Below are positions 1-64,000 of a stretch of 64,000 bases of DNA, in pieces. The stretch is from Erysipelotrichaceae bacterium (GTDB lineage: Bacteria > Bacillota_I > Bacilli_A > Erysipelotrichales > Erysipelotrichaceae). The position numbers and the translations under genes are program-made. A model generated the notes under the pieces. It had not been told where the DNA came from. It made no database searches and worked only from the letters and a program-made list of their open reading frames with translations. Where the stretch lies: contig JAQXQU010000101.1 in assembly GCA_029101345.1 (NCBI GenBank), positions 1-64,000 on the forward strand, in the 5' to 3' direction. Within the stretch, counting starts at the first letter, position 1, and every line of letters begins with the position of its first letter.

Positions 1-70
1 TGATAAGATCCCTCTAAAGTAGACAACTAAAATAAATAAAGTTGTTTACAGAAAGGAGGGATCTTTTCTT

Positions 71-784
71 ATGGGAAGAAAGAGTAAATATACAATAGAA
101 GAAAAAGTTCAAGCAGTATCAGATTATAAAAACGGAAAACGAGGAGTAGCGCAAATATGCAACGATTTAAATATGAATCATTCAAATTTGGTTGATTGGA
201 TATCCATATATGATAAGTATGGAGAATCTGGATTTGTCTATAGAGATGGAAACAGATCCTATATTAAAGAATTCAAGGAAATGGTAGTTAGAGAATATTT
301 GAATGGCAATAGTTCCACAAGAGGCTTATGCATAAAATATGGAATTCCTTCTCATCAAACCTTGCTAAAATGGGTTAATAGTTATAATGGTCATGAAGAA
401 TTAAAGGACTATGATCCTAAGGGAGATGTCTACATGGCTAAAAGAAGAAAAACAACAATAGAAGAAAGAAATGAAATCGTACAGTACTGCCTGGAACACA
501 ATAAGGAATACAAGCTGGCTGCAGAACATTTCGATGTATCCTATGCTCAGGTATATCAATGGGTACAGAAGTACTTGAAATCAGGTGAAGATGGTCTCAT
601 CGATAACAGAGGCAAAAGAAAAGATGAATCTCAGCTGAGTGAACTGGAACGCCTCAGACGTGAAAATGAACGTTTGAAACGTCAGCTTGAGTTCAAAGAA
701 AGAGAGGAAATCATCTTAAAAAAATTGCAGGAAGTCGAAAGGAGGCGATATTCGCCAAAGGGAAACAGGAACCGGAGTATATAG
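71..784 (+). CDS. IS3-family transposase OrfA (helix-turn-helix)
   Basis: Repeated HTH segments (KYTIEEKVQAVSDYKNG..., KTTIEERNEIVQYCLEHN...) and C-terminal leucine-zipper-like LERLRRENERLKRQLEF. Confidence 0.9.
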   Translation: MGRKSKYTIEEKVQAVSDYKNGKRGVAQICNDLNMNHSNLVDWISIYDKYGESGFVYRDGNRSYIKEFKEMVVREYLNGNSSTRGLCIKYGIPSHQTLLKWVNSYNGHEELKDYDPKGDVYMAKRRKTTIEERNEIVQYCLEHNKEYKLAAEHFDVSYAQVYQWVQKYLKSGEDGLIDNRGKRKDESQLSELERLRRENERLKRQLEFKEREEIILKKLQEVERRRYSPKGNRNRSI

Positions 785-900
785 TTATCAAAGAACTTCA
801 CGAAGCGCATCAGTGGAGTATCAGCTGTTTATGCAAAGTTCTTGAACTTCCAAGATGCAGCTATTACAAGTGGTTAAATAGGAAAGAAACGAAAGAGGAA

Positions 901-1734
901 TTGGAAAACCACGAGCTAGCACAACTGATTCTTGAGTATGATGAAAGATTCAATCACATTCTTGGTTACAGAAGAATGACAAGATGGATCAACAAATTGA
1001 ATTCAAAGCATTACAATCGGAAGAGAGTCAGAAGACTCATGAAACTTCTCGGGGTAAAATCCATCATTCGCAAGAAACGAGAAAAATATGAAAGCACAGC
1101 ACCTGAGATCTCGGCAGAGAATGTATTATCAAGAAACTTCAATGCGACAAAGCCAAACGAAAAATGGACAACGGATGTCACTGAATTCAAGGTGGCTGGA
1201 ACAAAACAGAAATTGTATTTGAGCGCTATTCTTGATCTATATGACCGAAGTGTGGTCTCTTATGAAATCAGCACAAGAAACGACAATAGCCTGGTATTCA
1301 GGACTTACGAAGAAGCAGTCAAGTCAAATCCAGGAGCTACACCTCTTCTCCACAGCGATCGAGGATTCCAATATACAAGCAAAGTATTTCAGACGAAACT
1401 GGGCAAGGCAGGCATAAGACAAAGCATGTCTCGCGTAGGAAGATGCATCGATAATGGACCTACTGAAGGATTCTGGGGAATCATCAAATCAGAGATGTAT
1501 TACTTGAAGAAATATGACTCTTTAGAAGAACTCAGAGAAGATATCATTCAATACATCCATTTCTACAATTACGAACGATTGCAGGAACGTTTTGATGATA
1601 GAACACCTATGGCTGTACGCATCGCTGCGTTAACTGCAGAGAACGTTGCTCAATATCCAATCAAGGAAAACAAGCGTATCCAAAAGTATTATGCTAATTT
1701 GAAATCCAAACAAGAACAATATTCTATAGCATAA
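901..1734 (+). CDS. IS3-family transposase OrfB (rve/DDE integrase core)
   Basis: KWTTDVTEFKV, LSAILDLYDRSVVSYEIS, HSDRGFQYTS, DNGPTEGFWGIIKSEMYY motifs; open reading continues upstream in the same frame (EYIVIKELHEAHQWSISCLCKVLELPRCSYYKWLNRKE) to the orfA frameshift site. Confidence 0.92.
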   Translation: MENHELAQLILEYDERFNHILGYRRMTRWINKLNSKHYNRKRVRRLMKLLGVKSIIRKKREKYESTAPEISAENVLSRNFNATKPNEKWTTDVTEFKVAGTKQKLYLSAILDLYDRSVVSYEISTRNDNSLVFRTYEEAVKSNPGATPLLHSDRGFQYTSKVFQTKLGKAGIRQSMSRVGRCIDNGPTEGFWGIIKSEMYYLKKYDSLEELREDIIQYIHFYNYERLQERFDDRTPMAVRIAALTAENVAQYPIKENKRIQKYYANLKSKQEQYSIA

Positions 1735-1883
1735 TAAAAGATGCCTTACCATCAGGTAAAGCATCCATTGAATTTTATTTATTTGTCCTGTCTACTTGAC
1801 AGGGGACCGATCATGACACAGCTTGGCTTTAACTGTTTTATGGACACCCGGCAAAACATCCAGGGCCTTTTTATTTTCTGATG

Positions 1884-2498
1884 CTAGATGATGTAGCTTA
1901 CTTTGGCTTCCTTGCCGTGAATAATCCGCTTGATGTTTGGCCAATGACGGTAGATGACAAATATAGTTATCAATAAGGTCATGATAGCAAACTTCATATT
2001 GCCATAAGTCAGAAAGCCAATGAGACTTGCAAAGACTAGAGATGTCATTGAAGCAAGACTGACCATCTTGAATAAGCCAAGCATCATGAAGAAGAACAGC
2101 AATGGGAAGAAAAAGGTAAAGACTACATCCTTGGTACTGAATAATCCAAGTGCCAGGAGATAGCCGAAGGTGCAAGCTACAGCCTTGCCCCCTTTGAATC
2201 CGGCAAAATAAGGGAAACAGTGCCCAACACAGACTGCCATGCCACAATATGGCGCAGCATCCGGAGTCAATTGGTAGCAGATGGTCATCATTGCAAATGC
2301 CTTCAAGGCATCAAGGATAGTGACTGCAATGCCTGCTTTCTTGCCAAGAACACGTCCAGCGTTGGTTCCACCGAGATTTCCTGAACCATATTCACGGATA
2401 TCAGTCTTGTAGAATACTTTGCCTATGATCAATCCCCATGGAATGGAACCAAAGAAATAGCCTATCAGAACCCAAACAATAGTCAATATAATGCTCAT
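1884..2498 (-). CDS. plsY: Glycerol-3-phosphate acyltransferase PlsY
   Basis: GYFFGSIPWGLIIGK, GSGNLGGTNAGRVLGKKAG, GHCFPYFAGFKGGKAVA motifs; divergent from parE. Confidence 0.93.
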   Translation of the reverse strand: MSIILTIVWVLIGYFFGSIPWGLIIGKVFYKTDIREYGSGNLGGTNAGRVLGKKAGIAVTILDALKAFAMMTICYQLTPDAAPYCGMAVCVGHCFPYFAGFKGGKAVACTFGYLLALGLFSTKDVVFTFFFPLLFFFMMLGLFKMVSLASMTSLVFASLIGFLTYGNMKFAIMTLLITIFVIYRHWPNIKRIIHGKEAKVSYII

Positions 2499-2571
2499 TT
2501 TTATCTCTCCTTTTATATTCTAACATGGGTATATCAATTATGATATAATTTATAAGTTGAAATGAGGTTCT

Positions 2572-4494
2572 ATGGTTAATAATTACGATGACAACAGTAT
2601 TGAAATATTGGAAGGTCTTGAAGCTGTACGCAAAAGACCAGGCATGTATATTGGATCTGTAGATAGCAGAGGTTTGCATCACTGTGTCTGGGAAATAGTC
2701 GACAATGCCGTTGATGAAGCCTTGAATGGCTATGGTAAGGAAATCACTATCCAGCTTAATAAGGACGGCTCATGTTCGGTTAGTGATAGTGGACGAGGCA
2801 TGCCTGTTGGCAAGCATAAGTCAGGCAAAAACACATTGGAAGTCATTTTTACTGTCCTGCATGCTGGTGGCAAGTTCTCAGAAGCAGGTGGCTATAAGAC
2901 TTCTGGTGGTTTGCATGGTGTCGGTGCCAGTGTTGTCAATGCGTTGAGTTCGTGGCTGGAAGTTGAAGTCTGCCGTGATAAGAAACGCTATCTCATGCGT
3001 TTTGAAAATGGTGGGAAAAAGACTTTTCCTTTACAGGAACTTGGTTCAACCAACAGAACTGGTTCCAAAGTAACTTTCCTTCCAGACAAGAAGATCTTTT
3101 CAACAATCCAGTTCAACTACGCAACAATCTGTGAAAGAGCTCAGGAACAGGCTTTTCTTCTCAATGGTGTCAAACTGACAGTCATCGATGAAAAGAACAA
3201 TGAAAAGAAGGAATTCGCTTACCATGATGGCTTAAGAGCCTTTATGGATTTCATTCATGAAGACGCTGATGTCTTGCATGATACAGTCTGCTTTTCAGGT
3301 TCAAGCAACGGAATCAATGTTGATATCGCCTTCCAATATTCCGATAGCTATCAGGAAAATACCTTTTCCTATGTCAATCTTGTCAGAACCAAGGATGGTG
3401 GCAGCCATGAAGTCGGTTATAAGAGTGCATTTACCAAGACGATTAATGATTTTGCCAGATCAATTGGTCTTATCAAGGACAAGGATAAGAATCTGGAAGG
3501 AGCTGATATCCGTGAAGGACTTACAAGCATTATAGCTGTTTCGATACCTGAATCCATTTTGCAATTTGAAGGCCAGACCAAGGGAAAGCTCGGTACACCA
3601 GAAGCCAAGAGTGCAGTAGAGGGTATTGTTAGTGAAAAGCTGATGTATTATCTGCAGGAAAACAAGGATATAGCTGTCAATCTGATCAAGAAGATGCAAA
3701 GGGCAGCTATCGCCAGAGAAGCTGCAAGAAAAGCTAAGGATGAGGCAAGAGCTGGGCGCAAGAATGTGACCAAGTCAAAACAGCTTTTGTCTGGAAAATT
3801 GGCAAATGCCCAATCCAAGGACTATTCAAAGCTCGAACTGTTTCTTGTAGAAGGTGATTCAGCCGGTGGTTCTGCCAAGAAATGCCGTGACTCCCGCTAT
3901 CAGGCCATTCTTCCGCTTAGAGGCAAGGTCCTTAATACCGAGAAGGCTTCAACCATTGATATCGAAAAGAATGAAGAACTGAACACCATTGTCCACTGCT
4001 TAGGGGCAGGTGTTGGTTCTCACTTCTCCATTGAAGATATCCATTATGACAAAGTCATCATCATGACCGATGCTGATACTGATGGTGCTCATATCCAGAT
4101 ACTCCTTTTGACCTTTTTCTATCGCTTCATGCGTGAACTGATAGAAACTGGCCATGTCTATTTGGCGATGCCACCGCTCTATCGGGTTATCAAGAACAAG
4201 GAAATGATTTATTGCTACTCCGATGAAGAGCTGAATGCCTTAAGGGAAGATGGTGTAAAGCTTGATATCCAACGCTATAAGGGCTTAGGTGAAATGGATG
4301 CTGACCAGCTGTGGGATACAACAATGGATCCGGAAAAGCGTACACTTATTAAGGTCTCAATTGAAGATGCTGCTCTATGTGAAAGAAGAATATCGGTTTT
4401 GATGGGCAATAAGGCAGATCTTCGCCGTGAATGGATTGAGAAGCATATAGATTTTACTTTGGAAGAAAACTATACGGTGGAAAGAAATGGCTAA
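2572..4494 (+). CDS. parE: DNA topoisomerase IV subunit B
   Basis: GHKL ATPase motifs (EIVDNAVDEALNGYG, GLHGVGASVVNALS), TOPRIM EGDSAGGSAKKCRDSRYQAILPLRGKVLN; followed by parC. Confidence 0.95.
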   Translation: MVNNYDDNSIEILEGLEAVRKRPGMYIGSVDSRGLHHCVWEIVDNAVDEALNGYGKEITIQLNKDGSCSVSDSGRGMPVGKHKSGKNTLEVIFTVLHAGGKFSEAGGYKTSGGLHGVGASVVNALSSWLEVEVCRDKKRYLMRFENGGKKTFPLQELGSTNRTGSKVTFLPDKKIFSTIQFNYATICERAQEQAFLLNGVKLTVIDEKNNEKKEFAYHDGLRAFMDFIHEDADVLHDTVCFSGSSNGINVDIAFQYSDSYQENTFSYVNLVRTKDGGSHEVGYKSAFTKTINDFARSIGLIKDKDKNLEGADIREGLTSIIAVSIPESILQFEGQTKGKLGTPEAKSAVEGIVSEKLMYYLQENKDIAVNLIKKMQRAAIAREAARKAKDEARAGRKNVTKSKQLLSGKLANAQSKDYSKLELFLVEGDSAGGSAKKCRDSRYQAILPLRGKVLNTEKASTIDIEKNEELNTIVHCLGAGVGSHFSIEDIHYDKVIIMTDADTDGAHIQILLLTFFYRFMRELIETGHVYLAMPPLYRVIKNKEMIYCYSDEELNALREDGVKLDIQRYKGLGEMDADQLWDTTMDPEKRTLIKVSIEDAALCERRISVLMGNKADLRREWIEKHIDFTLEENYTVERNG

Positions 4495-6991
4495 GAAGAA
4501 AGTAAAGGAAATCATTGCCCACAATATTGAGGAAACCCTTGATGACATCATGTCTGATCGTTTTGGTCGTTATTCCAAATACATTATCCAGGAAAGAGCA
4601 CTTCCTGATGCCAGAGATGGTCTGAAACCTGTTCAAAGAAGAATCCTCTATTCCATGTGGGTTGATGGCAATACTGCTGAAAAACCCCATCGAAAATCAG
4701 CCAAGACGGTTGGTTCAGTCATGGGAACCTATCATCCTCATGGTGATTCATCGATTTATGAAGCGATGGTCAGAATGTCTCAGGATTGGAAGATCAACAT
4801 TCCGTTGATTGATATGCATGGCAACAATGGTTCCATTGATGATGATCCGCCAGCTGCTATGCGTTATACCGAGGCAAGGCTTTCCAAAAATGCTTCACTT
4901 CTTCTGGAAGATACTCGCAGGGAAATCGTACCTATGACCAACAACTACGATGATACTGAACTGGAACCAACGGTTCTTCCTGCAAGATATCCTTTATTGC
5001 TTGTCAACGGTTCAACAGGCATTGCTTCTGGCTATGCAACTAATATTGCTCCGCATAATCTTAATGAAGTAATTTCAGCTGCCATTTATCGCATCAATAA
5101 CCCTGATTGCACAATTGATGAACTGATGGAGATTGTCAAAGGTCCTGATTTCCCAACCGGAGGCATTGTCATGGGCAAGGATGCAATAAGGGAAGTCTTC
5201 AGAACTGGAAAGGGGAAGGTTATTCTTCGTTCCAAATGTGAAGTAGTAGAAGGCAAGACTGCCAATAGCATTATCATTACGGAAATACCATATGAAGTAG
5301 TCAAGTCACAGCTTGTCAAGCGTATCAGTGACCTTTATCTTGAAAAGGATCTCGAAGGTGTGCTCGATGTTCGTGATGAATCGGGAAGAAATGGCTTAAG
5401 AATAGTAGTTGATCTCAAGAAGGAAGCCAATGCTGATGTGATTCTCAACTATCTTTATAAGAACACTGACTTGCAAACCAACTATTCCTATAACTGCATT
5501 GCCATTGTCAATCATTCGCCAGTCCTCTTATCACTTGCTGGATTCCTGGACTGTTTCATTGACCATCGTCGTCAGGTTGTTCTGAATCGTTCCATCTATC
5601 TGCGTGACAGTAAAAAATCAAGGCTTCATATTATTGAAGGATTGATCAAGGCCATATCCATTCTTGATTCCGTCATTGAACTGATCAGAAAATCCAAGGA
5701 CAAGAAGGAATCAAAGAGACGCTTATGTGAAGCTTTTCTCTTTACAGAAGAACAGGCTGAAGCCATTGTCAATCTGCGCCTTTATCGTTTATCAAATACT
5801 GATATTGCTGAACTCAAAGAGGAATTTGCCAATCTAACCAAGGAGATATCGGAACTTGAATCAATCATCAATTCCAAAGCAGTCCTGGACAATCTCCTAT
5901 GCAAGGAACTAAGGCAGATCAATGAACTATATCCAATCAAACGCAAGACAGAGATTATTGATAAGGTTGAGGAAATAGTCATTGACAAGATGTCAATGAT
6001 TCCAAACGAGCCTTGTTACATCACTCTTTCAAGAGATGGCTATTTGAAGCGTTTCTCACCAAGAGCATTCAATGCCAATGAAAACCAGTTCCCATATGTC
6101 AAGGAAAACGATTCCTTGATTGGGATCAAGCCTTGTGATACAGTCGATACGCTTCTTGTCTTTACTAATAAGGGCAATTATGGCTATATCCCTGTCTATC
6201 GCATCGATGAAGCTAAATTCAAGGACTTGGGCAAGCATGTATCAGCTTATGTCAGATTTGATGGAAACGAAAAGATCGTTGGTGGCGTTGTCGTCAAGAA
6301 CTTCAATTCCTATGTCTATGTCGTGACATTAAGCAAGGGTGGCATGATTAAGAAGACGATGCTTCCAAGATTCAATCTGCAAAGATATAACAAGGCGGTT
6401 TCAGCTATGAAACTAAAGGACAATGATGAAATGGCAGCTATTGCTTTGTGCTATGAAGGCGACGATCTGCTGGTCATTTCCAGAAACGGCTTTTATAATC
6501 GCTATTCATCTTCAGTCCTAGCTGACTTGGCTCCTAAGGCTCAGGGCGTAGGTGCCATCAGTGTCAAGGGGGATGAGGCGGTTGCTCTTATAAGCTTCCA
6601 TCATGATGGGAATGAACTGGTATTATTCTCGGAAGCAGGCAATATGAAACGTATCCATCTCTCTGATGTTCCGCTTACAAATCGCAATGCAAAGGGAGGA
6701 AGGCTCTATAAGGCAGTCAAATCCAATCCACAATATGTCAAATATGCATTCCTTTCTGATTCCTATTCAACATTGATGTTCAATGTGGATGGAAAGGTGG
6801 AAATGCTTGATGTCAAAGATATTCCTTTTATGAGTACAGAAGCTGCTTTCTCATCACCGATCAAATTGTCAGCAGGCTACAATTTCATTCATCAGGACCA
6901 CAGTGATATTCCTGATGCCCTGATTGTCGATATTCCTGAGCAATTGAAGGAAAATGATGGTGAAAGCTATACAGAAACGAGTTTGTTTTAA
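4487..6991 (+). CDS. parC: DNA topoisomerase IV subunit A
   Basis: RALPDARDGLKPVQRRILYSM, YHPHGDSSIYEAMVRMSQDW, AAMRYTEARLS motifs; 8-bp overlap with parE. Confidence 0.95.
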   Translation: MAKKKVKEIIAHNIEETLDDIMSDRFGRYSKYIIQERALPDARDGLKPVQRRILYSMWVDGNTAEKPHRKSAKTVGSVMGTYHPHGDSSIYEAMVRMSQDWKINIPLIDMHGNNGSIDDDPPAAMRYTEARLSKNASLLLEDTRREIVPMTNNYDDTELEPTVLPARYPLLLVNGSTGIASGYATNIAPHNLNEVISAAIYRINNPDCTIDELMEIVKGPDFPTGGIVMGKDAIREVFRTGKGKVILRSKCEVVEGKTANSIIITEIPYEVVKSQLVKRISDLYLEKDLEGVLDVRDESGRNGLRIVVDLKKEANADVILNYLYKNTDLQTNYSYNCIAIVNHSPVLLSLAGFLDCFIDHRRQVVLNRSIYLRDSKKSRLHIIEGLIKAISILDSVIELIRKSKDKKESKRRLCEAFLFTEEQAEAIVNLRLYRLSNTDIAELKEEFANLTKEISELESIINSKAVLDNLLCKELRQINELYPIKRKTEIIDKVEEIVIDKMSMIPNEPCYITLSRDGYLKRFSPRAFNANENQFPYVKENDSLIGIKPCDTVDTLLVFTNKGNYGYIPVYRIDEAKFKDLGKHVSAYVRFDGNEKIVGGVVVKNFNSYVYVVTLSKGGMIKKTMLPRFNLQRYNKAVSAMKLKDNDEMAAIALCYEGDDLLVISRNGFYNRYSSSVLADLAPKAQGVGAISVKGDEAVALISFHHDGNELVLFSEAGNMKRIHLSDVPLTNRNAKGGRLYKAVKSNPQYVKYAFLSDSYSTLMFNVDGKVEMLDVKDIPFMSTEAAFSSPIKLSAGYNFIHQDHSDIPDALIVDIPEQLKENDGESYTETSLF

Positions 6992-6992
6992 T

Positions 6993-8036
6993 ATGATGAA
7001 ATGCAAAGGTTGTGGCGCTTTATTGCAAAATGAAGAGCCAGCAAAAGTCGGATATGTTTCAAAGCCTGGCCAGGAATACTGCCAGCGCTGTTTCAGATTA
7101 TCGCATTATGGCGATATTTCTTCTCTGCATACCGAAGCTGTCAATGATGAAATAGTCAAGGAAATCTATGGCAAATATGACCATCCATTGTTTGTTCTGA
7201 TAGTTGATGTCCTAGATGCCATCTATCTTTACGAGGATGATCTCTTGTCTATCTTCAAGGGAAGGGATGTTCTTCTATTGATCAACAAGATTGATCTGCT
7301 GCCTAGCAATATCAAGGATGATCGATTTGAAAGGCTTTTTGCTAAAATTGTATCCAAATGCACTAGCAAGGGTGCCAATATTGTTGATTGCCTTTTGACA
7401 TATAAGGATGATTACACTTTCAACGATTTTTTCCTAAGGACTCTTGATGCACTTGGCTATCAGAACATTGTCTTTGCTGGTCGGGCAAATGCCGGCAAAT
7501 CAACATTGCTCAATAAGCTCCTTGGAATGAATAATCTGACAACATCCATCTATCCAGGAACAACAATTAGTGATAATGTATTTGCATATGGCAAATATCA
7601 GTTTATTGATACACCGGGACTTAGCGATGGCAATTCATTGCTTTCCTATTTGCCTGAAGACAAAATCAAGCCTTTGATGATTGATCGGACAATTACTCCA
7701 ATGGTCTATCAGTTCTATGAACCACAGACCTATCTGCTGGATGGCATTTTCAAAATAGATGTCATGCCGGAAAAGAATGCATCAATCATTTTCTACATCA
7801 ACAACTCGCTGAAGATCCATCGCACCAGGACAGCAAATGTCAAACGCTATCTTGATAACAACAAGGATAGTTTTCTTCTTGATCTTTCACCGAAGAAGAC
7901 CTTCGAAGATAGGATAACGAATAGGAAAATGTATTATCTTAAGGGATTGGGACTATTCAAGATTGCTGGCCGCTGCAAGATCAGAATCAGCTATTATGCA
8001 AAACTAAGATTGTTTACAAATGAGGTATTATTATGA
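6993..8036 (+). CDS. yqeH: Ribosome biogenesis GTPase YqeH
   Basis: N-terminal zinc finger CKGCGALLQ...YCQRCFRLSHY and circularly permuted GTPase motifs (NKIDLLP, GRANAGKSTLLNKLLG, DTPG); start placed at ATG 6993. Confidence 0.92.
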   Translation: MMKCKGCGALLQNEEPAKVGYVSKPGQEYCQRCFRLSHYGDISSLHTEAVNDEIVKEIYGKYDHPLFVLIVDVLDAIYLYEDDLLSIFKGRDVLLLINKIDLLPSNIKDDRFERLFAKIVSKCTSKGANIVDCLLTYKDDYTFNDFFLRTLDALGYQNIVFAGRANAGKSTLLNKLLGMNNLTTSIYPGTTISDNVFAYGKYQFIDTPGLSDGNSLLSYLPEDKIKPLMIDRTITPMVYQFYEPQTYLLDGIFKIDVMPEKNASIIFYINNSLKIHRTRTANVKRYLDNNKDSFLLDLSPKKTFEDRITNRKMYYLKGLGLFKIAGRCKIRISYYAKLRLFTNEVLL

Positions 8037-8323
8037 AACTTGACGGCAAACAGAAAAGATTTCTGAGAGGACTGGCTTCAAAGGAAAAAGCTGTCTTTCA
8101 GATTGGCAAGGAAGGACTTAGCGACAATCTCTATAATGGCATCAGGACCTATCTTGATGCTCATGAACTGGCAAAGGTTTCAGTACTGAAGTCCTGTGAT
8201 CTTGATATGAATGAGATTGCGATTGAATTATCAGCTAGGACCAATTCAGAACTGGTCCAGATAATTGGCAAGACAGTTGTTCTTTATCGCCAATCCAAGG
8301 ACAGGATCATTGATCTTCCATGA
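8033..8323 (+). CDS. yhbY: CRM-domain RNA-binding protein YhbY/YqeI
   Basis: KQKRFLRGLASKEKAVFQIGKEGLSDNL...IIGKTVVLYRQSKD. Confidence 0.9.
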   Translation: MKLDGKQKRFLRGLASKEKAVFQIGKEGLSDNLYNGIRTYLDAHELAKVSVLKSCDLDMNEIAIELSARTNSELVQIIGKTVVLYRQSKDRIIDLP

Positions 8324-9063
8324 TATTAATAACGGAAAAGCAGCTTCAGACCTTAAGAAAGATTTATCATCTTGACAAGAAGAAAACTTTTCTGGTCTAT
8401 GCAGATGACACAAGCCGAAAGTATTATGATAAATTGCTTAAGGACAATCCCTTTATCATCTTAAGTGATGATCATAATGCCATTAAGGGAGAAGAGCTGT
8501 CCTTTGACAGCTTCAGAAGCTTCCCTTCGACAATCAGAAGGCTATTGTTCCTGGATGATGATGCACTGAGCATAATGGTAGAAGCCATGATGTCAAAAAA
8601 GCGCTTTGAGCATTCGCTTTCAGTAGCAAAAACTTGCAAGATGCTGGCCAAATATCATCATGTTGATCAAAGAAAAGCTTATCTTGCTGGCTTATTGCAT
8701 GATGTCACCAAGGAATTGCCGGAAGAATTCCATGATTCATATTTACGCTATTATGATAAGGATAAGCTTTCCTATCCCTTGCCCATCAAGCATTCCTTTT
8801 CTGCTAGCTATTATCTCAAAGATAAGCTTGGCTTAAGTGATAGTGATGTCCTGCAAGCCATTTATAACCATACAATCTGTTCATCCAATGACCGTCTTTG
8901 CCGGATTATCTATATTGCAGATAAAAGGGAACCACTCAGGGGCATAGATGACGGAATAATGGAAACTGCCAAGAAGGACTTGCATGGTGCATATGAGAAA
9001 CTGCAACAGGATGTCAAAGCCTATTTGCAGAAAAGAGGTACAGATGGACACATTATTGAATAG
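8320..9063 (+). CDS. yqeK: HD-domain YqeK-like hydrolase with N-terminal remnant of NadD
   Basis: RFEHSLSVAKTCKMLAKYH...AGLLHDVTKELP HD motifs; position between yhbY and rsfS; N-terminal ~85 aa lacks the nucleotidyltransferase GGSFDPIHxGH motif. Confidence 0.85.
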   Translation: MILITEKQLQTLRKIYHLDKKKTFLVYADDTSRKYYDKLLKDNPFIILSDDHNAIKGEELSFDSFRSFPSTIRRLLFLDDDALSIMVEAMMSKKRFEHSLSVAKTCKMLAKYHHVDQRKAYLAGLLHDVTKELPEEFHDSYLRYYDKDKLSYPLPIKHSFSASYYLKDKLGLSDSDVLQAIYNHTICSSNDRLCRIIYIADKREPLRGIDDGIMETAKKDLHGAYEKLQQDVKAYLQKRGTDGHIIE

Positions 9064-9394
9064 AATTTTTCAGGCAGTTGATTACAAACAGGGTGATGAT
9101 ATAGTTATCATTGACTTAAGGGGCTTTAGTCCATTCGTTGACTATTTTCTTATTGCGACTGCTCGTAATGAACGTATGGCAGGAGCGATTGTGGATGAGA
9201 TTGAAAAAGTGGCAATTGAGAGTGGAGCTAAGGTCATTGGCATTGATAAATCCAAGGATTCTGGCTGGTTTTTGATTGATGCCGGTTCTGTTGTCTGCCA
9301 TTTGTTTACCAAGGAAAAAAGAGATTATTACAATCTGGAGGGCTTATGGAAGGATCTTCCACAAATAGAGATGCCAAAAACTACGAACTTTTAG
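9044..9394 (+). CDS. rsfS: Ribosome silencing factor RsfS (YbeB)
   Basis: DIVIIDLRGFSPFVDYFLIATARNERMAGAIVDEIE; GWFLIDAGSVVCHLF; start placed at ATG 9044. Confidence 0.92.
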   Translation: MDTLLNRIFQAVDYKQGDDIVIIDLRGFSPFVDYFLIATARNERMAGAIVDEIEKVAIESGAKVIGIDKSKDSGWFLIDAGSVVCHLFTKEKRDYYNLEGLWKDLPQIEMPKTTNF

Positions 9395-10050
9395 CCTATT
9401 ATTATGATTCCCTTTTATCAGATCGGGAGAGTTTTGGGTTGTGGCTGGCTTATATAGAAGAGAAGCCTTTTCGAACTGTTCTTGATCTAGGGGCAGGTTC
9501 AGCAATCATGGCTGCCATTTTGGCAAATAAGGGTTATGATGTTGTTGCTTCAGACATCTCAAGACAGATGAAGGAAGCTGCCACAAAGAACTTCAAGGGA
9601 GAATATCTGGTTCTCGATATGACAGATTATCACCTGGATAGGAAATTCGATCTTATTATCTGTCTTGTTGATTCCATTAACTATCTGCAGGAAGATGAAC
9701 TGGATTCCTTCTTCATATGTGCAAAGGAACATCTGAATCAGAATGGCCGTCTTCTCTTTGATATGCATCATCCCTGTCGCCTTGAAGAATTTGCCGATGA
9801 ATATCTCGAAGAAGGCCATATTGATGATATTGATTATCTATGGTCAATTGAATCTGACCCTTATGATAGGTTGATCAACACTCATTTCACTTTCTATACG
9901 CCTAATGGCATGGTCTTAGAAAACCATACCCAGCATGTCTTTGATTGTGAAATGATTCAGAATAAAATGGAAGAAGCTGGTTTTGCTGTTAGAATAATCG
10001 ACGATTTTGTCGAAGAAGAAAAGATATTAGTGATAGGAGAGAAAAGATGA
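9346..10050 (+). CDS. Class I SAM-dependent methyltransferase (YqeM-like)
   Basis: VLDLGAGSAIMAAILANKGYDVVASDISRQM; follows rsfS. Confidence 0.85.
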   Translation: MEGSSTNRDAKNYELLAYYYDSLLSDRESFGLWLAYIEEKPFRTVLDLGAGSAIMAAILANKGYDVVASDISRQMKEAATKNFKGEYLVLDMTDYHLDRKFDLIICLVDSINYLQEDELDSFFICAKEHLNQNGRLLFDMHHPCRLEEFADEYLEEGHIDDIDYLWSIESDPYDRLINTHFTFYTPNGMVLENHTQHVFDCEMIQNKMEEAGFAVRIIDDFVEEEKILVIGEKR

Positions 10051-10727
10051 TTGGTGTAGTAGCTGCAATGGATGAAGAAAGAGATGCATTTCTGGAATTC
10101 ATGACTGATGTTAAGGACATTGAGGAAGATAATATCATCTATCATGTCGGAAAGATTGCCGATAAGGATGTAGTCCTAGTCAAATCAGGCGTGGGCAAGG
10201 TTGCCTGTGCCGTTGTCCTAACTTGCTTTATCAAGAAGTTTAGACCAGAGCTTGTTATCAATACTGGTTCGGCAGGGTCCCTTAACCGGAATGTTCATGT
10301 TGGTGATGTTGTTCTTGCGACCAAGGTTGCCTATCATGATGTTGATGTCTTTGGTGATAGCTGGATTCCTTCATTTGATAATGAAAACAGCATCGTCTTC
10401 TTTGCTGATACGAAACTGACAAAGCTCTTTGATACAATCAAAGGTGACCATGTTCATGTTGGTGATATGGTTTCTGGTGACTCCTTTATCTATCGTGATG
10501 ACCAGATCAGAAACATCCTTGATCATTTTCCAACAACATTATGTGGAGAAATGGAATCAGGATCAGTTGCTCAGACTTGCCGTTTCTTCAATATTCCCTG
10601 GATGATTGTCAGATCCATATCTGATGACACCTTTGCCAAGAACAACGAGTCTGATTTTGCTTTGGGACTGGAAAATGCATCCAAGAATTCTGCATATATT
10701 TCCAAGCAGATCATTGAGGTCTATTGA
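10047..10727 (+). CDS. mtnN: 5'-methylthioadenosine/S-adenosylhomocysteine nucleosidase
   Basis: MIGVVAAMDEE, VKSGVGKVACAV, NTGSAGSLN, MESGSVAQTC, RSISDD. Confidence 0.93.
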   Translation: MIGVVAAMDEERDAFLEFMTDVKDIEEDNIIYHVGKIADKDVVLVKSGVGKVACAVVLTCFIKKFRPELVINTGSAGSLNRNVHVGDVVLATKVAYHDVDVFGDSWIPSFDNENSIVFFADTKLTKLFDTIKGDHVHVGDMVSGDSFIYRDDQIRNILDHFPTTLCGEMESGSVAQTCRFFNIPWMIVRSISDDTFAKNNESDFALGLENASKNSAYISKQIIEVY

Positions 10728-11245
10728 TGAACAGCCTTTATCAGAAACCGTTTTTTGATCCTTTGAAATGGCTTGTGGACAATTATTCATCGCTGAAGAT
10801 CTCCGACAAGGAGTTTCTGTTGCTATTGAATATTGAATTTCTTCGGACTTGCCATCTTCCAATCAGCTATGATGAATTGCAAAAGCGCATGGGCATTGAC
10901 AGTGCTGAATTCGATCAGTTAATTGCCAGTCTTGTTGAAAGGAAATTTCTGAAGCTTGGTTCGGATATCAATGGGCTTGTTTTTGATATTTCTTCTGTTT
11001 ATGAATATCACGAAGATGAAATCAATCTGGATAATGCTGGCGATGTCTTTGATTTGCTTTCAGAGGTCTTCGGTCATCCTTTGTCTTCAATGGAAATGGT
11101 CAAGATTTCTGATCTGCTTAAGGAATTTGGCCAGCCCCAGCTGCTTGAAGCGGTCAGAGTAGCAGAAGCCAATAGGGTATTGAAGCTTGCCTATATTGAA
11201 AAGGTTCTAAGAAACAATGAAAGAGATCAACAGAAGAATAGCTAA
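10724..11245 (+). CDS. dnaD: DnaD-family replication protein
   Basis: N-terminal winged-helix-like region and C-terminal DnaD domain (EVFGHPLSSMEMVKISDLLKEFGQPQLLEAVRVAEANRVLKLAYIEKVL); directly precedes nth. Confidence 0.82.
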   Translation: MMNSLYQKPFFDPLKWLVDNYSSLKISDKEFLLLLNIEFLRTCHLPISYDELQKRMGIDSAEFDQLIASLVERKFLKLGSDINGLVFDISSVYEYHEDEINLDNAGDVFDLLSEVFGHPLSSMEMVKISDLLKEFGQPQLLEAVRVAEANRVLKLAYIEKVLRNNERDQQKNS

Positions 11246-11846
11246 GAAGCTGGAAGAACTGTTTCCAGACGCCCATTGTGAGCTCATTCATCATAATGCC
11301 TATGAATTGCTGATTGCTGTTGTTCTTAGTGCCCAGACTACTGACCAAAGAGTCAATTCAGTAACACCTGTCCTTTTTGGCAAATATCCTGATGCCAAAA
11401 GCCTGGCAGAAAGTGATCCTTCAATAGTTGAGGACATCATCAAGCCGATTGGGCTCTATCGCAATAAGACAAAATCCATCAGGGCATTGGCTGATGATCT
11501 TGTCAAACGTTTTGATGGGGAAGTTCCCTCTAGACGTGAAGATCTGGAATCGCTTCGTGGTGTAGGCCGAAAGAGCGCAAATGTGATTTTGTCAAATTGC
11601 TTTGATACAGATGCCTTTGCGGTTGATACCCATGTAGCAAGAGTCTCCAAGCGTTTAGGCCTAGCAGAAAATGATGATGATGTTCTGACAATAGAGAAAA
11701 AACTGATGAAGGCTTTCCCACAAGGCAGCTGGGGAAAACTGCATCATCAGTTCATCTTCTTTGGCCGTTACTTATGCAAGGCTCGTAATCCTGAATGTGA
11801 GCGCTGTCCATTTGGCGATATCTGTCGTAAGGATTACTTATTATGA
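11217..11846 (+). CDS. nth: Endonuclease III
   Basis: LLIAVVLSAQTTDQRVN, LRGVGRKSANVILSNCFDTDAFAVDTHVARVSKRLGLA, C-terminal Fe-S Cys cluster CKARNPECERCPFGDIC. Confidence 0.95.
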   Translation: MKEINRRIAKKLEELFPDAHCELIHHNAYELLIAVVLSAQTTDQRVNSVTPVLFGKYPDAKSLAESDPSIVEDIIKPIGLYRNKTKSIRALADDLVKRFDGEVPSRREDLESLRGVGRKSANVILSNCFDTDAFAVDTHVARVSKRLGLAENDDDVLTIEKKLMKAFPQGSWGKLHHQFIFFGRYLCKARNPECERCPFGDICRKDYLL

Positions 11847-13315
11847 TAGAGCTTCTTGGACTGATAGATTGGATCCATAGTTAGGTGCATGCCTAACTTT
11901 TTAAATGTCTTGACATCAATTTCTGAAAGAATGACACTGGAATGGGCTTCAGCTCCTGCCAATAGTGGCAGTGATTTCAAACAGAGATTGGAATATTCAG
12001 AGGTTCTTGAACCAATAGCTAAGGCAATCAGCACCTCATCAGTATGAAGACGCGGATTATTGCCATTGAGATATTTGGTTTTGAGTTCCTGAATTGGTTC
12101 AAGGACATATTCAGAAAGAATGCGGATATCTGGCACATCAGCTACAGTCTTAAGAGCATTGAGAATGGCTGCGGATGAAGCCCCCATCAGCTTTGAAGTC
12201 TTGCCGGTGACAATACGGCCATCACTCAATTTGATGGCAACAGCTGGTTCCTTGGTCTTGTTAGCTAATTCTGTAGCTTTGACATAGACTTCACGATCGC
12301 TCTTTTCAACCCCGGCCTTTTTCATCAGGGTTTCCAGTTTGTAAAGCATTTCGTCACTTGCTTCATCTTTTCTGACACTGACAGCAGTCTCGAAATAGCG
12401 TCTGACGATTTCTTCTTTGGCTGCCTGGCCACAGATATCAAAGTCCGTAATGCAATAGCCAATCATATTGACGCCCATATCTGTTGGTGATTTGTAGATT
12501 TCCTGACCAATAACTTCCTTTAGCAGGGAATTGAGAATAGGGAAGGCTTCGACATCACGGTTGTAGTTGACAGCAACTTCGTTATAGGCCTCAAGATGGA
12601 AGGGGTCAATCATATTAACGTCATTGAGATCAATGGTTGCGGCTTCATAAGCCAAATTGATTGGATCATTCAAGCCGATATTCCAGATGGGGAATGTTTC
12701 AAATTTGGCATAGCCAGCCTTGATGCCATTGATATTGTCATGGTACATCTGGGAAAGGCAGGTAGCCATCTTGCCAGAACCTGGTCCTGGGGCAGTTACA
12801 ACAATGATTTCGCTGTTTGTCTTGATATATTCATTCTTGCCAAAACCACTTTTGGAAAGAATATGAGGGATGTCATTAGGATAGTTGTCGATAGGATAAT
12901 GATAAGCAACCTGAATGCCACTCTTTTCCAGAATTCTTCTGAGCTTCTGGGCTTCGGCCTGCTTCTGGTAATGGGTGATGACAACTCCGCCAACCTTGAG
13001 TTCAACAACCCCAAAGGCATCGATTAGTCGCATCAGATCCTGGAAGTAGGTGATGCCTAAATCAGAGCGGGTCTTGTTTTTTTCGATGTGATTGGCATTG
13101 ATGACCAGGATGATTTCAACTTTTTCCTTAAGCTTTAAAAGCATTCTGATTTTGGAATCAGGATGAAAGCCTGGCAGAACTCTTGATGCATGATTGTCAT
13201 CAAAAAGCTTGCCACCAAATTCCAAGTAGAGTTTGCCAAATTTCGATACTCGGTCTGCAATCTTTTCGGACTGCAGTTTAAGGTATTTGTCGTTATCGAA
13301 TCCTAAATTACTCAT
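11834..13315 (-). CDS. DUF1846-family protein
   Basis: About 493-aa protein with GFDNDKYLKLQSEKIADRVSKFGKLYLEFGGKLFDDNHASRVLPGF and ITYFQDLMRLIDAF. Confidence 0.85.
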   Translation of the reverse strand: MSNLGFDNDKYLKLQSEKIADRVSKFGKLYLEFGGKLFDDNHASRVLPGFHPDSKIRMLLKLKEKVEIILVINANHIEKNKTRSDLGITYFQDLMRLIDAFGVVELKVGGVVITHYQKQAEAQKLRRILEKSGIQVAYHYPIDNYPNDIPHILSKSGFGKNEYIKTNSEIIVVTAPGPGSGKMATCLSQMYHDNINGIKAGYAKFETFPIWNIGLNDPINLAYEAATIDLNDVNMIDPFHLEAYNEVAVNYNRDVEAFPILNSLLKEVIGQEIYKSPTDMGVNMIGYCITDFDICGQAAKEEIVRRYFETAVSVRKDEASDEMLYKLETLMKKAGVEKSDREVYVKATELANKTKEPAVAIKLSDGRIVTGKTSKLMGASSAAILNALKTVADVPDIRILSEYVLEPIQELKTKYLNGNNPRLHTDEVLIALAIGSRTSEYSNLCLKSLPLLAGAEAHSSVILSEIDVKTFKKLGMHLTMDPIYQSKKLYHNK

Positions 13316-13414
13316 GTTTCACCTCACGAACATACCTTATTAATTTACCATAAAAAGGCTCTATATCATACTGGATATTTGTATTCAGGGAAAAAAGTCT
13401 GCTAATATTTGGAT

Positions 13415-14098
13415 ATGAATTATTATGATGAAATACTTGAAAAAATCCATGCATTGCTCGCCAATGGCAAGAGCATGCAGGCACTATTGATCCTTGACGA
13501 GGAACTGGGAATGCCATATGTTCCCAAGGACTTCGAGGAAAAGCTTCTTGAGCTGAAAAGCAGCATCCAGTTTGAAGAGGGACGCAAGTCCTATAGTGAT
13601 GAAGATCTCGAAAGAATGCTTAAAGGTTCAAATGATGAACAGTTGATTGCGATAAATGAACTCAATGCAAGGAATCTGAGAAATTATCACGATCTTATCA
13701 ATGATTATCTTTCTGCCGACGGCTTTATCAATGCTAAGGTTCTGCTGATTGATTCCATGATTGCTCAGGAACTTAATGAAGAATATCACATGGTACAGGA
13801 TGGAATGGAATATGATTTCATTCCCCGCTATCAGTTAAGGCCTGCTGAATCAGATGGTTTTTCAAGTGCAGTTTCCTATCTTGAGGACGCTTTGATGAAA
13901 GAACCAAGTCTCTTGAAGATGGCCAAGGAGATTGTTTATAAGGAATTGATGCTGATGCTGCCGATAAACGCTGATGAAGAGGAAGGCCTTTTGCTGGCAG
14001 ATCAGGCTATAATCTACCTCTATCAGGCTTTAGGTGATGAAAAAGGACTTGATGAATATCTGAAAAGTGCTAAAAGAGAGCTTATCTTGGGTACTTAA
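13415..14098 (+). CDS. Conserved tetratricopeptide-like protein of unknown function (DUF3196-like)
   Basis: MNYYDEILEKIHALLANGKSMQALLILDEELGMPYVP; intact ORF; start at ATG 13415 six nt after a -10-like TAATAT. Confidence 0.65.
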   Translation: MNYYDEILEKIHALLANGKSMQALLILDEELGMPYVPKDFEEKLLELKSSIQFEEGRKSYSDEDLERMLKGSNDEQLIAINELNARNLRNYHDLINDYLSADGFINAKVLLIDSMIAQELNEEYHMVQDGMEYDFIPRYQLRPAESDGFSSAVSYLEDALMKEPSLLKMAKEIVYKELMLMLPINADEEEGLLLADQAIIYLYQALGDEKGLDEYLKSAKRELILGT

Positions 14099-14153
14099 CT
14101 AGTATTTGGAAAAGTCATTTGTTATAATATACTAGCGATTTAAGGAGGACTTT

Positions 14154-15416
14154 ATGTCAGAATTTAACAGAATTGAAAATGCCAAGGCTGAAGTCAAATG
14201 CACAATTGACTCAGATGTCTGGCAGAATGCACAGAAAAAGGCTTTTAATAAATTATCCAAGCAGCTTGAAGTAAAAGGTTTCCGCAAGGGCCATGTTCCT
14301 GAATCAGTCTGCCGCAAGATGATTTCCTCTCAGCAGATCATGATTGAAGCAGTTGATGCTGTCGCTCAGGAAGCATTGCTGTCAGCTGTCAATGAACATT
14401 CAATCCAGCTGATTGATAGACCAGAACTTGATATTGATACACTGACTCCTGAATCATGTATCCTCAAGTTCATCTGCCCAGTCAAGCCTGAAGCTAAATT
14501 AGGTGATTACAAATCACTTGAATACAAAGTTGAAGAAGTAACAGTATCCGATGAAGAAGTAATGGATGAAATCAACAAGCTTCTTGATCGCAAATCAGAT
14601 CTGGAAGTCAAGGAAGAAGGCACTGTTGAAGATGGTGATACAGCTGTCATTGATTTTGAAGGTTTCAAGGATGGCGTGCCATTTGAAGGCGGCAAGGGTG
14701 AAAACTATGATTTGACAATCGGTTCAAACACTTTCATTCCTGGCTTTGAGCCTCAGCTGATCGGTGTGGGTGTTGAAGAGACTAAGGAAATCAATGTCAC
14801 TTTCCCTGAATCCTATGGTGTTGAAGATCTCAATGGCAAGGAAGTTGTCTTCAAGGTTACAGTTCATGAAATCAAGACTAAGGTTGTTCCAGCACTTGAT
14901 GATGGATTTGCTGAAGGCTTAGGCTATGATGGTGTAAAAAATGTTGATGATCTGAAAAAGTACTATTCAGATATGATTACCAGAAGAAAGACTTCTGATG
15001 CTGAATCAAAGGCTAACAATGAATTGATGGATGCCTTATGCGATATGACTGATGTTGAGATTCCAGAAATCATGATCAAGTCGGAAGTTGATGAAATGCT
15101 CAACAGATATGCTTACCAGTTCAGCTCACAGGGCATGACCATGGAAATGTTCTATCAGTATACAGGCAATACTGAAGAGGGCATGCGTGAACAGTTAAGA
15201 GAAGGTGCTATCAGAAAGATCAAGATGAATTTGGCTCTTGAACAGGTCGCAAAGCTTGAAAATGTTGAAGTAAGCAGCGAAGAGATTGAAGCTGAATTCG
15301 CTAATATCGCACAGCACTATGGATTGACTGTTGAAGAAGTCAAGAAGAATCTGTTGCCTGGTGATGTTGCTTATGACATCGAACAAAAGAAGGCGTTGGA
15401 ACTTCTAAAGAAATAA
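14154..15416 (+). CDS. tig: Trigger factor
   Basis: N-terminal ribosome-binding GFRKGHVPESVCRK, FKBP domain DTAVIDFEGFKDGVPFEGGKGENYDLTIGSNTFIPGFE. Confidence 0.95.
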   Translation: MSEFNRIENAKAEVKCTIDSDVWQNAQKKAFNKLSKQLEVKGFRKGHVPESVCRKMISSQQIMIEAVDAVAQEALLSAVNEHSIQLIDRPELDIDTLTPESCILKFICPVKPEAKLGDYKSLEYKVEEVTVSDEEVMDEINKLLDRKSDLEVKEEGTVEDGDTAVIDFEGFKDGVPFEGGKGENYDLTIGSNTFIPGFEPQLIGVGVEETKEINVTFPESYGVEDLNGKEVVFKVTVHEIKTKVVPALDDGFAEGLGYDGVKNVDDLKKYYSDMITRRKTSDAESKANNELMDALCDMTDVEIPEIMIKSEVDEMLNRYAYQFSSQGMTMEMFYQYTGNTEEGMREQLREGAIRKIKMNLALEQVAKLENVEVSSEEIEAEFANIAQHYGLTVEEVKKNLLPGDVAYDIEQKKALELLKK

Positions 15417-15419
15417 TCT

Positions 15420-15450
15420 CTGAAAAGACGCCTAGCGTCTTTTCATTTAA
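15420..15450 (+). terminator. Rho-independent terminator after tig
   Basis: GAAAAGACGC-CTA-GCGTCTTTTC followed by T-rich tract. Confidence 0.75.
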
Positions 15451-15463
15451 TTAGGAGGTATTC

Positions 15464-17767
15464 ATGGAAAATACTAAAAAACTGCCACTATTGTGTACTA
15501 GAGGAGCTTTTGTCTTTCCACTTCAGACAATGGCTATTGAAGTTGGACGGCCATTATCTGTCGGAAGTGTAAATTTTGCTGCTGACAATAATGTCAACAT
15601 TGTCATCTCCTCTCAGATGGATTTGACAAAAGACAACCCTCCTTATGATGAAATCTACAAATACGGTGTAATCTGCCGCATTAAGTCATCTTCTTTCAAG
15701 ACTGACCATTTACGTGTGACCTTTTCCGGTTTGATGCGTTGCGAAATCCATAATATCCAAGAAGAGAATGGTGCATTATTCTGTGACTGCACTGCTTTAT
15801 CTGATGTTGTTGATGACTATCTGGAGATTGAGGTTTTGACTAAGAAGGCCATTTCTGAATTCAATATCATGGCTCAGAAGATGAGAAGACCAGTTTTCAA
15901 TCTGCCTAGTGACAATATTGATCTGACCGTTGCTTCATCCTTAGCTGACAGCTATGCTCAGGTCTTTGTCCAAGGCGTTGCTGAAAAACAGAAGTATGTT
16001 GAGGAAATCAATCTCAAGAACCGTCTGATGATGGTTATCCAGTCCGTCTATCGTGAACGCCAGTTTGAAACTGTTGAAAAGGAAATCAACGAAAAGGTCA
16101 AAACCCGTTTGGAAGAAAACCAGAAGGACTATTTCCTCAGAGAAAAGCTTCGGGCAATCAAGGAAGAGCTAGGCGATGGAGGAAGCTATTCTGATATTGA
16201 TGATCTCAAGGAGAAAGTTGAAAACGAGCCATTTCCGGCTAATGTCAAAGCCAAGGCCTATGAGGAATTCAAGCATTATGAGATGCTGCCACCAAATTCT
16301 GGTGAATCCGGTGTTGTTCGTTCATATCTTGAGTGGCTGCTAGGTGTTCCTTGGTATCAGCGCAGTATCGACAACGATGATTTGAACAAGGCTTCTGAAA
16401 TTCTTGATGAGGACCACTATGGTCTTGAAAAGGTCAAGGAGCGCATTTTGGAATACTTGGCAGTCAAGCAGATTACCAATTCTTTAAAGAGCCCAATCAT
16501 TTGTCTTGTTGGCCCACCTGGTGTTGGCAAGACTTCATTGGCTAAGTCAGTTGCGCGTGCTCTTGATAGAAAATTTGTCAAAGTGTCCTTAGGTGGTGTT
16601 CATGATGAGGCAGAAATCAGAGGACATCGTCGTACTTATCTAGGTTCAATGCCAGGCCGTATTATTCAGGGCATGAAAAAAGCCGGTACTTTGAATCCCG
16701 TATTCCTGATTGATGAAATCGATAAGATGGCATCAGATTACAAGGGTGATCCTTCAAGTGCTATGCTTGAAGTCCTCGACCCTGAACAAAACAGGGAATT
16801 CTCTGACCATTATTTGGAAGAACCTTATGATCTATCGGAAGTATTATTCATTGCTACAGCCAATTATGCCGAGAATATACCAGCTGCTTTATATGATCGT
16901 TTGGAAATCATCAATCTTTCTTCCTATACTGAGATTGAGAAGGTAAATATTGCCCGCAAACATCTCATTCGTAAACAGATGGAACTAAATGGCTTGAAGA
17001 AATCCCAGTTCTCTATCAGTGATGAAATGATTGCTTATCTGATCCAGTATTACACTAGAGAAGCTGGTGTTAGACAACTGGAAAGACTGATCGGTGCTCT
17101 TTGCCGCAAGTCGGTGTTAGCTATTGTCAAGGACGGCCGCAAGTCAATCAAAATCACCAGGAAAGTGATCAATGAATGGATAGGCCATGAAAAATATGAA
17201 TATGGTACCAAGGAAAGCAAAGACCAGGTCGGTGTCGTTACTGGACTGGCCTATACAGCTTTTGGTGGTGATATTCTGCCGATTGAAGTCAATTATTTTG
17301 ACGGCAAGGGCAAGCTGGTTGTCACTGGCCAGCTTGGTGATGTCATGCAGGAATCAACCAGGATTGCACTTGACTATATCAAAGCCAATGCCAAGCATTA
17401 TGGTATTGATATGGCATTCTTTGAAACCCATGATATTCATATTCATTGTCCAGAAGGAGCTGTCCCTAAAGATGGACCTTCCGCAGGCGTTACTTTAACT
17501 ACAGCTCTTCTTTCAGCTATCACCAATACGCCTGTTTCTTCTGATGTGGCTATGACAGGTGAAATTACCTTAAGAGGCAATGTCTTGCCAATTGGTGGTT
17601 TAAAGGAAAAATCAATGGCTGCCCATCGTTCTGGCATTCGCAAGATCATCATCCCTAAGAATAACGTCAAGGATCTTGATGATGTACCAAAGGAAGTCAA
17701 GGATGCGGTTGAATTTGTGCCGGTTGAAAAGATCGATAAAGTCATCAAAGAGGCATTTGTCAGATGA
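15464..17767 (+). CDS. lon: ATP-dependent protease Lon
   Basis: GPPGVGKTSLAKSVARAL, GVHDEAEIRGHRRTYLGSMPGRI, catalytic PKDGPSAGVTLTTALLS. Confidence 0.96.
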   Translation: MENTKKLPLLCTRGAFVFPLQTMAIEVGRPLSVGSVNFAADNNVNIVISSQMDLTKDNPPYDEIYKYGVICRIKSSSFKTDHLRVTFSGLMRCEIHNIQEENGALFCDCTALSDVVDDYLEIEVLTKKAISEFNIMAQKMRRPVFNLPSDNIDLTVASSLADSYAQVFVQGVAEKQKYVEEINLKNRLMMVIQSVYRERQFETVEKEINEKVKTRLEENQKDYFLREKLRAIKEELGDGGSYSDIDDLKEKVENEPFPANVKAKAYEEFKHYEMLPPNSGESGVVRSYLEWLLGVPWYQRSIDNDDLNKASEILDEDHYGLEKVKERILEYLAVKQITNSLKSPIICLVGPPGVGKTSLAKSVARALDRKFVKVSLGGVHDEAEIRGHRRTYLGSMPGRIIQGMKKAGTLNPVFLIDEIDKMASDYKGDPSSAMLEVLDPEQNREFSDHYLEEPYDLSEVLFIATANYAENIPAALYDRLEIINLSSYTEIEKVNIARKHLIRKQMELNGLKKSQFSISDEMIAYLIQYYTREAGVRQLERLIGALCRKSVLAIVKDGRKSIKITRKVINEWIGHEKYEYGTKESKDQVGVVTGLAYTAFGGDILPIEVNYFDGKGKLVVTGQLGDVMQESTRIALDYIKANAKHYGIDMAFFETHDIHIHCPEGAVPKDGPSAGVTLTTALLSAITNTPVSSDVAMTGEITLRGNVLPIGGLKEKSMAAHRSGIRKIIIPKNNVKDLDDVPKEVKDAVEFVPVEKIDKVIKEAFVR

Positions 17768-18324
17768 TAGAGTTTATCAAAGGGGCATTTGAACCCAAGG
17801 ATTTTCCACCAAGCCAAAAGGAAGTGGTCTTTGTCGGACGTTCAAATGTCGGCAAGTCCTCGATGATCAATGCCTTATATAATCGCAGGATTGCCTATGT
17901 CGGCAAGAAACCCGGCAAGACAGTTATGCTGAACTTCTTCCAATGTGATGGAGGATATACAGCTTGCGATGTTCCGGGCTATGGTTTTGCAAATCGCTCC
18001 CAGGCCCAGATTGTCCAGTTTGGAAAAATGATGGACGCATATTTTACCCAAAGGGAAGCGTTGAAACTGTGCGTCATGATTATTGATGTCAGACATAAGC
18101 CAACAGCTGATGATATGGATATGCTTGATTATCTAAAAGAGAATAGAATTCCATTCCTGATTGTAGCTAACAAGTCTGACAAATTATCTAACAATCAGCT
18201 TGTCAAGGCTAAGAAGGAATTGATTGGTCATCTTAATATCAATGATGATGAACTTCTTTGCATATCTGCTAATACAGGCAAGAATATTGACAAATTGAAA
18301 GATCTGATTCTTGCGGCTATGTAA
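17764..18324 (+). CDS. engB: Ribosome biogenesis GTP-binding protein EngB/YsxC
   Basis: FVGRSNVGKSSMINALYNR, GKTVMLNFF, DVPGYGFAN, NKSDKLS. Confidence 0.95.
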   Translation: MIEFIKGAFEPKDFPPSQKEVVFVGRSNVGKSSMINALYNRRIAYVGKKPGKTVMLNFFQCDGGYTACDVPGYGFANRSQAQIVQFGKMMDAYFTQREALKLCVMIIDVRHKPTADDMDMLDYLKENRIPFLIVANKSDKLSNNQLVKAKKELIGHLNINDDELLCISANTGKNIDKLKDLILAAM

Positions 18325-18325
18325 C

Positions 18326-18354
18326 TTGCTTTTTGCAAATCCATCATCTATAAT
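18326..18354 (+). promoter_or_regulatory. Promoter of valS T-box transcript
   Basis: TTGCTT - 17 nt - TATAAT directly upstream of T-box leader. Confidence 0.6.
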
Positions 18355-18360
18355 TTATTA

Positions 18361-18575
18361 TGCGTTGACAAAGAGGAAGTACTTTAGTCCTTGGAAGATA
18401 GAGATGTCCTGGTCGGTGGAAAGGACACAAGGCTATAGGAAAATGTCGCTTTGGAGTATATCTGGTGAAACCAAGTAGCTGGATACGTTTCCTGCGTTAA
18501 AGGTTTGAGGCAGCCGATGGCTGTAAATTAAGGTGGTAACACGTACAAAGACGTCCTTATGGCGTCTTTTTTATT
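18361..18575 (+). promoter_or_regulatory. T-box leader upstream of valS
   Basis: AAGGTGGTAACACG T-box core followed by terminator hairpin AAGACGTCC-TTAT-GGCGTCTTTTTT, then valS. Confidence 0.9.
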
Positions 18576-18590
18576 TAGGAGGGACTATTT

Positions 18591-21167
18591 ATGCTTGATC
18601 AGAAATATGAAGCAGCCAAAGTAGAAGATGGCAAATATCAGATGTGGCTTGATCGCAAGTATTTTGAGTGTGGGGACATGGCAAAGAAACCTTACTGCAT
18701 TGTCATTCCACCACCAAATGTCACAGGCAAACTCCATCTTGGGCATGCGATGGATAACACAATCCAGGATCTTCTTTCACGTTACAATCGTTTGAAAGGC
18801 TTTGATGTCTTATGGGTACCAGGCATGGACCATGCCGGCATTGCAACTCAGGCCAAGGTTGATGAAAGACTGAAGAAACAAGGTATTTCCCGTTATGACC
18901 TAGGAAGAGAGAAATTTCTGGATGTTGCTTGGGATTGGAAAAAGGAATATTCAGGCTTTATTCGTAACCAGTGGGCAAAGCTTGGCATTTCGGTTGATTA
19001 TCGCAAAGAAAGATTCACTCTTGATGAAGGCCTGTCAAGAGCTGTTCGTGAGGTTTTCGTCAAATACTATAAAGAAGGGCTGATTTATCAAGGACAGCGT
19101 GTAATCAACTGGGACCCAGTTGCCAAGACAGCTTTATCCAACATTGAAGTCATTCATAAGGATGTTGAAGGAAAGATGTACTATTTCCGTTATCATGTTG
19201 TTGATAGCGAGGAGACTTTTGATGTCGCTACAACAAGACCGGAAACCATGTTTGGTGATGTCTGCGTTGTTGTTCACCCTAAGGATGAAAAACTTAATCA
19301 TCTGATTGGCAAGAAGTGCATCAATCCTGCAAATGGTGATGTCTTACCTATTATTGGTGATGAATATATTGAAATGGGCTTTGGTACCGGTGCTATGAAA
19401 TGTACACCTGCTCATGACCCTAATGACTATCAGATTGCCTTAAGACATAATCTGAAAATGCCAATCTGCATGAATGAGGATGGCACTATGAATGAACTCT
19501 GTGGTGAATACAATGGACTTGATCGCTATGAGTGCCGTGAAAAGGTTGTGAAGGCAATTGAAGATGCCGGTCAGCTTGTGAAGATCGAAAAGATCAATCA
19601 CTCAGTAGGCCATTCAGAAAGAACTGGTGTTATGGTTGAACCATATCTCTCCAAGCAGTGGTTTGTTAAGATGAAGCCATTGGCTCAGGATGTTCTGGAT
19701 GCCCAGAAGAATGAAGACACCAAAATCAGCTTCTATCCAAAGAGATTTGAAAAGACCTTTAACCAATGGCTGGAAAATATCGAAGACTGGTGCATTTCCC
19801 GTCAGCTCTGGTGGGGTCATCGAATTCCAGTCTGGTATCACAATGAAACAGGGGAAATCTATTGTGAAGTAGATCCACCAGCAGATATTGAAAACTACCA
19901 TCAGGATGAAGATGTACTGGATACCTGGTTCTCATCAGCCTTGTGGCCATTCTCAACACTTGGCTGGCCAGAAGAAACCGAAGACTTCAAACGCTATTAC
20001 CCAACATCCTGCATGGTAACTGGTTATGATATCATTTTCTTCTGGGTCGCTAGAATGGCATTCTCAGCCCGTCATTTCACAAATAATGTTCCATTCCGTG
20101 ACTGCCTGATCCATGGCTTGATTCGTGATGAGAAGGGCAGAAAGATGTCAAAGTCTCTCGGCAATGGCATTGATCCAATCGATATCATCAACAAATACGG
20201 TTGCGATTCCTTAAGACTCTTCCTATCAACCAATTCAACACCAGGCCTTGATATGAACTTCTCAATGGAAAAGCTCGAAGCTGGTTGGAACTTCATCAAT
20301 AAGCTCTGGAATGCCTCAAGATTTGCCATGATGAATATCGATGAGGGCTACAGTTTCAAGGAACCTGTTGCCAAGACGGAAATAGATCATTGGATTCTTT
20401 CCAAGCTCAACAACATGATCAAGCAGGCAACAGTAAATCTTGATAAATATGAGTTCGCTATTGCCGGTAATGAAATTGAGAGCTTTGTCTGGAACGACTT
20501 CTGTTCCAGTTATATTGAATTTACAAAGCCAATCCTGATGGGTGATAACAAGGAAGCCAAGTATCAGACTCTTGATACACTGATTTATGTCTTAAGATCA
20601 ATTTTGATTGTTCTCCATCCATTCATCCCATTTGTCACTGAAGAAATCTACCAGGAACTCTTTGGCAAGGAAAAATCAATTGTCATTGAAAAATGGCCAG
20701 CAATCTTTGAAAAACTTGATGAAAAGAAGGCAACTGAAGTTGAAGTGCTGCTTGAAATCATCAAGATTACCCGTGAATTAAGATCAGAAAACAACCTAAA
20801 GCCTTCTAAGGAATTGAATATTGCCATTGAAGGCTATGACCTCAATGCCGACATGAAAGCGATTCTGAATCGCATGTGCAAGCTAAATGTTGTTGAGTCC
20901 ATTGATGGCGAAACCATTATTCGACCAATCACGGCAGGCAAGCTCAATTATCGCATGTCAGAAATTGTTGATAAAGCTGCTGAGCTGGCAAAGATTGAAA
21001 AGGAACTCGATCGCCTGGCTAGTGAAATCAAGCGTGGCGAGTCTATTCTTTCAAATCCGGGCTTCATTAGCAAAGCACCAGAAGCCAAGATCAATGCTGA
21101 AAAGGCAAAGCTTGACAAGAACAGGGCTTCATATGCGATGCTGTTAGAAAAAAAGAAGGAATTCTAA
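18591..21167 (+). CDS. valS: Valyl-tRNA synthetase
   Basis: PPPNVTGKLHLGHAM (HIGH), GRKMSKSLGNGIDP (KMSKS), C-terminal coiled coil. Confidence 0.96.
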   Translation: MLDQKYEAAKVEDGKYQMWLDRKYFECGDMAKKPYCIVIPPPNVTGKLHLGHAMDNTIQDLLSRYNRLKGFDVLWVPGMDHAGIATQAKVDERLKKQGISRYDLGREKFLDVAWDWKKEYSGFIRNQWAKLGISVDYRKERFTLDEGLSRAVREVFVKYYKEGLIYQGQRVINWDPVAKTALSNIEVIHKDVEGKMYYFRYHVVDSEETFDVATTRPETMFGDVCVVVHPKDEKLNHLIGKKCINPANGDVLPIIGDEYIEMGFGTGAMKCTPAHDPNDYQIALRHNLKMPICMNEDGTMNELCGEYNGLDRYECREKVVKAIEDAGQLVKIEKINHSVGHSERTGVMVEPYLSKQWFVKMKPLAQDVLDAQKNEDTKISFYPKRFEKTFNQWLENIEDWCISRQLWWGHRIPVWYHNETGEIYCEVDPPADIENYHQDEDVLDTWFSSALWPFSTLGWPEETEDFKRYYPTSCMVTGYDIIFFWVARMAFSARHFTNNVPFRDCLIHGLIRDEKGRKMSKSLGNGIDPIDIINKYGCDSLRLFLSTNSTPGLDMNFSMEKLEAGWNFINKLWNASRFAMMNIDEGYSFKEPVAKTEIDHWILSKLNNMIKQATVNLDKYEFAIAGNEIESFVWNDFCSSYIEFTKPILMGDNKEAKYQTLDTLIYVLRSILIVLHPFIPFVTEEIYQELFGKEKSIVIEKWPAIFEKLDEKKATEVEVLLEIIKITRELRSENNLKPSKELNIAIEGYDLNADMKAILNRMCKLNVVESIDGETIIRPITAGKLNYRMSEIVDKAAELAKIEKELDRLASEIKRGESILSNPGFISKAPEAKINAEKAKLDKNRASYAMLLEKKKEF

Positions 21168-22096
21168 TGAAGAAAAAGGCTTTGTTGCTTGGAGCAGGAG
21201 CAGTTGCTCTTGCTTATGGCGGTGTCTTGGAATACTTCTTTGATTTTGCCTTTAAAAGGGATGATCAGTTCTATGATGATCCCCTTGACTTTTCCTATCA
21301 GGGTGAAGAACTAGCGGAAAAGAAAAAGGAACGGGCCGAACTTGAAAAATGGCTTGCTGAATCCAAAACTACCAATGGTTATATCAAGTCTTTTGATGGC
21401 CTTGATCTCTTTGGTGTCATTATTGAAAACAACGCTACCAAAAACTATCTCATCATTGTCCATGGCATGCGCTCAGATCATATGATGATGCTAAAAAGCG
21501 CATATGAGTTCTCCAATCTTGGTTATAATATTCTTTTGATTGATCAAAGGGCTAATGGCAAATCCCAAGGAGAGCATATGACCTATGGCTTTAAGGAAAG
21601 CATTGATATTGCCCAATGGATTGAGATGCTTGATAATCGGATAGCTGATTGCCGGATAGCTCTTTATGGTGTTTCCATGGGTGCTGCATCAGTTATGCTT
21701 AGCCTGCGAAACAAACTTCCACAATCAGTCAAATGTATTGTTGAAGATTGCGGCTATACTAGTGCCTATGATGCTTTTTCCCATATTCTGAAGAAGGATT
21801 TCAAACTCCCAAGTTGGCCGCTGCTTCCTAGTGTCCTGGCATTAGCCAAAAGACGAATTGGTGTTTCAATTGCTGAAGCTGCACCTATTGATGCCTTAAA
21901 GGACAATGAGATTCCTATTCTCTTTGTCCATGGAACCGCTGATGACTTTGTTCCATTTGAAATGGCCAAAAAGCTCTATCATGCCAACAAAGGCATCAAG
22001 AAGTTCTATCCAGTTGAAGGAAAGGGCCATTCAGTAGCTAGCGATGATCCTGATTACTATCAGAATATCAATTCATTTATCAGTGATTATCTGTAG
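21167..22096 (+). CDS. Alpha/beta hydrolase, membrane-anchored, YqkD/BAAT-like
   Basis: N-terminal hydrophobic segment; IIVHGMRSDH, LIDQRANGKSQG, YGVSMGAASVML nucleophile elbow, HGTADDFVPFEMA, GKGHSVA. Confidence 0.85.
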   Translation: MKKKALLLGAGAVALAYGGVLEYFFDFAFKRDDQFYDDPLDFSYQGEELAEKKKERAELEKWLAESKTTNGYIKSFDGLDLFGVIIENNATKNYLIIVHGMRSDHMMMLKSAYEFSNLGYNILLIDQRANGKSQGEHMTYGFKESIDIAQWIEMLDNRIADCRIALYGVSMGAASVMLSLRNKLPQSVKCIVEDCGYTSAYDAFSHILKKDFKLPSWPLLPSVLALAKRRIGVSIAEAAPIDALKDNEIPILFVHGTADDFVPFEMAKKLYHANKGIKKFYPVEGKGHSVASDDPDYYQNINSFISDYL

Positions 22097-22114
22097 TTTA
22101 CTTTTGCAAATACT

Positions 22115-22320
22115 TAATCTATAATGGTAAGGAACTGTGATTAGGACATGATCCTGATGACAAATGCCTAGAGAATCTGTGGCTGGTGTAAACAGATGTG
22201 ATGTCATCATGATTACTACCTATGAGTGTCTGCCAATAACAGACCGTTTACCGCGTTAAGGATAAGAGTTAAAAATAAGGTGGTACCGCGCATTAGCGCC
22301 CTTGGTAGCACCTTTTTATT
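22115..22320 (+). promoter_or_regulatory. T-box leader upstream of thrS
   Basis: AATAAGGTGGTACCGCGCA T-box core and terminator arm GCGCCCTTGGTAGCACCTTTTTATT; TATAAT at 22120-22125. Confidence 0.9.
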
Positions 22321-22333
22321 TGGGAGGAAGAAA

Positions 22334-24085
22334 ATGAATATCAAGGAAAATCTGGAACTGAATACGCTCAACCATTCCTGTGCCCATTTATTGGCACAGG
22401 CTGTATCCCATCTTTATCCAGGTGCCAAATTCTGGGTTGGTCCTGTCATTGATGATGGCTTCTATTATGATATTGATTTAGGTGATCAGGCAATCAAGGA
22501 AGAGGATTTAGCAAGAATCGAAAAGGAAATGAAGAAGATTGCCAAGGATGGCAAGCGGATTGTCCGTAAAGAACTTAGCCGTGAAGAAGCATTGGAGATG
22601 TTCAAGGATGATCCTTACAAGCTCGACCTTATTGATAGAATGCCTGATGATAATGTTATCAGCTGCTATAGCCAAGGCGATTTTACTGATTTATGTCGTG
22701 GTCCTCATGTTGAGTCAGTCAAGGAGCTCAAGCATTTTAAACTGATCAAACATTCAGGCGCATATTGGAAAGGTGATGCCAAGAACAAGATGCTGCAGAG
22801 AATCTATGGTGTCGCTTTCTATAATGAAGAAGATCTTGACCAGTATCTAAAGGAACTGCAGGAAGCCAAAGAACGTGATCACCGTAAGATAGGCAAGGAA
22901 CGGGAAATCTTCATGACTCACGAATATGTTGGTGCCGGCATGCCTATGTGGTTGCCAAATGGTGCAATTATTCGTAAGGAACTGGAAAACTATATCTACA
23001 ACAAGGAAAGAAAGATGGGTTACCAGCATGTCTATACACCTTGTGTTGGTACTGACAAGCTCTATAAGACCTCAGGCCATTGGGATCATTACCAGGCCAA
23101 TATGTTCCCAATTATGCAGGTTGATGATGAGACTTTTGTTCTAAGACCAATGAACTGTCCTCATCATATGCTTGTCTATAAGAATAAGCTGCATTCCTAT
23201 CGTGACTTGCCTATACGTATTGGTGAATTTGCGACCGATTTCCGTTATGAAGCTTCTGGTGCTGTCAAAGGTTTGGAAAGAGTCCGTTGCATGTGTCAGA
23301 ATGATGCACATCTCTTTGTAACTCCTGAACAGATTGGTGAAGAATTCAAGAAGGTTGTTTCTTTGATTCTTGAAGTCTATAAGGATTTTGGCATCAATAA
23401 CTATAAGTTCCGTCTTTCACTCAGAGATCCTGAAGACAAGGAAAAGTACTTTGATGATGACGAGATGTGGAATACAGCTGAAAATAAGCTAAGAGAAGTT
23501 CTTAATGAATTAGGTGTTGAATACTTTGAGGCTATTGGTGAAGCTGCATTCTATGGACCTAAGCTAGATGTTGAAGTAAAACCGGCAATTGGTCCAGAAA
23601 TCACTTTATCAACATGTCAGCTTGACTTCCTGCTTCCAAGAAGATTTGAATTGACATATATTGATAAAAATGGTGAAAAGGCAACACCGGTAGTCTTGCA
23701 CCGTGCAATCTTTGGAACTTTTGACCGCTTTACTGCTTTCATCATCGAAGAAACCAAGGGCGTCTTCCCATTATGGTTGGCACCAGAACAGGTAACAATA
23801 GTCCCAGTTCATCATGAAATGCATTTGGAATATGCTAAGAAGATTGAAGAATTGCTGCTTGAAAAGGACATTCGTGTAAATGTTGATGCCCGTAATGAAA
23901 AGCTTGGCTATCGCATCAGAGAAGCTCAGATCAAGAAAGTGCCTGTGGAAATTGTTGTTGGTGAAAACGAAGTAAGCAGTGGCACTGTTAATGTCAGAAG
24001 ATATGGCAAACAGGGTTCACAAACCATGACTATTGATGAACTGGTTGAAACCCTAGTATCAGAAATCAAGAATCGTGTTCATTAA
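22334..24085 (+). CDS. thrS: Threonyl-tRNA synthetase (TGS domain apparently absent)
   Basis: SCAHLLAQAVSHLYPGAKFWVGPVIDDGFYYD, CYSQGDFTDLCRGPHV, RPMNCPHHMLVY; start at ATG 22334 with SD GGGAGGAAG, immediately preceding the editing domain. Confidence 0.94.
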   Translation: MNIKENLELNTLNHSCAHLLAQAVSHLYPGAKFWVGPVIDDGFYYDIDLGDQAIKEEDLARIEKEMKKIAKDGKRIVRKELSREEALEMFKDDPYKLDLIDRMPDDNVISCYSQGDFTDLCRGPHVESVKELKHFKLIKHSGAYWKGDAKNKMLQRIYGVAFYNEEDLDQYLKELQEAKERDHRKIGKEREIFMTHEYVGAGMPMWLPNGAIIRKELENYIYNKERKMGYQHVYTPCVGTDKLYKTSGHWDHYQANMFPIMQVDDETFVLRPMNCPHHMLVYKNKLHSYRDLPIRIGEFATDFRYEASGAVKGLERVRCMCQNDAHLFVTPEQIGEEFKKVVSLILEVYKDFGINNYKFRLSLRDPEDKEKYFDDDEMWNTAENKLREVLNELGVEYFEAIGEAAFYGPKLDVEVKPAIGPEITLSTCQLDFLLPRRFELTYIDKNGEKATPVVLHRAIFGTFDRFTAFIIEETKGVFPLWLAPEQVTIVPVHHEMHLEYAKKIEELLLEKDIRVNVDARNEKLGYRIREAQIKKVPVEIVVGENEVSSGTVNVRRYGKQGSQTMTIDELVETLVSEIKNRVH

Positions 24086-24090
24086 AAAAA

Positions 24091-24120
24091 TAACTGTCTA
24101 GCATAAGTGCTAGACAGTTT
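24091..24120. terminator. Bidirectional terminator between convergent thrS and mgtE
   Basis: Perfect 12-bp inverted repeat AACTGTCTAGCA-TAAG-TGCTAGACAGTT with flanking A and T runs. Confidence 0.85.
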
Positions 24121-24123
24121 TCA

Positions 24124-25515
24124 TTAGACAATATGCAGTAAATTGATGAGCAATAGCCATGCTAAGCCATAATAGGTTACAACTGCCACCAGGTCGTTGA
24201 CTGTTGTAATCAATGGTCCTGAGGCAACAGCTGGATCTACCCCAAGTTTATGGAAGAACATAGGAATCAGGGTACCAGTAAGCGATGAAATGATCATTGA
24301 GCACATTAAGGCAATGCCAACACAGCCAGAAATCAGGAAAGCCTGATGAAGAGGGTTGCCTTTGAAAAGATGGATATATAGTCCGATAATAACAAAAGTC
24401 ACAAGTCCGAGCAGCATGCCATTGCATAAGCCGACTTTGACTTCCTTGCCAACAAGTTTCAGCTTTTCCTTGCCTTGCAGATTCTCATCCATCAGTACAC
24501 GGATTGTAACAGCCAGTGATTGGGTTCCGACATTGCCGGACATATCAAGAATCAGGGACTGGAAGCAGATGACAATCGGAAGTGTTGCGACAACAGCCTC
24601 AAAAATGCCAACGACACTCGATACAGCTATGCCCAATACCAGAAGGGCAATTAGCCATGGAAGACGCTTTTTCATGGATTCTCCTGTTGTTTCCTGCAGA
24701 TCTTCTTCAGCAGTCAAACCAGCCAGCTTGGCATAATCGTCACCCATTTCATCATCAACTGCTTCAATGATATCCTGGGATGTGATAACGCCAATGACAT
24801 TTAGATCTTCATTTAGAACTGGCAGGGAATCTTCGGCGTAGTCCTTGATTCTTTCAATTGATTCATTGATCTTTTCGTGATCATTTAGATAGGGATAGGA
24901 AGTCATGATGAGTTCATCGAGGTCAACGCCATCCCTTGCTCTAATCAGATCCTTTAAATCCATGGCTCCATAGAATTTGCCTTCGGCATCTTCTACATAG
25001 ATGGTTGAAATATTGTCATTGTCAGCTGCCTGATTGATCAGTTCACGCATTGCTTCCCTGACTGACAGACCTTTCTTGATCAGGATGAAGTTGGTAGTCA
25101 TATATGATCCGATTTCATCATCTTCATATGATTGGATCAGTTCAATATCTTCTACTGATTCCTCATCCATCAGATCAGTAATGGCTTCTGAAACTTCATC
25201 ATCCATTTCTTCCAGAACATCAACTGCATCATCAGAATCCATGAAAGACAGGACTTCTGCTGCTTGTTCGAGTTCGATTTCCAGGAAGTATTCATCAACA
25301 TTTTCAATATAGGAGAAGATTTCAGAAATCATCTCAGAACCAAGAATTGGATAGAGATGTTTTCTTTCTTCAGGTGTCAGATGCTCAAAAGCACCAGCTA
25401 TATCGTTCTCATGGTAATCAGAAAGCTTTTCCTTGATTTCTTCATTACTTAGGCCAGAACGGATGATACCGATGATTTCATCGATGAATTTGAATTCATT
25501 GTTTTCGTTTTCCAT
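24124..25515 (-). CDS. mgtE: Magnesium transporter MgtE
   Basis: N-terminal MgtE domain (ADVLEEMDDEVSEAITDLMDEESVEDIE), CBS pair, TM domain LILDMSGNVGTQSLAVTIR, DPAVASGPLITTVNDLVAVVTYYGLAW. Confidence 0.96.
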   Translation of the reverse strand: MENENNEFKFIDEIIGIIRSGLSNEEIKEKLSDYHENDIAGAFEHLTPEERKHLYPILGSEMISEIFSYIENVDEYFLEIELEQAAEVLSFMDSDDAVDVLEEMDDEVSEAITDLMDEESVEDIELIQSYEDDEIGSYMTTNFILIKKGLSVREAMRELINQAADNDNISTIYVEDAEGKFYGAMDLKDLIRARDGVDLDELIMTSYPYLNDHEKINESIERIKDYAEDSLPVLNEDLNVIGVITSQDIIEAVDDEMGDDYAKLAGLTAEEDLQETTGESMKKRLPWLIALLVLGIAVSSVVGIFEAVVATLPIVICFQSLILDMSGNVGTQSLAVTIRVLMDENLQGKEKLKLVGKEVKVGLCNGMLLGLVTFVIIGLYIHLFKGNPLHQAFLISGCVGIALMCSMIISSLTGTLIPMFFHKLGVDPAVASGPLITTVNDLVAVVTYYGLAWLLLINLLHIV

Positions 25516-25516
25516 A

Positions 25517-25582
25517 TTTGCCTCCTTTTTTAATTTAAGCAGGCAAAACTATCATCAAAGGACAAAGGAGCCCTTTGATAGT
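25517..25582 (-). promoter_or_regulatory. Candidate structured 5' UTR/attenuator of mgtE
   Basis: Minus strand: ACTATCAAAGG...CCTTTGATGATAGT hairpin, alternative CAAAGG-GCT-CCTTTG hairpin, and TTTGCCTGCTT...AAGGAGGCAAA pairing the mgtE SD with one mismatch. Confidence 0.5.
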
Positions 25583-25638
25583 GTCGTGTCTGCTTTAGAT
25601 GCTATGTATGTATCTGTACAACTATCCGGGTGTTCCAT
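25555..25638 (-). CDS. Putative 27-aa leader peptide upstream of mgtE (MEHPDSCTDTYIASKADTTLSKGSFVL)
   Basis: Minus-strand AAAAGGAGGACTTT-ATG (strong SD at good spacing) followed by 27 codons and TGA TGA TAG; a further in-frame ATG lies 21 nt upstream; 3' half lies within hairpin arms. Confidence 0.55.
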   Translation of the reverse strand: MEHPDSCTDTYIASKADTTLSKGSFVL

Positions 25639-25669
25639 AAAGTCCTCCTTTTCCATGTCTATTTTAGCA

Positions 25670-25697
25670 TAAGAAAAAAGCGTAGATACGCTTTTTC
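25670..25697 (-). terminator. Terminator after proS
   Basis: Minus strand AAAAAGCGTA-TC-TACGCTTTTTTC. Confidence 0.75.
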
Positions 25698-27385
25698 TAA
25701 TGGCATTTTTCAACTAATTCAGCAATGGCTTCGTCAACACTGAGTTCTTTTGCTTCAGAGGCATTGCGTGGCTTGAGTTCAACAATGCCTTCCTTGGCCT
25801 TCCTGCCAACATTGATACGGTAAGGAATGCCAATCAGTTCAGAGTCATTGAATTTGACACCTGGCCTTTCATCACGGTCATCAAGAATGCACTCAACTCC
25901 CAAATCATTTAGACGATCATAGATTTCATTGCCAATTCGGACCTGTTCCTCATCCTTGGTGGCCATTATCAGGATGATGACCTTGTATGGAGCAATATTC
26001 AGTGGCCAGATAATGCCTTTTTCATCATGGTTCTGTTCAACAATGGCGGCCATTGTTCTTCCTAGACCAATGCCATATGATCCCATCCAGACATCCTGCA
26101 GCTTATTTGCTTCATCGGCATACTGCAGTTCCATTGCCTTAGCATATTTTGTACCCAGTTTGAAGGTATTGCCAATTTCAATGCCTTTTTCAAAGTAAAG
26201 CTTGCCACCACAGATAGGGCAAATATCACCTTCCTTGACATTGACAATATCACCACATAGATCATAGCTAAAGTCGGATAGATTGCAATTGATGTAGTGA
26301 TAGCCGTTTTCGTTGGCACCAACTATGAAGTTCTTCATATTGAGAACATCACGGTCAACAACAATTCTTGCGCCCTTTAGTCCAACTGGACCACAATAGC
26401 CAGGAACTGCATTGGAAGCAGCAATCAGTTCATCGCTGGCAAAGCCGATTTCCTTAGCTCCCAGGAGCTTGAGAACCTTGGTTTCATTGAGTTCACGATC
26501 ACCTCTGATAAAGAGGATGGTCAATTGGCCATCAACATCCATCAACAATGCCTTGACTGACTTGCTATAAGGCATCTTGAGGAAATCGCAGACTTCTTCA
26601 ATTGATTTCTGATGAGGTGTTTCAACCTTTGCAAGCTGCTTTGTCTCTTCATTTTCACAAGCAGACTCTACACATTCAGCAATCTCAATATTTGATGAGA
26701 AAGCACATCTGTCACATTTGACAACCGTATCTTCGCCAATAGGGGAGATAGCCTGGAATTCTTCTGATAAAAGGCCACCCATGATGCCAGTATCAGCTTT
26801 GACAATGGAATATTTGATGCCCATTTCATCAAAAGAAGCCTTATAGGCATTGAACATCTTCTGATAGGATACATCAAGTCCTGCTTCATCCTTGTCAAAG
26901 GAATAAGCATCCTTCATGACAAATTCCTTTACTCTGATCAGACCATAGCGGGCACGAGGTTCATCGCGGTATTTGGTTTGGAACTGATAGAGGTTGAATG
27001 GCATGTTCTTATAGGACTTGATCATGGACTTGGCTGCAAAAGCAAAGAGCTCTTCATGGGTAGGCCCAAGACAGAAGTCCTTGCAGTTACGGTCTTTCAA
27101 GGAAAAGACCGAGGGGCCGAAACCTGCTAGTCTTCCCGATTTATCGTAATATTCACTGGCAATAAGTGCCGGCATTTTCAGCTCCTGGGCACCCGCCTTG
27201 TTCATATGCTTGCGTATGATGTTCTCAATGTTGTTTTGGACCTTTAGTCCCATTGGGAGCATCATATAGACACCTGCTGAAGTCTTTTTGATATAGCCAG
27301 CCTTGACAAGAAGATTGCCACTATCTGAATCTTCGTCTCTGACATCTTCACGCAATGTGAAGAAATAGGATTCCTTTAACTTCAT
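25697..27385 (-). CDS. proS: Prolyl-tRNA synthetase (bacterial type with INS domain)
   Basis: SAGVYMMLPMGLKVQNNIENIIR, LGPTHEELF, RYGLIRVKEFVMKDAYSFD, GSYGIGLGRTMAAIVEQ. Confidence 0.96.
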   Translation of the reverse strand: MKLKESYFFTLREDVRDEDSDSGNLLVKAGYIKKTSAGVYMMLPMGLKVQNNIENIIRKHMNKAGAQELKMPALIASEYYDKSGRLAGFGPSVFSLKDRNCKDFCLGPTHEELFAFAAKSMIKSYKNMPFNLYQFQTKYRDEPRARYGLIRVKEFVMKDAYSFDKDEAGLDVSYQKMFNAYKASFDEMGIKYSIVKADTGIMGGLLSEEFQAISPIGEDTVVKCDRCAFSSNIEIAECVESACENEETKQLAKVETPHQKSIEEVCDFLKMPYSKSVKALLMDVDGQLTILFIRGDRELNETKVLKLLGAKEIGFASDELIAASNAVPGYCGPVGLKGARIVVDRDVLNMKNFIVGANENGYHYINCNLSDFSYDLCGDIVNVKEGDICPICGGKLYFEKGIEIGNTFKLGTKYAKAMELQYADEANKLQDVWMGSYGIGLGRTMAAIVEQNHDEKGIIWPLNIAPYKVIILIMATKDEEQVRIGNEIYDRLNDLGVECILDDRDERPGVKFNDSELIGIPYRINVGRKAKEGIVELKPRNASEAKELSVDEAIAELVEKCH

Positions 27386-27481
27386 AAGCTTCCTCCTTAA
27401 ACTACTTGATTATATCATATTAAACTTTTTTTATCCCTTTAGGATGTTTGTATGATAAGATATCTGCAATAAGAGGTGAAT

Positions 27482-28993
27482 ATGGCAAAGTTTTTTGAAG
27501 AAGTTTCTCGTACATTTAATGAATACCTGATTGTTCCTGGCTATTCTTCAGCAGAACATACACCAGACAAGGTTTCCCTAAAGACGCCTTTGGTCAAGTT
27601 CAAAAAAGGCGAAGAGCCAGCAATCGCATTAAAGATACCGATGGTTTCAGCAATTATGCAATCAGTTTCCAATGATACTATGGCTGTTGCTTTGGCCAAG
27701 GAAGGCGGTGTCAGTTTCATTTATGGTTCCCAGACTATTGAAGAAGAAGCGGAAATGGTCAAAAGAGCCAAGAACTACAAAGCTGGCTTTGTACTATCTG
27801 ATTCCAATGTCCAGCCTGATACAACAATCACTGAGCTGATTGAACTTGTTAAAAGAACCGGTCATTCAACAGTTGCGGTTACAGCTGATGGCAGTCCGCA
27901 TGGTAAATTGCTAGGCCTGATTACCAGCCGTGACTACCGCATTAGCCGCGTTGATATGTTATCAAAGGTCTCTGAACATATGACATCGATTGAACATCTG
28001 ATCTGCGGTCATGTTTCAATGTCCTTAGGTGAATGCAATGACATGATCTGGGATAATAAGCTCAATACGCTTCCTATCCTTGATGATGATGGCAACTTGC
28101 AGTATATGGTCTTTAGAAAAGACTATGATTCCCATAAGGAATATCCAAATGAAATGCTTGACAAGTACAAGAGATATGTGGTTGGTGCCGGCATCAATAC
28201 CAGAGACTATGCACAACGCGTTCCTGCGCTTGTCAATGCGGGTGCAGATGTCTTGTGCATCGATTCATCGGAAGGCTTCTCACAGTTCCAGGCTGATACC
28301 ATCAAGTGGATCAGAGAACACTATGGCGATAATGTCAAGGTTGGCGCTGGTAATATCGTTGACCGTGATGGCTTCCGTTTCCTTGCCGAAGCAGGCGCTG
28401 ACTTTATCAAGATTGGCATTGGTGGCGGTTCTATCTGCATTACCAGAGAAACCAAAGGCATTGGCCGTGGTCAGGCAACGGCAGTTATTGAAGTTGCCAA
28501 GGCCCGTGACGAATATTTCGAAGAGACGGGAATCTATGTTCCAATCTGCTCGGATGGTGGCATTGTCTATGACCATCACATCACATTGGCATTGGCTATG
28601 GGTGCTGACTTTGTCATGCTGGGCCGTTATTTCTCAAGGTTTGAGGAATCACCAACTAATAAGATCATGATCAAGGGATCATATTATAAGGAATACTGGG
28701 GCGAAGGCTCCAACCGTGCTCGCAACTGGCAAAGATATGACCATGGTGGCAAGAAGACTTATCTGGCATTTGAAGAGGGCGTTGATTCCTATGTACCTTA
28801 TGCTGGTACCTTGAAGGATAATGTCAATACAACACTTTTGAAGGTCAAGTCAACCATGTGCAATTGCGGTGCTCTGACAATTTCTGAACTAAGGGAAAAG
28901 GCAAGGCTGACTGTTGTATCATCGACTTCCATTGTTGAAGGCGGTGCACATGATGTCATTATCAAAAACAGAAACGACTCATTCGAAAACTAG
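27482..28993 (+). CDS. guaB: IMP dehydrogenase
   Basis: [32 protein letters not shown] pair, [29 protein letters not shown]; start at ATG 27482 with SD AAGAGGTG. Confidence 0.93.
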
Positions 28994-29000
28994 CTTTACT

Positions 29001-29028
29001 AGCATTGGCAAATTGCCAATGCTTTTTT
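29001..29028 (+). terminator. Rho-independent terminator after guaB
   Basis: AGCATTGGCAA-A-TTGCCAATGCT followed by T run. Confidence 0.85.
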
Positions 29029-29035
29029 AATAAGC

Positions 29036-29064
29036 AATAAAAAAAGAAGTTCTGAGAACTTCTT
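29036..29064 (-). terminator. Rho-independent terminator after rpsT
   Basis: Minus strand AAGAAGTTCT-C-AGAACTTCTTTTTTT. Confidence 0.8.
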
Positions 29065-29073
29065 GGCTCTTTA

Positions 29074-29334
29074 TTATAAGCTTGCGACAGCTTTAGCTAA
29101 ACGTGACTTCTGTCTAGCAACAAAGTTCTTTGACTTCAGATTATCAGCTTGTGCCTTATCTAAAAGAGAGTTGCATGTATTGAATGCATTAACAGCGTCT
29201 TCCTTATTGCCAGCTTCTACAGCAGCATTGACTTTCTTGATAGCAGTCTTTAAGCGGCTCTTAGCTGAATTGTTAGCAAGGTTTTTCTTAGCATTTGTTA
29301 ATGTTCTCTTCTTCTGAGACTTGATATTTGCCAT
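29074..29334 (-). CDS. rpsT: 30S ribosomal protein S20
   Basis: MANIKSQKKRTLTNAKKNLANNSAKSRLKTAIKK; SD AAAGGAGG; start at 29334 rather than the longer ORF. Confidence 0.95.
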   Translation of the reverse strand: MANIKSQKKRTLTNAKKNLANNSAKSRLKTAIKKVNAAVEAGNKEDAVNAFNTCNSLLDKAQADNLKSKNFVARQKSRLAKAVASL

Positions 29335-29365
29335 AGTTCCTCCTTTTATACCAATACGCTTTAAT

Positions 29366-29394
29366 ATTGTAGCAAACCGATTTTTAAAATGCAA
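29366..29394 (-). promoter_or_regulatory. rpsT promoter
   Basis: Minus strand TTGCAT - 17 nt - TACAAT upstream of rpsT SD. Confidence 0.65.
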
Positions 29395-29459
29395 TATCAA
29401 GCCCAATTTATCGCCTGATTCTTTTTGTTTTGCCAAAGATAGGTTATAATCTTACTGTT

Positions 29460-30413
29460 ATGAATAGCAAGAGAATTGTATTTATGGGTACGCCTTTGTT
29501 TGCGGCTACCGTTTTAGAAGGACTGTTGAATGCCAATTACAATATTGTTGGCGTTGTTACACAAACTGATAAGAAAGTCGGAAGAAAGCAACAGCTTTCC
29601 TATTCCAAAGTCAAGGAAGTAGCTATTGCCCATGGCATTGATGTCTTCCAGCCGGAAAGGATCAAGGATGACTATGCTTTTGTCATTGATAAGAAGCCTG
29701 ATCTCATTATTACCAGCGCCTATGGCCAATTCATTCCCAAGGCCTTGCTTGATTGCCCGCCATATGGCTGCATCAATACTCATGCTTCACTTCTTCCAAG
29801 GTATCGTGGTGGTGCACCGATCCAACGTTCAATTATCAATGGTGAAAAGGAAAGCGGTGTTTCCATCATTTATATGACTGAGAAGATGGATGAAGGTGAT
29901 ATCCTGCTTCAAAAAGCATTGCCTATTGCAATAGATGATACAAATGAAACCCTCTTTGAAAAGCTTTCCGATTTGGCAAAGGACATGTTGCTGGAACTGT
30001 TGCCTGATCTTTTTGCTGGCAATATCCATCCTGTTGCACAAAACAATAACGAAGCCAGCTATGCCTATAATCTTAAGAAAGAAGAGGAATTCATAAGCTT
30101 TGATGATGATGTCAGAAGAGTCTATGATCATATCCGAGGCTTATTGAAGAATCCTGGTGCTTATGGCATTCTTGACGGCAAGAAGTTCAAGTTTATGGAA
30201 GTTGGATATCAAGCATGTGATAAAGAACTGATGCCGGGAACACTAGCATCTAATAAAGATAATCCGGTCTTAATAGCTTGCAGAAACGGCTATATCATAG
30301 TCAAGAGAATCCAGCCTGAAGGAAAAAAGGAGATGGATAGCAAGTCCTTCTATAATGGCCAGGGCCGAAATCTAGTAGGACATCAATTTGAAAGGAAGAT
30401 TGCCAATGGATAA
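29460..30413 (+). CDS. fmt: Methionyl-tRNA formyltransferase
   Basis: [53 protein letters not shown]; start ATG 29460. Confidence 0.95.
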
Positions 30414-32211
30414 AAGCAAAATCAGAAACTTTTCCATCATTGCCCATATTGATCATGGCAAGTCAACATTGGCTGACCGCATTCTTGAACTGACGGAAAC
30501 CATAACCAAAAGAGAGATGGAGGACCAGATTCTGGATTCCTTGGATCTTGAAAGGGAAAGAGGCATTACCATTAAACTCAATGTTGTTCAATTGAAATAC
30601 CGGAGCAAGGACGGAGAAGACTACATCTTCCATCTGATTGATACACCGGGCCATGTTGACTTTACCTATGAAGTATCAAGATCATTAGCAGCTTGCGATG
30701 GTGCAGTTTTGGTTGTGGATGCGGCTCAGGGGGTGGAAGCCCAAACATTGGCTAATGTCTATCTGGCTCTTGATAATGATCTGGAAATCCTGCCAGTTAT
30801 CAATAAGATTGATCTGCCTAGTGCTGATGTTGAAAGAGTCAAGAAGGAAATTGAAGACATTATTGGCATTGACTGTTCGGATGCTCCATGCATTTCTGCC
30901 AAGACAGGTCTTAATGTTGAGGATGTTCTTGAAGGCATTGTCAAATATCTGCCTAGTCCAAAAGGTGAAAAGGAGAAGCCTTTGAAAGCTCTGGTCTTTG
31001 ACTCATATTATGACTCCTACCGTGGTGTAGTTGTCTTCATCTGCGTCAAGGATGGTGAAGTCAAAACCGGTGACAAAATCAGATTCTTTGAATCTGATGC
31101 CATCTATGAAGTGACGGAAGTTGGTGTGAAGGTGCCAAAGGAAATCAGAAAGGAAAGTCTCCAAGCTGGTGAAGTTGGCTATTTATGTGCTTCCATCAAG
31201 TCAATTCAGGATGTTCATGTTGGTGATACTTTGACAAATGCCGAAAAGCCTTGCGCTCAGGCATTGCCTGGTTACCGTAAGATGAATCCAATGGTCTATT
31301 GTGGTCTTTATCCAACTGATAATGCCAAATACAATGACTTGCGTGATGCATTGGAAAAGCTGCAGCTCAATGACTCTTCACTGACTTTTGAGGCTGAATC
31401 ATCAAAGGCTTTGGGCTTTGGCTTCAGGTTAGGCTTCCTGGGTCTTCTTCATATGGAAGTCATTCAGGAAAGACTGGAAAGGGAATATGGACTAAGTCTT
31501 ATTGCTACAGCGCCATCGGTTATCTACAAGGTTGTTCTTACCAATGGTGAAGAAATGATGATTGACAACCCATCCATGTTGCCTGACCAGACTACCATTC
31601 ATCACATTGAGGAACCTTATGTCAAAGCTTCAATCATGGTGCCAAATGAATATATTGGCCCAATTATGGAATTGTCCCAGCAGAAAAGGGGCATCTATCA
31701 GGAAATGGTCTATCTTGATGATAATCGCAATCAGATCATTTATGAAATGCCTTTGTCTGAAGTAATCTTTGAATACTTTGACAAGCTTAAATCTGTCTCC
31801 AAGGGTTATGCATCCCTGGATTATGAGATGATAGGCTATCGTGAATCAAAGCTTGTCAAGATGGATATTCTGCTTAATGGTGAAATCGTCGATGCTTTGA
31901 GCATTATTGTTCATAAGGACTTTGCCTATAGCCGAGGCCAGGCCATTACTTCCAAATTGAAGGAACTGATTCCTTCTCATCAATTTGAAATACCAGTTCA
32001 GGCCGCTGTCAACAACAAGGTCATTGCCCGTACCAATATCAAAGCAGTACGAAAGAATGTCTTAGCCAAGTGCTATGGTGGTGACATTTCCCGTAAGAAG
32101 AAGCTTTTGGAAAAGCAAAAGGAAGGCAAGAAGCGAATGAAGGCAGTTGGCAGTGTTGAAATACCTCAGGAAGCTTTTATGGCTGTCCTGTCAATGGATG
32201 ATGACAAATAG
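30406..32211 (+). CDS. lepA: Elongation factor 4 (LepA)
   Basis: [59 protein letters not shown]. Confidence 0.96.
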
Positions 32212-33289
32212 GATACCACATTTATATCTCCATATCCCTTTCTGTTCAAGCATTTGCCATTATTGCGATTTTTGCCATGTCGTCTATGATCGAAAACTGG
32301 CATTGGATTATCTTGAAAAAATCAAAGCTGAATTAGCCGAATATGATGGCAATGCCTTTGATACCATCTATATTGGCGGAGGAACACCAACAGCTCTTGA
32401 CCATGATCTTTTTGCTTGCTTGCTTGATCTGATCAAGCCTTTTGCGGATAGTGCCAAAGAGATAACAATAGAGGCCAATCCTGAAAATCTTGATGATGAA
32501 AAGATTGATATGATTGTTGGCAGCGGCATCAACCGGATTTCTCTGGGCCTGCAATCGATCAATAATGAACTTCTGAAACTGATGAACCGCAAGCATCAGG
32601 CATTCGATTTTGCAAATACTGTCTATAAGCTGAAACAAAAAGGCTTAGGCAACATTTCTGTTGATCTCATGTATTCATTGCCTAAGCAGACGATGGAAAT
32701 GCTAAAGGAAAGCCTTGAATTTGTCGTTGGCCTGGATGTTCCCCATATCTCCATCTATTCCTTGACTATTGAAGAAAACTCGGTATTTGGCAAGCTTGGC
32801 TATCAGAGCCTTGATGAAGATATGGAAGCTGATATGTACGAATACATCATCAGTTACTTGCAAAACGAGGGCTATGACCATTATGAAACATCCAATTTTG
32901 CTAGAAATGGCCACTATTCCTTACATAACATTGGTTATTGGGACTATGATGATTTTTTAGGCATCGGCGCAGGAGCGGCATCCAAGATCAAAAGCCATCG
33001 CTATTGCAATACCCGAAATATCAGAAAATACATTGCTGAAGAAAAAGCTTATGATGAAGAGCTGACCTTAAGTGTTGAAGATCAGGAATTTGAAAACATC
33101 ATGATGTCCTTGCGCATGAAAAGGGGACTTGATCTAAAGCTTTTTTATGAACGCTATAACTGCAATTTCCTTGAAAAATACAAAGAGGAGATAGCAATGG
33201 ATGATCTTCTTGCATGCAAAGATGGCCATCTATTCTGTACCAATGGCAATATTCTCAATGAAGTGCTATTAAGATTCATCAAAGACTGA
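32198..33289 (+). CDS. hemW: Radical SAM HemW (coproporphyrinogen III oxidase-like heme chaperone)
   Basis: [20 protein letters not shown] (CX3CX2C radical SAM motif), [27 protein letters not shown]. Confidence 0.92.
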
Positions 33290-33334
33290 TTTATCCTTGT
33301 AATTGGCATTTCTTATTGGTAAAATATTAATGCA

Positions 33335-33406
33335 TTTCACCTGGGTTTTAGAAGATCTCCGATCTATTGCTCGGATGAAATCAAATAAGAGAAGGAGAAA
33401 TTTAAA
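33335..33406 (+). promoter_or_regulatory. Candidate structured rpsO leader (possible S15 autoregulation)
   Basis: Long leader with TCCGATCTATTGCTCGGA stem upstream of rpsO SD; rpsO leaders are autoregulated in several phyla, but no defined S15 motif confirmed here. Confidence 0.3.
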
Positions 33407-33673
33407 ATGTTATCAAAGGCTGAAAAGCAGGCCATCATCCAGAAGTACGCTAGATTTGAAGGCGATACTGGTTCTGTAGAAGTGCAGGTTGCAATCCTGA
33501 CTGAACAGATCAATCGTTTGACTGCCCATATGCAGGCAAACAAGAAGGACTTCCATTCCAATAGAGGTCTATTGATGATGGTTGGCAAGAGAAGAAGCTT
33601 TCTTGAGTATCTGAAGAGAACTGATGTCAACAGATATCGTGAACTTGTCAAGAACTTAGGTTTAAGAAAGTAG
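33407..33673 (+). CDS. rpsO: 30S ribosomal protein S15
   Basis: [55 protein letters not shown]. Confidence 0.96.
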
Positions 33674-33684
33674 TTCTCAAAATT

Positions 33685-33707
33685 AGCTGCAGATGCAGCT
33701 TTTTTTA
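33685..33707 (+). terminator. Rho-independent terminator after rpsO
   Basis: AGCTGCAGATGCAGCT followed by TTTTTTT. Confidence 0.75.
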
Positions 33708-33716
33708 TCCTAACTG

Positions 33717-33734
33717 AATAAACAAATGTTTATT
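33717..33734. promoter_or_regulatory. Candidate TetR operator
   Basis: Inverted repeat AATAAAC-AAAT-GTTTATT immediately upstream of the TetR gene. Confidence 0.55.
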
Positions 33735-33753
33735 ATTTTATAGAGGAGTTAAT

Positions 33754-34389
33754 ATGGCACAAACGCTAAAAGAAGAAGTCAAGAGGAGAATCATCGAGGC
33801 TGCTAAGGCTGAATTCTATGATAAAGGCTATGAAAAGGCATCGATGCGAACTATTGCCAAAAGAGCAGAAATGACAGTTGGCAATATCTACCGCTATTTT
33901 GAAAACAAGGAAGCAGTCCATGCCTATATTACTGGCAGTACAAGTGAAGATATCGAAAATGCCATCAAGAAACTGGCAAGCCATAAGATCAGCTTTGAAA
34001 CATCGGTTTATGGTGTCAAACCCAATATCAAGGATATAAGCCAGATGCTTGATGAATTCGCTGATGATCTTGTTGGAATCTATGTTTCAAATAAAGAGGA
34101 ATTCGTCATTCTTTTTACTGATGAAAAGTCAAAAGAGATGCTGACAAGCTTCTTTTGGAAGATCTTCAAGTATATTATCATGACCTGCTACCCATTGAAG
34201 AAGTTTGAAAAGCAGGTTGGTATCATCACCTTGTCTTTTGCCAACAGCATTTTTGCTGGTCTGCCTGTATATTTTAAGGAAGAGCAGGAATCCGCCCATT
34301 CCTTAGCCAATATGCTCAAGATCTATTTCAGAATCTATGCATCAATGCTGGACTTTGATATTAGAATGATACTAAATTCCCTTAATTAG
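33754..34389 (+). CDS. TetR/AcrR-family transcriptional regulator
   Basis: N-terminal HTH: RRIIEAAKAEFYDKGYEKASMRTIAKRAEMTVGNIYRYFENKEAV. Confidence 0.9.
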   Translation: MAQTLKEEVKRRIIEAAKAEFYDKGYEKASMRTIAKRAEMTVGNIYRYFENKEAVHAYITGSTSEDIENAIKKLASHKISFETSVYGVKPNIKDISQMLDEFADDLVGIYVSNKEEFVILFTDEKSKEMLTSFFWKIFKYIIMTCYPLKKFEKQVGIITLSFANSIFAGLPVYFKEEQESAHSLANMLKIYFRIYASMLDFDIRMILNSLN

Positions 34390-34441
34390 CATTATTTTAT
34401 GCTAAAATAAATAAGTTAAAAATAAGAAAAGAGAGAGAAAG

Positions 34442-36634
34442 ATGAAAGAAGTATTTACTTTGGATTTCTACGGTCGTACTTTAACTGTCGAGACTGGTGA
34501 AATCGCTAAGCAGGCTGGTGGGTCTGCTCTGGTCAGATATGATGATACCGTCATCCTATCAACCGCTACTGCTTCAAGTGTTGCTAAAGATACAGATTTT
34601 TTCCCATTAACAGTATCATTTGAAGAAAAGCTTTATTCAGTTGGCAAGATTCCTGGTGGTTTTTTACGAAGAGAGGGACGTCCATCTGAACATGCTACAC
34701 TTACTGCCCGTCTGATTGATAGGCCAATCCGTCCGTTATTTGCAGAAGGCTTCAGAAATGAAGTCCAGGTTGTCAATACCTGCTTGTCTGTTGATACTGA
34801 CAAGACTTCAGAAATGACAGCCTTATTTGGTGCCTCACTTGCTCTATGCATATCCAATATCCCATTCAATGGCCCAGTTGCCGGTGTCAAGGTTGGTTAT
34901 GTTGATGGGGAATTTGTAGTCAATCCAACTGTTGAACAGATGTCTAATTCACTGATTGATTTGACTGTTGCTGGTACAAAATATGCTTTGAACATGGTTG
35001 AAGCAGGTGCTAAGCAAGTCAGTGAGGAACTGATGCTTGATGCCTTGATGTTTGGTCATGAAAAGATCAAGGAATTATGTGCTTTTGAAGAGGAAATCAT
35101 TGCCAAAGTCGGAAAAGAAAAGATGGAGGTTGTCCTCTATGAAATCAATCCACTTGTTAAGGAATATGTTGATGCTAATGGCAAGGAACGTCTTGAAAAG
35201 GCTGTTTCCATTAAGCTGAAGCTTGAAAGATATGGTGCCATTGATGATATCACTGCTGAAATGCAGGCTCATTTTGATGAAGTTGAAGGATTAAGTGATA
35301 ATGAAATTGCCAAGCTGAAGAAGCAAGCTGGCGAATACTGTACAGAAATAGTTGCTAATGAAGTTAGAAGACTGATCAGTGTTGAACATATCAGACCTGA
35401 TGGCCGTGCTCTTGATGAATTAAGACCTCTGGATTCACAGGTTGATCTCTTGCCAAGAGTCCATGGTTCAGCGATGTTTACAAGAGGCGAGACACAGGTA
35501 CTTTCGGTAACTACTCTTGGTCCTCTAGGTGATAACCAGATAATTGATGATCTGACTGCTGTTGAAGAAAAGCGATTCATGCATCATTACAACTTCCCAC
35601 CATATTCGGTAGGTGAAGTAGGCAGAATGGGCAATCCTGGCCGTCGTGAAATTGGCCATGGTGCCTTAGGTGAAAGAGCTCTATTGCAGGTTCTGCCTAC
35701 TGAAGAGGAATTCCCTTATGCAATCAGAACAGTTGCTGAAGTTCTGGAATCCAATGGTTCTTCCTCCCAGGCATCAATCTGTGCTGGTACAATGTCCCTG
35801 ATGGCTGCTGGTGTACCAATCAAGGCTCCGGTTGCCGGCGTTGCAATGGGTCTTATTACTACTGGTGACCATTATGCAATCCTAACTGATATTCAAGGCA
35901 TGGAAGACCATTATGGTGATATGGACTTCAAAGTAGCCGGTACCAAGGATGGCATTACTGCGCTGCAGATGGATATCAAGATAGATGGCATTACAAAGGA
36001 AATCTTTGCTGAAGCATTAGCACAGGCTCATAAGGGCAGAATGGAAATCCTTGAAAACATGATGGGCGCTATTTCTGAACCTCGTGCAGATGTTTCTGAA
36101 TATGCTCCAAAGATGGATACATTTACTATTCCTACTGACAAGATCAGAGAAGTCATTGGTACTGGTGGCAAGACTATCAATCAGATCATTGAAGACTGTG
36201 ATGGTGTCAAGATTGATATTGATGATGATGGCAAGGTAGTCATTTACCATCAGAACCGTGCTGCTATCAACAAGGCCAAGGAAACAATTCAGCTTATCTG
36301 CAAGGTGGCTGAAGTTGGCGAAGTCTATGATGCCAAGGTTGTCAGAATTGAAAAATATGGTGCGTTTGTTGAACTGTTCAAGGGTCAGGATGCACTTCTT
36401 CATGTTTCCAAGATCAGAAATGAACGTGTAGAAAAGGTTGAAGATGTCCTCAAGCTTGGTGACCATATCAAAGTCAAGGTCATGGAAATTGATGACAAGG
36501 GCAAAGTCAATGTCTCTGCTAAGGCTCTTTTGCCAAAACCAGAAAAACAGCCAAAGGAAGAAGCTAAGGTTGAACCAGAGGCAGAGGAAAAGAAGCCTGT
36601 TGGTGAAAAGCGTTTCTTCGGCAAGAAAAGCTAA
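34442..36634 (+). CDS. pnp: Polyribonucleotide nucleotidyltransferase
   Basis: RNase PH repeats, [16 protein letters not shown] and S1 domains at C-terminus. Confidence 0.96.
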
Positions 36635-37254
36635 TGCGTATGCGTAAGAAGAAATGGGTTGCACCATTTCTTGAAAGCGAAAACCGCTATCTGTTAAGAA
36701 ATCCCAAGTCTTTGGCCACAAAGCTTCCGGTTTATCTTGAAATTGGCATGGGCATGGGTGATTTCATTACCAAAAGTGCAAATGCAAACAAGGATGTCTT
36801 CTATTTGGGTCTTGAAAGAGACGAAACCTGTGTAGCTCGGGCTATTCAAAAAGCTGAAGAACTTGAACTTGAAAATTTCCAAGTGATCTTAGGCAATGCT
36901 ATGATGATTGGCGAGATGTTTGATGAGTCTTCAATCGATCGGATTTATCTGCATTTTTCTGATCCCTGGCCAAAGAAAGGGCACCACAAGCGCAGACTTA
37001 CTTATGGTTCCTTCTTGGAAATGTATGCAAGAATACTGAAGCCTCATGGTGATCTGGTCTTCAAAACTGATAACCGGCCTTTCTTTGATGATTCCTTGGA
37101 ATACTTTGCCAACTCAGAATTCAAGACCGATGTGGTAGATTATGACTATCACAGGATATCAAGAAGTGAACCTATGACCGGTTATGAGGCGAAGTTTTCC
37201 GCTTTGGGCGAAAAGATCAATTATGCTCATTTCCTATTAGATAAAGACAACTAA
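36634..37254 (+). CDS. trmB: tRNA (guanine-N7-)-methyltransferase
   Basis: LEIGMGMGDFI, LHFSDPWPKKGHHKRRLT. Confidence 0.94.
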   Translation: MRMRKKKWVAPFLESENRYLLRNPKSLATKLPVYLEIGMGMGDFITKSANANKDVFYLGLERDETCVARAIQKAEELELENFQVILGNAMMIGEMFDESSIDRIYLHFSDPWPKKGHHKRRLTYGSFLEMYARILKPHGDLVFKTDNRPFFDDSLEYFANSEFKTDVVDYDYHRISRSEPMTGYEAKFSALGEKINYAHFLLDKDN

Positions 37255-37271
37255 CCAAGTTGTCTTTTCTT
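37243..37271 (+). terminator. Terminator overlapping 3' end of trmB
   Basis: AAAGACAACT-AACC-AAGTTGTCTTTTCTTTTT. Confidence 0.75.
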
Positions 37272-37306
37272 TTTCCTAGGTATTTGCTTTGATGTATAAT
37301 AAAGAC

Positions 37307-38302
37307 ATGAAATTTTTAAGAAAAATACTGCTGACAGCTCTAGCCTGTTTTATTCTTTGCGGATGTTCAGCATCTTCAAAGACATATGTTGCTTATACTA
37401 TCTATCCTTTGGGCTTTCTTCTTGACCGTATTGCTGGTGACCGTGTCGATACCATTTCCATTCAGGATGATACAAATCATGTCACTAATGCCCAGATTCT
37501 AGAAAACTATCAGGAAATAATTGATAATTCATCATATTTCTTCCATATTGGTACTCTTGAACCCTATTATGGCATCTATGAAGAAGACTTCATCAATTCG
37601 GATGTGAAGTCCATTGACTTATCTACTCTTAATGCCATCTATAAGTTTCAACGCTATACTTTGGCTTATGTTGATGGCAAGGAAACCTATGTTGAAGGAC
37701 CATATTATGAAAGCGATATCTTCAATGATGTAGATATTGATGATCTTGATCTCTACTTATGGCTAGATCCAATTGGCATGTTGTCAATGGCTAATGATAT
37801 CTGCAATACCCTTAGTGCCAATTATGTTGAACAGTCTGCCTTTTTTACTGCTAACAAGAAGGAATTGGAAACTGAGCTGATAAATCTTGATGCTTCCTAT
37901 CAGAATCTGGCAACTAAAGTCAAGAAAGAAAACAAGACAATTCGTTTTGTCTCCATGACTGCTTCCTTTGGCACTTGGCAAAAGGCCTATGGTTTCCAAA
38001 TCTATCCTATCTGCCTTTCAAAGTATGGTGCTCTGCCATCTGAACAACAGCTTGATTTCATCAAGCAGAGAATCATTGCAGATGGAGTCCAATATATAGC
38101 TTATGAACCAAACATGAGCGAAGATATGCTTGCTCTTTTCAACCAACTGGAAAATGAATTGGGGCTCAAACGCATCAATCTGAATAACATCTCTTCACTT
38201 ACTCCTTCCCAGAAAGCTGATGGCAAGGATTACTTTGCATTGATGTATGAGAACCTAACTGTCCTTGAAAACATTGCGACTGGTGAAATAACTGCTGAAT
38301 AG
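37307..38302 (+). CDS. ZnuA/AdcA-like (cluster A-I) solute-binding lipoprotein, metal ligands apparently degenerate
   Basis: Signal peptide with lipobox FILCGC; DRIAGDRVDTISIQDDTNHVTN, LYLWLDPIGMLSMANDIC, ASFGTWQKAYGFQIYPI, EPNMSEDM resemble the ZnuA fold. Confidence 0.75.
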   Translation: MKFLRKILLTALACFILCGCSASSKTYVAYTIYPLGFLLDRIAGDRVDTISIQDDTNHVTNAQILENYQEIIDNSSYFFHIGTLEPYYGIYEEDFINSDVKSIDLSTLNAIYKFQRYTLAYVDGKETYVEGPYYESDIFNDVDIDDLDLYLWLDPIGMLSMANDICNTLSANYVEQSAFFTANKKELETELINLDASYQNLATKVKKENKTIRFVSMTASFGTWQKAYGFQIYPICLSKYGALPSEQQLDFIKQRIIADGVQYIAYEPNMSEDMLALFNQLENELGLKRINLNNISSLTPSQKADGKDYFALMYENLTVLENIATGEITAE

Positions 38303-38316
38303 TCAGGACCTGAAAT

Positions 38317-40887
38317 ATGAAACTATTATTGATAGATGGAAACTCCATGCTCTTTAGGGCATTTTATGCAACGATCTATGGCAAAGCCATGACAACTTCC
38401 TCAGGCCTTTACACCAATGCTGTCTATGGATTTGCGGTTATGCTCAATAAGGCTTTGTCTTTGATCAAACCCGAATACTGTGCGGTAGCCTTCGATAAGG
38501 GCAAACATACTTTTAGACATGAAATCGATCCTGAATACAAGGCTGGTCGCAAGCAGACGCCAGCAGAACTTGTTGGCCAATTCCCTCTGATCAGGGAAAT
38601 GCTTACTGCCTACAATATCAAATGGTTTGAATATGATGATATTGAGGCCGATGATGTTGTTGGTACACTAGCCAAAAGATACCCAGTTGAAACATGCATA
38701 CTGACATCTGATAGAGATATGCTGCAACTGATTGATGATACTACTTCCATTTATCTGATGAAAAAGGGCATTACTGAAATGGCAATAATGGATGAGAAAG
38801 CCTTGTTTGAAGAGTGGACTTTGAAACCATATCAGATCATTGACTATAAAGGTCTGGCTGGTGATGCTTCCGATAATATTAAGGGAGTACCTGGCATTGG
38901 TGATAAGACTGCTGTCAAACTGCTCAATCAATATGATACTTGTGAAGGAATTTATGAACACCTTGATGAAATCAAAGGCAAGCTCAGGGATAAGCTGAAT
39001 GATGGCAAAGAGTCTTGTTTCATCTCCAAACAACTTGCTAGAATCAAGACAGATGTTGATATTGACATTGATCTTGCTGACCTTAAGCTTTCAATTGATG
39101 ATAAGACTCGCAATGACTTCTTCCACCAATATGAGATGAAGTCATTGGTAACAAAAGAAGAAAAGCCCGTTTTAGCAAAAAAAGAAGCAAATATCGTTAA
39201 AACCGTTTCTGCATCCTTGCTAAAGAAGCCTTTTATCTATTTTGTTTCAAATGAACAGTCCTATTATGAAAGGGACTTTGAAGCTGTTGGCATTTATAAT
39301 GAGGAAGGCTTTGAATATATCAAAAAGGAAGACTTCCTATTAGATCATGATTTGCTTTCCTTTCTATCATCATCCAAGGAAAAGATAGTCTATGACTTAA
39401 AGGCTGTCTTGCATCTTGCTGATTATTGGAATTTAAAGATTGGTGGGCATATTGATGATGTGATGCTAATGGGGTTTTTGGTTAACAATAATAACAATAC
39501 CCCTGAGCTTCTGGCAAATGCCTATGGCCATCGCTTAGGCAATGATCTAAAAGGCCTATTTGGAACCGAAAAGAAGCCACTGCTGCCTAAAGATGAAGAT
39601 CTTGCTTCCTATGCCTATGACTTCTGCTCCTTTATGCATGATATCTACCTTAAGACTAAGGATGAGCTAAGGGATAAGGGGATGGAAGCACTATATGAAG
39701 ATGTTGAACTGAAATTATCCTATGTCCTTTATGATATGGAAAAGGAAGGCATCTATTGTGATATCACTGAACTTGATAAGATAGCAGAAGCGACACTTTT
39801 GAAGATGCAGGGCTATGAAAGAAACATCTATGCCTGTGCAGGCCATGAATTCAATATCAATTCACCAAAACAGCTCAAGGAAGTCCTCTTCAATGAGCTT
39901 GATTTGCCTGATTATAAGAAGGGATCAACCAATGCTGAAGCCTTGCAGAAGATCTCCTCCTATCATCCAATCATTGACCACATACTCAATTTCCGCAAGT
40001 ATTCAAAGCTCTATTCAACTTATGCTGAAGGCTTGAAAAAGTATATTGGCAATGATAATCGCATCCATACTATTTTCTCCCAAAACATTACTGCAACTGG
40101 CCGTCTTTCTTCTTATGATCCAAATCTTCAGAATATCTCCGTTCGTGATGATGAAGGTCGGGAAATAAGAAAGGCATTCAAGCCAGGAAATGACTCAGTG
40201 CTCATCTCATCGGATTATTCTCAGGTTGAACTCCGTGTGCTGGCTAGCTTGGCAGATGAAGAAAAGATGATTGAGGCTTTCAATAGTGGGATTGATATCC
40301 ATACCAAGACTGCAATGGATATCTTCAATGTTAAAAAGGAAGATGTTACAGCTAATGTCAGAAGAAATGCCAAGGCTGTTAATTTCGGTGTCGTCTATGG
40401 CATCTCTGATTTTGGCTTGGCAAACCAGACCCAACTATCCTTTTCTGATGCCAAGAATTTCATAGAAGACTACTTCCGTACTTATCCTAATATCAAGAAA
40501 TATCTGGATGAGCAGGTCAGCTTCTGCAAAGAGAATGGGTATGTGACAACAATTCTTGGAAGAAGGCGCTATATTAGGGAAATCAATGACAAGAACTTCA
40601 TGGTCAGGGAATTTGGCAAAAGAGCAGCTATGAATTCAACTATCCAAGGATCAGCTGCCGATATTATCAAATTGGCAATGATCAAGGCAACAGAAGAGAT
40701 CAAGGCTCGAGGGCTAAAGTCCAAACTGCTATTGCAGGTCCATGATGAATTGATATTCGAAGTAAGAAACGAGGAACTGAAGATAATGAAAGAACTGATC
40801 GCTAATTGCATGTCTTCGGCTTATCAGCTGAAAGCTAGACTCGATTGTTCAATGGCAATCGGCCAGACATGGTATGAGGCTAAATAA
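38317..40887 (+). CDS. polA: DNA polymerase I
   Basis: 5' exonuclease domain MKLLLIDGNSMLFRAFYA, polymerase motifs SSDYSQVELRVLASLADEEKMIEAF, RRNAKAVNFGVVYGISDFGLA, LLQVHDELIFEV. Confidence 0.96.
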   Translation: MKLLLIDGNSMLFRAFYATIYGKAMTTSSGLYTNAVYGFAVMLNKALSLIKPEYCAVAFDKGKHTFRHEIDPEYKAGRKQTPAELVGQFPLIREMLTAYNIKWFEYDDIEADDVVGTLAKRYPVETCILTSDRDMLQLIDDTTSIYLMKKGITEMAIMDEKALFEEWTLKPYQIIDYKGLAGDASDNIKGVPGIGDKTAVKLLNQYDTCEGIYEHLDEIKGKLRDKLNDGKESCFISKQLARIKTDVDIDIDLADLKLSIDDKTRNDFFHQYEMKSLVTKEEKPVLAKKEANIVKTVSASLLKKPFIYFVSNEQSYYERDFEAVGIYNEEGFEYIKKEDFLLDHDLLSFLSSSKEKIVYDLKAVLHLADYWNLKIGGHIDDVMLMGFLVNNNNNTPELLANAYGHRLGNDLKGLFGTEKKPLLPKDEDLASYAYDFCSFMHDIYLKTKDELRDKGMEALYEDVELKLSYVLYDMEKEGIYCDITELDKIAEATLLKMQGYERNIYACAGHEFNINSPKQLKEVLFNELDLPDYKKGSTNAEALQKISSYHPIIDHILNFRKYSKLYSTYAEGLKKYIGNDNRIHTIFSQNITATGRLSSYDPNLQNISVRDDEGREIRKAFKPGNDSVLISSDYSQVELRVLASLADEEKMIEAFNSGIDIHTKTAMDIFNVKKEDVTANVRRNAKAVNFGVVYGISDFGLANQTQLSFSDAKNFIEDYFRTYPNIKKYLDEQVSFCKENGYVTTILGRRRYIREINDKNFMVREFGKRAAMNSTIQGSAADIIKLAMIKATEEIKARGLKSKLLLQVHDELIFEVRNEELKIMKELIANCMSSAYQLKARLDCSMAIGQTWYEAK

Positions 40888-42260
40888 TGCCAGAACTTCC
40901 TGAAGTTGAAACGGTTGTCAGAACATTACAGAACCTGATTTCTGGCAAGACAATCGCTGGCATCGATATTCTTTATCCCAATATCATCAGTGGCGATCCT
41001 GATGATTTTCAACGACTGGTTGGCCAAAGCTTTATAGGCTTTAAAAGAAGGGGCAAGTATCTGCTTTTTGAAATGGATGATTGTCTTCTTGTTTCCCATT
41101 TGCGAATGGAAGGCAAATACTTCTACTATCCAAGAAAAACTGTTCCTAATAAGCATACGCATCTCATCTTTGCGTTCACTGATGGTTCAGAACTTCATTA
41201 CAATGATGTCCGCAAGTTTGGAAGAATGGAACTTGTTGAAAAGGACATCGATTTAAGTGACTTCCATGGCTTAGGTGTTGAACCATTTTCTGCTGAATTC
41301 AACTTCGACTATTGCAAAGGCTTTTTAAAAGACAATCATAAGACTATTAAGGAAATTCTTCTTGAGCAGAAGCTGGTAGCTGGGGCTGGCAATATCTATG
41401 CTGATGAAATATGCTATGCCATCAAGGTCCATCCCGCGGTTTCTGGAAATAAGCTTGATGATTATGAAATCAAGGCTCTTATCAAGGAAACCAACCGCAT
41501 CTTGTCAGAAGCTATCGAAGCTGGCGGTACTACCATCCGTTCCTATACTTCGTCTTTAGGTGTGACAGGACGCTTCCAGTTATCCTTAAAATGCCATACA
41601 ATGGATAAATGCCAGGCTTGTGGTTCAGATATCATCAAAACCAGAATTGGCGGAAGAGGCACCTATTATTGCCCAAGATGCCAAGCCATGAAGAACAGGA
41701 AAATTGCCATAACTGGTACCATTGGTTCTGGCAAAAGCACTTTGTCCAATTATCTAAGGGGAAAGGGCTATTATGTCTTTGATTGCGATCGATGCAATGC
41801 CCAATTGCTTGAAAATGGCAAAGCTGGCTACCGTGGTGTCAAAAAGGCTTTTCCTGATTGCTTCGATGCTAATGGCTTGGACAAGACCAAGCTTTCAGCT
41901 ATTGTCTTTAATGACAAGAAAAGCAGAACTATTCTTGAATCAATACTTCATCCTTTGATCATTGCTGAAATGATGAACGAAGCTTATGGTCATGAACTGT
42001 TCTTTGCAGAAGTCCCGCTCTTATTTGAAAATGGCCTGCAGGATCTTTTTGATGAAAGCATAGTTGTGGCAGTTGATGAAGATCTTGCCATCAGGAGGCT
42101 TATTGACCGCGGCCTTGATGAAAAGTCTGCCAAGGAGCGGATTGCCAATCAGCTTAGTGTTAAGGACAAGCTTCAGAAATGCAATCATGCCATTTTCAAC
42201 AATAAAGACAAGAATACATTTTATACCGAAATTGATGAACTGCTTGAAAGGATAATATGA
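40887..42260 (+). CDS. Fused formamidopyrimidine-DNA glycosylase (MutM/Fpg) - dephospho-CoA kinase (CoaE)
   Basis: MPELPEVETVVR...LVAGAGNIYADEI...zinc finger CQACGSDIIKTRIGGRGTYYCPRCQ continuing in frame into KNRKIAITGTIGSGKSTLSNYLRGKGYYVFDCD (P-loop of CoaE). Confidence 0.93.
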   Translation: MPELPEVETVVRTLQNLISGKTIAGIDILYPNIISGDPDDFQRLVGQSFIGFKRRGKYLLFEMDDCLLVSHLRMEGKYFYYPRKTVPNKHTHLIFAFTDGSELHYNDVRKFGRMELVEKDIDLSDFHGLGVEPFSAEFNFDYCKGFLKDNHKTIKEILLEQKLVAGAGNIYADEICYAIKVHPAVSGNKLDDYEIKALIKETNRILSEAIEAGGTTIRSYTSSLGVTGRFQLSLKCHTMDKCQACGSDIIKTRIGGRGTYYCPRCQAMKNRKIAITGTIGSGKSTLSNYLRGKGYYVFDCDRCNAQLLENGKAGYRGVKKAFPDCFDANGLDKTKLSAIVFNDKKSRTILESILHPLIIAEMMNEAYGHELFFAEVPLLFENGLQDLFDESIVVAVDEDLAIRRLIDRGLDEKSAKERIANQLSVKDKLQKCNHAIFNNKDKNTFYTEIDELLERII

Positions 42261-43384
42261 TAGGCCAGGATTTATACCGGATTGATTGTAATTTTGAAAT
42301 GGATAGGGAAATGGCAAAAAGCCTTGTCTTATTCTATAAGCCTTTGATTACTGACAAAGGCTTTTTCCTCTATCATCTTCTTTCCAATCTGCCAAATAAT
42401 CCCAATTTCCTTCTCTTAAATGATCTGCTTGTCAAAACCAATATGTCCATTAGTGAATTTGAGGATGGTCTTTCCTATCTTAACCAATATAATCTGGTCA
42501 GAACCTTTAAGCATCAGAAAGAAGAAAAATACATCCTTTTGATAAAGAAGCCCTTAGATCGTCTGTCATTTATGAATGATTCTCTGCTTTCCCGTGAGTT
42601 GATTCTGAAGATTGGCGGTCCTTCTTATCAGTCACTAGCAGCTGATGTTGTTGTGATGGAAAATGATCTTAGCAAATATAATGATGTTTCCATTATTAGG
42701 GACTCTTCTGCACTTTCATCCTGGAAGAGCAATGATGAGGCATATCATAAAGCTGCCTCCACTGCAAAAAGCCATTCTTTCTTTGATACTGGCAAATTCC
42801 TTGCGGATATCTCAGTTCTCCTTTTCCCAATGAAATTTCGCACCCAGGAAAATCTAAACGAGATTGCCTTGCTTGCTGATTTATATTCCATATCCTATGA
42901 TCAGATGCGCAAGTTCATTACCAATCGGAAGGTCTGCACCTATGATAGTGAAACAATGGATCTTGGATATTTATCATATCTTTGCCAAAAGGCCAGCCTT
43001 AGCTATCAGGATACTGGCAGCCATTATGATAGTCCCTGTACCTTGTTTTTGGCTAATCTTCAGGATGGCAAGGAAGCAACCCCTTATGACAAGAAAGTCA
43101 TTTTCAAATTGGCTCATGATTATGTCTTGCCTCCAGCTGTCATCAATGTTCTTTTGGAACATAGCCTTTCAGCCTGTGGTGGGCGGCTTATTGAAAAATA
43201 TGTCTATGGCGTAGCTTCTGATCTTCATCGAATGAATATCAATAGCTATGAAGAAGCATTGGCAATGCTAAAGGGTCAAAGCAAGAAAAGAAATGAAGAT
43301 AAATTGCCGGAATATGACAATAGCACAAATCCGGATATTGATATCAATCGACTGGATGATATCTTGAAACAAAGAGGTGAATAG
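42257..43384 (+). CDS. dnaB: Replication initiation and membrane attachment protein, DnaB/DnaD-like helicase loader
   Basis: Position between coaE and dnaI; C-terminal DnaB/DnaD-like region VIFKLAHDYVLPPAVINVLLEHSLSACGGRLIEKYVYGVASDLHRMNINSYEEALAML. Confidence 0.8.
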   Translation: MIGQDLYRIDCNFEMDREMAKSLVLFYKPLITDKGFFLYHLLSNLPNNPNFLLLNDLLVKTNMSISEFEDGLSYLNQYNLVRTFKHQKEEKYILLIKKPLDRLSFMNDSLLSRELILKIGGPSYQSLAADVVVMENDLSKYNDVSIIRDSSALSSWKSNDEAYHKAASTAKSHSFFDTGKFLADISVLLFPMKFRTQENLNEIALLADLYSISYDQMRKFITNRKVCTYDSETMDLGYLSYLCQKASLSYQDTGSHYDSPCTLFLANLQDGKEATPYDKKVIFKLAHDYVLPPAVINVLLEHSLSACGGRLIEKYVYGVASDLHRMNINSYEEALAMLKGQSKKRNEDKLPEYDNSTNPDIDINRLDDILKQRGE

Positions 43385-43385
43385 G

Positions 43386-44267
43386 ATGGATAGAGTTGAA
43401 AAATACAATAGAAACCTCTATGAAAGACTAAGCAAGGACAGTGAAATCAAAGATTTTATAAATAAACATGGTCTTAGTGAAGACTATGTTATAGGACATA
43501 TCAATCTTTTCAATGCCTGTTATGAATCACTTGCTCTTTGCAGGGATTGTGATGGTCTGGCTTCCTGCAAACAGAAGAGAAAAGGGGAAGTAATGAGTCT
43601 TGCTTATGATGGCACTGTTTATCAGGAATTGTCTTATTGTGATAAGAAGCTGAAACAAATGGATGATAGCAGGATTTTAAACCACTTTATCTATTCTGAT
43701 ATTCCAAAGGAATTTGAAAAGCTGAGTCTAGATAATATCCCATTGCCTGATGACGAAATCAAAAAACTCTTTCTGCTATGCTTTGACATTCTCAGTGGCC
43801 AGCGAAACAAAGGTCTCTATATTCTAGGTGATCTAGGAGTAGGAAAGACCTATATGTGCATGGCACTTGCCAATTCGCTAAATCTCAAGGGCGAAAGTAC
43901 AGCATTTGTCAAATGCACATCATTCATCAACAATATGAGAAGACTAGTTGTGAATGACAGTGCTTCCTATGATAGGACCATGGCAAAAATAAAGGAATGC
44001 AAATACCTTATCCTTGATGATCTAGGTTCTGAATCAGTATCATCATTCTCGCGTGATGATGTGCTCTTTGACCTTCTGGATTATCGCATGGAGCATAAGC
44101 TTTGCACTGTTTTTACAACAAATCTTCCAAAGAAGGACTTGTATCTTCATTATGTCTATGATAAGAATGATAACAGTTCGAAAATGCGAGCTAAGAGATT
44201 AATTGAAAGGATTGGTGTGCTTAGTGACGAATATGTCCTAAGCGGAAACAATAAAAGGTTAGTTTAG
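43386..44267 (+). CDS. dnaI: Primosomal protein DnaI (AAA+ helicase loader)
   Basis: GLYILGDLGVGKTYMCMALAN, YLILDDLGSES; N-terminal Cys-rich CRDCDGLASC. Confidence 0.92.
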   Translation: MDRVEKYNRNLYERLSKDSEIKDFINKHGLSEDYVIGHINLFNACYESLALCRDCDGLASCKQKRKGEVMSLAYDGTVYQELSYCDKKLKQMDDSRILNHFIYSDIPKEFEKLSLDNIPLPDDEIKKLFLLCFDILSGQRNKGLYILGDLGVGKTYMCMALANSLNLKGESTAFVKCTSFINNMRRLVVNDSASYDRTMAKIKECKYLILDDLGSESVSSFSRDDVLFDLLDYRMEHKLCTVFTTNLPKKDLYLHYVYDKNDNSSKMRAKRLIERIGVLSDEYVLSGNNKRLV

Positions 44268-45227
44268 ATGATTAAGAGAATTGCAATACTGACATCTGGT
44301 GGTGATGCACCAGGCATGAATGCAGCCATCAGATCCATTACAAGAACGGCGATCAATCGTGGACTCGAAGTATTTGGCATCTATGATGGCTATAAAGGAC
44401 TGGTTGAGGACCGATTGGAACTCTTCGATACTAAATCAGTATCAGAAACCCTATTTAAGGGTGGAACTATTCTAGGAACTGCCAGACTTCCGGAATTCAA
44501 GGAAGAGGATTACCAACAAAAGGCTATTGAAACACTGAAGAAACATCAAATTGATGGCTTATGTGTCATTGGTGGTGATGGTTCCTATCGTGGGGCATTG
44601 GCATTGCATAAGCTTGGCGTCAATGTTGTAGGTCTTCCAGGAACTATCGATAATGATCTGGCTGGCACTGATTATACTATTGGTTTTCATACTGCACTAG
44701 AAACTGTTGTTGAATGCATCGATAAGCTCAGAGATACATCATCATCCCACCATCGCTGTTCAGTTGTAGAAGTAATGGGCAATCGCTGTGGTGATTTGGC
44801 TCTTTATTCAGGACTGGCAACAGGTGCTGAAATTGTTGTAACGGCTGATCGTCCTCTTGATTTGCCAGCTCTCTATGAGAAACTCAATTACTACAATGCC
44901 CATAAGAAGAATCATGCCATTGTTGTAGTTAATGAGAAGATAACTGATGTTAGCCATTTAGCTGAACTGATATCTGAAAACACAGGTTTTTCTGGCAGAG
45001 CATCAGTTCTGGGACATATTCAAAGAGGCGGTTCACCTTGCCCGTTTGATCGTATTCTGGCTTCCCGAATGGGCAACAAGGCTGTTGAAATACTGATGAA
45101 TGGTGATTCTGGCAAATGTGTATGCATCCAGGATGATCATATCATTGCACTTCCAATTGAAACAGTGCTAACAATGCCAAAGGAAAACAAGTCAAGACTC
45201 TACGAACTATTTGATTCACTTGTTTAA
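44268..45227 (+). CDS. pfkA: ATP-dependent 6-phosphofructokinase
   Basis: IAILTSGGDAPGMNAAIR, GGDGSYRGA, LPGTIDNDLAGTDYTIGFHTA, LGHIQRGGSP. Confidence 0.96.
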   Translation: MIKRIAILTSGGDAPGMNAAIRSITRTAINRGLEVFGIYDGYKGLVEDRLELFDTKSVSETLFKGGTILGTARLPEFKEEDYQQKAIETLKKHQIDGLCVIGGDGSYRGALALHKLGVNVVGLPGTIDNDLAGTDYTIGFHTALETVVECIDKLRDTSSSHHRCSVVEVMGNRCGDLALYSGLATGAEIVVTADRPLDLPALYEKLNYYNAHKKNHAIVVVNEKITDVSHLAELISENTGFSGRASVLGHIQRGGSPCPFDRILASRMGNKAVEILMNGDSGKCVCIQDDHIIALPIETVLTMPKENKSRLYELFDSLV

Positions 45228-45231
45228 TAGC

Positions 45232-45263
45232 ATAAAAAAGGAATCTGACGATTCCTTTTTGTT
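45232..45263. terminator. Bidirectional terminator between convergent pfkA and rnjA
   Basis: AAAAAAGGAATC-TGAC-GATTCCTTTTT. Confidence 0.85.
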
Positions 45264-45277
45264 ATGCTTGACATATG

Positions 45278-47014
45278 CTACTTAGGATAGCGCTTGTTGA
45301 GAATGACTGGAATGACAATCGGGTTGCGATTGGTCTTTTCATAAAGGAATGGCTCCAGAGAGTTTCTGATGCAGTTTTTCAGATCACCGAAAGTGACTTT
45401 CTGTTTCATTGTCTGTTTAAGAGCCTCATAGGTAATGGTTTCAGCTTCCTTGATAATAGTCTGATTGTCTTTGAGATAGACAAAGCCTCTAGAGAGAATG
45501 CCTGGTTTGCAAAGAATCTTGTTGGAACGGGAATCAATGCAGACAATAACTGCAACCATGCCATTATCAGCCAGAATCTTCCTGTCCTTCAATACTGAAG
45601 TGGAAACACCGGAGAAGTCATTGCCATCAACATAGATTGCATCAGTCTGGATACGTGTATTGGCTCTGAATACTTTGCCATCACGCATGACTAGTGCATC
45701 GCCATTAGCGCAAATGAAGCAGTTTTCCTTTGGAATTCCGGTTTCCATTGCACTTTGGGCATGCAGCTTAAGCATCTTATATTCACCGTGGACTGGCATG
45801 AAGTATTGAGGTTTGATAAGCTGGATCATCAGCTTCTGTTCTTCCTTAGATGCATGTCCGGTTGTATGAAGGGAAGTAAGTGGAGTATTGACAAGGACTT
45901 TGGCTCCATTTCTGACAAGTTGGTTGATTGTCCCGGAAACAGAGATGGCATTGCCAGGAATTGGTGATGATGAAAAGACGACAGTATCACCAGGTTTGAT
46001 TCTTACATACTTATGGGTGCCATTGGCGATTCTTGATAAGGCCGCCAGCATCTCGCCTTGGGAACCGGTGCAGACAATAGTCAGCTCGTTATTGGGAATG
46101 GTATTGATGATGTCGGGAGAAACAAAAGTATCTTCCGGTACATCGATAACACCAATGCGAACACCGATTTCTACGACATTTTCCATTGAACGGCCAAAGA
46201 CACAGACTTTTCTGCCAAATCTTCGAGATGCCTTGATAATCTGGGCCAGGCGTAGGACATTGGAGGCAAATGTAGATACAATCAAGCGGCCAGAAGTCTT
46301 GTGCGCTATTTCATTGATGGATTCAGCAACCTTCTTTTCAGAGATGGAGAAGCCTTCAATTTCCGAATTGGTGGAATCAGACATCAAGAGGCTGACACCA
46401 GAGGCGCCAATATAGGCCATCTTCTGATAATCGGAGTTTTGTCCTAATGGTGTCAAGTCGAATTTGAAGTCGCCAGTGACAACAGCACGGCCGTTTGGCG
46501 TATTGACAAGAATGCCTAAGGAATCAGGAATGGAATGGACTGTATTGAAGAAACCGACAGTAAAATGCTCGGTCTTGATTCTTGATTCAGAATTGATGGC
46601 AGTAACCTGATAATTGGAGAGTCTGCGCTTTTCCATAAGCTTCTTTTCAATTAGAGCTTTAGCAAATGGAGGGGCATAGATTTTCTTAATTGGACATGCC
46701 AATAACAAAAAGGGAATGCCACCAATATGGTCTTCATGGCCATGGGTAATGATAAGCGCTTTGATTTTGTCCTTGTTCTTGATGAGATGGGTGTAATCCG
46801 GGATTACATAATCAACGCCCAGAAGTCCTTCATCAGGAAATTTGACACCTGCATCAATGATGATGATTTCATCATCATGTTCAAAGCAGTACATGTTCTT
46901 TCCAATTTCACCAAGACCACCAAGAGCATAAACGAGTGTGTCTTTTTTCAAATCGTAGTTTGTGCCACTATAAAGAGATAATGGGCGACCACTACTGTAG
47001 TTGGAATTGCTCAT
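45278..47014 (-). CDS. rnjA: Ribonuclease J
   Basis: ALGGLGEIGKNMY, ITHGHEDHIGGIPFLL, MSDSTNSE, SGHASKEE-like (TGHASKEEQKLMIQLIKPQYFMPVHGEYKML). Confidence 0.94.
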   Translation of the reverse strand: MSNSNYSSGRPLSLYSGTNYDLKKDTLVYALGGLGEIGKNMYCFEHDDEIIIIDAGVKFPDEGLLGVDYVIPDYTHLIKNKDKIKALIITHGHEDHIGGIPFLLLACPIKKIYAPPFAKALIEKKLMEKRRLSNYQVTAINSESRIKTEHFTVGFFNTVHSIPDSLGILVNTPNGRAVVTGDFKFDLTPLGQNSDYQKMAYIGASGVSLLMSDSTNSEIEGFSISEKKVAESINEIAHKTSGRLIVSTFASNVLRLAQIIKASRRFGRKVCVFGRSMENVVEIGVRIGVIDVPEDTFVSPDIINTIPNNELTIVCTGSQGEMLAALSRIANGTHKYVRIKPGDTVVFSSSPIPGNAISVSGTINQLVRNGAKVLVNTPLTSLHTTGHASKEEQKLMIQLIKPQYFMPVHGEYKMLKLHAQSAMETGIPKENCFICANGDALVMRDGKVFRANTRIQTDAIYVDGNDFSGVSTSVLKDRKILADNGMVAVIVCIDSRSNKILCKPGILSRGFVYLKDNQTIIKEAETITYEALKQTMKQKVTFGDLKNCIRNSLEPFLYEKTNRNPIVIPVILNKRYPK

Positions 47015-47027
47015 AAATGATCCTTTC

Positions 47028-47588
47028 CTATTCTATGCAAATAGCATTTTCATCAAGATAAAACGGATTCTCTTTGTTGATATGGTCGTAGAAGAGAATG
47101 CCTTTGAAATGATCAAATTCATGCTGAAGAACAATAGCCAGATAGTCATCAGCAACAATGGTAATGTTCTTTTGCTGCAAAAGGTCATAGGCTTTGACTT
47201 TGATGCGAGCAGGACGATAAATATAGCCGCTATGGTTTTCTTCAACTGAAAGGCAGCCTTCACCTGTTGGCAAGTAGGCCTTTTCCATTGAGTAGGAGAC
47301 AATTTTAGGATTGACGAGGGCATATTCGACTTCGATTTCACCATTTTCATCCTTGAGGACAACAGCTGTCATCTTCTTCTTGACACCTACTTGGATAGCA
47401 GAAATGCCTACAGCCGGTCTTAGATTGTCTCTTTGGGCTATTTCGGGGATTGTTGAATTTTTGACATAGTTTAACATATCCCATAAAAGATTTTCATCTT
47501 CTTTGGAAAGAGGAATATTTACATCCTCTGATTTCTCTCTGATCAGAGAATCGTTATCTTTGATAATTGTGTCATTGTTTATAATCAT
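47028..47588 (-). CDS. def: Peptide deformylase
   Basis: AVGISAIQVG, EGCLSVEENHSGYIYRP, LQHEFDHFKGILFYD; start placed at 47588, six nt after TATAAT. Confidence 0.92.
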   Translation of the reverse strand: MIINNDTIIKDNDSLIREKSEDVNIPLSKEDENLLWDMLNYVKNSTIPEIAQRDNLRPAVGISAIQVGVKKKMTAVVLKDENGEIEVEYALVNPKIVSYSMEKAYLPTGEGCLSVEENHSGYIYRPARIKVKAYDLLQQKNITIVADDYLAIVLQHEFDHFKGILFYDHINKENPFYLDENAICIE

Positions 47589-47643
47589 ATCCATATTATA
47601 CAAGATTGATTTGTTATTTGGTGATATATGATAAAATATTTTC

Positions 47644-48822
47644 ATGGCGACTGTGGCAAAAAGAAGATTTCATCTCTTTTCTTCAAATATTGACAAGTCC
47701 TTGTTACTATCGATGCTTGTCTTATATATCTTTGGTTCATTTATGATCATTTCGGCAGAGATGGGCAATAACGCTGGTTCAACAGCCATTATCATTTCAA
47801 CTGCCATAAAACAGATTCTGTTTTTTATCCTCGGACTAATCGGATTTGTTTTTACATCAAGGCTCAATCTTCTTTCCATACGCAGGGAATTATATGAAAT
47901 AGTCTATTGGATCATGCTGGTTCTTTTGCTGATACCACGTTTATTCTTCCGAGCTTCCAATGGTGCCTATGGCTGGATCTATATTTTCGGCTTCTCCTTT
48001 CAGCCATCAGAATTGGCCAAGGTATTCATTATCCTCTATGGAGCAAGGCTTTTGGGAAGAGATATGGGCAAGAAGAATTATGAGAATCTTGTCACCTTTG
48101 CTAAAAAGGCCTTCTATTACTTCCTGATCATTCTGTTTATCCAGCATGATCTTGGTTCAGCAGCAGTACTATTTCTGATTGCCTATTGCATTGCCCTGAT
48201 TCCACCATATCCACAATTAAGCAAGATCCAGGGCATCATGCGAAAGCTTGTGATTTTTGCAATTCCTCTGATTCTCCTGGTTCTTTCGCCAATAGGTACA
48301 TCCTTTTTAAAGAAACTGTCCGGTGACTATCGTATTGCCCGTTTCCTTTCTTCAGCAAATCCTTTTGAATATATCTATGATGATGGCTATCATCTGGTCA
48401 TGTCCCTGATATCGATTGCGACCGGAGGCTGGTTTGGCCTAGGCTATGGCAATTCCATCCATAAGTATATGAACTTCCCAAATCCATCCAATGACTTCAT
48501 TCTTCCGGTCATCATTGAGGAAATGGGCATTGTTTTTGGCCTTTTGCCAGTCGTCATCCTTTATATCATCATGCTGGTCACTTTATTCAGATATGGTTTA
48601 AAAGTCAAATATGCTTCCCATAAGATGGTCTTATTGGGTTCATTCATGTATCTTGTTGTCCACTTCATTCTGAATGTTGGTGGTGTTTCGGGGCTTATTC
48701 CTCTGACAGGTGTTCCACTATTGCTTGTATCATCGGGCGGTACTTCAGCAATTGCAACATTTTTGGCTATTGGCCTATCAGAATATGTCATCAGTTCTTA
48801 CAAAAAGGAAACAGATATATGA
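47644..48822 (+). CDS. FtsW/RodA/SpoVE-family SEDS protein
   Basis: FQPSELAKVFIILYGARLL, IQHDLGSAAVLFLIA, FIEEMG-like (PVIIEEMGIVFGLLPVVIL), GLIPLTGVPLLLVSSGGTSAIATFLAIGL. Confidence 0.93.
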   Translation: MATVAKRRFHLFSSNIDKSLLLSMLVLYIFGSFMIISAEMGNNAGSTAIIISTAIKQILFFILGLIGFVFTSRLNLLSIRRELYEIVYWIMLVLLLIPRLFFRASNGAYGWIYIFGFSFQPSELAKVFIILYGARLLGRDMGKKNYENLVTFAKKAFYYFLIILFIQHDLGSAAVLFLIAYCIALIPPYPQLSKIQGIMRKLVIFAIPLILLVLSPIGTSFLKKLSGDYRIARFLSSANPFEYIYDDGYHLVMSLISIATGGWFGLGYGNSIHKYMNFPNPSNDFILPVIIEEMGIVFGLLPVVILYIIMLVTLFRYGLKVKYASHKMVLLGSFMYLVVHFILNVGGVSGLIPLTGVPLLLVSSGGTSAIATFLAIGLSEYVISSYKKETDI

Positions 48823-49370
48823 GAATAATTGCTGGCAAATACAAGAAATCAACCCTCAATACTCTCGAGGGTGATGATATTACAAGGCCTACCCGTGATA
48901 TGGTCAAGGAAGCACTCTTTTCCTCAATCACCATTCACAACGAGACAGTCTTTCTTGATCTATTCTCTGGTTCAGGTGCCATTGGCCTTGAAGCTTTGTC
49001 AAGAGGATGCAGGGATGTAATCTTCAATGATGCCAATCGAAAGGCCTATGGCATTATCAAATCCAATCTTCGGAAGTTCAATGAAGAGCGAACTGTCTAT
49101 AATGATGATTATGCAATATGTTTGAAAAAGCTTAAGGGCTATCGGTTTGACTATGTCTTTCTTGATCCTCCTTATGCTTTCAGGGAATATGACAGCATTT
49201 TTCAGCTGCTTGAAGAATTTGGACTGCTAAAGGATGATGGCATCATCATTGCTGAAACCAGAAAAGACACAATCTTAGCTGATGCTTATGGTATCTATGG
49301 CTTGTATAAGGAAAAGAAGTACGGCATTAGCAAACTGCTTTATTATAGAAAGAAGGAAGAAAATGACTAA
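48819..49370 (+). CDS. rsmD: 16S rRNA (guanine966-N2)-methyltransferase RsmD
   Basis: MRIIAGKYKKSTLNTLEGDDITRPTRDMVKEALFSSI, FLDLFSGSGAIGLEALSRG, YVFLDPPY. Confidence 0.94.
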   Translation: MRIIAGKYKKSTLNTLEGDDITRPTRDMVKEALFSSITIHNETVFLDLFSGSGAIGLEALSRGCRDVIFNDANRKAYGIIKSNLRKFNEERTVYNDDYAICLKKLKGYRFDYVFLDPPYAFREYDSIFQLLEEFGLLKDDGIIIAETRKDTILADAYGIYGLYKEKKYGISKLLYYRKKEEND

Positions 49371-49845
49371 AGCAATGTATCCAGGGAGCTTTGACCCTAT
49401 TACCTTAGGACATATGGATCTTATCAAAAGAAGCTCCTTGCTGTTTGACGAAGTATATGTAGCCTTGCAAGTAAATCCGTCTAAGAAATCGGCTTTTTCC
49501 GTAATGGAAAGAATTGACATGATCAGAAAATCAACGGCAGGTCTTAAGAATGTCAAGGTTGTCGTAGCTGAAGGACTCACAGTCCAATATGCCAAGCAAA
49601 TTGGTTGCAAAGTCATTATCCGTGGTGTCAGATCCAATAGTGATTATGAATATGAGATGGCTCAGGCTTCTACCAACAAACTGATTGAAAATGAAGTGGA
49701 AACGCTTTTCATGGTAGCTGATCCTGCCTTAAGCCTGCTATCAAGTTCAATGGTCAAGGAAGTTGCGGCTTTCAGAGGAACAATTGATTCCTACATTCCT
49801 GAAGAAATCAGGGGCTTTGTCAAGAATCGCCTTGATCGCAAATGA
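49363..49845 (+). CDS. coaD: Phosphopantetheine adenylyltransferase
   Basis: KAMYPGSFDPITLGHMDLIKRSS, SSSMVKEVA; start at ATG 49363 with SD AGAAGGAAGA. Confidence 0.95.
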   Translation: MTKAMYPGSFDPITLGHMDLIKRSSLLFDEVYVALQVNPSKKSAFSVMERIDMIRKSTAGLKNVKVVVAEGLTVQYAKQIGCKVIIRGVRSNSDYEYEMAQASTNKLIENEVETLFMVADPALSLLSSSMVKEVAAFRGTIDSYIPEEIRGFVKNRLDRK

Positions 49846-49867
49846 ATCCTCTTAGGAGGATTTTTAT
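49845..49867 (+). terminator. Rho-independent terminator after coaD
   Basis: AATCCTC-TTAG-GAGGATTTTTATTTTT. Confidence 0.8.
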
Positions 49868-49869
49868 TT

Positions 49870-49896
49870 TTAGCAATTAAGTATTGACATTGCTAA
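49870..49896. promoter_or_regulatory. CIRCE-like inverted repeat overlapping the hrcA promoter -35
   Basis: TTAGCAAT-N11-ATTGCTAA, total 27 nt, containing TTGACA; same overall length as CIRCE. Confidence 0.55.
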
Positions 49897-49915
49897 ACAA
49901 TAGATATAATATGAA

Positions 49916-49942
49916 TTAGCAGTAAGATAAATGGAGTGCTAA
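49916..49942. promoter_or_regulatory. CIRCE element upstream of hrcA
   Basis: TTAGCAGTA-N9-GAGTGCTAA vs consensus TTAGCACTC-N9-GAGTGCTAA. Confidence 0.92.
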
Positions 49943-49955
49943 AAAGGAGGTTTGG

Positions 49956-50972
49956 ATGCTAACACAAAGAATGGTAGAAATACTGAAGGCAATAGTCGAT
50001 GAATTTGTTGCGACAGCAGAACCTGTTGGTTCCAAGACTCTGGTAGATAAATACCGTCTGCCTTATTCAAGTGCAACAATACGAAACGATATGGCCGCTC
50101 TAGAGGCTATGGGTTATCTTGAAAAGCCCCATACTTCAGCTGGAAGAATTCCTTCCAATGCCGGTTATCAATACTATTGTGAAAATCTGCTAAGCAAGGA
50201 TCTCAATGATGAAGTAAAACATGCATTATCCAATATCTTTGCTGGTGAATCAATGAATATTGACGATACCATCAAAGAAAGCTGCAAAATGATTTCAGAA
50301 ATGACCAATCTTGCAACCGGTATGCTCGGACCTTCATCCAAGAGTCAGACTCTTGAACATATCAAGGTCTTCCCGATTGATAAAAAGACCGCAGTTTGTG
50401 TCTTTATTACCAATACTGGTCATACTGAGAACAAGATCTTCCATTTCAAGGACGATGTCAGTGTTGAAGATATTCAGACCTGTACTGATATTCTTAACGA
50501 ACATCTAAGAGGAACGGCTCTTGCCAATCTTGCCGATAAGATGGAGGCAATCAGGCCAATTCTAACAAAATCAGTTCAACGTTATGAAATGCTATTCAAT
50601 GCATTTGCCGGAGCATTTGTCAAATTTGCTTCCGAGACCTTCTATTTCTCTGGAACATCAAATATCATGTACCAGCCAGAATATGCTGATATAGAAAAGC
50701 TCAAGGAGCTGACCAGATATTTCAATGATTCCAAGATGTTCAGGTCGCTGGTTGAAAATCATTCCGGCAGCGATGAATTGATTTCTATTTCACCAAATGG
50801 TACTGAGCTGATGTGGAAAGATGATATGGCTATCATTTCTTCCAAGATCAAACTGGGAAATGATTCGGATGATGCCCGCTTGATGGTAGTTGGTCCAAGA
50901 AGAATGGAATATGGACGTGTTGTCACTTTGATGGAGTTCATCACCAAGGAAATCGAGGACATGTTCAAATAG
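49956..50972 (+). CDS. hrcA: Heat-inducible transcription repressor HrcA
   Basis: MLTQRMVEILKAIVDEFVATAEPVGSKTLV..., heads grpE-dnaK-dnaJ. Confidence 0.95.
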   Translation: MLTQRMVEILKAIVDEFVATAEPVGSKTLVDKYRLPYSSATIRNDMAALEAMGYLEKPHTSAGRIPSNAGYQYYCENLLSKDLNDEVKHALSNIFAGESMNIDDTIKESCKMISEMTNLATGMLGPSSKSQTLEHIKVFPIDKKTAVCVFITNTGHTENKIFHFKDDVSVEDIQTCTDILNEHLRGTALANLADKMEAIRPILTKSVQRYEMLFNAFAGAFVKFASETFYFSGTSNIMYQPEYADIEKLKELTRYFNDSKMFRSLVENHSGSDELISISPNGTELMWKDDMAIISSKIKLGNDSDDARLMVVGPRRMEYGRVVTLMEFITKEIEDMFK

Positions 50973-50982
50973 AAAGGCAGTT

Positions 50983-53401
<2,419 letters not shown>

Positions 53402-53421
53402 GGGGAAGTTAGGGTGGATTT

Positions 53422-54534
53422 ATGGCAAAAAGAGACTATTATGAGGTGCTAGGCCTCCAAAAAGGTGCATCTGTTGATGAGATCAAGAAGGCTTATCGCA
53501 AGATGGCCAAAAAATATCACCCTGATATCAATAAAGATCCTGGCGCAGAAGAAAGATTCAAGGAAATAAACGAAGCTAACGAAATACTCAGTGACCCTGA
53601 AAAGAAAGCACTTTATGACCAATATGGTTTTGCTGGACTTGAACAGGGCGCTGGTGGTGGCTTTAGTGGATTTAGTGGCATGGATGACCTCAGTGATATC
53701 TTTTCTTCCTTTATGGGTGGCTTTGGCGGTTTTGGCGGCAGTTCAAGATCACGTGCCAACAGTCCGATCAAAGGTGATGACATCTATAAGGAATTGGATA
53801 TTGAATTCATGGAGGCTATTCATGGCACTTCAAAAAAGATTGCTTTTGCCTATGACAAAATCTGTGATCATTGTCATGGCAGTGGTGCAGAATCACCAGC
53901 TGATATTGAAACCTGTTCAACCTGTGGCGGAAGCGGACGTGTAAACAAACAGATGCGCACTGCATTTGGCATTATGCAACAGGTAGTATCATGCCCTGAT
54001 TGTGGAGGCACTGGCAAGAAGATCAGAAAGAAGTGCCACAATTGCGGTGGTGAAGGCTATACAAGGATCAAGGAAGTCAAGGAAGTCAACATTCAGCCGG
54101 GTATCAATTCAGGTCAGAAGATCCGATTGATGGGCTTTGGTGAACGTGGCTATAATGGCGGTCCTAATGGTGATTTATACATCATCATCAACGTCAAGGA
54201 GCATCCACATTTTGAAAGGGAAGGAAGAAACCTCTTCATTCGAATTCCTATTTCATCACTTGATGCAACTCTGGGAACCGATATTGATGTTCCTACTCCT
54301 TATGGTGATTACAAGCTGAATATTCCTGCTGGTACACAGCCAAATCAGCAATTTGTCATTAAAGGCTATGGTGTCAAGGATCTTAGATCTGCCCAAAAGG
54401 GTGATGAATATGTCCAGGTAGAGGTTACTATTCCAACCAAACTAACTAGAGAACAGAAGGAACTGTATCAGAAACTGGCCAAAGCCAAGAATTCTGAATC
54501 AGTTTTTGAAAGATTCAAAAAGAATTTTAAGTAA
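53422..54534 (+). CDS. dnaJ: Chaperone protein DnaJ
   Basis: J domain [34 protein letters not shown], four CxxCxGxG zinc-binding repeats. Confidence 0.97.
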
Positions 54535-54565
54535 GGATTTCCTTACTTAAAATTTTGCAAATCAA

Positions 54566-54592
54566 TTAGCACTCTTTATTTTAAAGTGCTAA
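54566..54592. promoter_or_regulatory. CIRCE element upstream of clpB
   Basis: TTAGCACTC-TTTATTTTA-AAGTGCTAA, abutting the SD AAGGAGG. Confidence 0.92.
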
Positions 54593-54603
54593 GGAGGTAT
54601 GAC

Positions 54604-57150
54604 ATGAATATTGAAAATATGACACAAAAACTGCAGGAAGCATTACTCAATGCCCTTAATCTTTGCAAGGATAATAACAATCCTGAATTATGCTCTGAAC
54701 ATATGCTTTCGGCGCTTATTGACGATCCTGATATCAATGGGCTTTTGGTTTCAATGAAAGCTGATGTCAACAGAGTGAGAAACGAAGTAGACAATTATCT
54801 AAAGAAGCTTCCAATAAGCAATAGTGCAAGTGAACCTAATCTTAATCGCTATTTGAATGATGCTTATAATGAAGCGTTGAAACTCTCAAAGAAGAAAGGT
54901 GATAGTTTCATCTCCATCTTTGATATGTTTGTTGCAGTTATGTATAATGGTTCAACTGTATCAAAAGCTGTTGCTTCTATGATGCCTTTTGCCAAGGAAG
55001 ATCTTATCAATAAGGCTAAATCTGTATCAGCAGGAAAAATCAATTCCAGAGAGGACGAGAACAATCTTAATGCTCTGAACAAATACGGAAGAAATCTTGT
55101 TGAAGATGTCAGAGCCGGCAAGATTGATCCAGTTATTGGTCGTGATGATGAAATCCGAAGAGTTGTTGAAATACTATCCCGCAAGACCAAGAACAACCCC
55201 GTACTTATTGGAGAACCGGGCGTGGGCAAGACAGCAATTGCCGAAGGTCTGGCTTGGCGTATCTGCAATGGTGATGTGCCTTCATCTTTGCAAAACAAGG
55301 ATCTGATTGAACTTGATATGGGTTCCTTGATTGCTGGTGCCAAGTACCGTGGCGAATTTGAGGAGAGACTGAAAGCAGTTTTGAATGAGGTCAAGGAAAG
55401 GGATGGCCAGGTTGTCCTGTTCATTGATGAAATCCATAATCTGGTTGGTGCTGGTAAAACCGAAGGTTCAATGGATGCAGCCAATCTCTTAAAACCAATG
55501 CTGGCAAGAGGCGAACTGCGTTGCATTGGTGCTACAACCTTCGATGAATACCGCAAGTATATTGAAAAGGATGCTGCATTGGAAAGAAGATTCCAGAAGG
55601 TAATTGTTGATGAACCGACAATTGAGGAAACAGTATCCATACTTCGTGGCCTGAAATCAAGATTTGAATCCCATCATGGTGTCAAGATTCTTGATGAAGC
55701 TATCATTTCAGCAGCTGTCTTATCTGACCGCTATATCACTGACCGTTATTTGCCAGATAAGGCCATTGACCTTATAGATGAAGCCTGTGCTTCCATTCGT
55801 GTGGAAATTGATTCCATGCCAGCTGAACTAGATGAACTGATCAGAAGAATCCGTCAGATTGAAATCGAACTTGTTTCTCTTAATAAGGAATCGGACGAAA
55901 GAGCCATCAAGCGAGTAGCTGAACTGAATGAAGAGCTGGCTAGACTTAAGGAAAAGGAACAGCTATTGCATAGTCGCTGGTCCAAGGAAAAAGAAGATCT
56001 TGATAAGTCCAAGAGCCTCAAGATTGAACTTGACAAAGCTCAAACAGCTTTGAACAATGCTATCAATGACAATCAGCTTGTTGAGGCATCTAAACTCAAA
56101 TATGAAACCATCCCAAATCTTGAAGCTAGGATCAAAGAACTCGCCAATACTGATGGCAATCGTATGATTGTTGAGGAAGTATCTGATGAATCCATTGCCA
56201 AGGTTGTTTCAAAGTGGACCCATATTGAGGTTTCCAAACTGATGTCATCTGAGAGGGAAAAGCTTTTAAATCTAAAGGATACATTAGCCAAAAGGGTAGT
56301 TGGCCAGGATGAAGCATTGGAACTCGTATCTGATGCCATTCTTAGATCAAAGGCCAGAATTGCTGATATCAATAGGCCAATCGGTTCCTTCATGTTCCTA
56401 GGTCCAACAGGTGTGGGCAAGACAGAAGTTGCCAAGGCTCTTGCTGAACAGCTCTTTGATGACGAATCCAAGATTGTCAGAATTGATATGTCTGAATATA
56501 TGGAGAAGTTCTCAGTGAGCCGATTGATTGGTGCTCCTCCAGGATATGTTGGCTATGAGGAAGGTGGCCAGTTGACAGAAGCAGTCAGAAGAAAGCCTTA
56601 TTCCATTGTTCTGCTTGATGAGATTGAAAAGGCTCATCCCGATGTCTTTAATATCCTATTGCAGATTCTAGATGATGGTCGTATTACTGACTCCAAGGGT
56701 GTTACAGTTGATTTCAAGAATACCATAATCATTATGACTTCCAATTTGGGTTCTGAATTCGCCTTTGAAGAAGATGAAAACAAGAAGAAAGCTCTTTATG
56801 ATGAAGCAATCAAAGCAAAATTCAAGCCTGAATTCATCAATCGTATCGATGAAATTGTCATCTTCAATCCTCTTGATGCCACTATTATTGCCAAAGTTGC
56901 CGATAAGTTCCTTAATCTTCTTAAGAAAAAACTGGAAGAAGAGGAAATTGAACTTTCAATATCCAAAGAGGCAATGGATAAGATTGCAAGTGAAGGCTAT
57001 GACCAGCACTATGGAGCTCGGCCAATGAAGAGATATATTCAGCGTAATATTGAAAATGGCTTGGCAAGATTCATCATAGAGAATCCTGATGTTAAGAAAA
57101 TCGATGTTTTGCTTGAAAATGATCAGTTTGCAATTAGAAGACATGATTAA
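54604..57150 (+). CDS. clpB: ATP-dependent chaperone ClpB
   Basis: Two AAA+ modules: [18 protein letters not shown] and [22 protein letters not shown]-domain coiled coil. Confidence 0.96.
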
Positions 57151-57165
57151 CATGTCTTCTTTTTT
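57136..57165 (+). terminator. Terminator overlapping clpB stop codon
   Basis: AGAAGACATG-ATTAA-CATGTCTTCT followed by T run; stop TAA is in the loop. Confidence 0.8.
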
Positions 57166-57179
57166 GCTAGAATGGACTT

Positions 57180-57896
57180 ATGAAAAGATTTGAAGCAAAT
57201 GATAATTGTTCCTATGCTTTAGGAACATCCCTTGCTGTCGAGCTTCTGATGCATCAGGGAGAACATGCCAGAATAGTCTACCTATCAAGCAAAGCTCTTG
57301 AAAATGACCAATTGCAGCTTTTAAGAAGGCTCTGCAAGGAGAACAAAGTTCCAATTAAAGTTGATGACAATGTCATTAACAGGCTTTCGGTTAAGGAAAA
57401 TTGCTTTGCCATTGGAGTTTTTGACAAATATCATCATGAACTTGAATCAAAAAGGCATATTGTCCTTTATGGCTTTGATGATTATGGCGAATTAGGAACT
57501 ATCATGCGTTCTGCTGTCTGCTTTGACTTTAAGGATGTGGTGCTTGTTTCCAGCAATATCGATTGTTTTGACCCGAGGACCATTCGCTCATCAATGGGTG
57601 GCTTCTTTCATTTGAACATCAGGAAATATGATGATTTTGATGCTTATTATCAAGACTATCAAGACTATAACATCTATCCAATTGTAAAAAATCAGGGGTC
57701 TAAATTGACTGATATTGATTTCAAGGAGCCTTACTCGCTAATTATCCCGCAAAGAAGCGGTGAGGTGGATAATCTAAAGGGCAATGGCATTTTGATTGAA
57801 CATAAAAAGGGCATGTTCGACATGTCCCTTTCTGCCATATCTTCAATTCTTTTCAATTATTGTTACCATCAAAACGCAGCCGATAGGAACATCTAG
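57180..57896 (+). CDS. SpoU/TrmH-family RNA 2'-O-methyltransferase-like protein
   Basis: YGFDDYGELGTIMRSAVCFDFKDVVLVSSNIDCFDPRTIRSSMGGFFHLNI; C-terminal catalytic motifs diverged. Confidence 0.8.
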   Translation: MKRFEANDNCSYALGTSLAVELLMHQGEHARIVYLSSKALENDQLQLLRRLCKENKVPIKVDDNVINRLSVKENCFAIGVFDKYHHELESKRHIVLYGFDDYGELGTIMRSAVCFDFKDVVLVSSNIDCFDPRTIRSSMGGFFHLNIRKYDDFDAYYQDYQDYNIYPIVKNQGSKLTDIDFKEPYSLIIPQRSGEVDNLKGNGILIEHKKGMFDMSLSAISSILFNYCYHQNAADRNI

Positions 57897-58677
57897 TGCA
57901 AAGGTCGAAAATCAGCCTTCGTTTATTGATGCTTGCAAGATAGTCAAGATATCTCTTTTCATTCAATATTTCATCAAGTGATGTCTTAAAGATGTTGCCA
58001 ATGCTGTTATGCCCTTTAGGATCAAGACAGCACAGGGTGACATCGCCATTATGCAGGATGGCAATCATCTCCTTGCCACCCAGGCAATAGCCTTTATCGC
58101 CAATTGGTGGATCATTGATCATTGGCCAATCGAAGAATTCATTATGGAGGATGTAGGTGTTTTCCTTTAGAAAGAAACAGTTCTTCATTCTGGTTGGCTT
58201 AAGGCCATATTTTCCTGTTAATTCTTCATAATAGGCCTTAAGGTCAGCTGATAGATGATCATAATCATAAAAACGAAGTTCAAGGATGGAATTGCTGTTA
58301 TCTTCTATCAGCCTGTTTATTGTTTCAAAATAGCTCCTTTCAATCTCAAGATTCTTGATTGAATGAAGGGATATAGATATTTTTCTTAAGCAGGAATGCT
58401 TTAAGAGATCAGGATAACTTCCTAAAAGGGTGCCATTTGTCACTAATTGCAGCTTCATTTCCTCTTGGTCAAGAATTTCGAGAATTTCATTGAAATCAGG
58501 ATGAAGCAATGGTTCCCCTAAGACATGGAGATAGATATAGTTGCAATGCTTCTTAATCTGCTTGATGATATTTCTGATATCATCAATTGCCATAAAGCTG
58601 TGCCCTTTGGCATTGCTGCAAAAGGAACAGGATAGATTGCAGGCATCAGTTATTTCCAGATAGACTCTCTTCAACAT
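57853..58677 (-). CDS. Radical SAM protein with SPASM-like C-terminal Cys cluster
   Basis: YLEITDACNLSCSFCSNAKG (CX3CX2C), C-terminal CLGGKEMIAILHNGDVTLCCLDPKGHNSIGNIFKTSLDEI...CTRCSYRLRF. Confidence 0.88.
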   Translation of the reverse strand: MLKRVYLEITDACNLSCSFCSNAKGHSFMAIDDIRNIIKQIKKHCNYIYLHVLGEPLLHPDFNEILEILDQEEMKLQLVTNGTLLGSYPDLLKHSCLRKISISLHSIKNLEIERSYFETINRLIEDNSNSILELRFYDYDHLSADLKAYYEELTGKYGLKPTRMKNCFFLKENTYILHNEFFDWPMINDPPIGDKGYCLGGKEMIAILHNGDVTLCCLDPKGHNSIGNIFKTSLDEILNEKRYLDYLASINKRRLIFDLCTRCSYRLRFDGNNN

Positions 58678-58735
58678 GTCTTAATTATACTTGAACTTCA
58701 AAAGAAATAGGCATATTCTATAATCTGTAACAATG

Positions 58736-59689
58736 GAGGAAAAAATGTTTATTAATATATTGCTGATAGTGTTGGGCTTTGCCATGTTGAAATATGGTGC
58801 TGAATTCCTGGTTGATGGTTCAAGCTCCATTGCCAGGAAATTCCGAATTCCCAGCATTGTCATTGGTTTGACTATTGTCTCAATTGGGACATCAATGCCT
58901 GAACTGATGGTATCAGCCAGTTCAGCCATGTCTGGCCATCCTGAATTGGCCTTAGGCAATGTTGTTGGCTCAAATCTTGCCAACATGTTGCTAATTCTTG
59001 GCATCTGTGCCATGATTGCACCACTGCCATTCCAAAGGCATACAGCTCATGTTGATTCACCAATCATGCTGTTTGTCACTATTCTTGTCTTTATCTTCTG
59101 CAACTATTTTGGCGGCAAATGCATTACCAGAATTGAAGGCATTGTTCTTCTTCTCTTTACTGCTGGCTATATCATCTACAATATCTTTGAAGCTCGCAAA
59201 TCAATTCAAAGTGATAATGAAAGCAATGAGGAATTCAATGCTATCAAGGCCATTGCTTTAGTGGTTCTGGGCATTGTCCTTCTGAAATATGGTGGCGATT
59301 TTGTCTGCGATAATGCAGTAGCCATTGCTTCGAAACTCGGTGTTTCCGAAAAGCTCATTGGCATTACGATTGTTTCAGTTGCAACTTCACTCCCTGAACT
59401 TGTAACATCACTGACTGCTACAAGAAAAGGCGACGTTGACATCGCCATAGGCAATATTCTGGGTTCCAATATTTTCAATATCTGTCTGATCATTGGTGCA
59501 GCAGCAGCTATTTCTCCAATGAGCTATGCATTGTCATACAATCTTGACTTCTATATTCTGATTGCTTCTTCAGCTATTCTCTGCATCTTCCCATTTATCA
59601 AGAAGAGATATGAGATGACTAGAATCCAGGGTCTATTGTTCTTTATCTGCTATCTTGGCTATATAGCCATTTCCATTTTCCGAGGCTAG
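58736..59689 (+). CDS. Calcium/sodium antiporter, YrbG/CaCA family
   Basis: Two alpha repeats: GLTIVSIGTSMPELMVSASSAMSGHPELALGNVVGSNLANMLLILG and GITIVSVATSLPELVTSLTATRKGDVDIAIGNILGSNIFNICLIIG. Confidence 0.93.
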   Translation, partial: EEKMFINILLIVLGFAMLKYGAEFLVDGSSSIARKFRIPSIVIGLTIVSIGTSMPELMVSASSAMSGHPELALGNVVGSNLANMLLILGICAMIAPLPFQRHTAHVDSPIMLFVTILVFIFCNYFGGKCITRIEGIVLLLFTAGYIIYNIFEARKSIQSDNESNEEFNAIKAIALVVLGIVLLKYGGDFVCDNAVAIASKLGVSEKLIGITIVSVATSLPELVTSLTATRKGDVDIAIGNILGSNIFNICLIIGAAAAISPMSYALSYNLDFYILIASSAILCIFPFIKKRYEMTRIQGLLFFICYLGYIAISIFRG

Positions 59690-60424
59690 CTTGTCAAAAA
59701 AGAGATTGAATTGTTTGCCATTAAGAAGGGCTAGAAGGAAATTGTCTTTGGCCATAGGATACTCATGGTAGATGCCCTTTAGAATTGCCTTGATTTCACT
59801 TCTTTTGGTAAAGCCATCATTTGGACATCCGCTTTTAACAACAGGAATCCCCAGTTTGATTCCTGTTTTTTTAATCTCGGATTCAAAGGAGAGACAGAAA
59901 GGTCTGATAAAATCGATATCAGAATTATCGAGATGCATTTTTGGATCAAAGGTGGCAATTCTTCCTCCATAGATCATATTCATAAACATGGTTTCAATGG
60001 CATCATCAGCATGATGGCCAAAGGCTACCTTGTTAAAACCAAGTTTCTTGGCAACATTGATAACTGCTCCTTTCTTGAATTTAGAACAAAGTGAGCATTG
60101 AATCTTGCCATTCTTCCTGTTTAAATCAAGCATTTCTGCAATTCTTGAATCTTCAATGCAGTATTCGATGCAATGCATATTAAGGAATTCCCATAATGGT
60201 TCCATGTCTTCTTCACCAAAACCCAGATTGATATGAATGCCTATAATGTCAAAATCAATGCCATAGACATTCTGGCAAAGCTTTTGAAATAGGCTTAAAC
60301 AGTATAGCAACAAGGTTGAATCCTTGCCTCCTGATAGTCCAACAGCAATTCTATCCCCATCTTCAATAAGGCCAAAGGCCTCATTGGCTTTTCGCATATC
60401 ACTTAAAAGTTTCTTTACTGACAT
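59633..60424 (-). CDS. TtcA/TilS-family tRNA thiolation (2-thiocytidine-type) ATP pyrophosphatase
   Basis: RIAVGLSGGKDSTLLLYCL PP-loop, CSLCSKFKKGAVINVAKKLGFNKVAFGHHADDAIETMFMNMIYGG. Confidence 0.87.
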   Translation of the reverse strand: MSVKKLLSDMRKANEAFGLIEDGDRIAVGLSGGKDSTLLLYCLSLFQKLCQNVYGIDFDIIGIHINLGFGEEDMEPLWEFLNMHCIEYCIEDSRIAEMLDLNRKNGKIQCSLCSKFKKGAVINVAKKLGFNKVAFGHHADDAIETMFMNMIYGGRIATFDPKMHLDNSDIDFIRPFCLSFESEIKKTGIKLGIPVVKSGCPNDGFTKRSEIKAILKGIYHEYPMAKDNFLLALLNGKQFNLFFDKLASENGNGYIAKIADKEQ

Positions 60425-60468
60425 GAATATATTTTAATATGCAAAATGGTTTTTGTTATAATCAAAAC

Positions 60469-61308
60469 ATGGGAATTTTATATATTGATAAGCCAAAGGG
60501 CATGACGTCCTTTGATGTCTGCTTCAAGCTTAGGAAGATTCTTAATACAAAGAAGATTGGACATACCGGCACTCTTGATCCCAATGCTACTGGCGTGATG
60601 GTCATTCTTTATGATAATGCTACCAAAGCCAATCAGTTTCTGGTGTCTTCACGCAAGGAATATGTGGCTACTGTTCGCCTTGGCATTTTGACTGACACTC
60701 TTGATATTGACGGCAAGATCATTAAACAAAAGGAAGAGAAGATGCCTGATGCAGAATTGATTCACAATACTCTTGCCAAGTATCTAGGAAAATCCAAACA
60801 GCTTCCACCTTTGACATCAGCTATCAAGGTCAATGGCAAGAAGCTTTATGAATACCAAAGACAAGGCATCGAAGTACAGATTCCCTTAAGGGATATAGAA
60901 GTCAAGGATATTGAACTTCTTGATGTCAGGGATGATGAATTTGTGATCAGATGCAATGTTTCTTCTGGTACTTATATCAGAGCACTGACCAGGGATATTC
61001 TTGATGATCTTGGTGTCATTGGCACTTTAAGTGAGCTAAGAAGAACTTCTATTGATGGCATTGATGTCAAGGACTGTCAGAAACTTGAAGAACTGACAGG
61101 TGATAATCTAGTTGTCCATAGCCTTTATGATGTCATCAGCCTTTATTATGAAGTCTATGAAACAGACGATCGCAAGCATATTATAGATGGCAAAAGAATA
61201 ACTATCGAAGGATATCCTGATCAGGTTGCTATCTGTTGCAACAAGGAAGTATTGGCGATATATGGAAGGGAAGGCAATGAGTACCGTTGCCTAAGAGGTT
61301 TATTTTGA
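60469..61308 (+). CDS. truB: tRNA pseudouridine55 synthase
   Basis: MGILYIDKPKGMTSFDVCFKLRKILNTKKIGHTGTLDPNATGVMVI; start moved to ATG 60469. Confidence 0.95.
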   Translation: MGILYIDKPKGMTSFDVCFKLRKILNTKKIGHTGTLDPNATGVMVILYDNATKANQFLVSSRKEYVATVRLGILTDTLDIDGKIIKQKEEKMPDAELIHNTLAKYLGKSKQLPPLTSAIKVNGKKLYEYQRQGIEVQIPLRDIEVKDIELLDVRDDEFVIRCNVSSGTYIRALTRDILDDLGVIGTLSELRRTSIDGIDVKDCQKLEELTGDNLVVHSLYDVISLYYEVYETDDRKHIIDGKRITIEGYPDQVAICCNKEVLAIYGREGNEYRCLRGLF

Positions 61309-62117
61309 TGAAAGTCTATGATATTCATAAATACGACTGTCCGGATGTACCAAAAAATGTCTCATGCATTGGCTTCTTTGATGGTGTTCATAAAGGACAT
61401 AAGGCATTAATTGAGCTAACAGTCAAAAAGGCAAAAGAGGCAGATGCCAAACCATTTGTCATCACATTTTATCCTGATCCCAGTGATGTCATTGACATCA
61501 AGCATTCAGGCAGGGTAGAAAACAAGAAACACGCTTTAAGATCAAAACACATCATGTCACTGAAAGAAAGGCTTGATGCTTTTGAAAAGCTGGGAATTGA
61601 GGGAGTCATGGTCATCAGGTTCAATAAGGAGATCATGGTAACAGAACCCAAGGACTTTGTGGACTCTTATCTTTGCAATCTCAACCTTGCAGGTCTTGTC
61701 TGTGGTTATGACTTTACTTTTGGCATCTATGGTTCTGGCAACTGCCAGACATTATTAAGGGATGCGGAAGGAAAGTTTGCTGTTTATCTTGTTCCCCAGG
61801 TTTCCTATTACCATAAGAAAATTTCATCTTCCACCATCAAGATCGATATCAATGAAGGCAATATCAAAAAAGTCAATCGCCTCTTATCATTTGATTACAG
61901 CATTCTGCTCGATGTCCTGTCAGCAGATGAAAACAGGATTGTCGCTATTAATCGCAAACCAAAGACCATTTGTCCTAAGAAAGGACATTATCAGGGCTAC
62001 CTTCTGCATAAAGGCAAAAGATATGATGTAGATATCAATATTGATGAAGCAATTGAAATCGTGGGATATTCCAATTCCTATAAGCAAAAGAGCATACGCC
62101 TGTTTTTTACTAAATGA
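61308..62117 (+). CDS. RibF-like FAD synthetase domain protein with degenerate C-terminal (flavokinase) region
   Basis: CIGFFDGVHKGHKALIE, FVITFYPDP, VCGYDFTFGIYGSGN, KKISSSTIKIDINEGNIKKVNRLL; no recognisable GRKLGFPTANL-type kinase motif; ATG overlaps truB stop. Confidence 0.85.
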   Translation: MKVYDIHKYDCPDVPKNVSCIGFFDGVHKGHKALIELTVKKAKEADAKPFVITFYPDPSDVIDIKHSGRVENKKHALRSKHIMSLKERLDAFEKLGIEGVMVIRFNKEIMVTEPKDFVDSYLCNLNLAGLVCGYDFTFGIYGSGNCQTLLRDAEGKFAVYLVPQVSYYHKKISSSTIKIDINEGNIKKVNRLLSFDYSILLDVLSADENRIVAINRKPKTICPKKGHYQGYLLHKGKRYDVDINIDEAIEIVGYSNSYKQKSIRLFFTK

Positions 62118-63439
62118 TGAATGAACTGTTTGTAAAAAGATTCAAGGAGTACTTTGGTGACTACTATGATGATTTCATCAAGGTCATAAACGAGCCTTCC
62201 AGCAAGGCTCTTTATCTAAATGCGGAAAAGGCTGATCCTGAGCTGATCATAAAGGAAATTGATTTTCCATTAGTTCAGACTGGCTTCAATGATTTATCCC
62301 GTTGCTATGAATATGATGGTATCGGGCATCATCCGTCTTATGAATTGGGACTGGTCTATCCTCAAGAGCCATCAGCGGCCTTTACTGCTTCTTTTGCCAA
62401 TACAGATAATATCAGGCTTTGCGTAGACATGTGCGCTGCGCCCGGTGGCAAATCAATCAATATCAAGCATCGTTTGCCTGGTGATTGCCTCCTTGTATCC
62501 AATGAGATCAATTACAAAAGAGCTACCATTCTCTCGCAGAATCTTGAAAGATGTGGAATCAATGACAATGTCATTATTACCAATAAGGATGGCAAAGGAC
62601 TAGCCAAACAGTTTAAAAACCTTGCTGACCTTGTCATTCTTGATGCGCCTTGTTCTGGTGAAGGAATGATCAGAAAGTATCAGGAAATCATTGATGACTA
62701 CAGTCTTGAAAAGATCAATGAGTGTGCAAAGATCCAGAAAGAGCTTTTGGAAAATGCCTATGAAATGCTAAAGAAGGGCGGAGAACTGCTTTATTCAACC
62801 TGCACCTATGCCTTTGAGGAAGATGAAGAGCAGATTCTTTCCTTCCTTATGACTCATCAGGATATGAAACTTGTTGAACTTCCTTTTTCAGGCATCAACC
62901 CATCTAGGCTTCAAGGAACAATCAAGCTTAGTCCTTTGAATAAGACAGAAGGACAGTTCATCGCTCTTTTGAAGAAGGATGGCGAATTGGCTGCTTCTTC
63001 CTATAAATATGAAAAAAGCATTGCCAATAAGCTGGCAGATGACTTCATCAAGGAGAATCTAGCCATTGATGACTATTATTTATATCTTCTTGATGATACC
63101 TATTATCTATCGCTTATGCCACTATTGAAGATCGATCGCAATGTCCTGAAATATGGCATTGAAGTCGGCAAGATCACTAAAGGACGCTTTGAACCATCAC
63201 ATGGCTTTTATCGGAGCAATATCCTTGCAAAGCTTTTTAAAAGATGCATTGAATTAAATGCAAAGGATTATCATGATTATGTTGCTGGACTGGAACTTCC
63301 ATTTGATGTTGAAAATGGCTACTATCTTGTCAAATATCATGGTTATTCCGTTGGCTTTGGCAAGTGCACTGGGGGTCGCCTTAAAAACAAGTATCCAAAG
63401 GGATTAAGACAGGTTTATAATAGCAATAAGGGAGAATAG
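62114..63439 (+). CDS. rRNA m5C methyltransferase of the NOL1/NOP2/Sun (RsmF/YebU-like) family
   Basis: VDMCAAPGGKSINIKHRL, VILDAPCSGEGMIRK, LLYSTCTYAFEEDEEQI. Confidence 0.9.
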   Translation: MMNELFVKRFKEYFGDYYDDFIKVINEPSSKALYLNAEKADPELIIKEIDFPLVQTGFNDLSRCYEYDGIGHHPSYELGLVYPQEPSAAFTASFANTDNIRLCVDMCAAPGGKSINIKHRLPGDCLLVSNEINYKRATILSQNLERCGINDNVIITNKDGKGLAKQFKNLADLVILDAPCSGEGMIRKYQEIIDDYSLEKINECAKIQKELLENAYEMLKKGGELLYSTCTYAFEEDEEQILSFLMTHQDMKLVELPFSGINPSRLQGTIKLSPLNKTEGQFIALLKKDGELAASSYKYEKSIANKLADDFIKENLAIDDYYLYLLDDTYYLSLMPLLKIDRNVLKYGIEVGKITKGRFEPSHGFYRSNILAKLFKRCIELNAKDYHDYVAGLELPFDVENGYYLVKYHGYSVGFGKCTGGRLKNKYPKGLRQVYNSNKGE

Positions 63440-63441
63440 AA

Positions 63442-63753
63442 ATGAGTATTATTACATTAAATGAAAATGGTCAGCAGGTCATTGCTGATCGTGTATTTGA
63501 AAATATTGCAAGAATAGCTGTTTCAAAGATCAAAGGAGTCTTTCCACCTAAGAAGGATAATGATTTCATCAGTCTGACTATCAAGGATGATGAAATCAGC
63601 ATTCTGGTAACTGCCAGGCTACTAGCTGGTGTTGATGTAGTCAAGACCTGTACAAAAATTCAGAATGCCATCAAAGAAGCAATTGCAGAACAAACCAATA
63701 TTGAATGCAAGATAATCAATATTGAAGTCCAGGGCTTCATGATCAATGAATAG
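63442..63753 (+). CDS. Asp23/Gls24 family protein
   Basis: VIADRVFENIARIAVSKIKGVFPP...DEISILVTARLLAGVDVVKTCTKIQNAIKEAIAEQTNIECKIINIEVQGF. Confidence 0.82.
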   Translation: MSIITLNENGQQVIADRVFENIARIAVSKIKGVFPPKKDNDFISLTIKDDEISILVTARLLAGVDVVKTCTKIQNAIKEAIAEQTNIECKIINIEVQGFMINE

Positions 63754-63754
63754 C

Positions 63755-63776
63755 AAGGCCAACAATGGCCTTTTTA
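63755..63776 (+). terminator. Rho-independent terminator after asp23-family gene
   Basis: AAGGCCA-ACAA-TGGCCTTTTTATTT. Confidence 0.8.
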
Positions 63777-63790
63777 TTTGGAGATAAATT

Positions 63791-64000
63791 ATCATTTTAA
63801 GTGCAACACTAATCAAAAATAAAAGCTCATGGGCTCTTTGATAAAATGTGAGTGACCAAACAAACATCTTATAAGGAGAGCACATGAACTATACTCATCT
63901 TAACATGGAAGAGCGCACCGTTATATCCCAGATGCATGTTTCCGGATTTTCCATCAGGGAAATTGCAAGACAGATTGACAGGAATCCAAGCACCATTTCA
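63791..64000 (+). mobile_element. IS30-family insertion sequence, truncated by the window edge (left end approximate)
   Basis: IR-like ATTTTAAGTGCAACACTAATC near 63791 (boundary not certain) followed by the transposase N-terminus. Confidence 0.65.
63884..64000 (+). CDS. IS30-family transposase, N-terminal part only
   Basis: MNYTHLNMEERTVISQMHVSGFSIREIARQIDRNPSTIS, typical IS30 HTH; ORF runs off the window. Confidence 0.85.
   Translation, partial: MNYTHLNMEERTVISQMHVSGFSIREIARQIDRNPSTIS

Follow-up and report, generated by a model that had tools for sequence, protein, structure and literature searches.

The M-box (ykoK) Mg2+ riboswitch is the usual cis regulator of mgtE in Bacillota, and mgtE genes, as classic riboswitch targets, are assumed to be M-box-regulated in this phylum; control of Mg2+ transporters by leader peptides has been described in enterobacteria. 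The question raised here is what controls the mgtE gene in a stretch of 64,000 nucleotides from an Erysipelotrichaceae bacterium (hereafter, the window), upstream of which the original prediction had placed a small ORF that might replace the M-box. By analogy with the enterobacterial systems, we consider that this ORF probably serves as a cis-acting MgtL/MgtQ-like leader-peptide attenuator of mgtE, and assign this reading a rough probability of 0.66.

The leader ORF and the lack of an M-box at the window locus

The window mgtE is the only MgtE match in its genome, and no match to CorA was found in that genome. The elements of the locus are as follows.

24124 to 25515, minus strand: mgtE, encoding 463 aa with MgtE_N, a CBS pair, and the MgtE transmembrane domain (domain search)
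25521 to 25528, minus strand: Shine-Dalgarno (SD) sequence of mgtE, AAAGGAGG
25555 to 25638, minus strand: leader ORF MEHPDSCTDTYIASKADTTLSKGSFVL, 27 codons plus TGA (sequence; leaders in relatives)
25621 to 25638, minus strand: codons 1 to 6, M-E-H-P-D-S, an acidic core matching M[DE]x[C/P][DE][S/G] (comparison with relatives)
25644 to 25651, minus strand: SD sequence of the leader, AAAGGAGG, an 8/8 match
25654 to 25656, minus strand: in-frame upstream ATG (MEKEDFMEHPDS...), without an SD
25661 to 25669, minus strand: extended -10 promoter element TGCTAAAAT, ending 22 nt upstream of the leader ATG
about 25671 to 25696, minus strand: intrinsic terminator of proS, just upstream of the -10 element and separating the leader transcript (read from the sequence)

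The predicted 27-codon ORF is present: it starts with the ATG at 25638, 5 nt after its SD, and runs into the in-frame stops TGA TGA TAG from 25557, the first of which ends at 25555. Its position after the proS terminator and a -10-like element was also borne out, and its placement ahead of mgtE held, although the distance from the leader stop to the mgtE ATG (25515) was measured as 39 nt and not 40 nt. An in-frame upstream ATG exists as described, but it is probably not used as the leader start, because it lacks an SD and sits about at the expected transcript start. The 8/8 match of the leader SD equals the score of mgtE's own SD. Across the 64-kb window, an SD match of at least 7 nt precedes no more than 13 ATGs, mostly the starts of long genes. 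Of 57 leaders, 10 are preceded by an extended -10-type element, compared with an expectation of 2.2. A short SD-led ORF lies directly upstream of a Mg2+ transporter gene.

The earlier remark that no M-box was recognizable at mgtE also proved correct, as the RF00380 model matched neither the window nor the genome it comes from, while both positive controls, Bacillus subtilis and Lactococcus lactis, were detected. The window leader gave no Rfam match at the gathering score and, at E values up to 10, only sub-gathering matches; no Rfam element was matched in 20 relatives. Given the lack of matches in the window, its own genome, and these relatives, an M-box or another Rfam element at the leader was rejected. 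In the 61 relatives searched, the M-box turned up in 3 genomes, all of a single genus and the only one of the order found to have it; the gene downstream belongs to another MgtE subfamily. In these genomes (L170 to L172, genus g14), 180 to 220 nt separate the M-box from the gene of a divergent MgtE paralogue, which is 26% identical to the window protein. In the cases observed within this order, the M-box and the leader ORF thus go with different mgtE subfamilies. Both lie upstream of mgtE; the M-box is an aptamer RNA without a leader ORF.

Leaders upstream of related mgtE genes

For comparison, we gathered mgtE orthologues within the window's order and class and from named GTDB genomes, the latter mostly of Lachnospiraceae and other Clostridia, with Bulleidia extructa and Floccifex porci. 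Of about 150 mgtE relatives in Erysipelotrichales, Lachnospiraceae, and other Clostridia, roughly half have a leader ORF. These leaders are SD-led ORFs of 13 to 36 codons that precede orthologous mgtE in many genera; 48 of 80 named loci have one within 260 nt of mgtE, and at least 5 more have one further upstream. In the genus of the window itself, many mgtE genes lack a leader, which counts against the attenuator reading. On the MgtE tree, 30 gains or losses of the leader are required, a count in which the no-leader label is inflated by leaders more than 260 nt upstream and by contig ends.

The leaders start with sequences such as MDNCDSCGPSS (Floccifex), MDSCDSTGRSS, MDSCDGSYRRRG, MDNCDGNPRS, MDSPDGDYRS, MDADSNYRS, and MDGCEQRS (Bulleidia), and further Erysipelotrichales leaders with MEVDESN, MDEHPSRK, MEGHEQS, and MTNDDPAPD. 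The core consensus is M[DE]x[C/P][DE][S/G]. The start of the window leader, with E2 and D5 as its acidic residues along with P4 and S6, is closest to MDSPDG (L091/L096) and MDNCDS (L031); the xGRS part of the motif is absent from it. In an unbiased set of 53 nonredundant leaders, picked on SD, length, and position only, Asp or Glu occupies codon 2 in 42 and codon 5 in 37. The combination of an acidic residue at codon 2 with one at codon 4 or 5 was found in 38 of the 53; in two control sets, of 276 and 175 SD-led starts, it occurs in 2.2% and 2.3% (Fisher p below 1e-25, with related sequences treated as independent). Among the exceptions, MLNDDPAPD, MTNDDPAPD, and MSDDSRG become acidic one or two codons later. 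Of the acidic and proline-containing start that had been proposed, the acidic half is conserved among relatives and the proline is not; residue 4 is mostly Cys.

The original prediction had called for a comparison of mgtE upstream regions, and in relatives the SD, the start, the position, and the acidic start were all kept. That the ORF is a functionless chance occurrence is scarcely credible: the window peptide, as might be expected of a chance ORF, is short and departs from the motif of its relatives, but an 8/8 SD, its own promoter, and a position and acidic core matched in relatives argue against this. On this comparative sequence evidence, which is decisive, the window leader ORF is confirmed as real.

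Some candidates were discarded. The apparent leaders MDEDQMEKVSKGQAP...KGKGKNKGGFRF of L067 to L070 and L073 look like the C terminus of the upstream gene, which we take from its sequence to be probably ffh, and MEVELDN... in L120/L124 was rejected since it resembles the tail of a coding sequence that lies upstream. Separately, four loci of genus g20 (L061, L062, L064, and L065) have tandem mgtE genes, and leaders of the MTNDDPAPD type, which resemble MgtL more than any others do, precede the upstream copy.

Selection appears to act on both the peptide and the RNA. In the unbiased set, codons 2 and 5 differ from the commonest codon by a single base in 23 cases; 16 of these changes are synonymous (p 4e-7 for an expectation of 0.2), and almost all of the other 7 are Asp-to-Glu changes. 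Third-base entropy in a 34-member core family, which was chosen with the amino-acid pattern, is 0.93, compared with 0.69 and 0.63 for the first two bases (permutation p 0.03). The spacing from the ATG to CGAAG[T/G] is 18, 21, or 24 nt, every one a multiple of 3, and the median open length of frame 0 is 27 codons, compared with 16 and 3 for the other frames. Besides, in leaders of the Lachnospiraceae group, Arg is nearly always CGA and Ser nearly always AGT, and a segment late in the ORF, e.g., GCAGTTGTC, is a pairing partner of the start segment GACAGTTG. Since AGT and CGA are almost fixed and this pairing exists, the leader peptide and the leader RNA are both under constraint, and part of the conservation of the start codons (GACAGTTG) can be explained by RNA pairing.

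We also searched for the pattern ATGGACRGTTGYGAY...CGAAGT without regard to genes in 20 genomes with known leaders and 348 Lachnospiraceae genomes (367 different genomes or slightly fewer, as two or three overlap). Every match was upstream of mgtE, including five in previously unseen genomes, and a reversed control pattern had zero matches in the same genomes (about 367). The exact CGAAGT pattern occurs in just 7 of the 348 Lachnospiraceae genomes, so that this strict pattern informs on specificity, not frequency; a search across the window's class only, which is uninformative for Lachnospiraceae, gave no match.

Predicted folding and the proposed attenuator model

In 30 nonredundant leaders, an intrinsic terminator lies between the ORF and mgtE. 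We folded the RNA as far as the U tract by partition function, with the ribosome modelled as a footprint. The probability of the terminator stem was 0.79 in free RNA versus 0.35 with a footprint over the first codons. When the footprint was scanned along the RNA, many leaders switched at about codon 7; in L156, L157, L165, L112, L125, and L101, the terminator was near 0 with the ribosome over codons 1 to 6 and near 1 from codon 8. Shuffling of the start segment lowered the terminator value of free RNA to 0.47 (p 1.6e-5), and shuffling of the rest of the ORF raised the start-occupied value to 0.87 (p 2.6e-7). The terminator leaders are thus predicted to fold as a four-segment attenuator, with 1:2 and 3:4 pairing against 2:3. 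In L149, L168, and others, the segments are exemplified by AACGATGGA in the ORF, TCCATCGTT after the ORF, and ACGATGGATTTTTT as the terminator arm; the NPRS group has a different sequence with the same segment relation (ACGGTATAAC, GTTATACCGT, and CGACGGTTT). Overall, pairing of the ORF with the post-stop segment exceeds that of shuffled ORFs (combined p 3e-21, uncorrected for relatedness). All the statistics given here take related sequences as independent. In leaders without terminators, mgtE SD accessibility changed with the same sign when the ribosome was at the start (6 up, 0 down). As a separate observation, L036 and L037 have a terminator-like hairpin (GCCATGATC..GTGGCTTTTGTTTT) close to mgtE and no recognizable acidic leader ORF; this is possibly a different attenuator.

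Because the predicted outcome depends on a ribosome in the acidic start, the comparison favors MgtL-like logic, for which we propose the following course. A promoter between proS and mgtE would yield the leader RNA, with the 27-codon ORF as its first message, and initiating ribosomes would soon encounter two acidic codons, both among the first five. With ample Mg2+, ribosomes would read on and the RNA would adopt an OFF structure, either an intrinsic terminator, as in many relatives, or a hairpin over the mgtE SD, as in others including the window. When Mg2+ is scarce, ribosomes would pause or drop off in the acidic start and keep the start segment covered, and the later ORF segment so freed would pair with the 5' arm of the OFF hairpin, allowing mgtE to be expressed. 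Low Mg2+, by holding or ejecting ribosomes at the acidic start, may therefore turn mgtE on. We infer translation of the ORF, Mg2+ as the signal, the drop-off mechanism, and the exact alternative pairing in the window.

Alternatively, the conserved MDxCDxxxRS start may be an arrest peptide that binds the ribosome tunnel or slows the ribosome at CGA, giving a stall and not drop-off, in response to Mg2+ or another signal and with the same RNA outcome. Cys4 and Arg9-Ser10 are indeed conserved beyond the acidic residues, with the near-fixed CGA and AGT codons in the Lachnospiraceae group, and a ribosome anywhere on codons 1 to 7 gives antitermination in the folding. We regard this as unlikely, as Cys and Arg are missing in MTNDDPAP, MEVDES, MDEHPS, and the window leader while the acidic residues persist, and RNA pairing may be what preserves CGA and AGT. 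Purely RNA-based regulation, in which a metal-sensing, riboswitch-like leader carries an incidental ORF, is very unlikely. The mutual pairing of the start and late ORF segments, the nucleotide conservation there, and the place of mgtE among riboswitch targets would agree with it, but the strong SD and start, the third-base variation at codons 2 and 5, the indels in threes, the long open frame, and the lack of Rfam matches in the window and 20 relatives do not, and free RNA is mostly terminated already in 22 of the 30 leaders.

The attenuator reading is less readily seen in the window copy, in which folding and sequence point to the following elements.

25621 to 25626, minus strand: candidate segment 1, GATAGT (codons 5 and 6), complementary to ACTATC at 25582 to 25577
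25590 to 25596, minus strand: candidate anti-sequester AAAGCAG (codons 15 to 17; weak), complementary to CTGCTT at 25542 to 25537
25577 to 25582, minus strand: candidate segment 2, ACTATC, late in the ORF (codons 19 to 21)
25553 to 25580, minus strand: 11-bp hairpin covering the end of the ORF, its 3' arm containing the stop codon; ATAGTTTT follows (folding)
25517 to 25547, minus strand: hairpin TTTGCCTGCTT / AAGGAGGCAAA covering the mgtE SD (folding, sequence)

The GATAGT:ACTATC pairing is analogous to the GACAGTTG:CAGTTGTC pairing in relatives. The alternative pairings in this copy are of only 6 bp, the whole AAAGCAG/CTGCTT duplex has p 0.066, and the hairpin at 25580 to 25553 is weak and terminator-like with a poor U tract. 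At equilibrium, the accessibility of the mgtE SD was about 0.3 for nearly all ribosome positions and reached 0.5 to 0.6 only with a ribosome on the leader stop codon. Opening of the SD hairpin from the stop codon, as modelled, would fit coupling or the opposite sign of control, and kinetic folding or coupling could alter this equilibrium picture. Simple translational coupling at this locus, by which a ribosome at the leader stop opens the SD hairpin so that efficient leader translation raises mgtE, accords with that position dependence and the 39-nt stop-start distance. We nevertheless judge it distinctly unlikely, because most relatives fold with the opposite logic and an acidic start would make no sense in such coupling unless low Mg2+ were meant to reduce mgtE. 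Judged by sequence, membership of the window leader in the leader family of its relatives is well supported, and the switch is clear in the relatives only. Regarding the proposed exchange of the M-box for a leader peptide, the MgtL-like logic was thus partly supported, by attenuator folding in relatives, with no clear switch from equilibrium folding at the window copy.

Known leader peptides and scope

The closest known layout is that of MgtQ, upstream of mgtB in Salmonella, in which Asp2 and Glu5 are required and ribosome position selects between 1:2 plus 3:4 pairing (OFF, an SD or terminator hairpin) and 2:3 pairing (ON) (PMC8092293). The early acidic codons, the Mg2+ transporter target, and the ribosome-position choice are shared. 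However, MgtQ has 8 codons and lies in an operon intergenic region of a gammaproteobacterium, with a P-type ATPase as its target, whereas the Bacillota leaders, compared with it by layout only, have 13 to 36 codons, their own promoter, an MgtE channel as target, and often an intrinsic terminator. MgtL, the leader peptide of mgtA in E. coli and Salmonella, shares the acidic N-terminal start and a Mg2+ transporter target and uses EPDP (PMC11282234). The MTNDDPAP leaders of Erysipelotrichales resemble it most. MgtL needs Pro and acts on a Rho-dependent terminator, while the Bacillota leaders show no conservation of Pro and often keep Cys4 and Arg-Ser; an EPDP-type motif is absent from the window leader, and relatives have intrinsic terminators or SD hairpins. 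The Thioalkalivibrio mgtE motif, a strong riboswitch candidate (PMC11109978), is likewise upstream of mgtE but is a structured RNA found in Thioalkalivibrio only and not described as a uORF.

The open-licence literature searched yielded MgtL, MgtM/MgtP, MgtQ, mycobacterial M-box uORFs, and the Thioalkalivibrio candidate, and no description of a leader peptide for mgtE. Our best reading is that an MgtL/MgtQ-like attenuator is new for MgtE and for Bacillota within this literature; an earlier description elsewhere is possible. More tentatively, and at somewhat less than even odds, MDxCDxxGRS may be a specific ribosome-arresting or -destabilizing Mg2+ sensor that evolved independently of MgtL and MgtQ and, for one MgtE subfamily, takes the place of the M-box in Lachnospiraceae, other Clostridia, and Erysipelotrichales, with terminator and SD-sequester outputs. 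If true, widespread acidic leaders would place the MgtE channel, and major gut bacteria, within the range of nascent-chain Mg2+ sensing, provide dozens of natural variants of a ribosome-destabilizing start for experiments, and represent an evolutionary exchange of sensor between an RNA aptamer and a translating ribosome.

On the MgtE tree, the window protein was placed among Clostridia-type MgtE, apart from most MgtE of its own genus (weak support), for which horizontal transfer or a mis-binned contig is possible. In the same genus, L020 to L027 encode proteins of about 335 aa whose relation to MgtE is limited to its first 300 residues; a membrane-protein gene lies upstream of them. Elsewhere in the window, an ordinary T-box leader (RF00230, 101.9 bits) lies at 18356 to 18561 on the plus strand, ahead of an 858-aa ORF at 18591 that is presumably a valyl-tRNA synthetase gene.
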